DNA of 64,000 bases, taken from the NCBI RefSeq assembly GCF_021290385.1, contig NZ_CP089928.1:976501-1040500 (forward strand), written 5' to 3'. The DNA is from Microbulbifer sp. YPW16. Its GTDB lineage: Bacteria > Pseudomonadota > Gammaproteobacteria > Pseudomonadales > Cellvibrionaceae. Below the pieces are notes generated by a model. It did not search any database, was not told where the DNA came from, and was given only the letters and a program-made list of their open reading frames with translations. A program made the position numbers and the translations under genes. Below, one piece after another: positions 1-64,000 of this stretch; positions within the stretch are counted from its first letter, which is position 1; each line of letters opens with the position of its first letter.

Positions 1-1
1 A

Positions 2-649
2 TCGGCAGGCAAGGCGTTCTACCAGCGCCCGGCACCGGACGGCTCGCGCCCGGGCATCTACTACGCCAACCTATACAACACTGCGGACATGCCCACCTAC
101 CAGATGGAGGCGCTGGCCTATCACGAAGGTATCCCGGGCCACCACATGCAGCTGTCCATCGCCCAGGAACTGGAGGGCATTCCCAAGTTCCGCAAGTTCG
201 GTGGCTATACCGCCTACACCGAGGGCTGGGGCCTCTACTCCGAGCTGGTGCCGAAGGAGATCGGCCTCTACAAGGATCCCTACTCCGACTTTGGCCGCCT
301 GGCCATGGAGCTGTGGCGCGCCGCGCGCCTGGTGGTGGACACTGGCATCCACAGCAAGAAGTGGACCCGCGAAGAGGCAATCGAGTACCTGGGAGAGAAC
401 ACCCCCAACCCCAAGGGAGACCAGGTCAAGGCGATCGAGCGCTACATCGTGATGCCCGGACAGGCCACCGCCTACAAGATTGGCATGCTGAAGATTATCG
501 AGCTGCGTGAAAAGGCCAGGCGGGAACTCGGTGACCAGTTCGATATCCGCGGCTTCCATGACACGGTACTGGCCAACGGCGCCGTGCCCCTCGATGTGCT
601 CGAGGAGCTGGTGGACGAGTGGGTCGCAGAAGTAAAGGCACAGTCGTAA
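2..649 (+). CDS. DUF885 family protein, C-terminal part (5' end outside window)
   Basis: The reading frame is open to the left edge, so only the last 215 residues are seen. The segment HEGIPGHHMQ near residue 41 and the following YTEGWGLYSE are hallmarks of DUF885 proteins, a mostly uncharacterised bacterial family with a zincin-like HExxxH arrangement, often lipoproteins or periplasmic. By family analogy it may be a metal-dependent peptidase, but this has not been shown for most members. A strong terminator follows the stop codon, so it ends its transcription unit. The N-terminus, and with it any signal peptide, is not visible. Confidence 0.85.
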   Translation, partial: SAGKAFYQRPAPDGSRPGIYYANLYNTADMPTYQMEALAYHEGIPGHHMQLSIAQELEGIPKFRKFGGYTAYTEGWGLYSELVPKEIGLYKDPYSDFGRLAMELWRAARLVVDTGIHSKKWTREEAIEYLGENTPNPKGDQVKAIERYIVMPGQATAYKIGMLKIIELREKARRELGDQFDIRGFHDTVLANGAVPLDVLEELVDEWVAEVKAQS

Positions 650-668
650 CACCTTAGAGCGGTGAACA

Positions 669-698
669 AAAGGCGGGCCCCCGGGCCCGCCTTTTTTA
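669..698 (+). terminator. Rho-independent terminator after the DUF885 gene
   Basis: A perfect GC-rich inverted repeat (GGCGGGCCC / GGGCCCGCC) is flanked by A residues on the left and a run of six T residues on the right. It lies 20 bases after the stop codon. The A-tract could let it work weakly from the other strand for the convergent stress-protein gene. Confidence 0.85.
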
Positions 699-745
699 TT
701 GCTATTGCTCCCAAAGACTTTCCACGGCGGATTTCCCCGCAGCTT

Positions 746-1678
746 TCAGTGCACCGGTGACTTGAAATCCCCCGGCTTCAGTGCCAGCAGGGAACAGCTG
801 ATTTTCTGCAGGATGTTTTCCGCCGTATTGCCCATGATAAAACCGGGGATGCCTGTGCGGGCTACGGTACCCATCACCAGCAGGTCGAATTTTTTCTCCT
901 CCACCAGCAACGGGATAAAACGCGCCGGATTGGCGATGGTGTGATGTATTTCCATCGGGCCACCGATCCCGGCCGCACGGATCAGTACATCCAGCTTGGC
1001 ACGGTGTTTGGCGCCGGCCTGTTCCACCACCCGGTCTATCTCCGCATCCGGCAGGTCAAGCGGGAAGTTCTGGCGCAAGTAAGCATCCACATCGTAATCC
1101 CAGCACGAAACGATATGTAAGGTGCCCTCCCAGGAATCGGCCAGTGCGCGTGACAGCCGCAGCAGGCGGATGGCCAGGTCATAGGCATGCCCCTGCTCGC
1201 ACTCCGGGTCTATTGCCACCAGTACCCGGATATCGCTGCGACCGTGGTGTACCGGCCGGCACAACCAGACCGGGCAGGGACATTTGCGCAGTAACTCCAT
1301 GTCCATGGCCTTGAAACCCTTGCGCTGGCTGCGCCCCTCGACATTCTTGATCACCATGTCGAAGTCTTCATCTATCACCCGGTGGATCACCCGCTCGGCC
1401 GGCGTGCTGCCGCACTCTACCTGCAGGGAAACGGGGAGGTCGTCAGCAGCCAGGCCCTCATCCGCCAGCACCGAATCCAGGGAGGATTTCACGCGGGCCG
1501 CCAGGCCGTCCCCATAAGCGTCGGCATAGTCACCGAACGCCTCCGGCAGCGCCGGACACACCGCCATGATATGTAGCTCCGCACCACTACTCCTGACGAG
1601 ACTGACGGCCTGGTGGAGCCCTTCATTGGGCTCGTCGACCGCGTGGCTTACAAATAGCACTTTATGAAGATTCTGCAT
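746..1678 (-). CDS. Tandem universal stress protein (UspE-like)
   Basis: A 310-residue protein beginning MQNLHKVLFVSHA, made of two Usp domains as in UspE. The second domain ends with a good nucleotide-binding signature (GTVARTGIPGFIMGNTAE, the G-x2-G-x9-G-S/T type), while the first is more degenerate. A longer reading frame exists upstream, but its extra N-terminus is unrelated to Usp proteins, so the internal ATG was chosen. Cytoplasmic; Usp proteins are linked to survival in starvation, oxidative stress or low oxygen. It is divergent from the phosphorylase/PRPP/MBL trio, an association that suggests shared stress control (inference). Confidence 0.85.
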   Translation of the reverse strand: MQNLHKVLFVSHAVDEPNEGLHQAVSLVRSSGAELHIMAVCPALPEAFGDYADAYGDGLAARVKSSLDSVLADEGLAADDLPVSLQVECGSTPAERVIHRVIDEDFDMVIKNVEGRSQRKGFKAMDMELLRKCPCPVWLCRPVHHGRSDIRVLVAIDPECEQGHAYDLAIRLLRLSRALADSWEGTLHIVSCWDYDVDAYLRQNFPLDLPDAEIDRVVEQAGAKHRAKLDVLIRAAGIGGPMEIHHTIANPARFIPLLVEEKKFDLLVMGTVARTGIPGFIMGNTAENILQKISCSLLALKPGDFKSPVH

Positions 1679-1879
1679 ATTGGAGAACCAGAAGATCAGA
1701 AAACTGAATAAATACGCATGAGCGCCGGATTCTTGCCCGACGCCACAATTCCCGGTGCCACAATTAAAGGGCCGGGCGGCCGGATTTCCCAGCCGTATCG
1801 GACAGTATGGAGGCGGTTGCGCGGTGGCGCGCGCCAGCAGCATCAAACAGGGGAGACAGCAGCGACATGGATCCAGCCT

Positions 1880-3403
1880 ATGGCACGTGACCAGTACCTG
1901 CGTGCGCACCTGATGGGGATCAACACCCATGAGGAACCGATTGTGTTCATGCGCGATGACTGCGCTATCTGCCGGGCTGAGGGGTTCACGGCCAATACGC
2001 GCCTGCAGGTACGAACGGCCGGTCGCAACCTGATTGCCACCCTCCATACCGTCAGTGCCGAAGTGCTGCCGGGAGGCGTCATCGGCTTCTCTGACGGCGC
2101 CTGGGAGTTCCTCGGGCTTACCCCCGGACAGGAGGTCGAGGTCCGCCATGCGCCCCTGGTCCACTCACTCAGTGCCCTGCGCAAGAAAATTTATGGCAAC
2201 GAACTGAACGCGACGGAAATCAGTGGCATCATTCGTGACATCAGTAACCGGTTGTATTCCGATATCGAAATTGCCGCCTTCCTCACCGCATGCGCCACCG
2301 GTGGTGTGAGCCGGCGGGAAACCAGCGCCCTCACCAACGCCATGGTCCGCAGCGGAAACCGCCTGCAGTGGCCGGAATTCCCACGCATTTTCGACAAACA
2401 CTGTATCGGCGGACTGCCCGGTAACCGCACCACCCCGATCGTGATTTCCATCGCCAGTGCCGCCGGCCTGGTAATTCCCAAGACCTCTTCCCACGCCATT
2501 ACCTCGCCCGCCGGCACCGCGGACACCATGGCCGTGCTGACCGAAGTGGACCTGTCCCTGCGCCAGCTGCAGCAGGTAGTCATTGATACCGGGGCCTGCC
2601 TGGCCGCGGGTGGACGGGTTGGCCTGAGCCCGACTGACGACATCCTGATCCGGATAGAGCGGGCACTGAACCTGGACAGCGAGGGACAGCTGGTGGCATC
2701 GGTGCTGTCCAAGAAAGTGGCCGCCGGTTCCACCCACGTGCTGATTGATATGCCCGTGGGGCCAACGGTCAAGCTGCGTGACCAGGAGCAGGCTCAACGC
2801 CTTTCCCTACTTTTCTCCGAAGTGGCCGAAGACCTGGGCCTGCATCTCCGTTGCATCATCACCGACGGCACCCAGCCAATTGGCTATGGTATTGGCCCGG
2901 TGGAGGAAGCGCGGGATGTGCTGGCGGTGCTACACAACCGGGCAGAGGCGCCAGGGGACCTGGTGGACCGCTCGGTATTGCTGGCCTCCCGACTGCTGGC
3001 CATGGCTACTGGCGAGGACGACCAGGGCTGCGAATTGCGAGCCCGCGAGCTACTGGAATCCGGCCGGGCACTGCGGCAATTTGAGCGGATCTGCGCCGCC
3101 CAGGGTGGAATGAAAGAGTTTCGTGAGGCCCGCCACCGGGCCCCGCTCAGGGCCGGGCGCTCGGGGGTACTGGCAGCGATGGATAACAGGCGCCTCGCGC
3201 AGCTGGCGAAACTTGCCGGGGCCCCGTCCTCCCCGGCGGCAGGGCTGCGGCTGCACGTAAAGATCGGCGAGCCCGTAACCGAAGGCCAACCCATGGCCAC
3301 TTTGCTCGCCGACTCTCCCGGGGAACTGGCTTACGCGCAGGAATACTACCGCCGTAACCACAAACTGTTTTACGTCGCGGAGGTCGCGGAGAAGGGAGCA
3401 TGA
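1880..3403 (+). CDS. Thymidine/AMP phosphorylase family protein
   Basis: About 507 residues. The middle and C-terminal parts match the nucleoside phosphorylase class of DeoA and archaeal AMP phosphorylase: KTSSHAITSPAGTADTM near residue 200 is the phosphate/pyrimidine-binding region and GGRVGLSPTDD follows it. The long N-terminal extension before the alpha domain is typical of the AMP phosphorylase-like branch, which splits nucleosides or nucleoside monophosphates with phosphate to give base plus ribose 1-phosphate or 1,5-bisphosphate. The start MARDQYLRAH was chosen because the upstream in-frame 54 residues are low-complexity and not family-like. Stop and next start overlap (ATGA). Substrate (thymidine, AMP or other) cannot be told from sequence. 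Confidence 0.85.
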   Translation: MARDQYLRAHLMGINTHEEPIVFMRDDCAICRAEGFTANTRLQVRTAGRNLIATLHTVSAEVLPGGVIGFSDGAWEFLGLTPGQEVEVRHAPLVHSLSALRKKIYGNELNATEISGIIRDISNRLYSDIEIAAFLTACATGGVSRRETSALTNAMVRSGNRLQWPEFPRIFDKHCIGGLPGNRTTPIVISIASAAGLVIPKTSSHAITSPAGTADTMAVLTEVDLSLRQLQQVVIDTGACLAAGGRVGLSPTDDILIRIERALNLDSEGQLVASVLSKKVAAGSTHVLIDMPVGPTVKLRDQEQAQRLSLLFSEVAEDLGLHLRCIITDGTQPIGYGIGPVEEARDVLAVLHNRAEAPGDLVDRSVLLASRLLAMATGEDDQGCELRARELLESGRALRQFERICAAQGGMKEFREARHRAPLRAGRSGVLAAMDNRRLAQLAKLAGAPSSPAAGLRLHVKIGEPVTEGQPMATLLADSPGELAYAQEYYRRNHKLFYVAEVAEKGA

Positions 3404-4329
3404 AACCACTGCTATTCGCACTCGAGGAAGGACTGCCGCTCGCAGCCCCGCTGTGCGCACAACTGGGCGCGGAACCAGCTCAACTGGCACGACGGCGCTT
3501 TCCCGACGGTGAAACCTACCTGCGGGTGGACACGCCGCCAAAGAACCGCGACTGCATCATCCTCGCCAACCTGTGTGACCCGGACCCCGGTTACCTGGCA
3601 CTGGTTTTCCTCGCCGCCACGCTCCGTGAACTGGGCGCGGCAACGATCGGCCTGGTGGCGCCCTACCTCAGCTACATGCGGCAGGACCGGCGATTCCGGG
3701 AGGGCGAGGCCATCACCTCAAGAGTTTTTGCCCGGGAAATTTCCGCCCGGGTGGATTGGCTGGTTACCGTGGATCCTCACCTGCACCGCTATGACCACCT
3801 CGACGAAATCTATTCCATCCCGGCATTCGCCCTCTCGGCCGTCAGTACGATCGGCGACTGGGTGCAGCAACAGGAGTCCTCTTATTTACTGGTGGGTCCG
3901 GACAGTGAGAGCCGCCAGTGGGTCAGCACACTGGCCGGGCAGACCGGGCTGCCGTTTGTCGTTTGTGAAAAGACCCGGACCGGTGATCGCGCGGTATCAG
4001 TGGAGGTACCCGACGTATCAGGTTACCGCAACCGGCCGGCGCTGCTGGTGGACGATGTCATCTCCAGTGGCCACACATTGATGGAAACGGCCGCGGCATT
4101 GCAGCACGCCGGCATCGACCAGATCCACTGCGCCGCGGTACATGGGATTTTTGCCGGTGACTGCGAAGCGCAGCTGCAGGCAAGCGGGATACACCAGCTG
4201 TACACCAGCAACAGCATCCCGGGCCCCCACTGCACTTTCGACCTGGCCCCAGTAATCGCCGGGCCGCTGCACGAACTGCTGGCCGGGTCACATCCCGCTA
4301 CCGGCCGTAACCGGGAGTCGAACCCATGA
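3400..4329 (+). CDS. Ribose-phosphate pyrophosphokinase (PRPP synthetase) family, divergent
   Basis: 309 residues in the PRPP-synthetase fold. RRFPDGETYLR near residue 32 and the PRPP-loop LLVDDVISSGHTL near residue 213 are conserved, and DPHLHRYDHLDEIY replaces the DLHAxQIQGFF cation site of housekeeping Prs. KTRTGD corresponds to the catalytic flexible loop. It is therefore a diverged paralogue rather than the housekeeping enzyme. Overlaps the phosphorylase upstream and the MBL gene downstream by 4 bases each, so the three are translationally coupled. A role in turning the phosphorylase product (ribose 1-phosphate or 1,5-bisphosphate) into PRPP, or the reverse, is my inference from context. 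Confidence 0.85.
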   Translation: MKPLLFALEEGLPLAAPLCAQLGAEPAQLARRRFPDGETYLRVDTPPKNRDCIILANLCDPDPGYLALVFLAATLRELGAATIGLVAPYLSYMRQDRRFREGEAITSRVFAREISARVDWLVTVDPHLHRYDHLDEIYSIPAFALSAVSTIGDWVQQQESSYLLVGPDSESRQWVSTLAGQTGLPFVVCEKTRTGDRAVSVEVPDVSGYRNRPALLVDDVISSGHTLMETAAALQHAGIDQIHCAAVHGIFAGDCEAQLQASGIHQLYTSNSIPGPHCTFDLAPVIAGPLHELLAGSHPATGRNRESNP

Positions 4330-5681
4330 ACCTGCTTTTTCTCGGTGCCACCCAGACGGTCACCGGTTCCAAATTCCTGGTGGAGCACGGCAACACCCGT
4401 CTGCTGGTCGACTGCGGCCTGTTCCAGGGCTACAAGTGGCTGCGGCAGCGGAACTGGCAGCCACCGGCCTTCGATATCCATGGCCTGGACGGCATCCTGC
4501 TCACCCATGCGCACCTGGACCACTCGGGCTATATCCCGCGACTGTACCAGCTCGGTTACCGCGGCCCGGTGTTCTGCCATCCGGCCACCGTGGACCTGTG
4601 CAGCATCCTGTTACCGGACGCCGGGCATATCCAGGAGGAAGATGCCCGTTTCTATGCCCGCCACCGGCTCGGCAAGCATGCCCACCCGGAGCCCCTCTAC
4701 GATGGCGAGACCGCCGAGCGCAGCCTGGAGCTGTTCCAGCCGATCGCATTCGGCGAGTCGGTGCGCATTGGAGAGATCACTGCCAGGCTGCAGAGCGCCG
4801 GCCATATCCTCGGCGCCGGCAGCGGCATCCTCGAGGCCGGCGGCAAGCGGGTGGGCTTTTCCGGCGATGTGGGCCGGCCCGACGATGTCCTGATGTACCC
4901 GCCCGATCCCCTGCCGGCCCTGGACCTGCTGTTGCTGGAATCCACCTACGGCGACCGCCGCCACCCGGACCTGGACATACAGGAGGAGCTCAACCGGGTG
5001 GTGAATGAGGTTGTGGGTCGCGGGGGAGTGCTGGTGATTCCCAGCTTTGCCGTGGGTCGGGCGCAGACACTGCAACATATGCTGGTCCGGGCGATGGAGG
5101 CCGGTGATATCCCGCGCCTGCCCATCTTCCTCGACAGCCCCATGGCCATCGATGCCTCCCATATCTATAACCGCTACCCGGAACTGCACCGGCTGACGAA
5201 GGCCGAGTGCCGGCGCATGAGCGAGGGAGTCACCTACACCCGCGAAATCGAGGAATCCAAGGCACTGGATAATATCCAGTATCCCCACATCATCATTGCC
5301 GGCAGCGGCATGGCCTCCGGTGGCCGGGTACTGCACCACCTCAAGCGCCTGCTGCCCAACCATCGCACCACGGTCCTGTTTGCCGGTTACCAGGCGGGCG
5401 GTACACGGGGTGCCCGGCTGATGGCCGGCAGCAGTACGGTAAAGATTCACGGGGAATACATTCCCTGCCGGGCGCAGGTGGAAATGCTAGAGGGACTATC
5501 GGCACATGCTGACTACCGGGACCTGGGTCGCTGGCTCCACTCCTCACAGCTGCAACCAGGCACCGCCATCCAGCTGGTGCACGGGGAGCCGGATGCCGCC
5601 GACTGCCTGCGCCTCTACCTGCAGGATCACACCCGCTTCGAAGTGGAAGTGGCACAGTATCGCCAGATCCTGCGCCTGTAA
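4326..5681 (+). CDS. MBL-fold / beta-CASP RNA-nuclease-like hydrolase
   Basis: 451 residues. THAHLDHSG near residue 59 is the zinc-binding HxHxDH motif, SAGHILGAGS and FSGDVGRPDD carry the next ligands, and GSGMASGGRVLHHL with the later SAHAD gives the beta-CASP and RMMBL parts. Proteins of this build (YsiL/RNase J-CPSF73-like, TTHA0252-like) are zinc-dependent RNA nucleases. Third gene of the overlapping cluster. If it degrades RNA, its nucleotides would feed the phosphorylase and PRPP enzymes; that link is inference. The frame ends a few bases before the convergent hda stop. Confidence 0.85.
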   Translation: MNLLFLGATQTVTGSKFLVEHGNTRLLVDCGLFQGYKWLRQRNWQPPAFDIHGLDGILLTHAHLDHSGYIPRLYQLGYRGPVFCHPATVDLCSILLPDAGHIQEEDARFYARHRLGKHAHPEPLYDGETAERSLELFQPIAFGESVRIGEITARLQSAGHILGAGSGILEAGGKRVGFSGDVGRPDDVLMYPPDPLPALDLLLLESTYGDRRHPDLDIQEELNRVVNEVVGRGGVLVIPSFAVGRAQTLQHMLVRAMEAGDIPRLPIFLDSPMAIDASHIYNRYPELHRLTKAECRRMSEGVTYTREIEESKALDNIQYPHIIIAGSGMASGGRVLHHLKRLLPNHRTTVLFAGYQAGGTRGARLMAGSSTVKIHGEYIPCRAQVEMLEGLSAHADYRDLGRWLHSSQLQPGTAIQLVHGEPDAADCLRLYLQDHTRFEVEVAQYRQILRL

Positions 5682-5692
5682 CCCCGGGGCCC

Positions 5693-6418
5693 TCAGATCT
5701 TCAGGACTTCCTTCACAAAGGGAATGGTGATTTTGCGCTTGGCCATCAGCGAGGCCCGGTCCAGCTGTTCCAGGCAGGCAAACAGGGCACCGGTGTGGCG
5801 TGGTGCCCGGTGCAGGATATACAACGCCACATCTTCCGGGAGGTCAAAGCCACGCCGGCGGCTGCGCTGGCGCAGGGCCGCCAGCTTGTCATTGTCGTTC
5901 AGGGGCTGCAGCTGGAAGGTAAGCCCCCACTGGAGCCTTGAGGCCAGGTCAGCCAGTTCCAGCTCAAGGCCACGGGGCGAGCGCCGTGCCCCCAGCAGCA
6001 TCTGGCCGCCGGCATCGCGCACCCGGTTGAACAGGTGAAACAGCGCCGTCTGCCACTGCGGTTGCCCTTCCAGCTGGTGCATACCGTCAATACACAGCAG
6101 CTCCACTTCCTCCAGGCCATCGAGGATGACGGCAGGATCCATCGGCAGGAGTTCCCCCAGCGGCAGGTACTGGAAACTCCGGCCGCTGTCCTCAGCACTC
6201 TGGCAGGCGGACTGCAACAGGTGGCTGACACCGGAGCCCTCTTCACCCCAGAGGTAAATCAACTGCTCCGGCAGGCTGCCGGCGGCAAAGCCCTGCAGGG
6301 CGGCCACAACCTGGCGGTTGGGATCCTCCGGCGACAGGTAAAAATTGTCGAAGGTGGCGTCATCGCGCAGCGATACCCCCAGGGGCAGCTGCTGCGGCAC
6401 ACCGCTTTGCTTGTTCAT
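5693..6418 (-). CDS. hda: DnaA regulatory inactivator Hda
   Basis: 241 residues, an AAA+ protein homologous to the DnaA core. The N-terminus has the clamp-binding motif QLPLG at residues 10–14, used to bind the beta sliding clamp. The P-loop (WGEEGSGVSHLL) lacks the canonical lysine, as in other Hda proteins. With the loaded clamp and DNA it stimulates ATP hydrolysis by DnaA and so stops re-initiation. The ATG at MNKQSG was chosen because the extra 20 residues upstream overlap the preceding gene and are not conserved. It follows the DUF2066 gene with one base between stop and start, so the two are co-transcribed, an order known from pseudomonads. Confidence 0.93.
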   Translation of the reverse strand: MNKQSGVPQQLPLGVSLRDDATFDNFYLSPEDPNRQVVAALQGFAAGSLPEQLIYLWGEEGSGVSHLLQSACQSAEDSGRSFQYLPLGELLPMDPAVILDGLEEVELLCIDGMHQLEGQPQWQTALFHLFNRVRDAGGQMLLGARRSPRGLELELADLASRLQWGLTFQLQPLNDNDKLAALRQRSRRRGFDLPEDVALYILHRAPRHTGALFACLEQLDRASLMAKRKITIPFVKEVLKI

Positions 6419-6419
6419 C

Positions 6420-7523
6420 TCACTGCCAGCGATAACGCAGGGGATTCTCCGCGCTGCCCGCGGGCGCGCGATAGCCATTGAGGTCGATCGGGTCCTGTTC
6501 CGCCTCGGCCCGCAGTTTGCGGTTCAGTGCCAGGGCATCGCGCAGGTTCCGCATGGGCACGCCGGTACTGAGGGCGAAACGCATACGGTCGCCATCCACC
6601 TGCAGCAGGTCTGCCCGGCTGACCTGGGCCAGGCCCCGAAGGTAAGCCGAGGCCTCGTTGTAATCCGCAAACGTGGACACGCCCACCAGCTCCAGGACCA
6701 CGGAGCTGGATTCACCACCGCCGGCGTCCGGGCGCACCGCGTAGCGCTGGGCCAGCAGGTTGGCGGCCTCATTGACCCCCTGCTGGGCCACGGTTTCCAG
6801 GGAATCCCCGGTGGCGTCAAAAGCATAGCTGCGGCCGCCGTGGATCAGCAGCCAGTTGCCCTGCCAGCGCCCCTGGGACAGCTGCAGCACGCGCCCCATC
6901 AGGCTCGCATCGGGCTGGTAACGCGCCGCGGCACTTTTAGCCGCCCGCTCGTCCTGGGCCCAGAGATTGCCCAGCGGCATGGCGCGCCGGTCAGTACTGT
7001 CGAGTGCGGGGAATTCCAGCGGCAGGCCGCGGGCGATAGCGGCGGCATCCAGGGCGGAAAAGACTTCCGGCGACTCGGTCTCGCTCAGATAGCTGCGTCC
7101 CTCCCCGAGGGTGTCCACAGCCAGCCACACCAGCGTGCCGGGACGGTTATTGGGCCACATGGGCAGCTGCAGTTCGTGCACCTTGGCCGCCACCGCCTGG
7201 GGATCGAAGGTCAGCTGCACGTACAGCTCGTCCTCCTCGGTGACATAGCGGTAACCCTGCATAAAGGACTGCGCCTCCCGCAGTACCGGGCTCAACACGC
7301 CGCTACCGGCAATTGAGGGCTCGCCGGTAACCCGCACGAAAACCTGCTCGAGGCCACGGCTGGCCGCGGCCGCACGGTCACTCGCACTGCGGCTGGGAAC
7401 GGGCTCCGCCACCTCGTAAAGGTCTGCAATCACCCGAGCCTGCGCCGGCAACATCGTTAGGCACAGGGCAAGGGCCAGCAACTTCGCTGCTGTTGCCACA
7501 CCGCGCCGGACCAGCATCTGCAT
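6420..7523 (-). CDS. DUF2066 domain-containing exported protein
   Basis: About 367 residues with an N-terminal signal peptide (hydrophobic LLALALCLTMLPAQA, cleavage after AQA). The rest matches DUF2066, an envelope-protein family of unknown function that sits next to hda and purM in many gammaproteobacteria. Conserved-looking stretches include FVRVTGEPSIAG and QLPMWPNNRPGTLVWLAVD. Two nearby ATG codons are possible starts (two residues apart). Its stop lies one base before the hda start. It is divergent from purM with a 226-base gap. No enzymatic residues can be recognised. Confidence 0.85.
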   Translation of the reverse strand: MQMLVRRGVATAAKLLALALCLTMLPAQARVIADLYEVAEPVPSRSASDRAAAASRGLEQVFVRVTGEPSIAGSGVLSPVLREAQSFMQGYRYVTEEDELYVQLTFDPQAVAAKVHELQLPMWPNNRPGTLVWLAVDTLGEGRSYLSETESPEVFSALDAAAIARGLPLEFPALDSTDRRAMPLGNLWAQDERAAKSAAARYQPDASLMGRVLQLSQGRWQGNWLLIHGGRSYAFDATGDSLETVAQQGVNEAANLLAQRYAVRPDAGGGESSSVVLELVGVSTFADYNEASAYLRGLAQVSRADLLQVDGDRMRFALSTGVPMRNLRDALALNRKLRAEAEQDPIDLNGYRAPAGSAENPLRYRWQ

Positions 7524-7749
7524 CTCTCAAACTCCCCCAAACCACTTATTCGGTTGACCGGCTAGCGCGCTCTACCGGGCCCGGGAAAGGGGCGCCGGCA
7601 CGGCTGCGGGCCGGAATCGATCCCGGGTCAAACCGGGCCAGAGGGGCTATTGTATCAGTGTCGGTTTTTTCTCCCAGCCCCGAGTTCGCACATTTGGGCG
7701 AAATTCCTCTAGAATACGCGCCCTTCGAAAGCCCATTGCAGGAAGAATC

Positions 7750-8796
7750 ATGAGCGATTCCAAGCCCCAATCCCTCAGTTATAAAGATGCCGGTGTCGAC
7801 ATCGACGCGGGCAACGCCCTGGTCGACCGCATCAAGCATGTCGCCAAGCGGACCCAGCGCCCGGAAGTGATGGGCGGCCTGGGCGGTTTCGGGGCGCTGT
7901 GTGAGCTGCCCAAGGGCTACAAGGAGCCGGTACTGGTATCGGGCACCGACGGTGTAGGCACCAAGCTGCGCCTGGCGATGGACCTGGGGATTCACGACAC
8001 CATCGGCATCGACCTGGTGGCCATGTGCGTGAACGACCTGGTGGTAGCCGGTGCCGAGCCCCTGCTGTTCCTGGATTACTACGCCACCGGCAAGCTGAAT
8101 GTGGATATCGCGGCCGAGGTTGTCAATGGCATCGGCCGTGGCTGTGAGCTGGCCGGCTGTGCCCTGGTGGGCGGTGAGACCGCAGAGATGCCCGGGATGT
8201 ACGAAGGCGACGACTACGACCTGGCAGGCTTCTGCGTGGGTGTGGTGGAGAAGTCCGGCATCATCGATGGCAGCAAAGTGGCTGCCGGCGACAAGCTGAT
8301 CGGCCTGGCCTCCAGCGGCCCCCACTCCAACGGCTACTCCCTGGTGCGCAAGGTGCTGGAAGTCAGCGGCGCCGACCTGCAGCAGGACATGGGCGGGGTG
8401 ACGCTGGCCGAGGCGCTGATGGCCCCGACCCGGATTTACGTCAAGAACCTCCTCGAGCTGATCGCTAAATCGCAGGTCAACGCCCTGAGCCACATCACCG
8501 GCGGCGGTTTGCTGGAAAACCTGCCGCGCGTGCTGCCGGAAGGCACCTGCGCCCACATCGATACCAACAGCTGGGAAATGCCCCCGGTATTCGAGTGGCT
8601 GCGCAAAAACGGCAATATCGACCGCCGCGAGATGTACCGCACATTCAACTGCGGTGTGGGCATGGTGGTCTGTGTCCCCGCCGACCGGGCCGACGAGGCC
8701 CTGGGGATCCTGCGCCAGTCGGGCGAGGAAGCCTTCATTATTGGCAGCATCGAATCCGCCTCCGGTGACGAGGCCGTGGAACTCTCGGGGCTCTAA
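7750..8796 (+). CDS. purM: Phosphoribosylformylglycinamidine cyclo-ligase (AIR synthetase)
   Basis: 348 residues, normal length. Catalyses the ATP-dependent ring closure of FGAM to AIR, step 5 of purine synthesis, in the cytosol. [10 protein letters not shown] near residue 63, the [13 protein letters not shown] segment and [14 protein letters not shown] are family signatures. A Shine–Dalgarno (AGGAAG) lies 6 bases before the ATG, and TAGAAT at 7710 is a plausible -10 box with TTCGCA upstream (19-base spacing, weak). The stop TAA overlaps the ATG of purN by one base, so both steps are translationally coupled. Confidence 0.96.
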
Positions 8797-9467
8797 TGAC
8801 GCAGAAGGCTCCGATGGCGCGGGAGAAATGTCGGGTGGCCGTGCTGATTTCCGGCAGCGGCACCAACCTGCAGGCCCTGATCGACGCGGCGGCAACGACC
8901 GATGCCAGCTTTGAGCTGTGCGCGGTGATCAGTAACAAGGCGGAGGCCTATGGCCTGACCCGCGCCCGCGAGGCGGGCATTCCCGCGGCGGTGGTCAACC
9001 ACCGGGACTATGAAGACCGGGAATCATTCGATCGCGCCCTGATCGACAGTATCGACAGTTATGGCGCCGAGCTGGTGGTGCTGGCCGGGTTCATGCGTAT
9101 CCTCACCCCGGCGTTTGTCCGCCATTACAGCGGCCGCCTGCTGAATATCCACCCTTCCCTCCTGCCCAAGTACCAGGGCCTGCACACCCACCAGCGGGCT
9201 CTGGACGCCGGCGACGCCGAACACGGGGTTACCGTGCACTTTGTCACCGAGGAACTGGACGGCGGCCCACCCATCGTACAGGCGGTGATTCCCGTCGAGT
9301 CCGGTGATACCGCGCAGAGCCTGGCCCAACGGGTACAGGCTCAGGAGCATGTTATCTACCCGCTCGCAGTGAGCTGGTTTGCCGAAGGGCGCCTGCGCAT
9401 GGTCGGTGACCATTCGGAACTCGATGGCGAACGCCTGCCCCCCACAGGAAACGTGGTCAGGACCTGA
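8796..9467 (+). CDS. purN: Phosphoribosylglycinamide formyltransferase
   Basis: 223 residues. Transfers a formyl group from 10-formyl-THF to GAR, step 3 of purine synthesis. The N-terminal VAVLISGSGTNLQALID binds the phosphate, LNIHPSLLPKYQGLHTH holds the catalytic Asn and His, and GVTVHFVTEELDGGPPI holds the catalytic Asp. The first ATG overlaps the purM stop; a second ATG 18 bases later (MAREKCRVAV) is also possible. A strong terminator follows directly. Confidence 0.96.
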   Translation: MTQKAPMAREKCRVAVLISGSGTNLQALIDAAATTDASFELCAVISNKAEAYGLTRAREAGIPAAVVNHRDYEDRESFDRALIDSIDSYGAELVVLAGFMRILTPAFVRHYSGRLLNIHPSLLPKYQGLHTHQRALDAGDAEHGVTVHFVTEELDGGPPIVQAVIPVESGDTAQSLAQRVQAQEHVIYPLAVSWFAEGRLRMVGDHSELDGERLPPTGNVVRT

Positions 9468-9475
9468 GCGATTGC

Positions 9476-9503
9476 GTGCCCGGGACTCTCCCGGGCACTT
9501 TTT
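9476..9503 (+). terminator. Rho-independent terminator after purMN
   Basis: Perfect 10-base inverted repeat GTGCCCGGGA / TCCCGGGCAC with a CTC loop, followed by five T residues, only 8 bases after the purN stop. It separates purMN from the DUF3108 gene. Confidence 0.92.
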
Positions 9504-9613
9504 GCAGCCGGCAGCGGTCAAAGTTATCGTAGGGTCCAGGCACCGGCAGGCAAGGTTTTGCCCACCGGATATGCCCCGCCCCAGCGAACGCCACCAGGAA
9601 AAGGGAGATCGCC

Positions 9614-10312
9614 GTGCCCGTTCGACAGTTTGTACTTTTTCTCGTTTTCAGCTGCCAGGCCCTGGCCGCCAGCGCCCAGGGCCTGGAGCCCTTCTCCGCC
9701 ACCTACTCTGCCAGTTACAACGGCATCAAGGTAGAAGCCAGGCGCGAGCTCTCCGGCGCCGGAGACAACTGGCGGCTGGATTTCCGGGCGGATTCTTTCC
9801 TCGCCGACATCCGCGAGCACTCCCGCTTTTCCCTGGCTAATGCCAGCATTACCCCCCGGCACTATGAGTACCGTCGTACCGGACTCGGGCGCAATCGCCA
9901 CACATCCCTGAATTTTGAAAACGGCCGGGTCGTCAATGTGTCAAAGCCGGACCGCACGCTCGAGAATGTCCCGAAGGATATCCACGACAAAATCAGTTAC
10001 CAGCTGCAGCTGGCACTGGATGTGGCTGCCGGCAAGGAAGATCTCGTCTATCAGGTAGCCGATGGCAAGCGAGTGCGCACATATCGTTTTGCCGTTGCCG
10101 GTACCGAGAAGCTGCAGACGCCACTGGGTCCCGTGGACACGGTCAAGGTGGAACGCGTGCGCGAAGAAGGTGCAGATCGCACGACTTATATCTGGTTCGC
10201 CCCGGAGTGGAATCACGCACTGGTTAAACTGATGCAGGAAGAAGATGGCGAAACCTACCAGATTTCCTTGACCAAATTTTCCACCCATAGAGACTCTTCC
10301 CGCCAACAATAA
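9614..10312 (+). CDS. DUF3108 domain-containing exported protein
   Basis: 232 residues with a signal peptide (FVLFLVFSCQALAASAQG). The mature part fits DUF3108, a beta-rich envelope family often encoded next to purN in gammaproteobacteria; typical stretches are EPFSATYSASYNGIKVEA, HYEYRRTGLG and the end IWFAPEWNHALVKL. Function unknown; the fold is thought to resemble lipoprotein-carrier-like beta sheets. It lies behind the purN terminator, so it probably has its own promoter. An AT-rich 249-base gap without a gene follows. Confidence 0.85.
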   Translation: MPVRQFVLFLVFSCQALAASAQGLEPFSATYSASYNGIKVEARRELSGAGDNWRLDFRADSFLADIREHSRFSLANASITPRHYEYRRTGLGRNRHTSLNFENGRVVNVSKPDRTLENVPKDIHDKISYQLQLALDVAAGKEDLVYQVADGKRVRTYRFAVAGTEKLQTPLGPVDTVKVERVREEGADRTTYIWFAPEWNHALVKLMQEEDGETYQISLTKFSTHRDSSRQQ

Positions 10313-10561
10313 AAAAGTTTCGAACAACTCGTAAAAATAAAGAAAAAGTGGCGCGAAATGATAGATTTTTCGCCTCTTTGTCTTTATAAAGTCGCCCGCC
10401 TCCCCTGAAACAATATTCTGGCACTGCTAGAATTTTCGGGTCAGGGAATCAATTGCAAACCCGGGAACCTGAACAGGGTTCTCCATCGCGCGCCGGAAAC
10501 TGCCACGCAGTCGTCGCGTGATGCATTTGTGATCCGCGATTTAAAAACAGAGTGGGACCTC

Positions 10562-12013
10562 ATGAAAAAGAAACTTCTGCGTCGTGCAGTTCTGGCTGCA
10601 GCAATCAGCACCGCTTCCAGCGGTACCATGGCTGCGGGTTTTTACCTGCAGGAGACCAACCCTTCTGGCCTTGGCCGCGCGTTCGCGGCGGAAAACACCA
10701 TCGGTGACAATGCCGCCATCCTGAACCGCAACCCGGCCGGTTCTGCTCTGTTTGACCGGATTTCACTGTCCGCGGGCGTCACCTACGTCAACCCGGAAAT
10801 TGACGCCGCCGGTGAGGTCGACTTTTCCGTTGTAGGCACCAACCCGGTTACCGGCCAGCCGGTGCCGCTCGCCCAGGTAGGCCCGTTCCGCGACACTGCC
10901 AGCGACTACGCCAGCGATGCTTTTGTCCCCGACTTCGCCCTGGCAGTTCCTTTTGATGACTGCTGGTCTTTCGGCCTGGGCATGTTTACCGACTACGGCC
11001 TGGAAACCGACTTCGACCCGGACTGGCTGGTGACCCATATTGCCGATAAAACTGAACTGCTGACGGTTAATATTGCACCCTCGGTGGCGTACAACTTCAA
11101 CGACCAGTTCAGTATCGGCCTTGCAGTAAACTTCCTCTACGCCGACGCCACCCTGAAAACCAAGGTGCCGCGCAACCTGAGCCAGCAGACCGGGCTCTTC
11201 CTGCCCGACGGGTCCGGTATCCCCGAACTGACCATCCTCGACCTCGAGGGTGACGACTGGGATGTGGGCTGGTCCCTGGGCGCCCTGTGGCAGATCAATG
11301 AACAATCCCGCTTCGGTATCTCCTATCACTCCGAGCTGGACCCGGAGCTGGAAGGTGATGTCAATTCCCAGGCCCTGCCCAACAATATGGGTGGTATCGG
11401 CCTGCGGAATGCATCCGCCAACCTGACCCTGGACCTGCCCGACACCCTGGAGCTGGGTTTCTACCATCGCTTCAACAGCCAGTGGGGCCTGGCGCTGGGT
11501 GCCATGTGGACCGACTGGGATGACTTCGAACGCCTTGAGGGCTTCATCCCCGGCCAGAAGTTCGGCGTGGACCCCGAGCCCTACAATCCGCTGCTGATCA
11601 AGGAAGAGAACTTCGAGAGTGGCATGCGTTACAGCATCGCCGGCGAATACTACCCGTGTGAGGAAGTCACCTGGCGCATCGGCTACGCCTACGACGAGGG
11701 CGCTGCACGCGACGGCCTGTTTGACGAGGAAACCGCCAGCTTTGGCCGCCCGATCACCTGGCGCACCCTGTCCATCCCGGACACCGATCGCCAGTGGGTG
11801 ACTTTCGGCGGCACTTACAAGTTCAGCGACCAGTTGTCGGTTGACGGCGGCTTTGCCTACCTGTGGGGTGACGACGAAACCATCCAGGAAGGCAGCGTGA
11901 TCCCGACCGATTCACTGGTCGGCCCGGGTACAGCCCTGGTTACTTACTTCGATGGCGGCACCACCAATATCGAAGCCTGGCTGGCTGGTGTTTCTGTAAA
12001 CTACAACTTCTGA
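10562..12013 (+). CDS. FadL/OmpP1 family outer-membrane transport protein
   Basis: 483 residues: signal peptide ending at TMAA, then GFYLQETNPSGLGRAFAAE and NTIGDNAAILNRNPAG, which are the N-terminal hatch signatures of FadL-type porins (the NPA motif). The C-terminus ends in aromatic YNF, as in outer-membrane beta barrels. The family takes up long-chain fatty acids or other hydrophobic compounds. The ATG at MKKKLLRRA was preferred to one 11 codons upstream because it begins the signal peptide. A terminator follows. The ligand cannot be predicted. Confidence 0.88.
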   Translation: MKKKLLRRAVLAAAISTASSGTMAAGFYLQETNPSGLGRAFAAENTIGDNAAILNRNPAGSALFDRISLSAGVTYVNPEIDAAGEVDFSVVGTNPVTGQPVPLAQVGPFRDTASDYASDAFVPDFALAVPFDDCWSFGLGMFTDYGLETDFDPDWLVTHIADKTELLTVNIAPSVAYNFNDQFSIGLAVNFLYADATLKTKVPRNLSQQTGLFLPDGSGIPELTILDLEGDDWDVGWSLGALWQINEQSRFGISYHSELDPELEGDVNSQALPNNMGGIGLRNASANLTLDLPDTLELGFYHRFNSQWGLALGAMWTDWDDFERLEGFIPGQKFGVDPEPYNPLLIKEENFESGMRYSIAGEYYPCEEVTWRIGYAYDEGAARDGLFDEETASFGRPITWRTLSIPDTDRQWVTFGGTYKFSDQLSVDGGFAYLWGDDETIQEGSVIPTDSLVGPGTALVTYFDGGTTNIEAWLAGVSVNYNF

Positions 12014-12036
12014 TCCCCCGATCGGAAGCCAGCATA

Positions 12037-12066
12037 AGGGCCGGACAGCGATGTCCGGCCCTTTTT
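12037..12066 (+). terminator. Rho-independent terminator after the FadL-type porin
   Basis: Perfect 11-base inverted repeat AGGGCCGGACA / TGTCCGGCCCT with a GCGA loop, followed by a T tract, 24 bases after the stop codon. Confidence 0.92.
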
Positions 12067-12349
12067 GGTTTTGTTGCCAGCGATATTCCCACCTTCCCTC
12101 CGGCACACAATGCCCCATCAGCGGGCAGCGCCCCCCGCTTCCGCACTACCTTAAGGCTTGCGGCCGCAACGCAGTACACCGGGACCATATCATCGCGATG
12201 CATTGCAACGATTGCCGCACGCGGCATTGTCACAACCAGCAGCATCCCCGGAACACATGAAATCCCGTGCTCCCGCGCCCATATAACAACCCGGGGCCAG
12301 CCTCAGGAGCCTGTCCCAGCCCATCTTCAACATGCAGTGGCCGCAGCCT

Positions 12350-12365
12350 TGGCACGATCTGTGCA
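12350..12365 (+). promoter_or_regulatory. Sigma-54 (RpoN) promoter for the nitrate ABC operon
   Basis: The sequence TGGCACGATCTGTGCA matches the -24/-12 consensus (TGGCACG-N4-TTGCW) with one mismatch. The GG and GC dinucleotides have exactly the required 10-base spacing. Transcription would begin about base 12376, giving a leader of about 260 bases before nrtA. Such promoters need an activator, for nitrate genes usually NtrC; I did not identify a clear NtrC site. Confidence 0.72.
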
Positions 12366-12547
12366 GTTTGCTTCGGTGAAGAATGAATTTTGCTGCCCTG
12401 GCCACACCAATCAATGCCCCCTGATTTTTGCGGTGTGAACTGAAAGGCAACACCCGGCAAGACACCGGAATTCGGGAGTATAGGAAACAGGGGCAACAAC
12501 AACTGAACACTGACGGCAGGCACAAGCCTGCCAGCTGCCGAGCAAAG

Positions 12548-12596
12548 ACGCTCATTGACCCGTGCCAAAGGCACCGATCAATGAGCGTTTTTTTTT
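12548..12596 (+). terminator. Leader terminator hairpin (putative attenuator) before nrtA
   Basis: A long hairpin with an outer stem ACGCTCATTGA / TCAATGAGCGT and an inner stem GTGCC-AAA-GGCAC is followed directly by nine T residues. It ends about 40 bases before the nrtA start and lies inside the leader made from the sigma-54 promoter. The gap from 12067 to 12637 holds no gene. In the nasF leader of Klebsiella and nas leaders of Azotobacter/Pseudomonas, an ANTAR protein (NasR, NasT) prevents termination at such a hairpin when nitrate is present. I could not recognise the paired hexaloop ANTAR target upstream. Confidence 0.7.
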
Positions 12597-12637
12597 GGCC
12601 CGGAAAAGTACAGGAAACCCGCACAGGAGAGAGCCAG

Positions 12638-14020
12638 ATGAACTGGAACAAATCATTCGGGGCATGGGCAGTCGCCGCCATGCTAGTGGCCACAATAGCA
12701 ATGGGCACGGCACCCGCCCGGGCGGAAAAGCTCGGCTACCCGGAAAAAGAGGAGCTGACGTTTGGCTTTATCAAGCTGACCGACATGGCGCCAATTGCCG
12801 TCGCCTATGAAAAGGGTTTCTTCGAGGATGAGGGCCTTTACGTCACCATCGAGGCGCAGGCCAACTGGAAGGTGCTACTCGACGGCGTGATTGATGGCCG
12901 GCTGGATGGTGCCCATATGCTGGCGGGCCAGCCGATTGCCGCCACCATGGGCTTTGGCACCCGGGCCGACATCATCACCCCTTTCTCGATGGACCTGAAT
13001 GGCAACGGCATTACCGTCTCGAACGAAATCTGGGAACAGATGAAACCCAATATTCCCAAGCGGGAAGATGGCTTGCCCGTGCACCCGATCAAGGCGGATG
13101 CCCTGAAGCCGGTGGTTGAGGCTTACAAGGACGACGGCAAACCATTCAACATGGGCATGGTTTTCCCGGTTTCCACCCACAATTATGAACTGCGTTACTG
13201 GCTTGCCGCCGGCGGCATCCACCCAGGCTTTTATGCCCCGCACAAGGGGGATATCTCGGGCCAGATCAATGCGGATGCCCTGCTGTCAGTGACGCCCCCG
13301 CCGCAAATGCCCGCCACGCTCGAGTCCGGCACCATCTACGGCTACTGCGTCGGTGAACCCTGGAACCAGCAGGCGGTATTCAAGGGCATTGGTGTGCCGG
13401 TGGTTACCGACTACGAGATCTGGAAGGACAATCCGGAAAAGGTCTTCGGTATCACCAGGGAGTTTGCGGAAAAATACCCCAACACCACAATCCGCCTGAC
13501 CCGCGCGCTGATTCGAGCGGCTATGTGGCTGGACGAAAACAACAATGCCAACCGCCCGGAAGCGGTGGAGATCCTCTCGAAATCCCACTATGTGGGAGCC
13601 GACTATGAAGTAATTGCCAACAGCATGACCGGCACCTTCGAGTACGAGAAAGGGGACAAGCGCTCAGTGCCGGACTTCAATGTTTTCTTCCGCTACAACG
13701 CCACCTACCCCTATTACTCGGATGCCATCTGGTACCTGACCCAGATGCGGCGCTGGGGCCAGATCCCGGAAGACAAGAGTGATGACTGGTACAAGGATCT
13801 TGCACAAAAGGTATACCGCCCGGACATCTATGAGGCCGCCGCGAAATCATTGATCGCAGAAGGCCTGGCCAAGGCGGACCAGTTCCCGGATTTTGACACC
13901 GAGGACGGCTTCCGCGAGCCCCAGACCCACTTTATCGACGGGATTGTATACAACGGCAGGACACCCAATGCCTATATCGACAAGTTTCCCATCGGCCTGA
14001 AAAGTGGCGAGAAACTCTGA
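12638..14020 (+). CDS. nrtA: Nitrate-type ABC transporter substrate-binding protein (NrtA/CmpA family)
   Basis: 460 residues with a signal peptide ending [38 protein letters not shown] and the late [13 protein letters not shown] are typical of NrtA/CmpA/NasF-type binding proteins for nitrate/nitrite (or bicarbonate in cyanobacteria). Works in the periplasm and hands the anion to the NrtB permease. Shine–Dalgarno AGGAGA lies 8 bases before the ATG; a longer frame upstream runs through the leader hairpin and was rejected. First gene of a four-gene operon. Nitrate rather than bicarbonate is favoured by the sigma-54 promoter and attenuator-like leader, but the ligand is not proven. Confidence 0.88.
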
Positions 14021-14091
14021 AAGTAAACCGTGGAATTGCCGGGCGGCCATGGACGCCGCCCTGAAAAGTGATGCAAACGAGATAACGCACT

Positions 14092-15087
14092 ATGACTAGC
14101 AGCACCCTGACTTCCGGCAAGATATTAAACTGGCGCCTGCCCCGGGCCGATGGAGGACTGCTCCTGCGCACCGCGGCCCTGCTCGCCCTGCCTGCAACCG
14201 GGATACTGGTTTTTCTCCTGCTGTGGTCGGTGAGCGCCCGCAATATCGATACATCACTGGGGACTTTCCCGGGACCGGTGGCGGTCTGGGAGCAGTTCGG
14301 CGCCCTCTACAGTGAGCACCAGCGCTCCCGGGAGAAAGAGGCCGCCTTTTATGAGCGGCAACGGGAGCGTAATGCCAGGCGGGTCGCCGAGGATCCGGGC
14401 TACGAACCGAAAATACGGGATTACACTGGCAAGGAAACCTTTATCGACCAGATCCGCACCAGCCTGGTCACGGTCATGAGCGGTTTCCTGCTCGCGGCAC
14501 TGATTGCCGTTCCCCTGGGTATCGCCATCGGGCTCAGCCCCGCACTCAATGCCGCCTGTAACCCGATTATCCAGGTATTCAAGCCGGTCTCCCCACTGGC
14601 ATGGTTACCCCTGGTGACCATGGTTGTGAGCGCCCTGTACGCCACCCCGGACCCGATGATCGCCAAGTCATTTATCAACTCCATGATCACGGTAACGCTT
14701 TGCTGCCTCTGGCCGATGGTGATCAACACGGCTGTGGGTGTCGCCTCGATTGATCGCGACCTGTTAAACGTCAGCAAGGTCCTGCGCCTGCCGGCGCTGA
14801 AGCATGTACGACGTATCGTGTTGCCAGCTTCGGTGCCAATGATATTCACCGGCATGCGCCTGTCCCTGGGCGTCGCCTGGATGGTACTGATTGCGGCCGA
14901 AATGCTCGCCCAGAATCCCGGGCTGGGCAAGTTCGTCTGGGACGAGTTCCAGAACGGCAGCTCCGACTCGCTGGCCCGCATTATGGCCGCAGTGCTCGTG
15001 ATCGGCTTTATTGGCTTCCTGCTTGACCGTTGCATGCTGCAGTTACAGCGGTTCTTTTCCTGGGACAAGGAAATAACCACCCACTGA
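14092..15087 (+). CDS. nrtB: Nitrate-type ABC transporter permease (NrtB family)
   Basis: 331 residues. One N-terminal membrane helix (ALLALPATGILVFLLLWSVS) is followed by a charged, Arg/Glu-rich segment of about 60 residues and then the BPD-type permease domain with about five helices. The EAA-like cytoplasmic loop around DLLNVSKVLRLPALKHVRRIVLPAS contacts the ATPase. Forms the inner-membrane channel with NrtD. The charged insert after helix 1 is typical of the proteobacterial nitrate branch. Lies 71 bases after nrtA. Confidence 0.9.
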   Translation: MTSSTLTSGKILNWRLPRADGGLLLRTAALLALPATGILVFLLLWSVSARNIDTSLGTFPGPVAVWEQFGALYSEHQRSREKEAAFYERQRERNARRVAEDPGYEPKIRDYTGKETFIDQIRTSLVTVMSGFLLAALIAVPLGIAIGLSPALNAACNPIIQVFKPVSPLAWLPLVTMVVSALYATPDPMIAKSFINSMITVTLCCLWPMVINTAVGVASIDRDLLNVSKVLRLPALKHVRRIVLPASVPMIFTGMRLSLGVAWMVLIAAEMLAQNPGLGKFVWDEFQNGSSDSLARIMAAVLVIGFIGFLLDRCMLQLQRFFSWDKEITTH

Positions 15088-15152
15088 ATGAAACAATGCC
15101 GCCGGACAAACTCGCCGGCCTACATTTGCCAGCAACACTGAACGAGGTTTCC

Positions 15153-16031
15153 ATGAACACGCTTCTCGATATCAGCCAGGTAGGTATGCAGTTCCCCACG
15201 CCTAATGGTCCGTTCACGGCCCTGCGGGATATCAACCTGAAAATCCGCCAGGGCGAGTTCGTCTCCCTGATCGGCCACTCCGGCTGCGGCAAGTCCACGG
15301 TTCTCAATATTGTCGCCGGGCTGCACCAGGCAAGCTCCGGCGGGGTGATTCTGGATGGACGTGAGGTCACTGAGCCCGGCCCCGAGCGGGCGGTGGTATT
15401 CCAGAATCACTCCCTGCTGCCCTGGTTGACCGCCTACGAGAATGTCGAGCTGGCAGTGAGCCAGGTATTCGGCAGGAAGATGTCCCGCAGCGCAATACGG
15501 GAATGGATCGATCACAATCTCGAGCTGGTACACATGGCCCATGCTGCGCACAAACGGCCCGGGGAAATCTCCGGGGGTATGAAACAGCGAGTGGGTATTG
15601 CCCGCGCACTGGCCATGCAACCCAAGGTCCTGCTGATGGATGAACCTTTTGGTGCGCTGGATGCACTCACCCGCGCACACATGCAGGATTCCCTGATGGA
15701 GATCCAGGCGGACCTGAAAAACACCGTCATCATGATTACCCACGACGTCGATGAAGCTGTGCTGCTATCAGATCGGATTGTGATGATGACCAACGGTCCC
15801 GCGGCCACCATCGGCGAAGTGCTGGATGTAGAGCTCGAGCGCCCCCGCCATCGATTGGACCTGGCGGGCGACAGCCACTACAACCACTATCGTGCCCGCG
15901 TACTGAAATTCCTGCACGAAAGACATGACAAAGTCGGTGCTGACCCGGCTCTGGGCCGAGCCGCTGTAGCACCCGGCGAATCAGCGCGGGCTTGCACCCG
16001 CGATACCGGGGAGGTGGTCGACGCAGCCTGA
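15153..16031 (+). CDS. nrtD: Nitrate-type ABC transporter ATP-binding protein (NrtD family)
   Basis: 292 residues. Walker A GHSGCGKST near residue 42, ABC signature ISGGMKQR, Walker B VLLMDEPFGALD and the H-loop MITHDVDEA are intact. Powers NrtB from the cytoplasm. The ATG at MNTLLDISQ was chosen because a Shine–Dalgarno-like ACGAGG precedes it and the upstream in-frame region overlaps the end of nrtB. There is no fused binding-protein domain as in cyanobacterial NrtC, so a single ATPase type probably forms a homodimer. Confidence 0.9.
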   Translation: MNTLLDISQVGMQFPTPNGPFTALRDINLKIRQGEFVSLIGHSGCGKSTVLNIVAGLHQASSGGVILDGREVTEPGPERAVVFQNHSLLPWLTAYENVELAVSQVFGRKMSRSAIREWIDHNLELVHMAHAAHKRPGEISGGMKQRVGIARALAMQPKVLLMDEPFGALDALTRAHMQDSLMEIQADLKNTVIMITHDVDEAVLLSDRIVMMTNGPAATIGEVLDVELERPRHRLDLAGDSHYNHYRARVLKFLHERHDKVGADPALGRAAVAPGESARACTRDTGEVVDAA

Positions 16032-16172
16032 CCTGGTTCTCATTTTAGAAAGAAACCCTTTACCCACGGGGTTCATAACTTCCCTACCCTTCCGCCATTG
16101 CCTGTAATCGGTGACGATGCCCGGCTTGTGCCTGGAATAAAAAGATTTACCGAGAAAACCTGGAGACAAAAA

Positions 16173-17396
16173 ATGACACAGATGAATGGACCCATCCGAA
16201 TCACTCGCCGGGGCCTGCTGGCAGTTGCCGTGGCAACGGCATATTCCCACAACGCCTTCGCCCAGGACGCACCGCTGGAACAGCCCCCCGCGGTGACGAA
16301 CTTTGCCCAGGCATTGCAACAGGGGGATGCCACCGTGAACTTCCGGGCCCGCAGTGAAACCGTGGACATTGAAGGCAGTGACTCTGTCGACCTGCTGAGC
16401 CTGAAGACGCGACTGACCCTGTCCTCGGCAGAATACCAGGGCTTCAGCGTGCTGCTGGAAATGGATGACGTGACCCATGTAACCGAGTTTGAAGGAGGGA
16501 TTGCGGACCCCGAAGGTACCGAGGTCAACCAGTATATGCTCGCTTACTCAAAAGGAAGCACGACCCTCAAGTATGGTCGACAGCGCATACTGCTGGACAA
16601 CCAGCGCTTTGTCGGGGGGGTGGGCTTTCGCCAGAATGAGCAGACCTACGATGGCTTCAGCCTGAGCAACACCAGCCTGGAAGATACAACTGTCTTCCTC
16701 GCCCATATCGACAACGTCAACCGGATCTTCGGCGAGGACAGCCCGCTCGGCGATCATGAGAACGATACCTACCTGTTCAATGCCCGTTACGAAGGGTTTT
16801 CCGTGGGTGCCCTGTCCGCCTATGCCTACCTGATCGACAACGAGACGGCCCCACTTTTTTCCACCGACACCTACGGCCTGCGCTTTGCCGGTGCCGCCGG
16901 CAACCTGGGCTACCAGCTGGAATATGCCACCCAGACCGAGGCCGGCGACAGCCCTGCCTCATATTCCGCAGACTACGTATTGGTTGACGCTGGCTACAAG
17001 CTGGGCCCCGTCAGGCTTGCCGCGGGATATGAGCTCCTGGGTGCGGATGGCAGCGACGGCCAGTTTATTACCCCGCTGGCGACGCTGCACAAGTTCCAGG
17101 GCTGGAACGATAAATTCCTCGGCGGCGGTACCGGCAATATTCCCGGTGGTATCGAGGACACCTATCTTTCAGTGGGGACGACACTCGCCGGAGTCAAACT
17201 TGCAGTGAATTATCATCAGCTGGGTTCAGATGACCCGGACGTGTCCGGCATGGATAAGCTTGGCAGCGAGTACGGCTTCCTGGTCGCCGGCAAGCTCGGC
17301 GTGGTGGGCATGAGCCTCAAGTACAGCCAGTACCAGGCCGATGAGTTCAGTGTGGATACGGACAAGCTGTGGCTGACGGCCCAGGCCGAGTTCTGA
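16173..17396 (+). CDS. Alginate-export-family outer-membrane porin
   Basis: 407 residues with a signal peptide (TRRGLLAVAVATAYSHNAFA). KYGRQRILLDNQRFVGGVGF and FRQNEQTYDGFSLSN are typical of the alginate-export (AlgE-like) beta-barrel domain, and the chain ends in F as barrel proteins do. Although named for alginate, this family occurs widely beside small-solute transporters. As last gene of the nitrate operon, 141 bases after nrtD and before a terminator, it probably supplies an outer-membrane pore for the anion (inference). Confidence 0.82.
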   Translation: MTQMNGPIRITRRGLLAVAVATAYSHNAFAQDAPLEQPPAVTNFAQALQQGDATVNFRARSETVDIEGSDSVDLLSLKTRLTLSSAEYQGFSVLLEMDDVTHVTEFEGGIADPEGTEVNQYMLAYSKGSTTLKYGRQRILLDNQRFVGGVGFRQNEQTYDGFSLSNTSLEDTTVFLAHIDNVNRIFGEDSPLGDHENDTYLFNARYEGFSVGALSAYAYLIDNETAPLFSTDTYGLRFAGAAGNLGYQLEYATQTEAGDSPASYSADYVLVDAGYKLGPVRLAAGYELLGADGSDGQFITPLATLHKFQGWNDKFLGGGTGNIPGGIEDTYLSVGTTLAGVKLAVNYHQLGSDDPDVSGMDKLGSEYGFLVAGKLGVVGMSLKYSQYQADEFSVDTDKLWLTAQAEF

Positions 17397-17442
17397 AGGC
17401 CCGCACACTGGCGAATTGGCACCGAATCATCGCCAACACAAA

Positions 17443-17468
17443 AAAGCCCGGCGTTGCCGGGCTTTCTA
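17443..17468 (+). terminator. Rho-independent terminator after the nitrate operon
   Basis: Perfect 10-base inverted repeat AAAGCCCGGC / GCCGGGCTTT with a GTT loop, preceded by six A and followed by TTTCT. The A tract on the left means it may also act for transcripts arriving from the right on the minus strand. Confidence 0.88.
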
Positions 17469-17527
17469 TTACGGGTTATTCACGTCGCTAGAACTGCTCG
17501 CGGCAGCGCCCTGAGCAAGCCTTTCCT

Positions 17528-17681
17528 CGCCATCCATGGCGCTACTAACAAGCCTTTGTTCAGGCTCCGGCCCGGCTATCTGACCGCCATGGATGGCGGG
17601 AATGCAGGTTTTGCATGGAGCAAAAACCTGCACTGGCCGGTCGAATAATCAAGCAGCGAGCAGTGCTCGCTATGCGCTTGA

Positions 17682-17687
<6 letters not shown>
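17528..17687. repeat. Hairpin-rich unit of three consecutive inverted repeats
   Basis: Three inverted repeats follow one another. The first has 14-base arms (CGCCATCCATGGCG and its exact reverse complement) 43 bases apart. The second has TGCAGGTTTTGC / GCAAAAACCTGCA arms. The third has GAATAATCAAGC / GCTTGATTATTC arms enclosing a further AGCGAGCA / TGCTCGCT palindrome. The stop codon of the convergent peptidase gene lies inside the last arm. It lacks a long T tract, so it is not a classical terminator; it resembles a REP/MITE-like unit. Confidence 0.6.
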
Positions 17688-19601
<1,914 letters not shown>

Positions 19602-19816
19602 CAGCTCCCTCTCTGCTTTTCAGTTATATTTGACGACGTTTTATAGCATAAGCGCGACACCGGGCGGGCTGCAGCCGCCATAACGAGCGCACATCGGCAT
19701 GAAATTCCCCCAACACGGCATAGAAACAACAAAAATCCTGTGAATCCGGGATTCAGCGTCAACATCGGGAGTCGGTGCCCGGTCGGGCGAAAACAAAAGG
19801 AGGGGGCAGAAATGGA

Positions 19817-19927
19817 GGCAGCCCAACCAGCAACACCCTCGGCACATGACGTCACTGCTACCGTTGCTCCCTTCCGGGCCTGGCGGAGTTCACAGCTGTT
19901 CATTGCGAGGGGACCGGAAGGGCCGCC
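19817..19927 (-). ncRNA. ffs: Signal recognition particle RNA (4.5S RNA)
   Basis: The minus strand contains the conserved SRP apical motif CAGGCCCGGAAGGGAGCA, the counterpart of the E. coli tetraloop region that binds Ffh. The flanks pair over the whole length: GGCGGCCC at the 5' end with GGGCTGCC at the 3' end, and TCCCCTCGCAA with the strand around GCCGAGGGTGTTGC. The length of about 111 bases fits the small bacterial SRP RNA. Ends are estimated from the pairing. It lies alone between the M2 peptidase and the PTPS-family gene. Confidence 0.88.
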
Positions 19928-19968
19928 ACTGCAAGCTTCGACAATGCTTCACTGCCGAAGAGGGCGCG

Positions 19969-19997
19969 ATTATAGAGACTCACAGGCGCGAGTTCCA
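19969..19997 (-). promoter_or_regulatory. Candidate sigma-70 promoter of the SRP RNA gene
   Basis: On the minus strand a perfect -10 box TATAAT is followed by a GC-rich discriminator (CGCGCCC), as in stable-RNA promoters under stringent control. TGGAAC stands 17 bases upstream as a weak -35. A start near 19962 would give a precursor with about 35 extra bases at the 5' end of the RNA. Confidence 0.55.
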
Positions 19998-20062
19998 CCC
20001 CCCTATTCAGGTTATACTGTGCACCGCAGTAAACCCGGAAGTTTCAACGCCTGAGGAACCTC

Positions 20063-20908
20063 ATGCACCTCTTTGTCGACAACCTGATCAACATCGATTT
20101 CAGCTACCTGGACCATCACCGTGGCCTGGTGGGCGAGACCTGGCTGGCAAACGCCGCGCTGGACGGCGCACTGGATGAACAGGGCATGGTGTGTGACTTC
20201 GGTGTCGTCAAGAAGACCCTGCGCCACTGGCTGGACGAGGAGCTGGACCACCGCCTGCTGGTCCCGACCGGCTCACCCCACCTGGTGCTCGAAGAGAACG
20301 GTGACCGCGTCTCGGTGGACTGGCGGCTCGACAGTGGCAGGCATATCAAGGTCAGCGGTCCCCGCCAGGCCTTCGCCCTGGTCGAGGCAGACATTATCGA
20401 TATGGGCAGTGTGGCAGCCTGGAGTGTTGCCCAGCTCGCCAGCGCCTTCCCCACCAGCGTGGAGCAGTTGAAGCTGTCCTTCAGCTGTGAAGAGATCAAC
20501 GATGCTTTCTACCACTACAGCCACGGCCTGAAAAAGCACGGCGGCAATTGCCAGCGCATTGCCCACGGCCATCGCTCCCGTATCCAGGTGTTCGTCAACG
20601 GCGAGCGCAGTGCCCGCTGGGAAGAGAAGTGGGCCGAACGCTGGCGGGACATCTACCTGGGCACGCGGGAAGACCTGGTTCCGGATGGCAATGGCGACCC
20701 GCTGAACTTCGCCTATCGCGCACAACAGGGAGAGTTTGCACTGGAAATCCCTGCTGACTGCTGCGAGCTGGTCGACTGCGACACCACGGTGGAGCAGCTG
20801 GCCATGTATATCGCCAACACCATTGCCGCCGACGAACCCGGGCACGAGGTGCGTGTGCGGGCCTTCGAGGGACTGGGCAAGGGCGCGGTGGCGAGCGCCC
20901 GCCGCTGA
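20063..20908 (+). CDS. 6-pyruvoyl-tetrahydropterin synthase / QueD-family protein, long form
   Basis: 281 residues, about twice the usual QueD size, in the PTPS (6-carboxytetrahydropterin synthase) family. GNCQRIAHGHRSRIQVF near residue 162 holds the catalytic Cys and zinc-binding HGH of the family, and DFGVVKKTLRHWLDEELDH in the first half resembles the other part of the active site. Long two-part forms like this occur in many marine gammaproteobacteria. QueD makes 6-carboxytetrahydropterin for queuosine and other deazapurines. No other queuosine gene lies nearby, so the exact pathway is open. A possible -10 box TATACT lies at 20013, divergent from the SRP RNA promoter. Confidence 0.75.
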   Translation: MHLFVDNLINIDFSYLDHHRGLVGETWLANAALDGALDEQGMVCDFGVVKKTLRHWLDEELDHRLLVPTGSPHLVLEENGDRVSVDWRLDSGRHIKVSGPRQAFALVEADIIDMGSVAAWSVAQLASAFPTSVEQLKLSFSCEEINDAFYHYSHGLKKHGGNCQRIAHGHRSRIQVFVNGERSARWEEKWAERWRDIYLGTREDLVPDGNGDPLNFAYRAQQGEFALEIPADCCELVDCDTTVEQLAMYIANTIAADEPGHEVRVRAFEGLGKGAVASARR

Positions 20909-20954
20909 CACGCCCAGTATCCTTCCCCTGCCGCGAAGCCAGAGACTGCCCGCC

Positions 20955-21677
20955 GTGAACCTGATCCTCCTGCACCCGGAAGACTTTATCTCCCCGGAGC
21001 GCGCCCGGCTCCGTGACCGCCGCGCCGGGCATATCCGCACCGTCCACCGCGCAGCCCCCGGGGAGCAGCTGCGTGTAGGCCTGCTGAATGGCCACATCGG
21101 CACCGCAGAAGTGACGGCACTGGATGACGAACAGGTCGAACTGGAGGTCTCCTTCACTGATGCGCGGCAACCACCCTCAGCGCTGCCCCTGAAGCTGGTA
21201 CTGGCGCTCCCGCGCCCGAAAATGCTCAAGCGCATCATCCAGCACGCCACGGCGATGGGCGCCAAGGAAATCTACCTGGTTAACGCCTACCGGGTGGAGA
21301 AGTCCTACTGGCAGACCCCGTGGCTGGAAGCGGAGAAACTGCGGGAACAGTGGCTGCTGGGGCTGGAACAGGCCGTGGATACGGTGATGCCCCGCATCGA
21401 GCTGCGCAAGCGCTTCAAGCCGTTTGTGGAGGATGAACTTCCGGGCATCATCGCCGGCACCGAGGCCCTGGTGGCCCACCCGGTATCCGCCGGGCCCTGC
21501 CCCGTCGATGTGCAACACCCGGTAACCCTGGCAGTGGGGCCCGAGGGCGGATTCATCCCGTATGAAGTGGAAAAACTGCAGCAGCAGGGATTTGCCCCCG
21601 TCCACCTGGGCCCGCGCATATTGCGGGTTGAGACCGCCCTGCCGGTACTGCTGTCAAGGCTGTACCCCGGTCGCTGA
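20955..21677 (+). CDS. rsmE: 16S rRNA (uracil-1498 N3)-methyltransferase
   Basis: 240 residues, normal length, starting at GTG (MNLILLHPEDF). It is a SPOUT-type enzyme: the C-terminal trefoil knot carries LAVGPEGGFIPYE near residue 192 and LGPRILRVETA near residue 217, which bind S-adenosylmethionine. An N-terminal PUA-like domain precedes it. It methylates N3 of U1498 in 16S rRNA within the 30S subunit. The start is 46 bases after the PTPS-family gene, so they may be co-transcribed; a longer in-frame extension overlaps that gene and was rejected. Confidence 0.92.
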   Translation: MNLILLHPEDFISPERARLRDRRAGHIRTVHRAAPGEQLRVGLLNGHIGTAEVTALDDEQVELEVSFTDARQPPSALPLKLVLALPRPKMLKRIIQHATAMGAKEIYLVNAYRVEKSYWQTPWLEAEKLREQWLLGLEQAVDTVMPRIELRKRFKPFVEDELPGIIAGTEALVAHPVSAGPCPVDVQHPVTLAVGPEGGFIPYEVEKLQQQGFAPVHLGPRILRVETALPVLLSRLYPGR

Positions 21678-21746
21678 GGACCAGCCCGCCCCTCGAAAAC
21701 CTCACGATCCTCCCCTGTGCTCCCGTTTTCCCCGATTTCCGGACAT

Positions 21747-21770
21747 AAAAAAGCCGCGTAAAAACGCGGC
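21747..21770 (-). terminator. Rho-independent terminator, mainly for ald (minus strand)
   Basis: A 7-base stem GCCGCGT / ACGCGGC with a three-A loop has six A residues on its left, that is a six-T tract when read on the minus strand. It lies between the convergent ends of rsmE and ald and best serves ald. Confidence 0.78.
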
Positions 21771-21911
21771 ACTAAACTGGTGGTTTGAGCCACCGGGTCT
21801 CACAGAGTGGGGGCATACCCTGCCCCCGGGGAGAAACTCCCTAAGCTGCCGGAAAGTGCCCGGCAGCATCACAAGCAACGTCAGTTCGCGTTAACTCTTG
21901 CGGTGCGGGGC

Positions 21912-23057
21912 TCAGGCCGCCGCACCTTCCGCCGCTGCATCTTTCTGCAGCGCCAGTTTCGGGTCCACATACTCGTAGCCCAGCACATCGGCAACCGCCT
22001 GGTAGGTAACCATGCCGGCGTGGACGTTGAGGCCCTCCAGCAGGTTGGCGTCGTCCAGCAGTGCCTGCTTGGCGCCCTTGTTGGCCAGCGCCACAGCGTA
22101 CGGCAGGGTGGCGTTGTTCAGGGCCATGGTGGAGGTGCGCGCAACGCCGCCCGGCATGTTGGCCACGCAGTAGTGCACCACACCGTCGACAACGTAGGTC
22201 GGCTCCTGGTGGGTGGTCGCCTTGGAGGTTTCGAAGCAACCGCCCTGGTCGATGGCCACGTCCACAACCACGGCACCTTTCTTCATGCGGCTGATCATGT
22301 CGCGGGTCAGCAGCTTGGGTGCAGCGGCACCCGGGATCAGTACTGCTCCGACAACCATGTCCGCTTCCAGCGCATGCTGCTCGATCGCGTCGTTGGTGGA
22401 ATACTCGGTGCGCACGGCGCCGCCGAAGATATCGTCCAGCTGGCGCAGGCGCGGCAGGGAGCGGTCCAGGATAGTGACGTCAGCACCCATACCCAGCGCC
22501 ATCTTGGCCGCGTTGGTGCCCACGACACCACCGCCGATGATCAGCACCTTGGCCGGGGCAACACCGGGCACACCGCCCAGCAGTACACCCAGGCCGCCCT
22601 GGGCTTTTTCCAGGTGGTGGGCGCCACACTGTACTGACATGCGACCGGCAACCTCGGACATCGGCGCCAGCAGCGGCAGGCCGCCGGTGCGGTCGGTGAC
22701 GGTCTCGTAGGCGATGCAGGTGGCACCGGACTTCACCAGCAGCTCGGTCTGCTTGGGATCCGGGGCCAGGTGCAGGTAGGTGTACAGCAGCTGGCCGGGG
22801 CGCAGCATTTCGCACTCGTGCGGCTGCGGCTCTTTGACCTTGACGATCATGTCGGCGCTGGCGAAGATCTCTTCAGGCGTGTCGATGATCTTGGCACCAG
22901 CCTGCTCGTACATCTCGTCAGTAAAGCCGATGGCAGAACCACCATCTTTCTGCACGATCACCTCGTGACCGTGGCTGATGAGCTCACGAACACTCGCCGG
23001 CGTCAGGCCAATGCGGTATTCGTGGTTCTTAATCTCTTTCGGTACACCGATCAACAT
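21912..23057 (-). CDS. ald: Alanine dehydrogenase
   Basis: 381 residues. MLIGVPKEIKNHEYRIGLTP is the conserved start of the family; KVKEPQPHECEMLRPGQ carries the catalytic lysine, LYTYLHLAPD the catalytic histidine, and GGGVVGTNAAKMALGMGADV is the NAD-binding Rossmann loop. Interconverts L-alanine and pyruvate plus ammonia with NAD in the cytosol, usually for alanine catabolism. It is divergent from an Lrp-type regulator with a palindromic site between them, which suggests amino-acid-responsive control. Confidence 0.96.
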   Translation of the reverse strand: MLIGVPKEIKNHEYRIGLTPASVRELISHGHEVIVQKDGGSAIGFTDEMYEQAGAKIIDTPEEIFASADMIVKVKEPQPHECEMLRPGQLLYTYLHLAPDPKQTELLVKSGATCIAYETVTDRTGGLPLLAPMSEVAGRMSVQCGAHHLEKAQGGLGVLLGGVPGVAPAKVLIIGGGVVGTNAAKMALGMGADVTILDRSLPRLRQLDDIFGGAVRTEYSTNDAIEQHALEADMVVGAVLIPGAAAPKLLTRDMISRMKKGAVVVDVAIDQGGCFETSKATTHQEPTYVVDGVVHYCVANMPGGVARTSTMALNNATLPYAVALANKGAKQALLDDANLLEGLNVHAGMVTYQAVADVLGYEYVDPKLALQKDAAAEGAAA

Positions 23058-23188
23058 TGTTATCTCTCCCAGTGTTCTGGCTGATGCGCCGGTTTTAGTC
23101 AGGTGACGGGTTCAGCACCCTGTCTCTGTGATTTCACCCAGTATAAGAACAGCCAGTAAGTGTATTTATGTAAGATTTTCTGCTTAAC

Positions 23189-23203
23189 TAGTGGAATCCA
23201 CTA
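23189..23203. promoter_or_regulatory. Palindromic operator candidate between ald and the Lrp-type regulator
   Basis: A perfect 15-base palindrome TAGTGGAATCCACTA lies in the 202-base divergent intergenic region. The spacing and symmetry fit a binding site for an Lrp/AsnC dimer, which would control both ald and its own gene. The surrounding AT-rich stretch probably holds both promoters. Confidence 0.5.
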
Positions 23204-23259
23204 TTTATGGCACTCAAAAGGCCGCTTTTTAAGCAAACTGACCAACCCGGAGCCCCCAG

Positions 23260-23745
23260 ATGCGCAAACGCGCCAGTGAACTCAGCACCATCGACCGCAA
23301 TATCCTGCGGGTCCTGCAAAAGAATGGCCGCACCAGCTACGCCGAACTGGCGCGCCAGGTAGGCCTTACCGCGACTCCCTGCGTAGAACGGGTCAAGCGC
23401 CTGGAAAGCGACGGGGTGATCCAGGGCTATACCACCCTGATCAACCCGGAGTTCCTCGATGCCGCGCTGGTGGTGTTCGTGCAGATCCGCCTGAATCGCT
23501 CGGCCCAGGACGCATTCGAGGAATTCCGCAACGCAGTGGCAGAGCTGCCGGAGGTACAGGAGTGCTACCTGGTGTCGGGGAACTTCGACTACCTGATCAA
23601 GGCGCGGGTGGCCGACATGAGCGCCTACCGACGGTTCTACGGCGAGACACTGCTGACCCTGCCGGAGGTGCAGGAATGCACCAGTTACGTGGTGATGGAG
23701 GAAGTAAAGGAAACCCTGGAGGTTCCGGTGCACTACAACCGCTAG
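23260..23745 (+). CDS. Lrp/AsnC family transcriptional regulator
   Basis: 161 residues. The N-terminal helix-turn-helix is RTSYAELARQVGLTATPCVERVKRLE, and the C-terminal RAM domain contains VQECYLVSGNFDYLIKARV, the effector-binding part. Such proteins form octamers and sense amino acids. Divergent from ald, so the likely role is alanine-dependent control of alanine dehydrogenase (inference from position). Possibly equivalent to DadR/AldR-type regulators. A short GC-rich inverted repeat (GCCGGGC / GCCCGGC) follows the stop codon without a T tract. Confidence 0.9.
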   Translation: MRKRASELSTIDRNILRVLQKNGRTSYAELARQVGLTATPCVERVKRLESDGVIQGYTTLINPEFLDAALVVFVQIRLNRSAQDAFEEFRNAVAELPEVQECYLVSGNFDYLIKARVADMSAYRRFYGETLLTLPEVQECTSYVVMEEVKETLEVPVHYNR

Positions 23746-23815
23746 CGCGGCCCGCACTGCCGGTACCGGGTAGAACGGTGTGGCCGGGCCCGTTGTTGCC
23801 CGGCCGGTGACTGGC

Positions 23816-24280
23816 TCAGTAGCGGATGCCGAGCGCGCGATAGACGAAACCGATCACCCACGCGGGGCCGATCAGCAGGAACTGGAGGTCCTTGAAGAAA
23901 GACGGTTTTTTGCCCTCGACATGGTGGCCGACAAACTGCAGCACCCACATCACCACAAAGATTCCCAGCGCCGTCTGCCATACCGGAATACCGATCCGGT
24001 CGGCCACGCCCCAGCCCCAGAAACACACCGCACTCAGCGCGGCCATGCCCAGCGCCACGGGAAAAGACAACATCAGGTAGAAGGCCAGCGTGGGGACCAG
24101 GGCCACCACGGCCCAGTTCAGCCAGGATATGGCTGCCATAAAGCCGGGCTGTGGGATCTCCCACAGCAGCCCCACTACAGTCGCGTAGATGGCCGGCACC
24201 GCCAGCCAGTGAATCGCCTTGTTTACCGGGTTCTGGTGGCTCTCACCATATTCCGCGAACCACTGCTCTGCCGTGCGCAT
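23816..24280 (-). CDS. DUF962 / Mpo1-like membrane protein
   Basis: 154 residues. NPVNKAIHWLAVPAI near residue 16 and WVLQFVGHHVEGKKP near residue 115 are the two signatures of the DUF962/Mpo1 family. About four membrane helices are predicted. Yeast Mpo1 is an iron-dependent dioxygenase that alpha-oxidises 2-hydroxy fatty acids; the conserved His residues (IHWLAVP, GHHVEGK) fit metal binding. Whether the bacterial protein has that activity is unknown. A single gene between a convergent regulator and the macro-domain gene. Confidence 0.83.
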   Translation of the reverse strand: MRTAEQWFAEYGESHQNPVNKAIHWLAVPAIYATVVGLLWEIPQPGFMAAISWLNWAVVALVPTLAFYLMLSFPVALGMAALSAVCFWGWGVADRIGIPVWQTALGIFVVMWVLQFVGHHVEGKKPSFFKDLQFLLIGPAWVIGFVYRALGIRY

Positions 24281-24381
24281 GCTCTCACCTCGTATTGTTA
24301 TCGTTCTCTTCTGGAGGTCCCAATCATCGGGCAGCGGCGCCCGGGAATCAATATCCCCGGGTCCGCACGCAACGCGGCGGG

Positions 24382-24894
24382 CTAGCGCCGCACCACCGCA
24401 TCCAGCTGCAACCGGTAGAGCTCTGCCATGGATTCATCGAAACAGCAGAATACGATTCGCCCCGGTGCAGTATCCCGCTCCAGGTGCGACTGCACCTCTT
24501 CCACGGCGATTTCCACGGCCTGCTCCGGCGGGTAATCGTAGACACCACAACTGATGGCGGGGAAAGCAATCGAGCGGATATGTTCACGACGGGCCAGGGC
24601 CAGGCAGTGCCGGTAGCAACTCGCCAGCAACTCCGGTTCCCCCAGGTTACCGCCGCGCCAGACCGGCCCGACCGTGTGATAGATACGCCTGACAGGAATC
24701 TCGAAGGCGGGGGTGGCACGTACCTCACCTACAGGACAGCCACCTAACTTGCGGCAGGCCTCGGACAATTCCGGGCCCGCGGCCCGGTGAATGGCGCCGT
24801 CTACGCCACCACCACCGGCCAGCCGCTGGTTGGCGGCATTGACGATTACATCAACCTGCAATCGAGTGATATCACCGACATGGACTTCGATCAC
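24382..24894 (-). CDS. Macro-domain O-acetyl-ADP-ribose deacetylase (YmdB-like)
   Basis: 170 residues, the whole protein being one macro domain. [27 protein letters not shown] near the N-terminus holds the ADP-ribose-binding Asn and the Gly-rich loop with the catalytic Asp, and [12 protein letters not shown] forms the second loop. Such proteins hydrolyse O-acetyl-ADP-ribose or remove ADP-ribose from proteins, and E. coli YmdB also modulates RNase III. The 174 bases to its right before putP hold no gene I can recognise. Confidence 0.92.
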
Positions 24895-25068
24895 TCAGTA
24901 TCTCCAACCGCTTATTAAACGAATCGCTGCGGATGGACATCCTTTTCGCTCTACAGCTGCCCCGCTGCCGGCATGCGACGGCGGGGACGGCCACTGAGAA
25001 CGCTGCCGGACAGGCGTATCCCACGCCGTCCGGACAGCCCCGGCAGCGCGTACGGCAGGCGGGCGCCC

Positions 25069-26538
25069 TCAGGAGCCCAACAGCTGCCGGTGGCGCGCTG
25101 CCACCGCGGCGGGACATTTCGTCGCCGCACTAACTATCACGATAGCAGCTGCAGAGAGAATGAAGCCCGGCAGCAGTTCATAGAGGTCGAAGATACCACC
25201 GGACAGCTGGCGCCAGACCACCACCGTGAGGCCGCCGACAATCACGCCGGCAATCGCCCCGGCGCCAGTCATACGCGACCAGAACAGGCTGATCAGTGTG
25301 GCGGGGCCGAACGCCGCGCCCAGGCCCGCCCAGGCATAAGCCACCACGTCCAGCACCTTGGATTCCGGGTCCATGGCCACCGCCACGGCAATCAGGGACA
25401 GCGCCACCACCGCCCAGCGGCCCACCTTGACCATCGCCTCCGGGGTCGTCTTGCGCCCGAACCATACATGGTAGATATCCTCGGCCAGCGCGGCAGAGCT
25501 CACCAGCAGTTGCGAGTCAGCGGTACTCATGATGGCCGACAGGATCGCTGCCAGCAGGATACCGGCTACCAGTGGGTGGAACAGGGCCTCCACCAGCGCC
25601 ATGAATACGCGCTCGCCATCCGGCAGTGTCTGCGCCAGTTCCAGGTGGCCGAACAGGCCCACGGACATGGCCCCGAGGAAACCAAACAGCGACCAGATCG
25701 CCGCCACGGTGGCCGCCGCAGGCACATCCTCCGGGCGGCGGACCGCCATAAACCGCGCCACGATATGCGGCTGGCCGAAATAACCCAGGCCCCAGGCCAG
25801 CGAACTCAGCACCGCCGCTACACCCAGTGCCTGGCCGGTGTTGTCCTGCATCCAGTGCATCAGCTCCGGCACCTTGTCGTGCAGCTGGCCCCAGCTGGCT
25901 GCAAAGCCGCCCTCATCATTGATCACCACCAGTGGAACCGCCACCAGCGCCAGGCTCATCAGCAGGCCCTGGATCACGTCGGTCCAGGACACGGCCAGGA
26001 AACCACCGAACAGCGTGTAGGAGATTACCGCCGCGGCACCGATCAGCACCGCCCACTCGTAGTCCCAGCCAAACACTGTCTCGAACAGCTTGCCGCCGGC
26101 AATCAGGCCGGAGGCAACGTAAAACAGGAAAAACAGCAGGATAAAGAATGCACACACCGTGCGCAGGTAGGGGTGGCCCAGGTTGAACCGCCGGTGCAGG
26201 TAGGCCGGCACAGTCAGGGCGTCGTCCAGTTCGTAGGTATAGATACGCAGGCGCCGGGCCATGGTGGTCCAGCTCAGCACAATGCCGGAAAACAGTCCCA
26301 GCGCAATCCAGGCCGAAGACAGGCCACTGGCATAGGCCGCCCCGGGCAGCCCCAGCAGCAGCCAGCCACTCATGTCCGAGGCACCGGCACTGAGTGCCGC
26401 CACCGCCGGCGGCAGCGAGCGACCGCCGAGGAAGTAGTCACTGGCGTTACGGGTGCGCAGGTAGGCGTAGACACCGATGGCCAGGATCATCGCCAGGTAG
26501 GCGACAAAGGTAAGCGCAATAAGCCATTGTCCAGACAT
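25069..26538 (-). CDS. putP: Sodium/proline symporter
   Basis: 489 residues with about 13 membrane helices (solute:sodium symporter family). TRNASDYFLGGRSLPP, SAGASDMSGWLLLGLPG, the Na+-site region SAIMSTADSQLLVSSAALAED and AYAWAGLGAAFGP are PutP signatures. Imports proline with Na+ across the inner membrane for catabolism or as an osmolyte. The ATG at MSGQWLIA was chosen: a Shine–Dalgarno AAGGAA precedes it, and the longer frame upstream starts with a non-membrane, non-conserved stretch. No putA is seen nearby. Confidence 0.92.
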   Translation of the reverse strand: MSGQWLIALTFVAYLAMILAIGVYAYLRTRNASDYFLGGRSLPPAVAALSAGASDMSGWLLLGLPGAAYASGLSSAWIALGLFSGIVLSWTTMARRLRIYTYELDDALTVPAYLHRRFNLGHPYLRTVCAFFILLFFLFYVASGLIAGGKLFETVFGWDYEWAVLIGAAAVISYTLFGGFLAVSWTDVIQGLLMSLALVAVPLVVINDEGGFAASWGQLHDKVPELMHWMQDNTGQALGVAAVLSSLAWGLGYFGQPHIVARFMAVRRPEDVPAAATVAAIWSLFGFLGAMSVGLFGHLELAQTLPDGERVFMALVEALFHPLVAGILLAAILSAIMSTADSQLLVSSAALAEDIYHVWFGRKTTPEAMVKVGRWAVVALSLIAVAVAMDPESKVLDVVAYAWAGLGAAFGPATLISLFWSRMTGAGAIAGVIVGGLTVVVWRQLSGGIFDLYELLPGFILSAAAIVIVSAATKCPAAVAARHRQLLGS

Positions 26539-26739
26539 AGGGTGGTTCCTTGATCCTTGGTGACCACAGCAGCTGACCCGTGGCGCGACGCACGAATACA
26601 AATTATTGCGCCAGCGAGCTTCCGGATAGGTTCTGCGGCCGGTTTTTGTGTTTATTGCGCGCAAATCTACCCATTAGCTGGCGGCAACTCAAACCACAAA
26701 CTAAACATTGGGGTAGACACGGAAAAACCTGACAACATT

Positions 26740-27336
26740 ATGGGCATTTGTCTGGACGAATTACGGCTTCTGGTCATTCGTCCCACACTCAAGCATCTGC
26801 GGGCATGGTCAGCCGGCATGGAAAACCTGCTACTGGGCACGGCCGCGCAGGAATCACAGCTCGGCTTCCACCTGAAACTCGGCCGGCGCCATGGCCTGGG
26901 GCTGTACCAGATCCAGCCCCATACCCACCGGGAAATCTGGGACAAGTTCCTGATTGACTACCCTGCCCTGGCCTCCAAGGTTCGGGGACTGGCCAGCCAG
27001 CGGGACTTCCTTGACCACCCCCACAGCGAACTCACCACCAACCTGCGCTACGCAACGGCAATCGCCTGGCTGATCTATCGCGCTGCCGGCGTCGAGCGGG
27101 TCGAAGACGGCAACATCCGCGCCATGGCCAAGCTGTGGCACCGCCACTTCCACCACGGCCCAGTCGCCAGCGCCCGTGACTATGTGCGCAGCTACACCGG
27201 CCTGGTTCTGGGTGACGCTACAGATTCAGCGCGTCAATATAGCGCGGCGCCTCTTCCTGCCCAGGCTCAGGCTCCCACTCGCCAGGCACCCAGGAGTGCA
27301 CCTGCCGCTCAATTGAGCGCCCAGACGGCTCGCTAG
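26740..27336 (+). CDS. Hypothetical lysozyme-like protein
   Basis: 198 residues from the ATG at [29 protein letters not shown] followed by [16 protein letters not shown] resembles the helical lysozyme/transglycosylase fold, with Glu of AAQES as a possible catalytic residue and GLYQIQP like the GLxQI segment of lytic transglycosylases. No signal peptide is seen. The last about 40 residues (Pro/Ala/Gln-rich) are read from DNA antisense to the 3' end of ttcA, an overlap of 119 bases, so this tail may be a read-through without function. Family assignment is tentative. Confidence 0.5.
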
Positions 27337-28150
27337 CGGCCGGCTGCGAGCGGTCCAGTTCCAGGCTGTTGAAGTCGTAGAGCTCCGTATCCGCCAGCTG
27401 CGACGGGGAGACCCGGGTCAGTGCGGCAAAGATATTCTCCGAGCGTCCCGGGAACTTGCGATCCCACTCCCGCAGCATCTGTTTGATGGCCTGGCGCTGG
27501 AGGTTTTCCTGGCTGCCGCACAGGTTGCAGGGAATGATGGGGAACTGCTTGTGTTCGGCGAACTTCTCGATGTCCTCCTCGCGGCAGTAGGCCAGCGGGC
27601 GGATCACGATATTGCGGCCATCGTCGGCGCGCAGCTTGGGCGGCATGGCCTTGAGGCGCCCGCCATAGAACATGTTCAGGAACAGGGTCTCGACGATATC
27701 GTCCTTGTGGTGGCCCAGCGCCACCTTGGTGGCACCGATCTCCTCGGCGAACCCGTACAGGGTGCCGCGACGCAGGCGCGAGCAGAGGCCACAGGTGGTC
27801 TTGCCCTCGGGTACCACTTCCTTCACCACTGAATAGGTGTCTTTCTCCACGATGTGGTAGGGGACGCCGAGTGATTCCAGGTACTCCGGCAGTACGTGCT
27901 CGGGAAAGCCCGGCTGCTTCTGGTCCATGTTGACTGCCACCAGCTCGAACCGCACCGGCGCCGTTTTCTGCAGATTAAGCAGGATATCCAGCATGGCATA
28001 GGAGTCCTTGCCACCGGACAGGCACACCATGATCTTGTCGCCCTCTTCAATCATGCTGAAGTCGGCGATGGCACGGCCCACATGGCGGCGCAGGCGCTTT
28101 TGCAGTTTGTTGAATTCCAGCCGCTCGCGGCGGTTTTCCAGTTCGGACAT
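27218..28150 (-). CDS. ttcA: tRNA 2-thiocytidine(32) synthetase
   Basis: 310 residues. The PP-loop SGGKDS is at residues 45–50; two CxxC motifs, CGLC at 120–123 and CNLC at 208–211, bind the 4Fe-4S cluster. It adds sulfur to C32 of several tRNAs in the cytosol using ATP and a persulfide donor. The length is normal, with a C-terminal extension after [12 protein letters not shown] that varies among species. Convergent with and overlapping the lysozyme-like gene at its 3' end. Confidence 0.95.
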
Positions 28151-28178
28151 GGTGCTTCTCTATCAGACCGGTTCAGCC

Positions 28179-28217
28179 AGGGGCGGACGCCCCCGGGCGG
28201 ACAGCAGGTCCGCCCCT
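28179..28217. repeat. Inverted repeat upstream of ttcA
   Basis: Arms AGGGGCGGAC and GTCCGCCCCT flank a GC-rich loop in the gap between the divergent-sided ttcA start and the end of the tesA gene. It could act as a terminator-like hairpin for tesA, although it lacks a T tract; GTAGGGGCGGAC-type repeats are also common dispersed elements. Confidence 0.45.
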
Positions 28218-28272
28218 ACAAGTCAGGGCCATGCACCCGCACGGCTCAGGTGCGCGATTGTACGCATTTCGC

Positions 28273-28947
28273 TCAGGGCTTGCACAGTTTCTCTGACCCG
28301 ACGGTCCCACCCTCGATCAGCGATTCCACACACGGCCAGATATGCTCCAGCAGCGCCGGCTGTGCCGCCACGGACGGGTGGATGCCATCGGTCTGCATGC
28401 CGCCCTCCTCGAGCGCCACCGGCTCCAGGAAAAAGGGCACCAGCGCTACCTCCTCCGCCTTCGCCACCTCGGGGTAAACCGCCGCAAAGGCATTGGTATA
28501 AGCGGCGCCATAATTCGGAGGCATGCGCATACCCAGCAGCAGGACACCCGCGCCCTCCTCCCGGGCCATCTGTACCATCTGTTGCAGGTTATTCTGCAGG
28601 GCCCGCGGCGGGTAGCCGCGCAGGCCATCGTTGCCACCCAGCTCCACGATCAGCCAGCTGGGGCTGTGTTCTTCCAGCAGCCGGGGCAGGCGCGCCAGGC
28701 CACCGGAGGTGGTTTCCCCGCTGACGCTGGCGTTGACCACTTCCACATCACGGCCCTCTTCCTGCAGCCGTGTGCGCATCAGCTCGACCCAGCCCTGGGA
28801 CTCATCCATACCGTATGCGGCGCTGACGCTGTCGCCCAACACCAGCAGCTTCTCCCCGGCGCGCGCGTCCGCCTGGCCCAACGGGACCAACAGCAGCAGG
28901 CATACGCCGAGCTGCCAGAGTCGCTGCCGGAAAAATTCTGTCGTCAT
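28273..28947 (-). CDS. tesA: GDSL arylesterase / lysophospholipase (TesA-like)
   Basis: 224 residues with a signal peptide (LGVCLLLLVPLGQADA). It is an SGNH hydrolase: GDS with the nucleophile Ser40, Gly in VSGETT, GGND with Asn106, and DGIHP with Asp187 and His190. Works in the periplasm on thioesters, lysophospholipids or aryl esters. The ATG at MTTEFF gives a proper signal peptide, so the longer start 12 codons upstream was rejected. Divergent from ybbA/ybbP, the usual arrangement in gammaproteobacteria. Confidence 0.92.
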   Translation of the reverse strand: MTTEFFRQRLWQLGVCLLLLVPLGQADARAGEKLLVLGDSVSAAYGMDESQGWVELMRTRLQEEGRDVEVVNASVSGETTSGGLARLPRLLEEHSPSWLIVELGGNDGLRGYPPRALQNNLQQMVQMAREEGAGVLLLGMRMPPNYGAAYTNAFAAVYPEVAKAEEVALVPFFLEPVALEEGGMQTDGIHPSVAAQPALLEHIWPCVESLIEGGTVGSEKLCKP

Positions 28948-29026
28948 GTCATACTCTCCACTGCTTTCGTCGTATAAGCACAAGAATCCCTGTATCCCAG
29001 ACAGTACGCAAGGTTAAGGAAGTCGC

Positions 29027-29752
29027 ATGTCCGCTATGTTGAGGGCCGAGAGCCTCTCTCACCGGGTACCCACCAGTGAGGGCCCACTGACCCTATTAAA
29101 TAATATTTCCCTGCAATTGGCCCGCGGCGAGAGTCTGGCCATCACCGGCGCGTCCGGCTCCGGCAAGTCCACCCTACTGGGCCTGCTGGCGGGACTGGAC
29201 CGGCCCACCGAAGGCAGGATCTGGCTGGCGGGCGATGAGATCACAGCCATGGACGAGGAGCAACGGGCAGCGGTCAGGGCCCGCTGCGTGGGCTTTGTGT
29301 TCCAGACATTCCAGCTACTGCCGGGCCTTACCGCCCAGGAAAATGTGATGCTGCCCAGCGAACTGCGGGGCGACCGCAACGCCGCCGGGCGCGCCGCCGA
29401 GTTCCTCGGGCGCGTAGGCCTGGAGCATCGCCTGGGCCACTATCCCCGGCAGCTATCCGGGGGCGAGCAACAGCGGGTGGCCATTGCCCGCGCGTTCGCC
29501 AGCTTCTCCGGTAACGATGGCATCCTGTTTGCCGATGAACCCACCGGCAGTCTGGATGCCGGCAACGGCGAGAAGGTGATCGACCTGCTGTTCGAGCTCA
29601 ATGCCGAATCCGCCACCACCCTGGTACTGGTCACCCACGAACAGCGCCTGGCAGAGCGCTGCCATTCCCACCTGCGCATGGCCGCCGGGGAGATCCAGGG
29701 CGCCGACCTGCAACCGAGGGATGGCGGCAACCTGTCGGAGGTATCTGCCTGA
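29027..29752 (+). CDS. ybbA: ABC transporter ATP-binding protein (YbbA, LolD/MacB-like)
   Basis: 241 residues. Walker A GASGSGKST, signature LSGGEQQRVAIARA, Walker B ILFADEPTGSLD and H-loop VTHEQ are intact. The subfamily is that of LolD/MacB, whose members work as mechanotransmitters rather than classical pumps. It partners the large permease whose start overlaps its stop (ATGA-type, 1 base shared). Divergent from tesA. Confidence 0.92.
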   Translation: MSAMLRAESLSHRVPTSEGPLTLLNNISLQLARGESLAITGASGSGKSTLLGLLAGLDRPTEGRIWLAGDEITAMDEEQRAAVRARCVGFVFQTFQLLPGLTAQENVMLPSELRGDRNAAGRAAEFLGRVGLEHRLGHYPRQLSGGEQQRVAIARAFASFSGNDGILFADEPTGSLDAGNGEKVIDLLFELNAESATTLVLVTHEQRLAERCHSHLRMAAGEIQGADLQPRDGGNLSEVSA

Positions 29753-32217
29753 TGGCCGCGACCCCCACCCTGCCGCTGAAACTGCTCGGCCGCGACTGGC
29801 GCGGTGGCGAACTGGCCCTGATTGCCACCGCACTGGTGCTGGCAGTGGCCTGCGTAACGGCGATTGCGCACTTCAGTGACCGCCTGACCCGCGCCATGCA
29901 TATCCAGTCGCAGACCTTCCTGGCGGCCGAACGGGTCGTCCGCAGCAGCAAGCCGGTCGATCCCGCATGGACCGATGAGGCCCGCGATCGCGGCCTGGAA
30001 CGGGCCGAAACAGTATCTTTCGCATCCATGCTCTCCGCCGGCGAGCAGTTCCAGTTTGCCGCCATCAAGGCGGTCAGCGCCGGTTACCCGCTGGTGGGCC
30101 ACCTGGAAATGCGCACCGCCGCCGATGCCCCCAGGGAGGTGGTGTCGCAGGGACCCGGCACTGGCGAGGTATGGCTGGAACCGCGCCTGCTGCCGCTGCT
30201 GGAACTGCAGATGGGCGACCGGCTGCAGGTGGGCGAGGCGGAACTGCTGGTAACCGGCCTGCTGGACCACGAACCCGACCGCAGCGACAACCTGTTTTCC
30301 ATGGGCGCGCGGGTGATGATGAATATCGCCGACCTGCCCGCCACCAACATCATCCAGCCCGGCAGCCGCGTGCGCTACCGCTACCTGTTCGCCGGCGACG
30401 ACGCGGCACTGGAGAGTTACTTCAAGTGGCTGGAGCCGCGCCTGACCGAGCACCAGCGGGTGATCGACCTGCGCGAGGGCCAGCCGCGGGTGGCCTCTGC
30501 GCTGGACCGGGCCGAGAGCTTCCTGTTCCTGGCTGGCAGCCTGGCCGTGCTGCTCGCCAGCGTGGCAGTGGGCCTGGCGGCGCGCCGCTACAGCCTGCGC
30601 CACACCGCCTACGTGGCGGTAATGAAAAGCCTGGGGGCGGGCCGCGCCAAGGTGCTGCAGATCTACATCGGCCAGCTGGTCGCCCTGGCATTGTGTGCCA
30701 CTGTCGTCGGGCTGCTGATCGGGAGCCTGATCCAGGCCCAGGCGGTCAGCCTGATGGCCGATTTCTTCCCGGTGGAGCCGCCGCCCAGCAGCTGGAACCC
30801 GCTGCTGGTGGGCCTGGCTACCGGATTTGCCTGCGCCTTCGGTTTTGCCCTGCCGCCGTTGTTCCGGCTGGCCCGGACCGACCCCATGCAGACCCTGCGC
30901 CGCGACTGGAGCAATCCGGACCGGCGCGAATGGCTGGGCATGGTCATGGGGCCCACCAGTATGCTGCTCCTGATCTGGTGGCTGTCGGGCAGCCTGCCCA
31001 TCACCCTGGCCCTGTTTGCCGGCATGGCCCTGCTGGTGGGTGGCAGCGCGCTGGTGAACCAGCTGCTGGTGCGCGGCCAGCTGGCCTCCCTGGGCGGCGC
31101 CTGGCGGATCGCGCTGGGCAGCCTGCAGCGGCGCGCGGCCTTCAATACCCTGCTGATCGCCGCATTTGGCACCGGCCTGCTGGCGATGCTGGCCCTGGTG
31201 TTCGCCCGCACCACGCTGATCGAAGAGTGGCGCATGCAGTTGCCAGAGAACGCCCCCAACCATTTCATGTTCAATATCGCTCCCCATGATGTGGAGCGAC
31301 TGCAGGCATTGCTGGATGAGAACGGCATCGCGGCCACCGAAATCTATCCCATGGTCCGCGGCCGCCTGGTGGCCATCAACGATGTGCCGGCGACAGGGCG
31401 CGAGGAGCAGGCCGGGGCCCTGCGCCGCGAACTGAACCTGAGCTGGACCGAAAACCTGGCGCCGGATAACCGCATCGTCGCCGGTGATTGGTGGGACAGG
31501 GCTGATGAGGGCGTCTCCGTGGAGGTGGAACTGGCGGCGCGCCTGAACCTGGCCCTGGGCGACAAGCTGCGCTTCTCGATTGGCGGCCTGGAAGTCGAGA
31601 CCCATATCGCCAGCCTGCGCTCGCTGGACTGGAACAGTATGCGGCCCAATTTCTACATGCTGTTCGCTCCCGGAACACTGGATGATTTCCCGGCCACCTA
31701 TATCACCAGTTTTTACCTACCGGCAGACCAGAAACTGCTGGTCAACGACCTGGTACGCAATTTCCCCAGTGTCAGCCTGATCGAGCTGGACAAGATCATC
31801 GAGCGCATTCGCGACACCATCGGGCAGGTCTCCCTGGCCATTGAGTCGGTGATGGCGCTGATGCTGGTGGCCGGGGTCCTGGTGCTGATCTCCGGTGTGC
31901 GCTCCAGCATTGCCGAGCGCTTGCAGGAGGCGGCCATCATCCGCACACTCGGCGGCCGCCGCGGCCTGCTGCTGAAGAGCCTGGTGATCGAGTTCGGCCT
32001 CCTCGGCATCGCCGCCGGGCTGCTGGCCGCCATCGGCGCCGAGGCAACGCTGGCGGTACTGGCGATGCGGGTGTTCGAGTTGCCGTTCAGCCTGCACCCG
32101 CTGTTGTGGCTGGCCGGCCCCATTGCCGGCGCCCTGCTGGTGGGCATCGCCGGCACCCTGGCCTGCCGCAGCTCGGTCAGCCAGCCGCCGCTGAAAGTAC
32201 TGCGCGAGCTGGCCTGA
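29752..32217 (+). CDS. ybbP: ABC transporter permease (YbbP, FtsX-like)
   Basis: 821 residues with about ten membrane helices in the arrangement helix–periplasmic domain–three helices–linker–helices–second periplasmic domain–three helices, which corresponds to two FtsX-type permease units. ARRYSLRHTAYVAVMKSLGAG and IAERLQEAAIIRTLGGRRG are the two coupling-helix regions that touch YbbA. The family is thought to move or extract envelope lipids or lipoproteins; for YbbAP an esterase-linked role with TesA has been proposed from gene linkage. Substrate unknown. Confidence 0.9.
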   Translation: MAATPTLPLKLLGRDWRGGELALIATALVLAVACVTAIAHFSDRLTRAMHIQSQTFLAAERVVRSSKPVDPAWTDEARDRGLERAETVSFASMLSAGEQFQFAAIKAVSAGYPLVGHLEMRTAADAPREVVSQGPGTGEVWLEPRLLPLLELQMGDRLQVGEAELLVTGLLDHEPDRSDNLFSMGARVMMNIADLPATNIIQPGSRVRYRYLFAGDDAALESYFKWLEPRLTEHQRVIDLREGQPRVASALDRAESFLFLAGSLAVLLASVAVGLAARRYSLRHTAYVAVMKSLGAGRAKVLQIYIGQLVALALCATVVGLLIGSLIQAQAVSLMADFFPVEPPPSSWNPLLVGLATGFACAFGFALPPLFRLARTDPMQTLRRDWSNPDRREWLGMVMGPTSMLLLIWWLSGSLPITLALFAGMALLVGGSALVNQLLVRGQLASLGGAWRIALGSLQRRAAFNTLLIAAFGTGLLAMLALVFARTTLIEEWRMQLPENAPNHFMFNIAPHDVERLQALLDENGIAATEIYPMVRGRLVAINDVPATGREEQAGALRRELNLSWTENLAPDNRIVAGDWWDRADEGVSVEVELAARLNLALGDKLRFSIGGLEVETHIASLRSLDWNSMRPNFYMLFAPGTLDDFPATYITSFYLPADQKLLVNDLVRNFPSVSLIELDKIIERIRDTIGQVSLAIESVMALMLVAGVLVLISGVRSSIAERLQEAAIIRTLGGRRGLLLKSLVIEFGLLGIAAGLLAAIGAEATLAVLAMRVFELPFSLHPLLWLAGPIAGALLVGIAGTLACRSSVSQPPLKVLRELA

Positions 32218-32383
32218 TAACTGCCCTCCCCCGCGGCAGGGACCTGTCGACGCGACCTTACCGGCTCCCGCCGCGGTCGCGCCGCTGGTCCCTGCCGTGG
32301 GCTACTCCCGCAAAAACGGTACAATGTCGCCTTTGCCCCGGCGCGCCACGGGGTTGTCACTCACCACAATCATTGCTGTTTCT

Positions 32384-33658
32384 ATGGATCTCGATTTCGA
32401 TCGCAAGCATATCTGGCACCCCTACTCCTCACTGATCGCCCCTCCGCCGGTGTATCCGGTCGCCCGCGCCGAGGGTGTGCGTTTCTACCTGGAGGACGGT
32501 CGCGGCCTGATCGATGGCATGTCGTCCTGGTGGTGCGCCCTGCACGGCTATAACGTGCCGGAACTCAACCGCGCCGCCCGTGAGCAGATGGAGAAGATGT
32601 CGCATGTGATGTTCGGTGGCCTCACCCACGAGCCGGCGATCGAGCTGTGCCGCAAGCTGGTGGACATCACCCCCGAGCCACTGCAGCGGGTCTTCCTCGC
32701 CGACTCCGGCTCGGTATCCGTGGAAGTGTCGATCAAGATGGCCCTGCAATACTGGCAGTCGCAGGGCAAGAGCGAAAAGAACCGGCTGCTGGCCCTGCGC
32801 AATGGCTATCACGGCGATACCTTCGGTGCCATGGCCACCTGCGACCCGGTCACCGGCATGCATCACCTGTTTGCCAGTCACCTCACCGGGCACCTGTTCG
32901 CGCCAGCGCCGGGTCCGCGATTCGAGGAACCGTGCAATGATGAGGATATCGCCGAACTGCGCCAGGTGATCGAGGAAAACCAACACCAGCTGGCGGCACT
33001 GATCCTGGAACCGATTGTCCAGGGCGCCGGCGGCATGCGGTTTTATTCGCCGGAGTACCTCCGGCGCGTGCGGGCACTCTGCGACGAGTTCGACCTGCTA
33101 CTGATCGCCGATGAAATCGCCACCGGTTTCGGCCGCAGCGGCAAACTGTTCGCCTGTGAGCATGCCGGAATCAGCCCGGATATCCTTACCCTGGGCAAGG
33201 CCCTGACCGGCGGCACCATGACCCTCGCCGCCACCCTGTGCACCGACCGCGTCGCCGAGGGGATCTGCCGCGGCGAGGCGGGTGTATTCATGCACGGCCC
33301 CACATTCATGGGTAACCCGCTGGCCTGTGCGGTCTCCAATGCCAGCATCGACCTGCTGCTCGCCGGCCCCTGGCAGGAACGGGTCAGCGCAATCGAGAAC
33401 CAACTGCGCGACGAACTGGCCCCGCTGGCCGACAACAGCGCCGTCCAGGACGTGCGCAGCCTCGGCGCTATCGGTGTAGTGGAAATGCGCGAGCCGGTAG
33501 ACATGCAGCGGGTACAGGAGGCCCTGATCGAACGCGGCGTATGGCTACGCCCGTTCGGCCGTATGGTGTACGCCATGCCGCCATATATCATCGAGCGCGA
33601 GGAGCTCAGCCAGCTGACCACAGCGATGGTGGAAGTACTGGGCCGGCAGCAGGCCTGA
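32384..33658 (+). CDS. bioA: Adenosylmethionine-8-amino-7-oxononanoate aminotransferase
   Basis: 424 residues, a class-III PLP aminotransferase. IWHPYSSL at the N-terminus and DGMSSWWCALHGYN are BioA-specific, and the PLP lysine is in LTLGKALTGGT near residue 271. Converts KAPA to DAPA in biotin synthesis using S-adenosylmethionine as amino donor. The ATG at MDLDFDRKHIWHPY was chosen over an upstream one because it matches family starts. No other bio gene is next to it. A BirA operator in the 166-base upstream gap was not recognised. Confidence 0.95.
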   Translation: MDLDFDRKHIWHPYSSLIAPPPVYPVARAEGVRFYLEDGRGLIDGMSSWWCALHGYNVPELNRAAREQMEKMSHVMFGGLTHEPAIELCRKLVDITPEPLQRVFLADSGSVSVEVSIKMALQYWQSQGKSEKNRLLALRNGYHGDTFGAMATCDPVTGMHHLFASHLTGHLFAPAPGPRFEEPCNDEDIAELRQVIEENQHQLAALILEPIVQGAGGMRFYSPEYLRRVRALCDEFDLLLIADEIATGFGRSGKLFACEHAGISPDILTLGKALTGGTMTLAATLCTDRVAEGICRGEAGVFMHGPTFMGNPLACAVSNASIDLLLAGPWQERVSAIENQLRDELAPLADNSAVQDVRSLGAIGVVEMREPVDMQRVQEALIERGVWLRPFGRMVYAMPPYIIEREELSQLTTAMVEVLGRQQA

Positions 33659-33738
33659 TCGTCCAGCAACCCGATATTACAAATCGCCCGCGGGAGCCTG
33701 GAAGCAGGCTCCTGCAGCAATAAGATTCGTTTGATTGA

Positions 33739-34800
33739 GTGAACCGAGTGCAGCCGCTATTACAAATCGCCGACCTGGAATGCCGTTATGGAAAGCGGGT
33801 GATCCTGGAAGCCGTTTCCCTCACCCTGCACCAGGGGGAGATCGGCTGCCTGCTGGGCCCCAGTGGCTGCGGCAAGACCACACTGCTGCATGCCATTGCC
33901 GGCTTCCAGCCCATTTTCCACGGCAGCATCTCCCTGGATGGAGAGGTCATCTCCACTCCCACCGCGGCCCTGCCGCCGGAGAAACGCCAGGTGGGCGTGG
34001 TATTCCAGGACTACGCCCTCTTCCCGCACCTGTCCGTCGCCGGTAACCTGGCTTTCGGACTGGCGGGGATGCCCCGGGCGGAACAGCGGGCCCGCGTCGA
34101 GGAAATGCTGGAGCTTGTGCACCTGCAGGAATACGCCGGCCACTTCCCCCACCAGCTGTCCGGTGGCCAGCAGCAGCGCGTGGCACTGGCCCGGGCCCTG
34201 GCACCACGCCCGCGGCTGCTGTTGATGGACGAGCCGTTCTCCAACCTGGATACCGAGCTGCGGCGCAGTCTTGCCAGGGAGGTGCGCCATATCCTGCGCG
34301 AAACCGGCACCTCGGCACTGATCGTCACCCACGACCGCAGCGAGGCGTTTATTGCCGGGGACCGGATCGGGGTTATTACCCATGGGCGCCTGCAGCAATG
34401 GGATACACCGGAAACTGTTTACCGCACACCGGCCACCACCGGGGTGGCGCGGATCGTCGGCGAGGGCAACCTGCTCCGGGGCAAGGTGGTGCAGCCAGGG
34501 CTGGTGGATACGGAACTGGGACAGGTGGAGATCCGTGATACCGACCGGCCCGCTGGTTCCCACGTGGATATTTTCGCCCGCAGCGGCGACCTGGTCGCGG
34601 GCGAGCACCACCGCGCAGTCACGGTACAGGTGGTGGAAAAGCACTTTCTCGGCGACAGCGCCCTGTATCGCTTCCGGCTGCCGGGCGGTCGCACCATTGA
34701 GGCCAACCTGGAAAGCCCGGTGGACATTGCACCAGGCCAGGAAATCGCCCTGCGCATGGAAGGCCCACTGGTATTTGCCCGGGGCCGCGGCCACACCTGA
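33739..34800 (+). CDS. fbpC: Iron(III) ABC transporter ATP-binding protein (FbpC-like)
   Basis: 353 residues from a GTG start. Walker A GPSGCGKTT, signature LSGGQQQRVALARA, Walker B LLLMDEPFSNLD and H-loop VTHDRSEA are intact. The C-terminal about 110 residues form a TOBE-type regulatory domain (VARIVGEGNLLRGKV). Provides energy for import of ferric iron with the permease and binding protein encoded on the opposite strand. The gene lies convergent to fbpB rather than in the same operon, with a 16-base gap. Confidence 0.85.
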   Translation: MNRVQPLLQIADLECRYGKRVILEAVSLTLHQGEIGCLLGPSGCGKTTLLHAIAGFQPIFHGSISLDGEVISTPTAALPPEKRQVGVVFQDYALFPHLSVAGNLAFGLAGMPRAEQRARVEEMLELVHLQEYAGHFPHQLSGGQQQRVALARALAPRPRLLLMDEPFSNLDTELRRSLAREVRHILRETGTSALIVTHDRSEAFIAGDRIGVITHGRLQQWDTPETVYRTPATTGVARIVGEGNLLRGKVVQPGLVDTELGQVEIRDTDRPAGSHVDIFARSGDLVAGEHHRAVTVQVVEKHFLGDSALYRFRLPGGRTIEANLESPVDIAPGQEIALRMEGPLVFARGRGHT

Positions 34801-34816
34801 GCGCCGGCCAGTCTCG

Positions 34817-36532
34817 CTACAGTGCCGGGGCCTCGGTCTCCCGCAGCAACTCCGGCCCGGCCGCCCGCCCCTTCCGTCCCATTGAGCGGCTGAGCAGGAT
34901 CACCGGCAGCAGCCCCACCAGCACGATCATCAGCGCGCCCAATGCCGAGCGCTCCAGCATCTCGTCAGAGGCGAACTGGTAAACATAGGTAGCCAGGGTC
35001 TCAAAGCCGAACGGGCGCAGCAGCAGGGTTGCCGGCAGTTCTTTCATGCAGTCGACGAACACCACCAATGCACCGCTCAGCAGTCCCGCGCGCACCAGCG
35101 GCAGGTGCACATACCACAGGGTCTGCCAGCTATTGCGGCCCAGGGCCCGGGCGGCCCGATCCATCGACGGGGTGACTTTCTCCAGGCTGGTTTCCGCCGC
35201 CCCGGCCGAGACCGCGAGGAAGCGCGCCGTGTAGGCAAACAGGATGGCGAACACCGTGCCGCTCAGGAGCAGGCCCGTGGAAACCCCGAACTGGCTGCGC
35301 ATAAACGCATCCAGTGTGTTGTCGAAAGCCCCCAGCGGAATCAGCACCCCGATCGCCATCACTGCGCCGGGCATGGCGTAGCCCAGCCGCGCGAAGCTGA
35401 CCAGTACCCTGACCGCGCGGGTGGGAAACAGGCGCTTGCCGTAAGCCAGTATAAGCCCCAGCAGGGCGGTGCAGGCAGCGGCCCCGGCCGACAGCGCAAA
35501 ACTGTTGCCCGCGATGCCGATAAAATCATCCGTCCAGTAACTGGCAAAATTCCCCAGGGCATAACTGCCCAACACCAGCAGCGGCACACCGAAGCCGGCG
35601 ACAAGGAGCAGCAGGCAGAAACCACACGCCAGCCAGGCGCCACTTGCGCGCAGCCGATAGGTATCTTCGTTGCGCGCGGGCGATTGCACATAGTGCCGCT
35701 GGCGCGCCCGGCCGAGCCGTTCCAGCGAGATCAGCAACACCACAAACACCAGCGTACTGCAGGCAATCTGCGCCGCCCCGCCCAGGTTGCCGCGGCTGAG
35801 CCAGGTATCGTAGATCCCCACACTCAGGGTGCGCACCGCAAAAAAGTCCACCGTACCGAAGTCGTTCAGGGTTTCCATCAGTACCAGGGACAGGCCCACG
35901 GCGATGGCCGGTCGCGCCATCGGCAGGGATACCCGCAGGAAACTCTGCCAGGGAGAACAGCCGAGGGCCCGGCTGGCCGCGCGGATACTGCCGCACTGTT
36001 CCAGGAAGGCCGCGCGCGCGAGCATGTAGACATAGGGATAGAGCACCAGTGACAACATGGCGATGGCGCCGCCCATGCTGCGGATCTCCGGGAACCAGTA
36101 GTCCCGCGCCGTCTGCCAGCCAAACCAGTCACGCAGGGCCCCCTGTACCGGCCCGGCGTACTCCAGCAAGTCGGTGTACACGTAAGCAATAACATAGGCG
36201 GGCACGGCGAATGGCAACAGTAACGCCCACTCGAAAAAGCCGCGCCCGGGAAACCGGCACATGGTCACCAGCCAGGCCGCGCCCACCCCGGTCACCAGGG
36301 TGAAGAAGCCCACTCCCGCCGCCAACACCAGGGTCTCGGACACATAGTGGAAGAACACCGTTTCCAGCAGGTGCGGCCAGATATTCTCCTCGGGAAAAAA
36401 CGCCAGCCAGAATATCGCCAGCACCGGAAGTGCCACCAGCAGCGCCACCGCGGCCACGAGCACCAGCCAGCTCCGGCCAGAGGCATCGGCCCCGGCGGCG
36501 GAGAAATTATTCTGCATGTTCACCATACGCAA
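34817..36532 (-). CDS. fbpB: Iron(III) ABC transporter permease, fused two-domain (FbpB-like)
   Basis: About 571 residues with roughly 12 membrane helices. It contains two BPD permease units, each with an EAA loop: RAASRALGCSPWQSFLRVSLP in the first half and RAARALGRNSWQTLWYVHLP in the second. Inner-membrane channel for ferric iron. A second ATG five codons later (MQNNFSAAG) is an equally good start. It follows fbpA by about 79 bases and is probably in its transcription unit. Confidence 0.88.
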   Translation of the reverse strand: MRMVNMQNNFSAAGADASGRSWLVLVAAVALLVALPVLAIFWLAFFPEENIWPHLLETVFFHYVSETLVLAAGVGFFTLVTGVGAAWLVTMCRFPGRGFFEWALLLPFAVPAYVIAYVYTDLLEYAGPVQGALRDWFGWQTARDYWFPEIRSMGGAIAMLSLVLYPYVYMLARAAFLEQCGSIRAASRALGCSPWQSFLRVSLPMARPAIAVGLSLVLMETLNDFGTVDFFAVRTLSVGIYDTWLSRGNLGGAAQIACSTLVFVVLLISLERLGRARQRHYVQSPARNEDTYRLRASGAWLACGFCLLLLVAGFGVPLLVLGSYALGNFASYWTDDFIGIAGNSFALSAGAAACTALLGLILAYGKRLFPTRAVRVLVSFARLGYAMPGAVMAIGVLIPLGAFDNTLDAFMRSQFGVSTGLLLSGTVFAILFAYTARFLAVSAGAAETSLEKVTPSMDRAARALGRNSWQTLWYVHLPLVRAGLLSGALVVFVDCMKELPATLLLRPFGFETLATYVYQFASDEMLERSALGALMIVLVGLLPVILLSRSMGRKGRAAGPELLRETEAPAL

Positions 36533-36611
36533 AAAGCGCGACCCGCCCGGGCCGCGCTTCCATCATCTGACAGCTTATATCGCCGGCCCGTGGACCGGCA
36601 CCTTGTCCAAA

Positions 36612-37643
36612 CTAAAAGTCAAAACCGACTTCATCCACCAACTTTGACGCGGTGGGCACATGGGAGCCGATTTCCGTCAGGCTGATATCGTCTTCCTTGA
36701 ACTCACCCATATACTGGTTGATGAGGTCGGAGCGCTGCGTCCCCGGACGCACCGGGAACTCGAAGTTCTTCTCCGCATACAGGTACTGGGCCTGCTCGCC
36801 GGAGAGGAATTCCAGCAGCTTGACCGCATTGTCGCGGTTGGGCGCATACTTGGTCAGCGCCGCACCGGAGATAAACATATGGGTACCGCGGTCTTCCTGG
36901 TTGGGGAACACCAGGTTGACAGACTTCGCCCAGTCCACCTGCTCCGGCTCCTCTTTGTTGGTGATCATCTTGCCGAAGTAGTAGCTGTTGCCCAGCGACA
37001 GGTCACAGACACCCTCACTGATGGCCTTTACCTGGGCGCGATCGTTACCCTGCGGCTTGCGCGCCAGGTTCGCCTTGAGACCCTCCAGCCATTTTTTGGT
37101 CTCTTTCTCCCCATGGTGGGCAATCATGGAGGCAAACAGGGACAGGTTGTAGGGGTGCTTGCCACTGCGAGTACAGATACGGCCTTTCCACTTCGGGTCC
37201 GCCAGTTCCTCGTAGCGGGTAATCTCCCCCGGCTTGACCCGGTCCTTGGAGGCATAAATCAAGCGCGCGCGGGTGGTCAGCCCGAACCAGTGGTCCTCCC
37301 GGTCCCGGAACTGGGCCGGTATATTCTCCTCCAGCACTTCCGATTCAACGGGCTGGGTCAGCCCCTTGTCCACCAGCTCCACCAGGTTACTGGTATTGGA
37401 GGTCAGCACCAGGTCCGCGGGGCTGTTGCGCCCCTCGCGCTGCAGGCGCTCATTGAGTCCCTTGCTGGCGTAGACCACACGGGTTTCGATACCGGTCTCT
37501 TCGGTGAACCTGTCCAGCACCGGCTCGATCAGGAACGGCTGGCGATATGAGTAAATATTGACCTGCTCGGCGGCAACGCTGCCCATGGCAACGCCCAGGG
37601 CCACCGCTGCGGTGGTAAGACGGCAGAAAACACGCGCGATCAT
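36612..37643 (-). CDS. fbpA: Iron(III) ABC transporter substrate-binding protein (FbpA-like)
   Basis: 343 residues with a signal peptide ending SVAA. EQVNIYSYRQPFLIEPVLDRF and VVYASKGLNERLQREG are typical of ferric-binding proteins. The paired tyrosines in SLGNSYYFGKM are the expected Fe(III) ligands. Works in the periplasm as a transferrin-like carrier. A Fur-box-like sequence upstream suggests iron repression. First gene of fbpAB. Confidence 0.92.
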   Translation of the reverse strand: MIARVFCRLTTAAVALGVAMGSVAAEQVNIYSYRQPFLIEPVLDRFTEETGIETRVVYASKGLNERLQREGRNSPADLVLTSNTSNLVELVDKGLTQPVESEVLEENIPAQFRDREDHWFGLTTRARLIYASKDRVKPGEITRYEELADPKWKGRICTRSGKHPYNLSLFASMIAHHGEKETKKWLEGLKANLARKPQGNDRAQVKAISEGVCDLSLGNSYYFGKMITNKEEPEQVDWAKSVNLVFPNQEDRGTHMFISGAALTKYAPNRDNAVKLLEFLSGEQAQYLYAEKNFEFPVRPGTQRSDLINQYMGEFKEDDISLTEIGSHVPTASKLVDEVGFDF

Positions 37644-37691
37644 CCAATGTCCCTTTTACTGTTTGTGGATACAGTGACGGCACTGCACTTT

Positions 37692-37710
37692 GAGAAGGAT
37701 TCTCATTTCT
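37692..37710 (-). promoter_or_regulatory. Fur-box-like sequence upstream of fbpA
   Basis: GAGAAGGATTCTCATTTCT resembles the 19-base Fur consensus GATAATGATAATCATTATC at roughly two thirds of positions, including the central GATTCTCATT. It lies about 50–67 bases before the fbpA start, a usual promoter position. It supports iron-dependent repression of fbpAB. Confidence 0.55.
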
Positions 37711-37840
37711 AATGAAGCCAAAGTCAACTTTCGCCTGCCCCGGCACCGCGAGCCGGGAAATTTTCCTGCAAAGTCGCATATTTCAACCTATGCTTTGAAT
37801 CACAACACCGAACGCTAACCCCTGAACCCGAGGAGACGAT

Positions 37841-38347
37841 ATGAACCGCTATTTGCCCCTGCTGGCTCTGGCACTGCCCCTGGCCCTCGGCGGGTGTGGC
37901 CCCAAAGAGGAAGCCGAGACCGAAAGCGAGACCATTGAGTTCGAGAGGGAAACCCCGGCTGAAAGCACTTCCGACATGGATGCTGGCGGCACCTCTGATA
38001 TGGACAGCATGCCCGAGTCTGACCAATCCCAGGACATGCCCGGTGACGCCACCTCGCCCGACGACCAGGAAACCACCGGCCCGCAAATGGGAGATACCTC
38101 AGAGGTGGAGGTCTGTACCGACCAATGGTTTGTCTGGCTGAACCAGAAAGTCATGGCCATGCCGGACAAGAAAGCCAAACTGGACGAGATGCACCCCGAC
38201 GGCCCGCCAGAAGTCGGCAGTGATGAATGGTTCGTGGCCATGGACAAACTCACCGGTGGCGATGGCGCCCACGGCCCGGATGGCGGCAGCGATGAGTGGT
38301 GTAGCATGATGGAGAGCCGCTTCGACAAGATGCCGGACTCCTACTGA
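37841..38347 (+). CDS. Acidic lipoprotein with a repeated D-E/Q-W motif (hypothetical)
   Basis: 168 residues. MNRYLPLLALALPLALGGCG has a lipobox with Cys near residue 19, so it is probably a lipoprotein. A low-complexity Glu/Asp/Ser/Thr/Met-rich segment of about 70 residues follows. The C-terminal half has three similar units (TDQWFVWLNQKVMAMPDK, SDEWFVAMDKL, SDEWCSMMESRFDKMPDS) with two Cys residues. I do not recognise a family. A start with AGGAG Shine–Dalgarno makes it a credible gene. It starts 197 bases from divergent fbpA. Confidence 0.65.
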   Translation: MNRYLPLLALALPLALGGCGPKEEAETESETIEFERETPAESTSDMDAGGTSDMDSMPESDQSQDMPGDATSPDDQETTGPQMGDTSEVEVCTDQWFVWLNQKVMAMPDKKAKLDEMHPDGPPEVGSDEWFVAMDKLTGGDGAHGPDGGSDEWCSMMESRFDKMPDSY

Positions 38348-38436
38348 CAGACGCCCGCCCCGCCCGGGGCGATCCGGCATTGCCCGGCCGGGGTTGCCAT
38401 GCGCATCCCCGGCTCCCCTGCACGCAGGAGGATTCC

Positions 38437-38715
38437 ATGAACCCGTTGAGAAGCCTGCTGGTGGCCGCTCTCTTTGCTTCGGCTTCAATGCCGCATGCAC
38501 TCGCCGCAGATGAAGATGAGGAAAAACCACCACCCGGAGCCATGGCCCTTTCCACAGTGCTTACACAGCTGGAACAGCAGGGCTACACTCCCATCATCGA
38601 AGTCTCGCTCAGCGATGAGCGCTGGGAAGTGGAGGCCTATAAAACCGGCGAGAAACGTGAGCTTGAGGTGGACCCGAATTCCGGCGAAATTCTTTCCGAC
38701 AAGCCCGCTGACTGA
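38437..38715 (+). CDS. Small exported PepSY-domain protein
   Basis: 92 residues with a signal peptide (LLVAALFASASMPHALAA). The mature part has one PepSY-like unit: VLTQLEQQGYTPIIEVSLSDERWEVEAYK then ELEVDPNSGEIL. PepSY proteins are small periplasmic domains thought to inhibit peptidases or sense signals, and often accompany two-component systems. Shine–Dalgarno AGGAGG is 6 bases before the ATG. It lies 89 bases after the lipoprotein gene, and a related gene follows. Confidence 0.78.
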   Translation: MNPLRSLLVAALFASASMPHALAADEDEEKPPPGAMALSTVLTQLEQQGYTPIIEVSLSDERWEVEAYKTGEKRELEVDPNSGEILSDKPAD

Positions 38716-38957
38716 AACCCTCCCGCCGCGTTCGCGGCGGGCTCCCTCCCCCTGATTGCTCGTCACTCCCCGGTCAACGCCTCTGGTCACTAGGATTAAG
38801 CTCCTGCGGCGCATACCTCGCCGTACCTGGTATTGCTGGTAAATTTCTCTCTGCAGACAGGCGTCAGCCCCAAATAATATTTCCGGTAAATTCCTGTTGG
38901 AATTCGCCGCGGCGCACATTACCAATCATATATTTTCCAGTTGGTTCGGAGTGCGCT

Positions 38958-39281
38958 ATGAGCCTGTTGTCCGGAATCCTGCCCAGCATCCTGCTCACCG
39001 GGGGGCTCACCATGCCCATCCCCCCGGATCCGCAGGTCGAACCCAACATCAACCTGTATGACAGCGAGGACCTGTACGGGGACGAACCCGATGTAATCGC
39101 ACTGGAAGTTTCCACCGTGCGCCAGCGACTGCGGTCGCTGGGTTACCACCCGATCACCTCGATGGAATTCGAGAACGGCCGCTGGTCGATTATCGCCTAT
39201 CGCGGCGATCGCGCCCGCCACCTGCGGGTGGAGCCCAATACCGGCTGGGTGCTGTCTGACCGGCCCGCCGACGGGCGCTGA
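38958..39281 (+). CDS. Second small PepSY-domain protein
   Basis: 107 residues. VRQRLRSLGYHPITSMEFENGRWSIIAYR followed by LRVEPNTGWVLSDRPAD parallels the preceding gene, including the shared ending LSD-(K/R)-PAD, so the two are paralogues. The N-terminus is hydrophobic (LLSGILPSILLTGGLTMP), possibly a short signal peptide. A 242-base gap without a gene separates them; I see nothing specific in it. Convergent with the LysR gene. Confidence 0.72.
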   Translation: MSLLSGILPSILLTGGLTMPIPPDPQVEPNINLYDSEDLYGDEPDVIALEVSTVRQRLRSLGYHPITSMEFENGRWSIIAYRGDRARHLRVEPNTGWVLSDRPADGR

Positions 39282-39322
39282 CCGGTCACAGGAAACTCGC
39301 GCAATCACATCGGCGCCTTTAC

Positions 39323-40270
39323 TCAGCCTGCCGGTGACAACCCCAGCCCGCTATCAAACGGCTTGCTGGCCAGGTTCCGCGCATACTCGAGGAAGCTCCG
39401 GGCCGCCGGGGACAGTGGGCGCGAGTGACGCCGCGCCAGGTACCAGCGCGTATCGATTGGCAATTGCTGCACATCCAGTACTGCCAGCCCCGCACTGCCA
39501 CCAAAAGCCAGCGTGTGTTCGGACAGGATGGACACACCGAGTCCCGACATGACCGCGTGCTTGATCGCTTCGTTGCTCTCGATGGTCATGCGCACATTGA
39601 GTTCCTCACCCTCGCGCTCCAGGAATCGCTCGATCGCATGCCGGGTACCCGAGCCCTCCTCCCGGCGCAGGAACGGGAGCCCGGCGAACTCCGCCAGCGG
39701 GATATCCTTCTTGCCCGCCAGGGGATGGTTTTCCGGGGCGATGGCAACCAGCCGGTTGGGCAGGAACTCCACCAGTTCCAGGTCCGGGTTATCCGGCGGA
39801 TGGCTGAATACATAGAAGTCATCCTCGTCCTCGGCGGTCCGCGCGATGATCTGGCGCCGGTTGCCCACGCGAAAGCGGATATCCAGCTGCGGGTGCTGGT
39901 CGTAAAACTCACCGATCAGGTGGGGGATAAAGTATTTCGCCGTGGTCACCACCGCCAGGTGCAGGCTGCCCGTCTCCAGCCCGCGCAGGTTCGCCAGCTT
40001 CAGGTCCAGGTATTCATAGCAGCGCAGTATCTCGCGGGCGCTCTCCACCAGGGCCAGCCCCGCCTCGGTAAAACGCAACTGCCTGCCCACCGAATAGTAG
40101 AGTGGCAGGCCCACTGCATCGGCCAGCTTGGCCAGCTGCATGGAGACACTGGGCTGGGTCAGGTGCAGCTGGCGCGCGGCGGCACTGATACTGCGGTGCT
40201 CAAATACCACCAGGATGATTTCCAGCTGCCGCACGGTGCCGATATGGGCATGAACGCGGTGAGAGACCAT
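39323..40270 (-). CDS. LysR family regulator (CbbR/CmpR-like)
   Basis: 315 residues. N-terminal winged helix-turn-helix (EHRSISAAARQLHLTQPSVSMQLAKL) and a periplasmic-binding-like effector domain. The start TVRQLEIILVVFEHRS and the segment GLETGSLHLAVVTTAKYFIPHLIGEF are characteristic of the CbbR/CmpR branch, which controls carbon fixation or inorganic-carbon uptake. Divergent from a bicarbonate-carrier operon, so it very probably regulates it (inference). No Rubisco gene is in the window. Confidence 0.9.
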   Translation of the reverse strand: MVSHRVHAHIGTVRQLEIILVVFEHRSISAAARQLHLTQPSVSMQLAKLADAVGLPLYYSVGRQLRFTEAGLALVESAREILRCYEYLDLKLANLRGLETGSLHLAVVTTAKYFIPHLIGEFYDQHPQLDIRFRVGNRRQIIARTAEDEDDFYVFSHPPDNPDLELVEFLPNRLVAIAPENHPLAGKKDIPLAEFAGLPFLRREEGSGTRHAIERFLEREGEELNVRMTIESNEAIKHAVMSGLGVSILSEHTLAFGGSAGLAVLDVQQLPIDTRWYLARRHSRPLSPAARSFLEYARNLASKPFDSGLGLSPAG

Positions 40271-40381
40271 TTGCCACCTATAATCAAAAGTCTATAGAAG
40301 GTATTTTAATTATCTATTTTTATCTATTAAAGCCCTTGTCGATAATGCGCGCCAATTCGGACACTGTGACAAGGGGGAACC
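40271..40381. promoter_or_regulatory. Divergent regulatory region, LysR gene / bicarbonate operon
   Basis: A 111-base AT-rich gap, strikingly poorer in GC than its surroundings, contains the repeated TATCTATT-type tracts expected around LysR T-N11-A sites and a possible -10 box GATAAT at about 40340 for the rightward operon. I infer it holds both promoters and the LysR operator. A single exact site cannot be defined by eye. Confidence 0.45.
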
Positions 40382-40594
40382 ATGACAAAAGCCCAACTCC
40401 TGTTTGGTATGGCCGTCGGCACGGCCGTGGCGGCACTGGGTATCACACTCAATGCGGCCGAGATCACCGGTAACGCCCTGGCAGGCACCGGCCTGCTGGT
40501 CCTGCTGGTCAATAGCGCATACTGGGCGCTGGAGCGCAGGGCCGCCCGGCCAGCGGCACCGGCCGGAGCCACCGTCCGCGATGGGGTGGCCTGA
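40382..40594 (+). CDS. Small membrane protein before the bicarbonate carrier
   Basis: 70 residues with two likely membrane helices (LLFGMAVGTAVAALGITLNA and NALAGTGLLVLLVNSAYWAL) and an Arg/Ala-rich tail. The TGA stop is 2 bases from the start of the carrier gene, so the two are translationally coupled. I recognise no family. SbtA carriers of cyanobacteria are paired with the PII-like protein SbtB; none is present here, and this small protein occupies the partner position. Accessory function is only an inference. Confidence 0.7.
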   Translation: MTKAQLLFGMAVGTAVAALGITLNAAEITGNALAGTGLLVLLVNSAYWALERRAARPAAPAGATVRDGVA

Positions 40595-40596
40595 GC

Positions 40597-41547
40597 ATGC
40601 AGCTGGATATCGTTGTCGGCTTCTTCATCCTGGGGGCCTTCGCCCAGCTGGTGCGCAGCGACCTGCGCCTGCCGGAGAGTCTCTACAAGTCCTGCGTGAT
40701 CTTCCTGTTGCTGGCCATCGGCCTGAAAGGCGGCGCCGCCCTCAGCAAGTCACCCATCACAACCCTGCTGCCGCAATCCATGGCGGTGGTGGCCTTTGGC
40801 GCCCTGCTGCCCCTGGTGGCATTCCCGATCCTCCGCTATATCGGCCGCTGGTCGCGGATCGATGCCGCCGCCACCGCAGCGCACTATGGCTCGGTGAGCG
40901 TCGCCACCTATGCCGTGGCGATTGCCCTGCTGGAGAGCCGCGGGGTCGACTACGAGGCCTACTTCCCGCTGTTCGTGGCCCTGCTGGAAGTACCGGCCAT
41001 CATTATCGGCATCCTGCTGGCAGGGACAGCTGCAACCAGTAGCGGCGGCGCCAGCCGGGGCGCGGACTGGGGCAAGATCATCCGTGAGATATTCCTCAAC
41101 CAGGGTGTGCTCCTGCTACTCGGAGGCATCGCCATCGGCGCCTGGGCCGGCGACCGCACCGTATCGGTGATGCCCTTCTTCGGCGACCTGTTCCACGGCG
41201 TGCTGGCGCTGTTCCTGCTGGAGATGGGCCGGGTGGCAGCGGAGCGCCTGCCCACTATCCGCCGGCAGGGCGCCTTCCTGCTCAGCTTCGGCGTACTGAT
41301 GCCGCTGCTCGGCGCCGCCGGGGGGGCCGCCCTCGCCGGCCTGCTGGGCCTGAGCCCCGGCGGCATCGTGCTGCTGGCGGTGCTCGGCAGCAGCGCCTCC
41401 TACATTGCCGTGCCGGCAGCCATGGCGGTGGCACTGCCTCAGGCCAACGCCAGCCTGTCGATCACCCTGTCACTGGCAATCACTTTTCCCTTCAACGTGC
41501 TGGTGGCCATCCCGGCCTACCTGGCACTGGTCCAACACTGGAGTTAA
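40597..41547 (+). CDS. Sodium-dependent bicarbonate transporter family protein (SbtA-like)
   Basis: 316 residues with about ten membrane helices. RLPESLYKSCVIFLLLAIGLKGG near residue 28 and AHYGSVSVATYAVA near residue 98 are SbtA signatures; the second half repeats the fold (LLGLSPGGIVLLAVLGSSASYIAVPAAM). SbtA imports HCO3– with Na+. A charged central loop follows LLAGTAATSSGG. It stands directly before purE (6-base gap to the GTG start), and PurK uses bicarbonate, which offers a reason for the linkage. Transport activity in this branch has to be assumed from homology. Confidence 0.85.
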   Translation: MQLDIVVGFFILGAFAQLVRSDLRLPESLYKSCVIFLLLAIGLKGGAALSKSPITTLLPQSMAVVAFGALLPLVAFPILRYIGRWSRIDAAATAAHYGSVSVATYAVAIALLESRGVDYEAYFPLFVALLEVPAIIIGILLAGTAATSSGGASRGADWGKIIREIFLNQGVLLLLGGIAIGAWAGDRTVSVMPFFGDLFHGVLALFLLEMGRVAAERLPTIRRQGAFLLSFGVLMPLLGAAGGAALAGLLGLSPGGIVLLAVLGSSASYIAVPAAMAVALPQANASLSITLSLAITFPFNVLVAIPAYLALVQHWS

Positions 41548-41553
41548 CGCAAC

Positions 41554-42045
41554 GTGGAAATAATCAATTTTGAAAAGGTCATGATCGTGATGGGCTCCCG
41601 TTCCGACTGGCCCACCATGAAGAATGCGACCCTGCCACTCACCGACCTGGAAGTTCCCCACGCTGCGGCTGTCGTGTCCGCGCACCGCACGCCCCACCGG
41701 ATGGTGGAATTTGCCGAGCGTGCCCGGGATGCCGGCACCCAGGTCATCATCGCCGGTGCCGGTGGCTCGGCTCACCTGCCCGGCATGATCGCCGCACTCA
41801 GCCCGCTGCCGGTGATTGCCGTACCGGTGGAAAGCAAATTCATGACCGGGATGGATAGCCTCCTGTCCATCGTGCAAATGCCAAAAGGCATCGCCGTCGC
41901 CACACAGGCGGTGGGGAACTCTGGCGCGTTCAATGCCGGGCTGATGGCCGCACAGATGCTGTCGCTTGCCGATCAGCAACTGGCAGAGCGTCTCGTCGCC
42001 TGGCGGGAAAAGCAGAGCGCACAGGTACCGCTGGAGGTCGAATAA
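41554..42045 (+). CDS. purE: 5-(carboxyamino)imidazole ribonucleotide mutase
   Basis: 163 residues in class I PurE. VMIVMGSRSDWPTMKNA is the N-terminal substrate loop, SAHRTPHRMVEFA contains the catalytic His, and AGAGGSAHLPGMIA the second conserved loop. Converts N5-CAIR to CAIR in purine synthesis (octamer, cytosol). Start is a GTG 6 bases after the carrier stop; an ATG nine codons later (41581), preceded by AAAAGG, is a realistic alternative. Two bases separate it from purK. Confidence 0.94.
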   Translation: MEIINFEKVMIVMGSRSDWPTMKNATLPLTDLEVPHAAAVVSAHRTPHRMVEFAERARDAGTQVIIAGAGGSAHLPGMIAALSPLPVIAVPVESKFMTGMDSLLSIVQMPKGIAVATQAVGNSGAFNAGLMAAQMLSLADQQLAERLVAWREKQSAQVPLEVE

Positions 42046-42047
42046 TC

Positions 42048-43172
42048 ATGAACCACCGTGTCGGGATTATCGGTTGCGGACAGCTGGCCCGGATGATGGC
42101 TCAGGAGGGCCAGGCACTCGGGCTGGAATTCGCTTTCATTGCGCTGGGAAAGGAAAATGTCACCTGTGTGAAAGGCCTCGGGGAAATCGTCCGGGCAGGT
42201 GAAGCCCCCGATCCCGCGGCGCTGTACCAGGCCCTTGGCTCCCCGGAAGTAATCACCACCGAGCGCGAGGATGTGCCCCTCGACCTGCTGCGCGCGCTGG
42301 AAGATTTCTGTCCGGTTTACCCGCGTCCGGATGCCGTGGCCAAGACCCAGCACCGCCTGCGGGAAAAACTCTCACTGCTGGAATCTGGGATTCCCGTCGC
42401 ACCATTTCTCCCCGCCGGGGACGCCCACGAAATCAGCCGGGCAATCCGTTACCTCGGCTACCCGGCGTTTATCAAGGCCTGCGAAAGCGGCTATGACGGC
42501 AAGAACCAGTGGCGTATCGATAGTCCGGCGCAGCTGGAAAAAATTCGCGGCGAGATTGGCAACCTGCCCTGCGTGGTGGAAAAAGGCGTGCCCTTCACGC
42601 GCGAGGTTTCCATCATTGGCGTACGCAGCGCCAGCGGCGAGACCCGCACCTACGCCATGGCCGAAAACCTGCATGTGAACGGCACCCTGCTGGTCTCACG
42701 GGCACCGGTGCCACAGCGGGACGATGAACAGCTGGATACCGCACACCGCTACCTGGAAACACTGCTGCGGGACTGGGACTATGTGGGCGTGCTCGCCATG
42801 GAATGCTTTGTCACCGCTTCCGGTGTGCTGGTCAACGAGCTGGCCCCGCGGGTCCACAACAGTGGCCACTGGAGCCTGGGCGGCGCCGCCACCAGCCAGT
42901 TTGCCAACCACCTGCGGGCGATACTGGATATGCCCCTGGGGGATACCCACTGCGATCGCCCGGCGGCCATGGTCAATATGCTCGGCATTGATACCGCTCC
43001 GGAGACACCCAACGAGGGTGTGTGGGTTTACGGAAAATCCCCGCGCCCGGGCCGCAAGCTGGGCCACGTCCTGCTGCTCGACGAGGTCAGTGCGCGCCTG
43101 GACCGGCGGGTGGAGCAGCTACTGGCGGAACTGTACCCAGAGCGGCAGACGCGGCTCGCGGCCAGCGCCTGA
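42048..43172 (+). CDS. purK: N5-carboxyaminoimidazole ribonucleotide synthetase
   Basis: 374 residues, ATP-grasp. VGIIGCGQLARMMAQEGQALG is the N-terminal nucleotide loop, YPAFIKACESGYDGKNQW the ATP-binding loop and NELAPRVHNSGHWS the metal/active-site loop. Uses ATP and bicarbonate to carboxylate AIR to N5-CAIR, the substrate of PurE. Part of the unit small protein–carrier–purE–purK. Convergent with mrpG. Confidence 0.95.
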   Translation: MNHRVGIIGCGQLARMMAQEGQALGLEFAFIALGKENVTCVKGLGEIVRAGEAPDPAALYQALGSPEVITTEREDVPLDLLRALEDFCPVYPRPDAVAKTQHRLREKLSLLESGIPVAPFLPAGDAHEISRAIRYLGYPAFIKACESGYDGKNQWRIDSPAQLEKIRGEIGNLPCVVEKGVPFTREVSIIGVRSASGETRTYAMAENLHVNGTLLVSRAPVPQRDDEQLDTAHRYLETLLRDWDYVGVLAMECFVTASGVLVNELAPRVHNSGHWSLGGAATSQFANHLRAILDMPLGDTHCDRPAAMVNMLGIDTAPETPNEGVWVYGKSPRPGRKLGHVLLLDEVSARLDRRVEQLLAELYPERQTRLAASA

Positions 43173-43208
43173 ATACGCGGTAGATCCAAGCCCAGTATGG
43201 CCAAAACT

Positions 43209-43556
43209 TCAGCCATCCTCGGCCGGCGCCGCCGGCCGGGGATCGTCTTCCAGGACCGTATCCTCCCACATGGGTGAGCGGGTGCGGAATGCCGCCCGCG
43301 CAATCATATGGGCGCCGACGGGTACCGTAAGCAACAGGAACAGAATTGCTGCCACTGCCCGCGCAGTGACCTTTGCATCCTGGAAAAGGATCGCAACACC
43401 CGCCAGCAGCAGGCCACAGCACAGTGTGGCAGCCTTGCCCGATGTACTCATACGCATGTAAATATCCGGCATACGCACCAGCCCGAGAGCAGCGGTAAAG
43501 CCGAAGAAGCTGCCCCCGAGAATCAATGCCGCAATCAGCCATTCAGTGATCCACAT
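43209..43556 (-). CDS. mrpG: Mrp-type Na+/H+ antiporter subunit G
   Basis: 115 residues, three membrane helices. GFTAALGLVRMPDIYMRMSTSGKAATL is the MnhG/MrpG/PhaG signature. Last gene of the seven-subunit operon; it overlaps mrpF by 14 bases. The ATG at MWITEWL was chosen because the extra 21 residues upstream overlap mrpF deeply and are not hydrophobic. A structural subunit of the antiporter complex in the inner membrane. Confidence 0.92.
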   Translation of the reverse strand: MWITEWLIAALILGGSFFGFTAALGLVRMPDIYMRMSTSGKAATLCCGLLLAGVAILFQDAKVTARAVAAILFLLLTVPVGAHMIARAAFRTRSPMWEDTVLEDDPRPAAPAEDG

Positions 43557-43884
43557 CGTTTTTCCCCCTGTCAGTTTCGGGTTGCTCCCGCAACACACTG
43601 CGCTCCACGAAATGGGCAAACGCCACCGTCACCAGGAATGCCACCAATGCCAGCGCGATTGCCGCATCGAGGTACACCGCCCGTCCGGAAGCGATCGCCA
43701 GCAAAGCGCAGTAAGCCACAGCGAGGATATTCAGTACGTCCAGGGCGACTACGCGATCCGCCAGTGACGGCCCGCGGGCCAGGCGATAGAAACACAGGCC
43801 AAGCGCCAGCAGCAGCAGCCACGAGGCAATATTGGCCGCCAGCGCCAGCAGTGGCGACCTACCCTCCACAATAACTTCCAACAT
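43543..43884 (-). CDS. mrpF: Mrp-type Na+/H+ antiporter subunit F
   Basis: 113 residues, three membrane helices. YRLARGPSLADRVVALDVLNILAVA is the MrpF signature, with the conserved Asp pair. MrpF subunits are associated with sodium (and bile-salt) transport in the complex. Overlaps mrpE by one base and mrpG by 14. Confidence 0.92.
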   Translation of the reverse strand: MLEVIVEGRSPLLALAANIASWLLLLALGLCFYRLARGPSLADRVVALDVLNILAVAYCALLAIASGRAVYLDAAIALALVAFLVTVAFAHFVERSVLREQPETDRGKNDVDH

Positions 43885-44357
43885 CAGTCGAGTACCTCCC
43901 TCACCCGCTTCTCCAGCCCCTCGCGAAGCTCCCGCCGGAACTGCTCTGGATCACCGACAAACATGGTGTGCACATACAGGGCGTTTGCCGTGGGCGAGAC
44001 ATCGAGGACCAGGGTACCGGGAGTCAGTGATATCAGCTGCGACAGCAGCAACACCTGGTTGCGCTCCCGCAATTCAACTGGCACACGGATTACCCGTGGC
44101 TGACTGCGCCGGACGGGCGAGAGCACCTCCCGTGCCGTGCGCCATCCAGACACCAGCAGCTCGCGCAGGAAATAAATGAGTAGTCCCAGGGCCTTTGGCA
44201 ATCGCCGAAAGTAATCCCGTCCCCCGGTCTCAAGCGGGGACAGTGCCAGAGCTGCATAACCGATGGCGAAACCGGCCAGGAAATTCAGCAGTGAAGCGTT
44301 TCCAGTCAGGGCTGACCAGCTGATTGCCAACAGTATGTTTAAAAGGAAGAGCTTCAT
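43884..44357 (-). CDS. mrpE: Mrp-type Na+/H+ antiporter subunit E
   Basis: 157 residues with membrane helices in the first half and a soluble second half (RSQPRVIRVPVELRERNQVLLLSQLISLTPGTLVLDVS). That stretch, especially SLTPGTLVLDV, is the MrpE signature. Structural subunit in the inner membrane; follows mrpD by 19 bases. Confidence 0.93.
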   Translation of the reverse strand: MKLFLLNILLAISWSALTGNASLLNFLAGFAIGYAALALSPLETGGRDYFRRLPKALGLLIYFLRELLVSGWRTAREVLSPVRRSQPRVIRVPVELRERNQVLLLSQLISLTPGTLVLDVSPTANALYVHTMFVGDPEQFRRELREGLEKRVREVLD

Positions 44358-44376
44358 ACCCCACTACCTCCGCATA

Positions 44377-45882
44377 TCAGTCAGGCGACTGCGATAAAAC
44401 CGCATCGATATAGCCAGCCGGATTCAGAAGTTCATCTGCCGTATCCCTGGCAAATGTAATCAGGGGTTCCGGATAGATCCCCATCGCTACTGTTACCAGG
44501 ACCAGCAACAGGGATGGCACCACTCGCTGCCACTGCTCAGGCCTGCCCAGCGCAGCCAGTGCCAGCGCCCCACCGCCCGGGTGTTCCTTCCAGAATGCCT
44601 CGGCCCAAATTTTGCTCATCGAGAATAGCGTCAGCGCCCCGGTGACCAGCAGGACCGCGGCCACCCAATAAGACGCCTCTTCCAGGCTGGCGGTTACCAG
44701 AAGCAGTTTGGCCCAGAACCCGGACAGTGGTGGGAAACCGGCAAGGCTGAACGCGGCAATAAAAAACAGCGTCGCCATCAATGGGCTGGCCCGGTACACC
44801 CCCCCGATCTGTGCCAGCTCGAAGCTTCCGGCCATTCTCCTGACTGTGCCGCTGATCAGCAGCAGGTTCGTCTTGGCCACGATGTTATGAATCATGTAAA
44901 AGACCGCCCCAGCCAGGGCCAACGGGGTGAAAAGGGCCAGCCCCAGCACCAGGAAACCGATCTGGCTGATGATGTGAAACGCCAGTATGCGACGGAATTC
45001 ATACTGGGCTGCGGCCCCGAGAACACCTGTGAGCATGGTCAGTAACGCTGCTACCAGCAGCAGGTTGTGGGCAAATTCGAGGTCAGCAGGGAACACCAGG
45101 GTAAAGGTACGAATCAGCGCGTAGACTCCTACCTTGGTGAGTAAACCGGCAAAGACCGCCGTCACCGCTACCGGGGGGACGTGATAAGAGGCCGGCAACC
45201 AGAAAAACAGCGGAAACAGTGCCGCCTTGATACCGAAGGCACCGATCAACAATACCGCTAGCGCGTTCACCGCCACCGACTCACCCTGCGCTGCAATAGC
45301 CAGGTGCAGGTCGGCTAGGTTGAGGGTGCCGGTAAGCCCGTAGACCAGGCCAATGGCAGTCAGCATCAGCAGGGTGGAAACAAGGTTCAGGGCCACATAC
45401 TTTATGCCACCATCGACCTGCTGCCGCTCGCCCCCGAGCACCAGCAGTGCGAACGAGGCTATCAGCATTACCTCGAACCAGACATAAAGGTTGAACAGGT
45501 CGCCGGTGACAAAACTCCCACAGACACCCGCCAGCAATAGCTGGAAAAAACCCTGGAAACCCAGGCGCTCGCGCCGCCGGTCGATATCCGCGAGCGCAAA
45601 TACCCCCACGGCCAGCCCCACCAGGCCAGTGACCAGGAGCATGATCGCACTGAGACGGTCCACAACCAGGGTAATACCGAAAGGTGCAGGCCAGTTACCC
45701 ATCTGGGCAACGAGCGGCCCCTGCCGCGAAACCGATGCAAAGATCCAGGCCGTGACAAGCAGCAGCAGGCCGCAACCCAGCAGGCTGATACCGCGAGCCA
45801 GCCCGGTGTTGCGCCTGGCTGCGAAAGCCAGCAGTCCGCTGGCGATCGGCAACAGGAATGGCAGCGCCAGCAACCAGCCCAA
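44377..45882 (-). CDS. mrpD: Mrp-type Na+/H+ antiporter subunit D
   Basis: 501 residues, about 14 helices, homologous to the NuoM/N antiporter-like subunits of complex I. LFNLYVWFEVMLIASFALLVLG holds the conserved Glu of helix 5, FGIKAALFPLFFWLPASYHVPP the conserved Lys of helix 7, and AGFPPLSGFWAKLLL a further signature. One of two proton-pumping subunits of the complex. Stop-to-start distance to mrpC is one base. Confidence 0.95.
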   Translation of the reverse strand: MGWLLALPFLLPIASGLLAFAARRNTGLARGISLLGCGLLLLVTAWIFASVSRQGPLVAQMGNWPAPFGITLVVDRLSAIMLLVTGLVGLAVGVFALADIDRRRERLGFQGFFQLLLAGVCGSFVTGDLFNLYVWFEVMLIASFALLVLGGERQQVDGGIKYVALNLVSTLLMLTAIGLVYGLTGTLNLADLHLAIAAQGESVAVNALAVLLIGAFGIKAALFPLFFWLPASYHVPPVAVTAVFAGLLTKVGVYALIRTFTLVFPADLEFAHNLLLVAALLTMLTGVLGAAAQYEFRRILAFHIISQIGFLVLGLALFTPLALAGAVFYMIHNIVAKTNLLLISGTVRRMAGSFELAQIGGVYRASPLMATLFFIAAFSLAGFPPLSGFWAKLLLVTASLEEASYWVAAVLLVTGALTLFSMSKIWAEAFWKEHPGGGALALAALGRPEQWQRVVPSLLLVLVTVAMGIYPEPLITFARDTADELLNPAGYIDAVLSQSPD

Positions 45883-45883
45883 G

Positions 45884-46252
45884 TCAGTGCTCCCCGCCCG
45901 CAGCGGGCGGTTCCGCCAGGCGCATGGTGTCCGAATTCAATGTGCCCAGCTGCCGGTAGCAACTGACCACCAACGCCAGCGTAAAGGCCAGCAGGCCAAA
46001 GCCGATCACGATTGCCGTGAGGATCATAGCCTGCGGCAGGGCGTTGGCTACCGGCACGGGCGGGACATCGAGGCCCTCGGGGACCAGCGGCGGCACGGCG
46101 CGGGTCAATCTCCCGGCCGCAAAAATGGCCAGGTTGGCCGCATTGCTAAGCAAAATCAGCCCGAAGAGGTAACGTAAAAGATTTGGCGCCAGCATCAGGT
46201 AAACCCCAGTAGCGGTCATGGCACCAACCAGTACAGCCAGGGCCGTCTCCAC
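45884..46252 (-). CDS. mrpC: Mrp-type Na+/H+ antiporter subunit C
   Basis: 122 residues, three helices, NuoK-like. GLILLSNAANLAIFAAGRLT and LPQAMILTAIVIGFGLLAF (with the conserved DPLPQALVLTAIVI-type motif changed to ANALPQAM) identify MrpC. Two bases separate it from mrpB. Confidence 0.93.
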   Translation of the reverse strand: METALAVLVGAMTATGVYLMLAPNLLRYLFGLILLSNAANLAIFAAGRLTRAVPPLVPEGLDVPPVPVANALPQAMILTAIVIGFGLLAFTLALVVSCYRQLGTLNSDTMRLAEPPAAGGEH

Positions 46253-46254
46253 AA

Positions 46255-46671
46255 TCAGTCCTCCTCCAGCACAAAGAACAGGGTCAGCACCGAACCCACC
46301 ACCGCCAGGTAGATACCGGTATCGAACAGCAACACATTGCTGATTGGTATGCCCTTGGCGGTTTCACTGCCACCGATAAACAACCACAGCCCCGTAAAGG
46401 GCGGCAAACCCGCAAGCGCTGCCAGTGAGCCCGCTGCGGCGGCCAGCAGCGCGCCCGCTGCCGCAAGGCGAGCGGGAGCCACACGCAGCGAGGCGCGCGC
46501 CGCGGCCATCCCCCAGGCCAGCGCGTAAAGGATGAATGCCGCGGCGGCAATCAGGCCCGCAATAAACCCTCCGCCGGGCTGGTTGTGGCCGCGGAGCAAC
46601 ATGTACACGGAAAACAGGAGTATCAGGGCCACCAGCAACCGGGTCGCGCCCTGGAGGATAATCGAATTCAC
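46255..46671 (-). CDS. mrpB: Mrp-type Na+/H+ antiporter subunit B
   Basis: 138 residues from a GTG start ([13 protein letters not shown]). [23 protein letters not shown] is the diagnostic MnhB/MrpB motif and [14 protein letters not shown] follows. Four membrane helices. The GTG overlaps the mrpA stop by 4 bases. A much longer open frame runs upstream antisense-like through mrpA and was rejected. Confidence 0.92.
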
Positions 46672-48971
46672 GGTTGCCGCTTCCCTCCTGCCGCTTTGCC
46701 GCCGCGTAATCGCTGCCCCAACAGCGACGCAGCACCCACCGCTGCAACCAGGACCACCAATACCTCCCCGAAAGTATCCAGTGCGCGAAAGTCCACCAGG
46801 ATGACATTGACGATGTTGCGGCCGTAGGCTTGCGCCACTGCTGCCTGCTCGAAAAAGCTCCTGGTGGGACTGGTAAACGGCTGTTCCAGGACCGCGAGCA
46901 TAGTGAGGGACACAGCACTGCCCACCAGTAACGCCAGCAGTGCGTCCCAGGGGCGAAATCCAGCAATATGGGCACCGGACAGTACCGGCAGCCGGTGCAG
47001 GGTCATTGCCACCAGCACCAGGAACAGGGTTTCCACCAACAACTGGGTAATCGCGACATCCGGCGCACCAAAGAAGAGATAAATCAGCGCAATCCCCACG
47101 CCCAGGGCTCCCAGGCTGCAGATCGCTGCCAACGGCGCCCGACTGGTTGTCGCAAACAGGGCCCCGGTCAGGACCAGCACCAGTGCCGCCCACTCCTTGA
47201 CCGTGAGTTCCGGCCAGGACAAACCCATCGATAAAACACCGCCTTCCGCCAGCACCCACAGCAGCACGATCGCCACACTGGCAAACACCACCGCCAGGTA
47301 ATGCCTGAGGATGCCATGCTGCAGAAAGCGAGTCTGTACCGTGGCCAGGTGCCTGAACAGCGCCAGTGCCCGGTCCCAACTGTGGTCGGCACTGACAGGT
47401 AGCAGGCGTGCCAACCTGTCAAACACCGACCGCAGCCGCCGCTGGCCGAGGAAGATCGTCGTGCCGAGTAACAGCGTCACCACACTGAGGAAAAACGGCA
47501 GGTTAATTCCGTGCCAGAGTTTCAGCTTCACTGTCTCCGGCCGCCCCAGGACCGCAGTGACGGCCGGCTGCACCAGACTTTCTGCCACCAGCCCCGGCGC
47601 CAGCCCAAACGTCAGCCCCAGGCCAGCGAGCAGCAGTGGCCCGGCCAGCAGTCCCGGCGTCGCCTCTCGTGTCGAGCGGAGCCCGGCCGGCAAACGACCC
47701 CAGAAGGGTTTCAACACTACCGTCGCCGCCACCGCCACCATCAGCGCATTGGCGAACACGGCCGCGCCGGCCACCAGCAGGGGCTCAGAGGCAATCGCCA
47801 GTGCGCCCTCGTACTTGAGCTCCTTGCCAATAAAACCGAGAAATGGCGGGAACCCCGCCATCGACAGGCCCGCCGCAAGTGCTGCGATAAATGTCACCGG
47901 CAAACGTGCAGCCAGTCCCCCCAGGGAGCCGAGCTCCCGTGTACCCGCCTGGTGATCGATGATCCCCACCACCATAAAAAGTGCCGCTTTATAAAAAGAG
48001 TGCACCAGGATAAATGTCATGGCTGCGGCGATCGCGACCGATGCTTCCGAGCCGAGGAACATGGTCAAGGTGCCCAGGGCGACAACGGTGGTATAAGCGA
48101 GCGCCAGTTTGAGGTCTGTCTGGCGCAGGGCCAGTACTGCGGCAATCACTGCAGTGCCGGCCCCCACCAGCGTCAGCGTCCACATCCACAGATCGGTATA
48201 TCCCAGCACCGGATGCAGCCGCGCTATCAGGTAGATACCCGCCTTGACCATGGTTGCCGAATGCAGGTAAGCGCTAACCGGTGTAGGTGCCGCCATGGCA
48301 TTGGGTAGCCAGAAGTGGAGCGGCACCTGTGCCGACTTCGCAAACGTGCCCAGCAACACCAGGATCAGTATCGGTCCGTAAAGCCCATGGCTGCGGACGA
48401 TCTCTCCCTGTCCCAGTACGGTAGAGAGGTCGTAACTTCCGACTACCATCCCCAGCAGTACCAGACCGGCCAGCAGGCATAACCCACCGAGCGCGGTCAC
48501 CAGTAATGCCTGCAAGGCGGCACGCCGGGCCGTCTCGCTGGAGTGGTCAAAACCGATCAACAGGTAGCTGGCAATGGTGGTGACTTCCCAGAAGACGAAC
48601 AGGGTGATGAGGTTCCCCGCCAACACCAGGCCCAGCATGCCCAGCATGAACAGCAGCAGCGACAGATAGAAGCGACGCAACAATGCGTGCCCCGCAAGAT
48701 AACTGCCTGCATAAAGGGTTACGAAAACACCGATCCCACTGATCAGTAACGCAAACAGCAGGCTGAGGCCGTCGACGAGGAAATCCAGCGACACACCGAG
48801 ACTGGGCACCCAGGGCAGGGCAAATTCCAGCGAGCCGTGTTCGCGCACGGTCCCTACCATGGAAAGCAGCCACAGCGACAGGCACAGCGGCACTGCCAGT
48901 ACCACCAGGGTCAGCGCTATCTCGCTTCGCCGGCCCGGCGCCATTGCAACGGTATGCTTCCTGCCAACCAT
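46668..48971 (-). CDS. mrpA: Mrp-type Na+/H+ antiporter subunit A
   Basis: 767 residues with about 20 membrane helices: a NuoL-like N-terminal part ([22 protein letters not shown] with the conserved Glu, [26 protein letters not shown] with the proton-path Lys/His) and an MrpA-specific C-terminal part ending in [22 protein letters not shown] and an MbhE-like segment. Main ion-translocating subunit. First gene of mrpABCDEFG; all seven subunits are separate, so it is a group-1 type complex. The complex exports Na+ in exchange for H+ and helps in alkaline or saline conditions. Confidence 0.94.
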
Positions 48972-49197
48972 ACAAGTCCCTGCCCGGCACCAGCATGTTT
49001 CAATGCTGGCGCTGCCGATTCAACGCCCCGGCCGATTACCCATCGGGTTCGAGAATTGTAGTCGGGCGGCAGGGTGCTGGGGCGAAGCACGCCAGTGCGT
49101 TTTGCGACGGCAAGCCACACCGGAACCATCCAGCAGGATTTACCGGCTGTCACGGGCCGATGTGGCGCCGGGACCGACGCCCCATGAGGGAGCCGAG

Positions 49198-50436
49198 CTA
49201 TCGGCCGGCGGTGGACCCGGCGGAACTGAGCGCCGAGGTGGCATCGGTGACGCCATCGCGCTCGCGCAAGGCAAATCGCAGCACAGCCCAGCCGATGACA
49301 CCTGACATCAGGGACCCCAGCAGGATGCCAACACGCTCATCAAAGAAGCGGTCCACGCCCGACTCCTCAAACGCCAGGGAGCCGATAAACAGGCTCATGG
49401 TGAATCCAATACCGCAGGTCACACCGACGCCGTATAGCGTCAGCCAGGACATATCACCGGGCAGGCGGGCGATGCCCAGTCGTACGCCCAGCCAGCACAG
49501 GGAAAAGATCCCCACCTGGTTGCCGACAAATAAGCCCAGTGCGATACCCACCGGCACCCCGTGGAAAACGTAGTCCGCATCCATGTTGTCAAAACTCACG
49601 CCGGCATTGGCGAAGGCGAACAGGGGGAGAATCAGGAAAGTCACCATCGGGTGAATCTCGTGCTCCAGGTGCCTCAGTGGTGAGAAGCCCTCCCGGTGAC
49701 GGGAATGCAGCGGGATAAACATCGCCAGCAGCACACCGGCAAGTGTCGCGTGCACGCCGCTCTTCAAAAGGGAGGCCCACATCACCAACCCCACCGCCAG
49801 GTAGATCCGGCGCTTCTCCACCCGCGCTGCGACCAGCGCCGCCAGGACCAGGATGCACCCGGCCGCAGTTGCCAGCGCCACCAGAGAGATATTGTCGGTA
49901 TAAAAGAATGCGATAATCAGGATGGCGCCGACATCATCAAAGATGGCAAGTGATGCCAGGAACACCTTTGCCGATCGCGGTACCCGGGAGCCCAGTAGCG
50001 ACAGCACACCCAGGGCAAAGGCGATATCCGTGGCTGCCGGCACCGCCCATCCCTCCAGGGCGAGCGGGTCATCCCAGTTGAAAAAAACGTAAATCAGTGC
50101 CGGGAACAGCATCCCCCCGACCGCCCCGAGCGCCGGCAACACCACCCGCGAGGGCTCTGAAAGCTCTCCCTCCAGTAACTCGCGCTTCAGCTCCAGGCCG
50201 ATCAGGAAGAAGAAAACCGCCATCAGGCCGTCGTTTACCCACAGCAGAAGCGGCTTGTCGATGGCGAAGCCGCCCACCCGAACTTCGACCGGCGTCTGTA
50301 ACAGCAGGTCGTAATACGAATGCAGTGGTGAATTGGCAATGAGGATCGCCAACAGTGCCATCAGTATCAGCAATATTCCCCCGGCAGACTCCATACGAAA
50401 GAATCGCTGCAGCAGCCCCGCTATGGAATGGCTCAT
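49198..50436 (-). CDS. nhaA: Na+/H+ antiporter NhaA
   Basis: 412 residues with 11–12 helices. LAIFDDVGAILIIAFFYTD contains the adjacent Asp pair of the Na+ site, VPAATDIAFALGVLSLLG the conserved Asp of helix 4, and FANAGVSF the later signature. Exchanges Na+ for H+ across the inner membrane, pH-controlled. It ends 226 bases before mrpA on the same strand, so two kinds of sodium export are encoded side by side. The gap shows no gene. Confidence 0.95.
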   Translation of the reverse strand: MSHSIAGLLQRFFRMESAGGILLILMALLAILIANSPLHSYYDLLLQTPVEVRVGGFAIDKPLLLWVNDGLMAVFFFLIGLELKRELLEGELSEPSRVVLPALGAVGGMLFPALIYVFFNWDDPLALEGWAVPAATDIAFALGVLSLLGSRVPRSAKVFLASLAIFDDVGAILIIAFFYTDNISLVALATAAGCILVLAALVAARVEKRRIYLAVGLVMWASLLKSGVHATLAGVLLAMFIPLHSRHREGFSPLRHLEHEIHPMVTFLILPLFAFANAGVSFDNMDADYVFHGVPVGIALGLFVGNQVGIFSLCWLGVRLGIARLPGDMSWLTLYGVGVTCGIGFTMSLFIGSLAFEESGVDRFFDERVGILLGSLMSGVIGWAVLRFALRERDGVTDATSALSSAGSTAGR

Positions 50437-50600
50437 TCCTCCTCCCCTTAAAGTTCCTCCAAAGCCGGTGTATACGCACGGCAGACCATTTTGGAGCAGC
50501 TAAGGGTGCAAAAAAGAACGCACAATTACCCTGCTGTCACGGTGGTGATTGACGTGCCGTTAGCTGTTAGGCTCTCCGTACCCCAGCCTGGACCCAGAGA

Positions 50601-51563
50601 ATGTCTACATCCGCCTTTGTCACTATTGCCGTTTTTATCCTGGTCGCAATCTCCCTCTACCAGCGTTTCCACAGTGAGGGGGCACGCAAGCGGGATCAGC
50701 AGGCCCGCCCTGGCACCGCGCCGGATACCGGACCCGGCACACTGAGAGGACCCACCCTGTCGCGGGAGGAGCTCGACGCCGCGCTGGAGCAGATCGACCG
50801 GCGCCTCGAGCAGTTCAGGCTTGAATACATCGCCATCAGCCCTCAGCCGAAACCGGCCCTGCACCCGTGGCAGAGCAAGTTCGGCGGCCGTCCCTACTGG
50901 CCCCGCGACCTGGACTATCCGCGGGCGGACAACGGCCGGTCACTGTTCCTGCTGGCGCAACTGAATTTTGAGGAGATCCCTGAGCTTCCCTCTTTCCCGG
51001 GGCTGCCGGACAGCGGCCTTTTGCAGTTCTTTATCACCGATGACGATCTGCTTGGCCTGCCGCTCGATGGCGCCGGAGCCGCCACCGGCAAAGCACACCG
51101 GGCGAGCAATTACCGCGTGGTTTACCACCCGGTGATCGAGCGCGACACGGCTGCGCTGGAACCGGATGTGCCGGACACCCGGGATGCCGAGTTCTTTCCC
51201 CTGCAGGATGAGTATGCGCTCACATTCTCACGGGAATCCGGCCTGCCGGCCCTGGCTGACTACCGCTTCGGCCGTACCGGTATCGACCTCTCCAGCCTGC
51301 CCGACGAGGTCATGGACGAGCTATTCGACCGCAACGAGGCCGACGGCAGCCGCATCGGTGGTTACGCCAACTTCACCCAGGATGACCCGCGCGAAGGGGA
51401 AACGGAAAATGCCTGGCCCCTGCTGTTCCAGATGGACAGCGAAAGCCGTGAGGGGGTGGAAATCCTGTGGGGTGACGCCGGGGTGGGCAATTTCTTTATT
51501 CGCCCCCAGGACCTGGCCCGGCGCGACTTCAGCCGGGTCTGGTACAACTGGGACTGCTGCTAG
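50601..51563 (+). CDS. DUF1963 (YwqG-like) protein with N-terminal anchor
   Basis: 320 residues. One N-terminal membrane helix (SAFVTIAVFILVAISLYQRF) is followed by a linker and a YwqG/DUF1963 domain: KFGGRPYWPRD, LFLLAQLNFEEIPELPSFPGLPDSGLLQFFI and the C-terminal GYANFTQDDPRE. The family is widespread and of unknown biochemical function; it is sometimes fused to ankyrin or toxin-associated domains. Divergent from nhaA and convergent with the M42-like gene. Confidence 0.83.
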   Translation: MSTSAFVTIAVFILVAISLYQRFHSEGARKRDQQARPGTAPDTGPGTLRGPTLSREELDAALEQIDRRLEQFRLEYIAISPQPKPALHPWQSKFGGRPYWPRDLDYPRADNGRSLFLLAQLNFEEIPELPSFPGLPDSGLLQFFITDDDLLGLPLDGAGAATGKAHRASNYRVVYHPVIERDTAALEPDVPDTRDAEFFPLQDEYALTFSRESGLPALADYRFGRTGIDLSSLPDEVMDELFDRNEADGSRIGGYANFTQDDPREGETENAWPLLFQMDSESREGVEILWGDAGVGNFFIRPQDLARRDFSRVWYNWDCC

Positions 51564-51572
51564 GGAGGCAGC

Positions 51573-52637
51573 TCAGCAGGCGCCGGCCGCTCGCGCCACC
51601 AGGTACAGCAACCGGCTGAACGCCGCGTTGCTCTCCACCGAGGCAGACTCCTCCATGGTGTGGTAACCGGTAGTGGGCACCTGCAGGGTGGTACCCTGCA
51701 CAAAGCCCTCGGAAGCCGCCACAATCCGGCCCAGCTCGGTACTGCCCAGTGACTGCGGCTCCTGGCCCGCGGCCTCCGCCCGGCGATTCAGCTCCTCGAT
51801 ATAGGCATCCTTGTAGCCGTAGGCAATGCCGTGCTCCCGGCACAGAGCCTCGAGCATGGTGGTGGTGGGCCCGTGGAAAGCCGCGTTGGCATCGCACCGG
51901 CGCAGGGCCACCTGCTGCTGGTCGGCCGTGGCACGGTCCGGGTAGGGACTGGTATCCACCACAATCAGCCGGTCAGTGCCGCCGTTGAAGCGGCGGAACC
52001 ACTCCAGCAGGTAGCGCCAGCTGCTACCGGACTCCTCCTGGGCGGTGAAAAAGGCAGTCCCCTGGAACCCCAGGGAAAACAGGTGCACCAGGTGGGCCAC
52101 CGTGAGTACATTGTCGAGCTGCGCGCTCAGGATGCCATCCCCGACGGTCAGCCCATCACGAAATGCCACCGGCGTACCGGCTACCAGGTGATCGAGGCCA
52201 TTCACCTCGAATATCAGGTTATTGCGGTACTCGCACACGTAGGCGCGGTCGATCTCGCCGCTGCCGAGATAGGAGCCGGACCAGGGCTCGTAAGCCGTCA
52301 CCGGCACCCCGTGGAACCGGTCGACGATCTTCCGCATCAGCTTTTCGGAAACCGAGTTGCCCAGCAGGTCGGAGCGGCGCCCGGCAACAAAAGCGGCATA
52401 CTGGAATTCATTGGGGCCGGTACAGATCAGGCCGTGGCGATCGGCATGGGCGGAAAACATCACCGACTCCGGCTCGCGCCCCCGTGCCACCAGCAGCCCC
52501 TCATACCAGGTGACCTCGGCACCCCGTTCCTCCAGCTCCCGCTGGAGTACCCGGAAGAATGCGTGCTCTGCACCCACCACGCTGGGGCTACGCACCAGCA
52601 GCTTGAGCAAATCGATAAACTCGTCCGGCTTCTGCAT
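51573..52637 (-). CDS. M42-like metallopeptidase
   Basis: 354 residues. Metal-ligand motifs in the order of M42/M20-type aminopeptidases are present: FSAHADRHG near residue 70, GDGILSAQLDN near residue 165, FTAQEESGSSW near residue 197, VVDTSPYPD near residue 225 and GYHTMEES near residue 324. A PDZ-like insert domain lies between the first and second. Members are dinuclear-metal aminopeptidases, cytoplasmic. The HADxxG form of the first motif (usual HxDE) makes it a diverged branch, so peptidase activity is likely but its substrate unknown. Confidence 0.75.
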   Translation of the reverse strand: MQKPDEFIDLLKLLVRSPSVVGAEHAFFRVLQRELEERGAEVTWYEGLLVARGREPESVMFSAHADRHGLICTGPNEFQYAAFVAGRRSDLLGNSVSEKLMRKIVDRFHGVPVTAYEPWSGSYLGSGEIDRAYVCEYRNNLIFEVNGLDHLVAGTPVAFRDGLTVGDGILSAQLDNVLTVAHLVHLFSLGFQGTAFFTAQEESGSSWRYLLEWFRRFNGGTDRLIVVDTSPYPDRATADQQQVALRRCDANAAFHGPTTTMLEALCREHGIAYGYKDAYIEELNRRAEAAGQEPQSLGSTELGRIVAASEGFVQGTTLQVPTTGYHTMEESASVESNAAFSRLLYLVARAAGAC

Positions 52638-52675
52638 GTGTCACAGCCTCCGTATTGTTGTTGGCCCGGTAACAG

Positions 52676-53521
52676 TCAGTCCGGCAGCGCCGGCGCAACC
52701 AGGCCGTTTTTTCCGGCCCCAGCCACTGGCTGCCCGCCCCGGGCGCCGATGCCCCGCACCCGGTTGACCAGCGATACCAGTACAAAGCTCAACAACATCA
52801 GCAGGTACCAGGAAGACAGCTTGGCCAGCGGCACCGGGTTCCAGCCGGCGGACTGGTTGGGGTAGATCCAGATGTTTACATAGGTAGCGATATTCTCCGC
52901 CAGCCAGATAAACAGCGCCACCAGCAACCACCCCAGCAACAGCGGCATATAGCGGTGCTCCCGCTCGACACGGAAATAGATCCGGGTACGCCAGAATAAC
53001 AGGACCGTTATCGCCAGCAACAGCCAGCGCAGGTCTGGCAGGAAATGATGGGTGAAGAAATTGAGGTAAATCAGGGCCACCAGCGCCACTGCCCAGTAAT
53101 GCCCCGGGTAATCGGTGAAGCGGAAATCAAAGATGCGCCATACCCGGGCGATATAGCTGCCGACCGCGCTGTACATAAAGCCGGTAAACAGGGGCACATT
53201 ACCCACGCCAAACACAAAGGCTTCCGGATATACCCAGGAGCCAATTGCATCCGCGGTCTTGAACAGCTCCATCACGGTGGCCACCAGGTGAAACACCACG
53301 ATCACCAGGGCCTCGCGCAGGGTCTCAAAGCGGAACAGCAGCAGGAACAGCTGGAAAGCCACCGCCGCCAGGAAAATAAAATCGTAACGGTGCAGGGATT
53401 CCAGCGGGTACCAGTAACGGGTAACGATCATCACCAGCAGCAGGAAGCCACCAAACATACAGGCGTAGGCCTGCTTGACGCCAAACAGCCACAGCTCCCT
53501 GATAAACACCGCCAAGCTCAT
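52676..53521 (-). CDS. DUF817 family membrane protein
   Basis: 281 residues with about eight helices. [22 protein letters not shown] at the start, [19 protein letters not shown] and [23 protein letters not shown] fit DUF817 (YoaT-like), a family of unknown function. The ATG at MSLAVF was chosen over one 12 codons upstream because it begins the first conserved segment. It lies 38 bases upstream of the M42-like gene on the same strand, so these may be co-transcribed. Confidence 0.82.
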
Positions 53522-53749
53522 ACCGCCCCCTCTAAACTGCCGGTCTGTGCCGACCATTGCCCCAAGTTTCCCCTCACTTCATGGCAGGTGCAAGCAGGCG
53601 GGGCGATGCCGCCATGGTGATGGCCGAGTATGGCAAGCGGATACCCCGGTCACCCTGGCCTCACCTGTTCCACGCTGCAAGCTGCCTTGCGTCCCTCCCC
53701 GCTGGTCGCGCACTCCCGGTCAGCTTGTGCTCGGCTGCCCCAACCAGGC

Positions 53750-54172
53750 TTATCGACATCGGAGAATATAGGTGGCAATTGAACAGTCATACGCCAGGCA
53801 CAGGAAGCCGTAGGCGAGCGGGATTTCAGTCAGGGGAAGCCCGATGCCAACGCCAGCAACTGCCCAGGCTTCGTGCAGCAAGTCCCAGAGCCCGTGCAGC
53901 AGGTACCCGGCCACCAGGGCGCCGGCGAACCGCAAGCCCAACAGCCCCAGCAAGCCGAATCCGGCCGCGGCAACCAGTTCTGTTGGCCAGCTGGCGGGGT
54001 TGGTGAAGTATACGCTGAACACGGGATAGAAGACGGCGATCAGGATTAACAGCAGGCTATAGAAAACCCACTCGCCCACTCCGGCAAACAGGCGCCCGGA
54101 AATGGCAATGGTACCCGCTGCCGCAAGTATCCCCAGTGATACATACAGCGCAATAATGGCCACAAACGCCAT
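53750..54172 (-). CDS. Small integral membrane protein (hypothetical, possibly DUF6010)
   Basis: 140 residues, four to five helices. LLHGLWDLLHEAWAV near residue 91 with two His residues is the most distinctive part and recalls DUF6010 proteins; I am not sure of this assignment. The bases between it and the DUF817 start (53522–53749) hold no gene that I can support. It precedes the catalase gene region only by position, with no overlap. Confidence 0.62.
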   Translation of the reverse strand: MAFVAIIALYVSLGILAAAGTIAISGRLFAGVGEWVFYSLLLILIAVFYPVFSVYFTNPASWPTELVAAAGFGLLGLLGLRFAGALVAGYLLHGLWDLLHEAWAVAGVGIGLPLTEIPLAYGFLCLAYDCSIATYILRCR

Positions 54173-54255
54173 ATCAGCTTCCCGGTAATCGATCCCTTGC
54201 TATCAGCGATGGAGGTGGGCACCCGTATCCGGGGTTCCTCCGGAATAGGGACTTG

Positions 54256-55707
54256 TCAGGCTTTCACTGCCTTCTCAATCCTGTCACCTATATCCTTGTC
54301 GATATTGCGCCAGTACCCGAAGGCCCGCTGCAGCACCTCATCCGTCACACCGGCCCTCAGGTGGCCCGCCACATTCGATACCAGGCGCTCGCGCTGGGCA
54401 TCGTCCATCACTTTGCGCACCAGGGTCCCGGCCTGCACAAAGTCGTCGTCCTCAGCATGGGGGGTGTAAGCGGCATGCATAAACTCGCCGCTGGCGGACC
54501 ACTTCTCCCGGTAGGGATATTGCCCCCCGTCCGCAGCCGGGCCGCCCTTGGAATTGGGCGCGTAGACCGGGTCAGATACTTTCTGCACCCGCATGGCGCC
54601 ATCCTTGCTGTAACTGTGCACCGGACACTTTGGCGCATTGACCGGGATCTGCTTGTAGTTGACCCCCAGACGTGCACGGTGGGCATCAGCATAGGAAAAC
54701 ACCCGGCCCAGCAGCATCTTGTCCGGGCTGAAGCCGATACCGGGGACCGTATTGTTAACTTCGAACGCGGCCTGCTCTATCTCGGTATGGAAGTCGGTGG
54801 GATTTTTATTCAGCACGAGCTTGCCCACTTCCTGCAACGGATAGTCGTCGTGTGGCCAGACCTTGGTCAGGTCGAACGGGTTGAAACGGTATTTCTCCGC
54901 CTCATCGAATGGCATCAGCTGGACCTTGAGCGTCCAGCTGGGGTAGTCGCCCCCGGCAATGGCATCGAACAGGTCGCGGCGGTGTACGTCGGCGTCTTCC
55001 CCGGCCAGCCGGTCTGCCTCTTCCTGGGTGAGGCATTCGATGCCCTGGTCAGTCTTGAAATGGTACTTGACCCAGAACCGCTCGCCATCCTTGTTCACCC
55101 ACATATAGGTATGGCTGGAGTAACCGTTCATATGCCGATAGCTTTTTGGGATGCCCCGGTCCCCCATCAGCCAGGTGACCTGGTGCGCGGTCTCTGGCGA
55201 CAGGGTCCAGAAGTCCCACTGCATATCGTGGTCCCGCAGGCCATTGTCGGCACGGCGCTTCTGGGAACGGATAAAGTGCTGGAACTTCATCGGGTCCCGC
55301 ACAAAGAACACCGGCGTATTATTGCCCACCAGGTCGTAGTTACCCTCGCTGGTGTAGAACTTCAGGGCAAAGCCCCGCGGATCCCGCCAGGTATCCGGGC
55401 TGCCCCGCTCCCCGGCCACCGTGGAAAAACGGATGACAGTATCGGTTTTGGTACCGGGCTGGAACACCGCCGCCCTGGTGTAGGCGGTCACATCCTGCGT
55501 CACCTCGAAATAGCCAAAGGCACCGGAACCCTTGGCATGGGGCTGGCGCTCCGGAATCCGCTCCCGGTTGAAGTTGGCCATCTGCTCGATCAGGTAATGG
55601 TCCTGCAGCAGGATCGGGCCATCCGGCCCAACGGTAAGGGAGTATTCGTCACTGGGCACCGGCATGCCGGCATCATTGGTGGTGGGCTTGCGGTCGTCCT
55701 TGCTCAC
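54256..55707 (-). CDS. katA: Monofunctional haem catalase (small-subunit KatA type)
   Basis: 483 residues from a GTG start. [21 protein letters not shown] holds the essential His, [18 protein letters not shown] the essential Asn, and [14 protein letters not shown] the haem-ligand Tyr. Decomposes hydrogen peroxide in the cytosol. The start was placed at [12 protein letters not shown], which gives the normal length and has GAGGAT a few bases upstream; the open frame continues 59 codons further with non-catalase sequence. An OxyR site in the 176-base upstream gap was not recognised. Confidence 0.95.
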
Positions 55708-55883
55708 GGGTCTTATCCTCGGGATCGAAATGGCGGGGGAGATTGCTAGGGGTAACATAGCCCAGCCGCACCGGGAGCAAGTGGCAAAAGGCGCACAACA
55801 ACCGTTGCCCTGCCCGGCCCACCAGCGGCCTGGGCTACAGGGGCGGGCCTCGTCTGGCTCGGTGCGGACGCACAGCTGCCTCA

Positions 55884-56486
55884 TCAGCGGCCAGTGTGGG
55901 ATTCACCAGCCTCAATAAGAATTTGAATACCACCGCGACAAACCACCATCGCGATGACGAGGCCAACCACAAGGTCGGGATAGCGACTGTCCAGCAGCCA
56001 TACCAGCCCCGCGGACACAATAACGCCCAGGTTGGCGATCACGTCATTGGCAGAAAAGATCAGGGAAGCCCGCATATGTATCCCGGCGTGGCGCTGGCGT
56101 GCAACCAATAGCAGGCAGGCCACATTGGCAACCAGCGCCACGATGCCCATCCCCGCCATCAGGCCGCTGGTTGGTTCGCTGCCCAGCAGGAAACGGCGAA
56201 GCACATCGAGCAGCACCAGCCCCGCCAGGGTAACCTGCAGTACTCCACTGAGGCGTGCGGCACGCCGCTTAAGCTGACTGCCCCTGCCCACCGCATAAAG
56301 ACTGATGGCGTATACGGTGGCATCGGCGAGCATATCGAGGGAATCGGCAATCAGCGCCGTTGATTCCGCCAGCACACCGGTCAGGAGCTCAATCACAAAC
56401 ATCACGGCGTTGATGGCGAGAACGGCGATCAGCGTCCCCCGTTCACGCCCGGCACTGGCATCCAGCTCTTCATCACACCCTGTCAT
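55884..56486 (-). CDS. Short cation diffusion facilitator-type transporter
   Basis: 200 residues with six helices. [23 protein letters not shown] in helix 2 and [18 protein letters not shown] in helix 5 carry the Asp/Asn residues of the CDF metal site. It lacks the cytoplasmic C-terminal domain of CzcD/FieF and the His-rich loop; stand-alone short forms are a known branch. Probably exports Zn2+, Co2+ or a similar ion across the inner membrane. It lies upstream of katA on the same strand. Confidence 0.82.
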
Positions 56487-56666
56487 CTATACCCCGGCTA
56501 GCTGGTGCTGTATAAAACCCCCTGCCGCAACGCACTCATACAAGATACCCAAGGGTAAACCACCTGCAAATGCGTAGCTCTCACTATTCTGCGGCTAATA
56601 GTGCAAAAGAGCTGCAACCAGCCAGGCCAGCAGCGGTCACCCATTCGGCTACCCGGGTAGGTCTAC

Positions 56667-57035
56667 TTATCCTGCCGGGCCGGAAAATTCCTCCAGCGCT
56701 CTGATGGCGTGCGTGGCGTAAACCACGCTGGTTCCACCACCCATCAGTATCGCCACACCGAGTGCGTCGGCAATTTCCTCGCTGCTGGCGCCGGCTTCAA
56801 GCGCGTCATGTGTATGGTGCGCGATGCAGTCATCGCAATGTGTAGCAACGCTGATTGCCAGTGTTATCAGCTCCTTCGTTTTCGAATCGAGGGCGCCCCC
56901 AGACACCGCCGCCTTGTGCAAGTCCCAGAATGCACTCATTACCGCGGGCTGTGCCGATGACAGGGTGCGGGCGTGCTTTTCGAAGTTCTGTAACCTGTCG
57001 GGGTACCCACCAGCTTCTGGCGCTTTTTTAGTCAT
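56667..57035 (-). CDS. Carboxymuconolactone decarboxylase / AhpD-like protein
   Basis: 122 residues. CDDCIAHHTHDALEAGAS at residues 67–84 contains the AhpD redox motif Cys67-x-x-Cys70 and the following His73, and ALGVAILMGGGTSVVYATHA completes the all-helical fold. Members act as small alkylhydroperoxidases or, without known partners, as thiol-redox proteins. Near katA, so an oxidative-stress role is plausible. Confidence 0.9.
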   Translation of the reverse strand: MTKKAPEAGGYPDRLQNFEKHARTLSSAQPAVMSAFWDLHKAAVSGGALDSKTKELITLAISVATHCDDCIAHHTHDALEAGASSEEIADALGVAILMGGGTSVVYATHAIRALEEFSGPAG

Positions 57036-57456
57036 GGCTTATATCCTCACCGTGTATCAAAGCCGGAATACCTGCACAGATCCGGGGGCTTACGTCAAGA
57101 CTTGGCAAACGCCTTTCCGCTCAAAAGAGCTGGCGATGGCGCCGCTGCTACCCGGATCAAAAACAGGCAAGCTCACGCCAATGTAGTTGAAAACATGATC
57201 CCAGCCAGGACCTTGCAAGCGCCCACACGCCGGAGCCGGGCAGCACGGGGGCAAGTGGTGGGCTGAGGCTGCCTAATACTGTGCCCAGGATAAAAACCGC
57301 GCTTCGGCACGCCTGGGAGTCCGCACACCTTGCTGGAATCGCGCCCTTCCCGGATCTTCTCACCATGCTAGAAGGACTTTGATCCTTCCATTGGCCGCCG
57401 CTACCCAAAGCGCTGGAGCAATCTGCCTGCGATTATCATGCAATGGCTGCCATGGC
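57036..57456. other. Gene-free stretch at the boundary with the cassette region
   Basis: A 421-base gap between the AhpD-like gene and the first low-GC gene. No convincing gene on either strand, no attC-like palindrome and no terminator could be recognised. It marks the transition from core chromosomal genes to the integron-like region. Confidence 0.5.
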
Positions 57457-57837
57457 TCACGGAAGAAGCCACAGGGTAAGGGTAACCAGCAGAAAATATA
57501 GCAGCGACCCGAGAATAAACTTCCAGAACGCAGGGAAATAGCTCCTGCGGCCCGATTCCAGTACGATCATCCATGTTTTTCCGAATGAGACTCTTAGAAA
57601 GCGATAAACCGCCGCACCGAACAGGTAACTGAAGCCAACTATCATCCAGAAGCTCACGGAAAATCTTAAAATGTAATCAATTGTGTCACTAGAGGATTGC
57701 CAATCACCACTCATGAATTCTGCCAGCATCCAGTACTCCAGCAGGAACGACGGTGCCAACGCAAACAAAACCATGACTAGAACTAACAGCAACGCTATTG
57801 CCGATAGCCCAGTTATTACTCTTACTAAATAGCTCAT
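57457..57837 (-). CDS. Small membrane protein, hypothetical, distal end of the cassette array
   Basis: 126 residues with three hydrophobic stretches (ALLLVLVMVLFALAPSFLL, FSVSFWMIVGFSYLFGAAVY, FILGSLLYFLLVTLTLWLL). Base composition is clearly richer in A/T than the genes to its left, like the cassette genes to its right. It begins only 8 bases from the last attC-like palindrome but has none after its stop, so it is either the terminal cassette that lost its attC or a neighbouring chromosomal gene. No family recognised. Confidence 0.6.
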   Translation of the reverse strand: MSYLVRVITGLSAIALLLVLVMVLFALAPSFLLEYWMLAEFMSGDWQSSSDTIDYILRFSVSFWMIVGFSYLFGAAVYRFLRVSFGKTWMIVLESGRRSYFPAFWKFILGSLLYFLLVTLTLWLLP

Positions 57838-57845
57838 CTAGATTT

Positions 57846-57967
57846 CACATAATGCTGCCCGCAGAGGGCGATCTTCCCTATGCGCAGTTTACACGAAAAT
57901 GGGTGCGCAGCCGCCGCACAAAAATCGCACAAAGCAAGGCATCAGCTGCAGCTAGTTGTTGTTAGCC
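57846..57967 (-). repeat. attC site of integron cassette 1 (degenerate crossover core)
   Basis: A 122-base imperfect palindrome lies between two minus-strand genes. On the minus strand the left core reads GGCTAAC and the right core ATTATGT, where a functional core should read GTTRRRY; the G at the crossover is therefore changed to A. Its inner part (TATGCGCA, GGTGCGCAGC, CAGCTGCAGC) is closely similar to the attC at 63649. It may no longer recombine. Confidence 0.68.
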
Positions 57968-58510
57968 TACCAGATCGGTAGCACAACCCGGCGGTATCGC
58001 GCTATAAGGCAGCTTCTCAGAGCGCTTTTCCATCAACTGTAACTTCACAGAATTATAATTGAGCTCACCCTCGTCGCTGGCGGGAATGCTCAGTTCAACA
58101 AGAGCAAAGTTCCTTTTTTTATTCGTATAGTCTTTAATTTCCAGTTCAGTATACTGGCTTTGCCTCCAACCACATTCAAAACCGTAGTCACGCCATGTTT
58201 CATTGCCGTGATAAGGCAATATCTTAATATCCTTGGCCCCAATCACTCGATACGGGAAGAACTCATACGGTAGGTCCGGGCCGGTTGCAGAGGTCAGAAA
58301 GATATACCCGCAATCTTCATAACAGTGGTATTCGTAGAGCTCCTCAGCCTTAAAGAAGCGAATCCGGTTCTTGCTGTCTTTTACGGTATCTACAATCATT
58401 GTCAGATACTCGCCCAAGTCTACTTTATTATCGATTTTTTCAAGTGAGATACCTGGTTCAGATGCGATTGCTTGAGAGCACAAAAAAAATAGTACAAGTA
58501 GCTTCTTCAT
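57962..58510 (-). CDS. Cassette-encoded exported protein, hypothetical
   Basis: 182 residues with a signal peptide (MKKLLVLFFLCSQAIA, cleavage about residue 17). Four Cys residues (EYHCYEDCGY, FECGW, PGCATD) suggest disulfides. Its TAA stop is provided by the GTTA of the attC core, the usual compact form of a cassette. The promoter side has been separated from the next attC by the IS3-family insertion. I recognise no family; periplasmic or outer-membrane location is inferred from the signal. Confidence 0.72.
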   Translation of the reverse strand: MKKLLVLFFLCSQAIASEPGISLEKIDNKVDLGEYLTMIVDTVKDSKNRIRFFKAEELYEYHCYEDCGYIFLTSATGPDLPYEFFPYRVIGAKDIKILPYHGNETWRDYGFECGWRQSQYTELEIKDYTNKKRNFALVELSIPASDEGELNYNSVKLQLMEKRSEKLPYSAIPPGCATDLVG

Positions 58511-58564
58511 TTATTCCTCTGAGTCAAAAAAGGTGGCCTTACCCACAAAAAGTAGACACTATAA

Positions 58565-59388
58565 CTATGCGCATTTGCGCTCATATTCAGCTGGACTTAT
58601 GTATCCCAGTGTAGAGTGTCTACGTACCCTGTTGTAAAAAACTTCGATGTATTCGAACACTTCAGCCTTCGCCTGGTTGACACTCTTAAAATGCCCCGCG
58701 TATACCAGCTCTAGCTTCAGGCGGCTGAAGAAGGACTCCATTGCGGCGTTGTCCCCGCAATTGGCCTGGCGGCTCATACTGGATCTGCAGCCATTCGCCA
58801 TTAGCAGGTCCTGATACCCCTGGGCTCGATACTTAACGCCCCGGTCTGAATGCACGATCAAGCCTGGCTTTGACTCCCTATGCTGCAGGGCCATCTTCAA
58901 TGCCCGCTGCGTAAGCTCTTCGGTCATCTGGGTATCCAGCGCCACCCGACGATGCGACGCGAATACAGGTCCATCACCACGGCGAGATACAACCATCTAT
59001 CTCTAACCCAGATGTGGGTAGTGTCGCTGGTCCAGCGACGGTTAGGCCGATTTAGCTGAAAGCATCGCTTCAGCAGGTTGGTAGCAACGTTGACTCTACC
59101 TTCGACGGGCCTGCTATAACGAAAACCTTTTCCATTCCTCGCACGGATATGCTCTTTATGCATAATTCCAGCGATATAGTTGGTTGAGCAAGGGACCCCT
59201 GCATCCAAGAGCTCTCGGGCAATCCTGGGAGCCCCATAGCGAGCCTTGAAGGTCTCAAAGGTATCTATGCCATTTTCTGTAACGCGCTTCCTCCGGATCG
59301 CCCGTGGACTTTCACCTCTACCTAGCCACCGGTAATAACCGGACGCTGACACCTCCAGGCACCGACACATCAAGCGGATCGGGTACAA
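58565..59388 (-). pseudogene. IS3-family transposase OrfB, broken by a one-base deletion
   Basis: OrfB with the rve integrase core. The first part (LMCRCLEVSASGYYRW, RWTSDTTHIWVRDRWLYLAVVMDLYSRRIVGW) breaks off with WRWIPR-stop. The normal continuation ALDTQMTEELTQRALKMA, then GLIVHSDRGVKYRA and the catalytic Glu region NAAMESFFSRLKLELVY, is found in the next frame. The bases TGGCGCTGG should be TGGGCGCTGG, so one G is missing near 58942. The element is therefore probably immobile unless helped in trans. The true start is in the orfA frame through frameshifting. Confidence 0.85.
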
Positions 59389-59417
59389 CCCTGCATGCTC
59401 GCGTATCAGTGCGTACT

Positions 59418-59726
59418 TTACTCTTGGTGGTTCGCAAAGTACGCAGCTGCCTTTTTTAGAAACTCGACCTCCTGGCGCGCTTCATGCAGCTCCTTCCTAA
59501 GGCGGCGCACCTCGGCGCTCTCTTGCTTCGAATAATCTACGCCATCCAGGCTATTGAATTGCTTCTCTGACAGCCGATTGAACTGCCTTCGCCAGTTATA
59601 AATCTGCTGGGCGCTGACACCGAGCTCCCTCGCCACTGAAGCCGTGGTCGCCCCGGGCTTCTCCGCCCGCTTTACTGCCTCTCTGCGAAACTCTTCCGTA
59701 TACGCCTGAGCTCTCTTCTTACCCAT
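59418..59726 (-). CDS. IS3-family OrfA with programmed frameshift site
   Basis: 102 residues. N-terminal helix-turn-helix (YTEEFRREAVKRAEKPGATTASVARELGVSAQQIYNWRRQF) and a C-terminal leucine-zipper-like coiled coil (EVRRLRKELHEARQEVEFLKKAAAYFA). The heptamer A-AAA-AAG at 59457–59451 (minus strand), placed in the correct phase near the end, is the -1 slippage signal of IS3 elements. After slipping, the frame runs on through VKYALIREH into OrfB, giving OrfAB transposase. Confidence 0.9.
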   Translation of the reverse strand: MGKKRAQAYTEEFRREAVKRAEKPGATTASVARELGVSAQQIYNWRRQFNRLSEKQFNSLDGVDYSKQESAEVRRLRKELHEARQEVEFLKKAAAYFANHQE

Positions 59727-59793
59727 GGTACACCTCCGTGTTAGGCCGAAACCTAACTATACAGGGTGTCTACTAAACGTGGGTAAGTCTTCC

Positions 59794-59906
59794 CTATAAC
59801 GCCTTGCTCACCGGCACATACTGCGGAGAGCGTTTTGTGTGAAAATGGAGCGCAGCGAGTAACACAAAAAGTGCGTAGCGTTGGCTGTCGCTCTGCCGCT
59901 GCTTGT
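59794..59906 (-). repeat. attC site of integron cassette 2, interrupted by IS110 copy 1
   Basis: On the minus strand this is the 3' part of an attC; its 5' core GCCTA is found on the far side of the IS at 61091–61095. Removing the IS rejoins CTGCTTGT and TAGGCG into CTGCTTGTTAGGCG, a canonical core. The other end has GTTATAG as crossover core. The middle includes GAGCGTTTTGTGTG and CACAAAAAGTGCG palindromic arms. Immediately to the left is the IS3 element. Confidence 0.78.
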
Positions 59907-59944
59907 ATGGTGAAATCCCCCAAAAATTCGGTAAGGTGAGGCCC

Positions 59945-60039
59945 GTAACTTGCCACGAACAAGTTACCGGCGTGACAGCTCGATGCAGCGCAGGTGCAGG
60001 CGATGCCTAGCCCGTTAACAAGCATGTAGCGTCACGCCG
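59945..60039 (+). ncRNA. Candidate bridge (seeker) RNA of IS110 copy 1
   Basis: In the noncoding left part of the element there is a hairpin GTAACTTG–CCACGAA–CAAGTTAC, followed by a 9-base stem CGGCGTGAC / GTCACGCCG enclosing a 54-base region. Within this region TAACAAGC (60016–60023) is the exact reverse complement of the attC target sequence GCTTGTTA, and GCCTA a few bases before is complementary to the adjoining TAGGC. IS110/IS1111 elements are known to choose targets with such RNAs. Transcription and ends are not shown by sequence. Confidence 0.6.
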
Positions 60040-60090
60040 ACCCTATGTACAACCCGAACAGTCGAATGGGCCTCACGAGCCCGAATGTAG

Positions 60091-61074
<984 letters not shown>

Positions 61075-61103
61075 CATCACAGTCGCTTGTTAGGCGCTGA
61101 CAC

Positions 61104-61511
61104 CTAGATTGATAGGAAAAGATTTGCGTAACCTGAGTTTTCATTTAGAAAATCGCGCAAACCTGCTAAATACTGTCTAAGTGGCTCCTCAGGAGCACCA
61201 TGAAATTCTTCAATTTTTGACCACCTGCCAATTACCCCAGATATTTCGTCGTCATTCAGGCTCTTAATCTTATCCTGGAGCGCTTGAGGGAATGACAAAA
61301 TGAAGGCACCCCCTTCCGGCGGATGAACGGGCTGGAACCCCTTCATTAACTCCTTATACGAAGAGACACCTAGAAGTTCACCAAGTTGAGATAGCGGGAT
61401 CATGTCGACATTTTTTGCGTTAAACCACTTGCCGTACGAATACGGATCGTCACTATTCACAACGTCCTCAGGGTCATTTCCTTCGAGGAATACTACATCT
61501 GAAATTGGCAC
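61104..61511 (-). CDS. Cassette-encoded protein of unknown function
   Basis: 135 residues from a GTG start with AAGGAG 8 bases upstream. Acidic, no signal peptide or membrane helix, so cytoplasmic. NPEDVVNSDDPYSYGKWFNAKN-like N-terminus and FPQALQDKIKSLNDDEISGVIGRWSKIEEF in the middle; the latter is amphipathic and the whole looks like a compact folded protein. I do not recognise a family. The start lies just after an attC crossover core (GTTAGGC at 61532), the normal cassette layout. Confidence 0.72.
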   Translation of the reverse strand: MPISDVVFLEGNDPEDVVNSDDPYSYGKWFNAKNVDMIPLSQLGELLGVSSYKELMKGFQPVHPPEGGAFILSFPQALQDKIKSLNDDEISGVIGRWSKIEEFHGAPEEPLRQYLAGLRDFLNENSGYANLFLSI

Positions 61512-61531
61512 TGATCTCTCCTTTTATGTAC

Positions 61532-61618
61532 GCCTAACGCTTTTGTTCAGCGGCGCCCTGACAAGGGCGTCCGATGGAGGGCCGTAGGCCCGGAATAAAC
61601 TGCAACACCTGGTTAGGC
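61532..61618 (-). repeat. attC site of integron cassette 3 (intact)
   Basis: An 87-base imperfect palindrome with perfect outer cores GCCTAAC and GTTAGGC (both strands). Inner arms GTTCAG and CTGCAAC pair except for one extra base, the extrahelical base that gives attC sites their orientation. Read on the minus strand it follows the stop codon of the gene at 61613, the stop TAA being part of the core. This is the clearest attC of the window. Confidence 0.85.
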
Positions 61619-62080
61619 GCGGCTCAGCGCATCAAGGAAATCCTGCTCTCCATCGGCACCCCACCATGGAACAGAAACTTGTCCTCCGAGTTCACAAAGT
61701 TGGCCTAGGAGGGTGAGAAACGACTGGATCTCGCTTTTGCCCCATGCAGCCCCCATCCGATAGTCGAAGTCGAGGCCATCTTTATAAACAAATACTCCAA
61801 GATCCGGTATTGGAGTGGAAGAACCAGCTATGCCAGCAAGGACAACATGGAATGCCTCTGCGTCACCAGACGCTACAAGCGCGGCGTCCTCATGGCCGAG
61901 AAATGGCTTCTCGATTTTCGAGGTCTTGATCCAGAGATCCCCCCCGTTGGCTGTGACATTTCTAGCACCTCTGTCGTAAAGATGCTTGAAGGCTACTGGA
62001 ACAAGCGATGGTACCGAAAAGCTAACTTGCACCTCCGGAAGCGAGCCATCATCTGTCACGAAGTACTCAGATAGATCCAT
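61613..62080 (-). CDS. Cassette-encoded protein of unknown function
   Basis: 155 residues, acidic, soluble, no signal peptide. Notable are the pattern VPVAFKHLYDRGARNVTANGG, LWIKTSKIEKPFLGHEDAALVASGDAEAFHVV and the aromatic-rich SVPWWGADGEQDFLDALSRA at the end. The alternation of short strands and helices suggests an alpha/beta fold. I recognise no family. The stop TAA overlaps the attC core, and the start lies only a few bases from the next attC, so the cassette has almost no noncoding sequence. Confidence 0.7.
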   Translation of the reverse strand: MDLSEYFVTDDGSLPEVQVSFSVPSLVPVAFKHLYDRGARNVTANGGDLWIKTSKIEKPFLGHEDAALVASGDAEAFHVVLAGIAGSSTPIPDLGVFVYKDGLDFDYRMGAAWGKSEIQSFLTLLGQLCELGGQVSVPWWGADGEQDFLDALSRA

Positions 62081-62085
62081 TTTTC

Positions 62086-62164
62086 GCCTAACGCCAAGCT
62101 TTGGGGCGGCTGGAGCGCAGCGTAAGCCGTCCCAGCCGCGATAGCGGCGACAACAGCGCCTTGT
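62086..62164 (-). repeat. attC site of integron cassette 4, interrupted by IS110 copy 2
   Basis: Crossover core GTTAGGC (minus strand) is at 62092–62086, and the arms GCGGCTGG / CCAGCCGC are clear. The other outer core is on the far side of the IS (63349–63353); rejoining GCGCCTTGT with TAGGTGG restores CTTGTTAGGT. The interruption is at the same point as in the attC at 59794. Confidence 0.8.
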
Positions 62165-62202
62165 ATGGTGAAATCCCCCAAAAATTCGGTAAGGTGAGGC
62201 CC

Positions 62203-62297
62203 GTAACTTGCCACGAACAAGTTACCGGCGTGACAGCTCGATGCAGCGCAGGTGCAGGCGATGCCTAGCCCGTTAACAAGCATGTAGCGTCACGCCG
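62203..62297 (+). ncRNA. Candidate bridge (seeker) RNA of IS110 copy 2
   Basis: Same structure as in copy 1: hairpin GTAACTTG / CAAGTTAC, then the 9-base stem CGGCGTGAC / GTCACGCCG around the guide-like TAACAAGC (62274–62281). At this target, seven of eight guide bases match the pre-insertion attC (CTAACAAGG), compared with eight of eight at copy 1. Confidence 0.6.
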
Positions 62298-62348
62298 ACC
62301 CTATGTACAACCCGAACAGTCGAATGGGCCTCACGAGCCCGAATGTAG

Positions 62349-63332
<984 letters not shown>

Positions 63333-63334
63333 CA

Positions 63335-63637
63335 TCACAGTCGCTTGTTAGGTGGTCGACGGCGGAGTGCAAATAGGGCTGCCGCACATACCAACCACCA
63401 GAAAACTAAGAAGAATGCCAGAAAAAACGATGCACCACTGTAAGAGCTACCAGGGCTAATCGCTAATTCTGGCGATAACGCCGGAAAGCCACTTTGAAGC
63501 AACCATAACGGTGGACCAATAAAAATATCTCTGACATTGTGCCAAATCCCTCCAGCCCCATCCGTGACAAAGCTTATTGCTGCGAATAGCAAAGCTAGGG
63601 TAAGACCTAGTAAGAATGAAAAACTTACTCGCCTCAT
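63335..63637 (-). CDS. Cassette-encoded membrane protein, C-terminus altered by IS insertion
   Basis: 100 residues with a hydrophobic N-terminus (FSFLLGLTLALLFAAISFV) and a second helix (FFLAFFLVFWWLVCAAALFAL) followed by RRRPPNKRL. The last codons and the TGA stop lie within IS110 copy 2. With the IS removed the frame would run through the attC for about 23 further codons to a TAG at its other core. So the present C-terminus is a product of the insertion. No family recognised. Confidence 0.62.
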   Translation of the reverse strand: MRRVSFSFLLGLTLALLFAAISFVTDGAGGIWHNVRDIFIGPPLWLLQSGFPALSPELAISPGSSYSGASFFLAFFLVFWWLVCAAALFALRRRPPNKRL

Positions 63638-63648
63638 GAGCTATAGAC

Positions 63649-63764
63649 ACCTAACGCCGTGCTCAGTAGCGGCTTACTTTATGCGCTTTTTGCGCAAAAA
63701 TAGGAGCATAGCGACCGCGCGAAAAGCGCATAAGTATGACGTCAGCTGCAGCACCTTGTTATGG
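63649..63764 (-). repeat. attC site of integron cassette 5
   Basis: A 116-base imperfect palindrome. On the minus strand the outer cores are CCATAAC and GTTAGGT (GTTRRRY). Inner arms include TATGCGCTTTTTGCGC and GCGCGAAAAGCGCATA. It is clearly related to the attC at 57846 (shared GTCAGCTGCAGC-like end and TATGCGC arms), indicating that attC sites of this array belong to one family with variable middles. Confidence 0.78.
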
Positions 63765-64000
63765 CTGGCACGCCGCATAGTTTGCAATATCTTCCGCATC
63801 TGAAGTTACTACACCCTGCCAGTTATTAAATCTACCACCATACGCGGATGTAGCGTGATAACCCACTTTAGCCTTTTGACCCAGAGGCGATCTTGATTTA
63901 TATATTTCATACACTTGGGCACCCTCTGTAGGTTGGATGGTTACTAATCCAAGTTCCGCACTATCTGGCACAATTAAAACGCCGTCGATCTTAAGCTCAT
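63759..64000 (-). CDS. Cassette-encoded protein, unknown function (5' end outside window)
   Basis: About 80 residues visible, open to the right edge. The visible part starts ELKIDGVLIVPDSAELG and ends VVTSDAEDIANYAACQP, with the TAA stop inside the attC core. SRSPLGQKAKVGYHATSAYGGRF recalls a glycine/serine-rich loop; no family recognised. It is a further cassette of the array, so the array continues beyond the window. Confidence 0.6.
   Translation of the reverse strand, partial: ELKIDGVLIVPDSAELGLVTIQPTEGAQVYEIYKSRSPLGQKAKVGYHATSAYGGRFNNWQGVVTSDAEDIANYAACQP

What the first reader, a model, noticed from the sequence alone, without database searches (positions are those of the whole stretch)
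59945..60039. Possible bridge/seeker RNA with an 8-base match to the attC target
The noncoding left end folds into a hairpin plus a 9-base stem enclosing TAACAAGC, which is complementary to GCTTGTTA of the attC target; GCCTA just before is complementary to the adjacent TAGGC. Copy 1's target matches 8 of 8 and copy 2's 7 of 8. This would explain attC specificity. Caution: the IS right end itself contains GCTTGT, so the match could belong to donor rather than target recognition.
Basis: partly seen in the sequence, partly recalled or inferred. Interest (0 to 1): 0.7.

Follow-up and report, generated by a model that had tools for sequence, protein, structure and literature searches.

The report
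Bridge RNA aiming IS110 at integrons
A jumping DNA element in a marine bacterium carries a small RNA whose two short guide stretches fit the sites where integrons join their gene cassettes, and in its relatives one guide stays fixed while the other changes with the local version of the site.

Summary
The segment is real and is, by sequence evidence, the target-binding loop of an IS110-type bridge RNA. The element (1182 bp, two copies in the window, a third in the genome) has a transposase of the IS621 side, an upstream noncoding region, and sits in attC-like sites. TAACAAG (60016-60022) is the right target guide for core CT plus TGTTA: present in 143 of 154 relatives at TTGTTA sites, in 0 of 18 relatives at other sites, which carry other guides. 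The last C (60023) is a handshake base fitting the element's own right end: complementary in 138 of 152 elements, against 38 of 158 for the target base. The missed left guide is GCAGCGC (59985-59991): this position matches the 7 nt left of the core above shuffles in 66 elements and in 45 further guide-flank pairs (0 of 10,000). Thirty-five hand-picked attC-targeting transposases form one clade apart from IS1111-type enzymes. Bridge RNAs are known, as is attC targeting by IS1111 elements; an IS110-side attC clade with a fixed right and varying left guides was not seen in the papers searched.

The parts
59902..59903 (+). core CT at the left junction of copy 1
   Evidence: the position of the core follows IS621 by analogy
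59904..61085 (+). IS110-type element, copy 1 (1182 bp), from TGTATGG to ACAGTCG
   Evidence: three copies with different flanks
59945..59967 (+). 5' hairpin of the bridge RNA
59968..60039 (+). target-binding loop closed by the 9-bp stem CGGCGTGAC/GTCACGCCG
   Evidence: 12 of the 13 pairs of this helix have changes on both sides among 60 relatives
59985..59991 (+). left target guide GCAGCGC
   Evidence: identity to the 7 nt left of the core: z 7.1 (66 elements), z 7.0 (45 further guide-flank pairs)
   Evidence: 78.0% of its cells paired
60016..60022 (+). right target guide TAACAAG, complementary to CT-TGTTA
   Evidence: 143 of 154 at TTGTTA sites, 0 of 18 at other sites; guides change with target
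60023..60023 (+). handshake base C, complementary to the last base (G) of the IS right end
   Evidence: 138 of 152 elements complementary
60058..60066 (+). left donor guide: ACAGTCG equals the right end, then AA
60085..60095 (+). right donor guide ATGTAGCAAG plus one base, discontinuous complement of CT-TGTAT
   Evidence: read by eye from the sequence, by analogy with IS621; GCA invariant
60112..61074 (+). DEDD transposase, 320 aa
   Evidence: PF01548 2.7e-23 and PF02371 6.4e-18; IS621 2.5e-35
61071..61085 (+). right end, TTGACATCACAGTCG; its TTGACA is the -35 of the predicted circle-junction promoter
61086..61087 (+). core CT at the right junction of copy 1; TGTTAGGC of the attC follows
62162..63343 (+). 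element copy 2; target ACAGCGC-CT-TGTTAGGT

Best explanation
The upstream noncoding region encodes an IS110-type bridge RNA. In the excised circle the joined ends make a promoter (TTGACA-18-TGAAAT) that drives the RNA (inferred). Its target loop carries a left guide (GCAGCGC) for the bottom strand of the variable part of attC, and a right guide (TAACAAG) for the top strand of the CTTGTTA at the conserved end of attC. Its donor loop reads the element's own joined ends (ACAGTCG-CT-TGTAT). The transposase recombines at the CT core, and handshake bases help strands swap (mechanism taken from IS621). Because the right guide fits the part common to these attC sites and the left guide fits the part that differs, lineages keep the first and change the second. 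Insertion splits attC and probably immobilises the cassette (inferred).
For: Structure covariation. Left-guide match to own left flank: 66 elements, 3.65 of 7 against 2.42 shuffled, 0 of 5000; 45 further guide-flank pairs, 4.2 against 2.89, 0 of 10,000; 56 distinct guides each counted once, 3.8 against 2.35, 0 of 10,000; 29 of 103 match at 6 or 7 of 7 against 6.1 expected. TAACAAG in 143 of 154 elements at TTGTTA sites and 0 of 18 at other sites. Handshake base complementary in 138 of 152. Guides change with target in 18 divergent relatives. Sites attC-like: TAACGY 30-130 nt into the left flank in 76 of 134 against 7 of 134 control stretches; median fold z -2.06 against -0.24. Circle-junction promoter score of at least 9 of 12 in 46 of 95 against 4.5% of shuffles. 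Transposase matches IS621 and ISCro4, with D14, E58, D100, D103 and S238 (invariant) aligned to D, E, D, D and S of IS621.
Against: No RNA or transposition data. Many insertions match the left guide poorly (28 of 103 at 2 of 7 or less); copy 1 here matches 4 of 7 (copy 2: 6, third copy: 5). The two left-guide positions next to the core covary weakly. Relatedness among elements inflates the shuffle tests, and some of the 45 share a guide with the first 66. The right-flank search favoured CTTGTTA, and 47 of 217 elements gave no right flank. 11 of 154 elements at TTGTTA sites lack TAACAAG (four of them matched only in the second half of the transposase, the others with changed or lost motifs). 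The donor-loop handshake base showed no clear pairing with the target. 58 of 134 left flanks lack TAACGY.
Confidence: 0.93

Rival explanations
1. TAACAAGC reads the donor (the element's right end contains GCTTGT), not the target.
For: RE-core reads GCTTGT; the last base C tracks the right end.
Against: A separate donor loop with ACAGTCG exists and tracks the right end; TGTTA lies outside the element; relatives with other targets have guides fitting those targets and none keeps TAACAAG.
Confidence: 0.03
2. It is a member of the published IS1111-attC group (ISKpn4, ISPst6, ISPa25).
For: Same kind of target, same DEDD transposase superfamily.
Against: Noncoding region upstream (208 nt) and 11 nt downstream here; in relatives the right-end motif begins 3-41 nt after the stop (leaving out one misassigned hit at 113); longest exact inverted repeat of the ends is 4 nt, as in shuffles; IS4321 20% identical; 35 hand-picked attC transposases group apart from the IS1111-type set; guide order bottom-then-top, as reported for IS110 (PMC11187229).
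Confidence: 0.04
3. The left-guide signal is only shared ancestry: related elements live in related hosts with similar attC sites, without pairing.
For: Elements and hosts are related; 56 guides among 103 elements are not independent.
Against: The match is base identity mainly in one register (all 103: offset 0 z -0.7, offset 1 z 10.9, offset 2 z 3.8; validation set 7.0 at offset 1 and 1.5 at offset 2), holds with each guide counted once (z 8.5), and recurs in guide-flank pairs not used to find it.
Confidence: 0.06

Closest known systems
IS621 and other IS110-type elements with bridge RNA (PMC11208160, PMC11208158; passages read)
   Same: Upstream RNA, two guide loops, bottom-strand left guide 5' of top-strand right guide, CT core, handshake base, promoter at the circle junction; TGTAT/ACAGT ends (the IS621 ends recalled).
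   Different: Target is an integron attC end; right guide pairs 7 nt including the core; right guide fixed across the clade while the left guide varies.
IS1111-attC group, ISKpn4/ISPst6/ISPa25 (PMC11187229: abstract, passages and two sections read; Tetu & Holmes 2008 not held, Post & Hall 2009 seen only as a reference)
   Same: Insert at one end of attC, guided by an RNA matching both target strands.
   Different: Downstream noncoding region, subterminal inverted repeats, reversed guide order, different transposase group.
ISEc21 (IS110) seekRNA (PMC11187229)
   Same: Upstream noncoding region, bottom match before top match, natural retargeting by a few guide changes.
   Different: Target lies in IS3-family transposase genes; transposase only distantly similar.

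Membership tests
IS110-type (IS621-like) bridge RNA element | DEDD transposase with RuvC-like and Transposase_20 domains | tested here: met
IS110-type (IS621-like) bridge RNA element | Longer noncoding region upstream of tnp | tested here: met
IS110-type (IS621-like) bridge RNA element | Structured RNA with target loop and donor loop | tested here: met
   predicted structure only
IS110-type (IS621-like) bridge RNA element | Left guide matches bottom strand, right guide matches top strand, in this order | tested here: met
IS110-type (IS621-like) bridge RNA element | CT core and donor guides matching the joined ends | tested here: met
   left donor guide; right donor guide by eye only; a minority of left junctions lack CT
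IS110-type (IS621-like) bridge RNA element | RNA expressed and bound by the transposase; circular intermediate | not testable with these tools
   needs experiment
IS1111-attC group | Subterminal inverted repeats | tested here: not met
   exact repeats between the first and last 40 nt
IS1111-attC group | Downstream noncoding region | tested here: not met
IS1111-attC group | IS1111-type transposase | tested here: not met
   compared with IS4321 and its relatives, not with ISKpn4 itself
IS1111-attC group | Insertion at one end of attC | tested here: met

The most novel reading that the evidence does not exclude
A clade of IS110-type elements reached integron attC sites independently of the IS1111-attC group and keeps up with attC diversity by splitting the job: one bridge-RNA guide is frozen on the part that these attC sites share, the other is re-written again and again to the host lineage's attC variant (56 distinct left guides seen). 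It would be a large natural experiment in bridge-RNA reprogramming.
Probability: 0.7. Interest if true: 0.68.

Novelty: new variant of a known kind. Interest (0 to 1): 0.57.

Why it matters
It shows how an RNA-guided element can follow a diverse family of recombination sites, suggests that two groups of DEDD elements converged on the same kind of attC end with opposite RNA placement, offers dozens of natural guide variants for learning the pairing and mismatch rules of bridge RNAs, and points to a possible cause of cassette immobilisation in chromosomal integrons.

Tried and rejected
GCCTA as a second guide: rejected (stem). Donor-only reading of TAACAAGC: rejected. IS1111 membership: rejected. 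Offsets 0 and 3 for the left guide gave nothing; offset 2 gave a weaker signal (z 4.1, 3.8 over all, but 1.5 in the validation set). Donor-loop handshake base against the target's last base: inconclusive, the base is mostly G. The full left guide plus CTTGTTA (GCAGCGCCTTGTTA) and a generic attC pattern in the own genome: no match. Simple attC scans of the window and of four other stretches of the genome found few sites, so the idea that the host's commonest attC sets the left guide was not tested. Rfam: no match in 59000-64000 up to E 0.5. Viral contigs gave 2 relatives. The tree script printed that the IS1111-type set was not monophyletic under its forced rooting; I read the tree as unrooted, where that set lies on one side of a long branch. 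In one search one pair of the loop hairpin was mostly unpaired (41 of 60 sequences).

Counts and drops: one search used 77 of 116 transposase loci (39 dropped for lack of a left end, guide pattern or flank), 66 after removing duplicates; 260 hits, 217 distinct elements after 43 duplicates; one search used 109 with guide and left flank, 103 non-redundant. One search used 60 elements no more than 0.93 alike in a string-similarity ratio, all chosen by the motif TAAC[AG][AG]G; of 164 elements at TTGTTA sites the 154 with at least 200 nt upstream were counted. Of the 14 handshake exceptions at least five rest on a misplaced motif (L214, L215, L164, L114, L124); the five T/T exceptions are L103, L112, L183, L115 and L189.

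Full report
What is there. The finding lies in the left part of a 1182-bp insertion sequence present twice in the window (59904-61085 and 62162-63343) and once more in the same genome (C1:472688); the other two copies are 97% identical to the first and the noncoding parts of all three are the same. Flanks give three sites: GCCGCTG-CT-TGTTAGGC, ACAGCGC-CT-TGTTAGGT and GCAGCTT-CT-TGTTATGC. The element begins TGTATGG and ends ACAGTCG between two CT dinucleotides, as I recall for IS621; the exact core is by analogy, since CTTGT is present at both junctions.

Type of element. The 320-aa protein has both IS110 domains and matches IS621 (2.5e-35) and ISCro4 in the PDB. It is 20% identical to IS4321, an IS1111-type enzyme. 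In a tree of 87 sequences (those of the IS110 side picked by hand) the 35 attC-targeting transposases form one clade (support 0.999) on the side of IS621, apart from the IS1111-type set (unrooted reading). The noncoding region is upstream (208 nt; 11 nt downstream) and the ends have no inverted repeat beyond chance. Five IS1111-type loci in the same order (of 30 fetched) carry ATGGACACCC-type inverted repeats, 185-241 nt between stop codon and right end, and a right flank GTTA; they look like the published IS1111-attC group, which was not confirmed by name.

The RNA. 59938-60106 folds better than all 200 shuffles. On 60 relatives a 27-pair structure holds in 93.8% of cells against 74.9% shuffled, with 329 double-changed cells against 89, and falls to 29-45% when partners are slid. 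GCCTA is the 3' arm of a hairpin within it.

Right guide. TAACAAG pairs with CT-TGTTA. Of 217 distinct elements a right flank was found for 170; it reads NTTGTTA in 164 (161 CTTGTTA). The search pattern favoured such flanks, so this number describes the clade and is not a test. Two tests: TAACAAG stands within 160 nt before the gene in 143 of 154 elements at TTGTTA sites and in 0 of 18 divergent relatives at other sites; and in those 18 the longest stretch complementary to the junction averages 7.6 nt in the own upstream region against 5.5 in swapped ones (0 of 2000). That stretch starts 81-127 nt before the gene in 14 of the 18, though in L195 (5 nt) and L144 (6 nt) it is short; in L125, L126, L134 and L141 the longest match lay elsewhere. 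Three of the 18 (L195, L199, L204) are copies from one genome. Examples: TGCAAAAGC for GCTTTTGCA (L127), GGGAGAGC for GCTCTCCC (L027).

The eighth base. The base after TAACAAG is C with right ends in G (68), T with A (67), A with T (3); 14 of 152 are not complementary, at least five of them through a misplaced motif. Against the last target base the same count is 38 of 158. Most of this rests on two large groups (C/G and T/A), so independent changes are few. It is the handshake base described for IS621 (PMC11208158, passages).

Left guide. Eight bases between CGRT and GG vary. The first seven resemble the seven bases left of the core: 66 elements, z 7.1; 45 further guide-flank pairs, z 7.0; all 103, z 10.9; 56 guides counted once, z 8.5. 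The excess lies at -7 to -3 (0.24-0.35) and is small at -2 and -1 (0.06, 0.08). The window's guide GCAGCGC matches its own copies at 4, 6 and 5 of 7 (copy 1, copy 2, third copy).

attC. TAACGY, which in the recalled canonical orientation is the far end of attC read backwards, lies 30-130 nt into the left flank in 76 of 134 insertions against 7 of 134 control stretches 300-400 nt away, and restored sites fold better than base-shuffled ones. CTTGTTA is then the reverse of TAACAAG at the start of attC, just after the stop codon of the minus-strand cassette gene 61104-61511. The genome has two integron integrases over the curated cut-off, neither beside this array.

Donor side. The donor loop holds ACAGTCG, equal to the right end, and ATGTAGCAAG, a broken complement of CT-TGTAT read by eye; in 15 of 18 divergent relatives the donor end (7 or more of 9 bases) recurs 38-85 nt before the gene. 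Joining the ends gives TTGACA-18-TGAAAT here, and a score of 9 or more of 12 in 46 of 95 junctions against 4.5% of shuffles.

What is shown and what is inferred. Shown by sequence comparison: conserved structure, guide-target and guide-donor correspondence, clade and architecture. Inferred: transcription, binding, circular intermediate, recombination chemistry, and the loss of cassette mobility.

Known and new. Bridge RNAs and seekRNAs, and attC targeting by IS1111 elements, are published. In the listings of searches for IS110 with attC, integron, bridge RNA or superintegron, for seekRNA and for IS1111-attC, and in the passages read from eight of the listed papers, I saw no report of an IS110-side attC clade or of a fixed right and varying left guide. 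One paper says 'IS110' in its abstract for ISPa21 while placing it in the IS1111 group (PMC11616780, passages), and one notes IS110 elements in Shewanella integrons but none in attC (PMC9229058, passages). The library is open-licence papers only, the two founding attC papers could not be read, and ISfinder was not searched.

Noticed in passing
window 58565-59726 (-): Three minus-strand ORFs that look like an IS3-family transposase in pieces (by eye, no family search), inside the cassette array.
   Followed up: no
own genome C1:1761003-1761040 (L004): A lone 38-bp match to the right end and target (CACAGTCG-CTTGTTAGGC) without the rest of the element.
   Followed up: no
L015 and L113, left flank: The left flank is itself a right end (CACAGTCG-CT), as expected of tandem insertion; insertion regenerates CT-TGTTA at the right junction.
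   Followed up: no
L016, L071, L265, L017, donor-loop hairpin: An insertion of about 18 nt (GCACCC..GGGCAT) in the donor hairpin recurs in members of two sublineages.
   Followed up: no
L021, L156, L072, L076 and others, left junction: Left core is AT or TT instead of CT in a minority of insertions.
   Followed up: no
own genome C1:20785-21726 and C1:2076920-2077849: Two integron integrases far from the cassette array in the window, which may thus be an array without its own integrase.
   Followed up: partly
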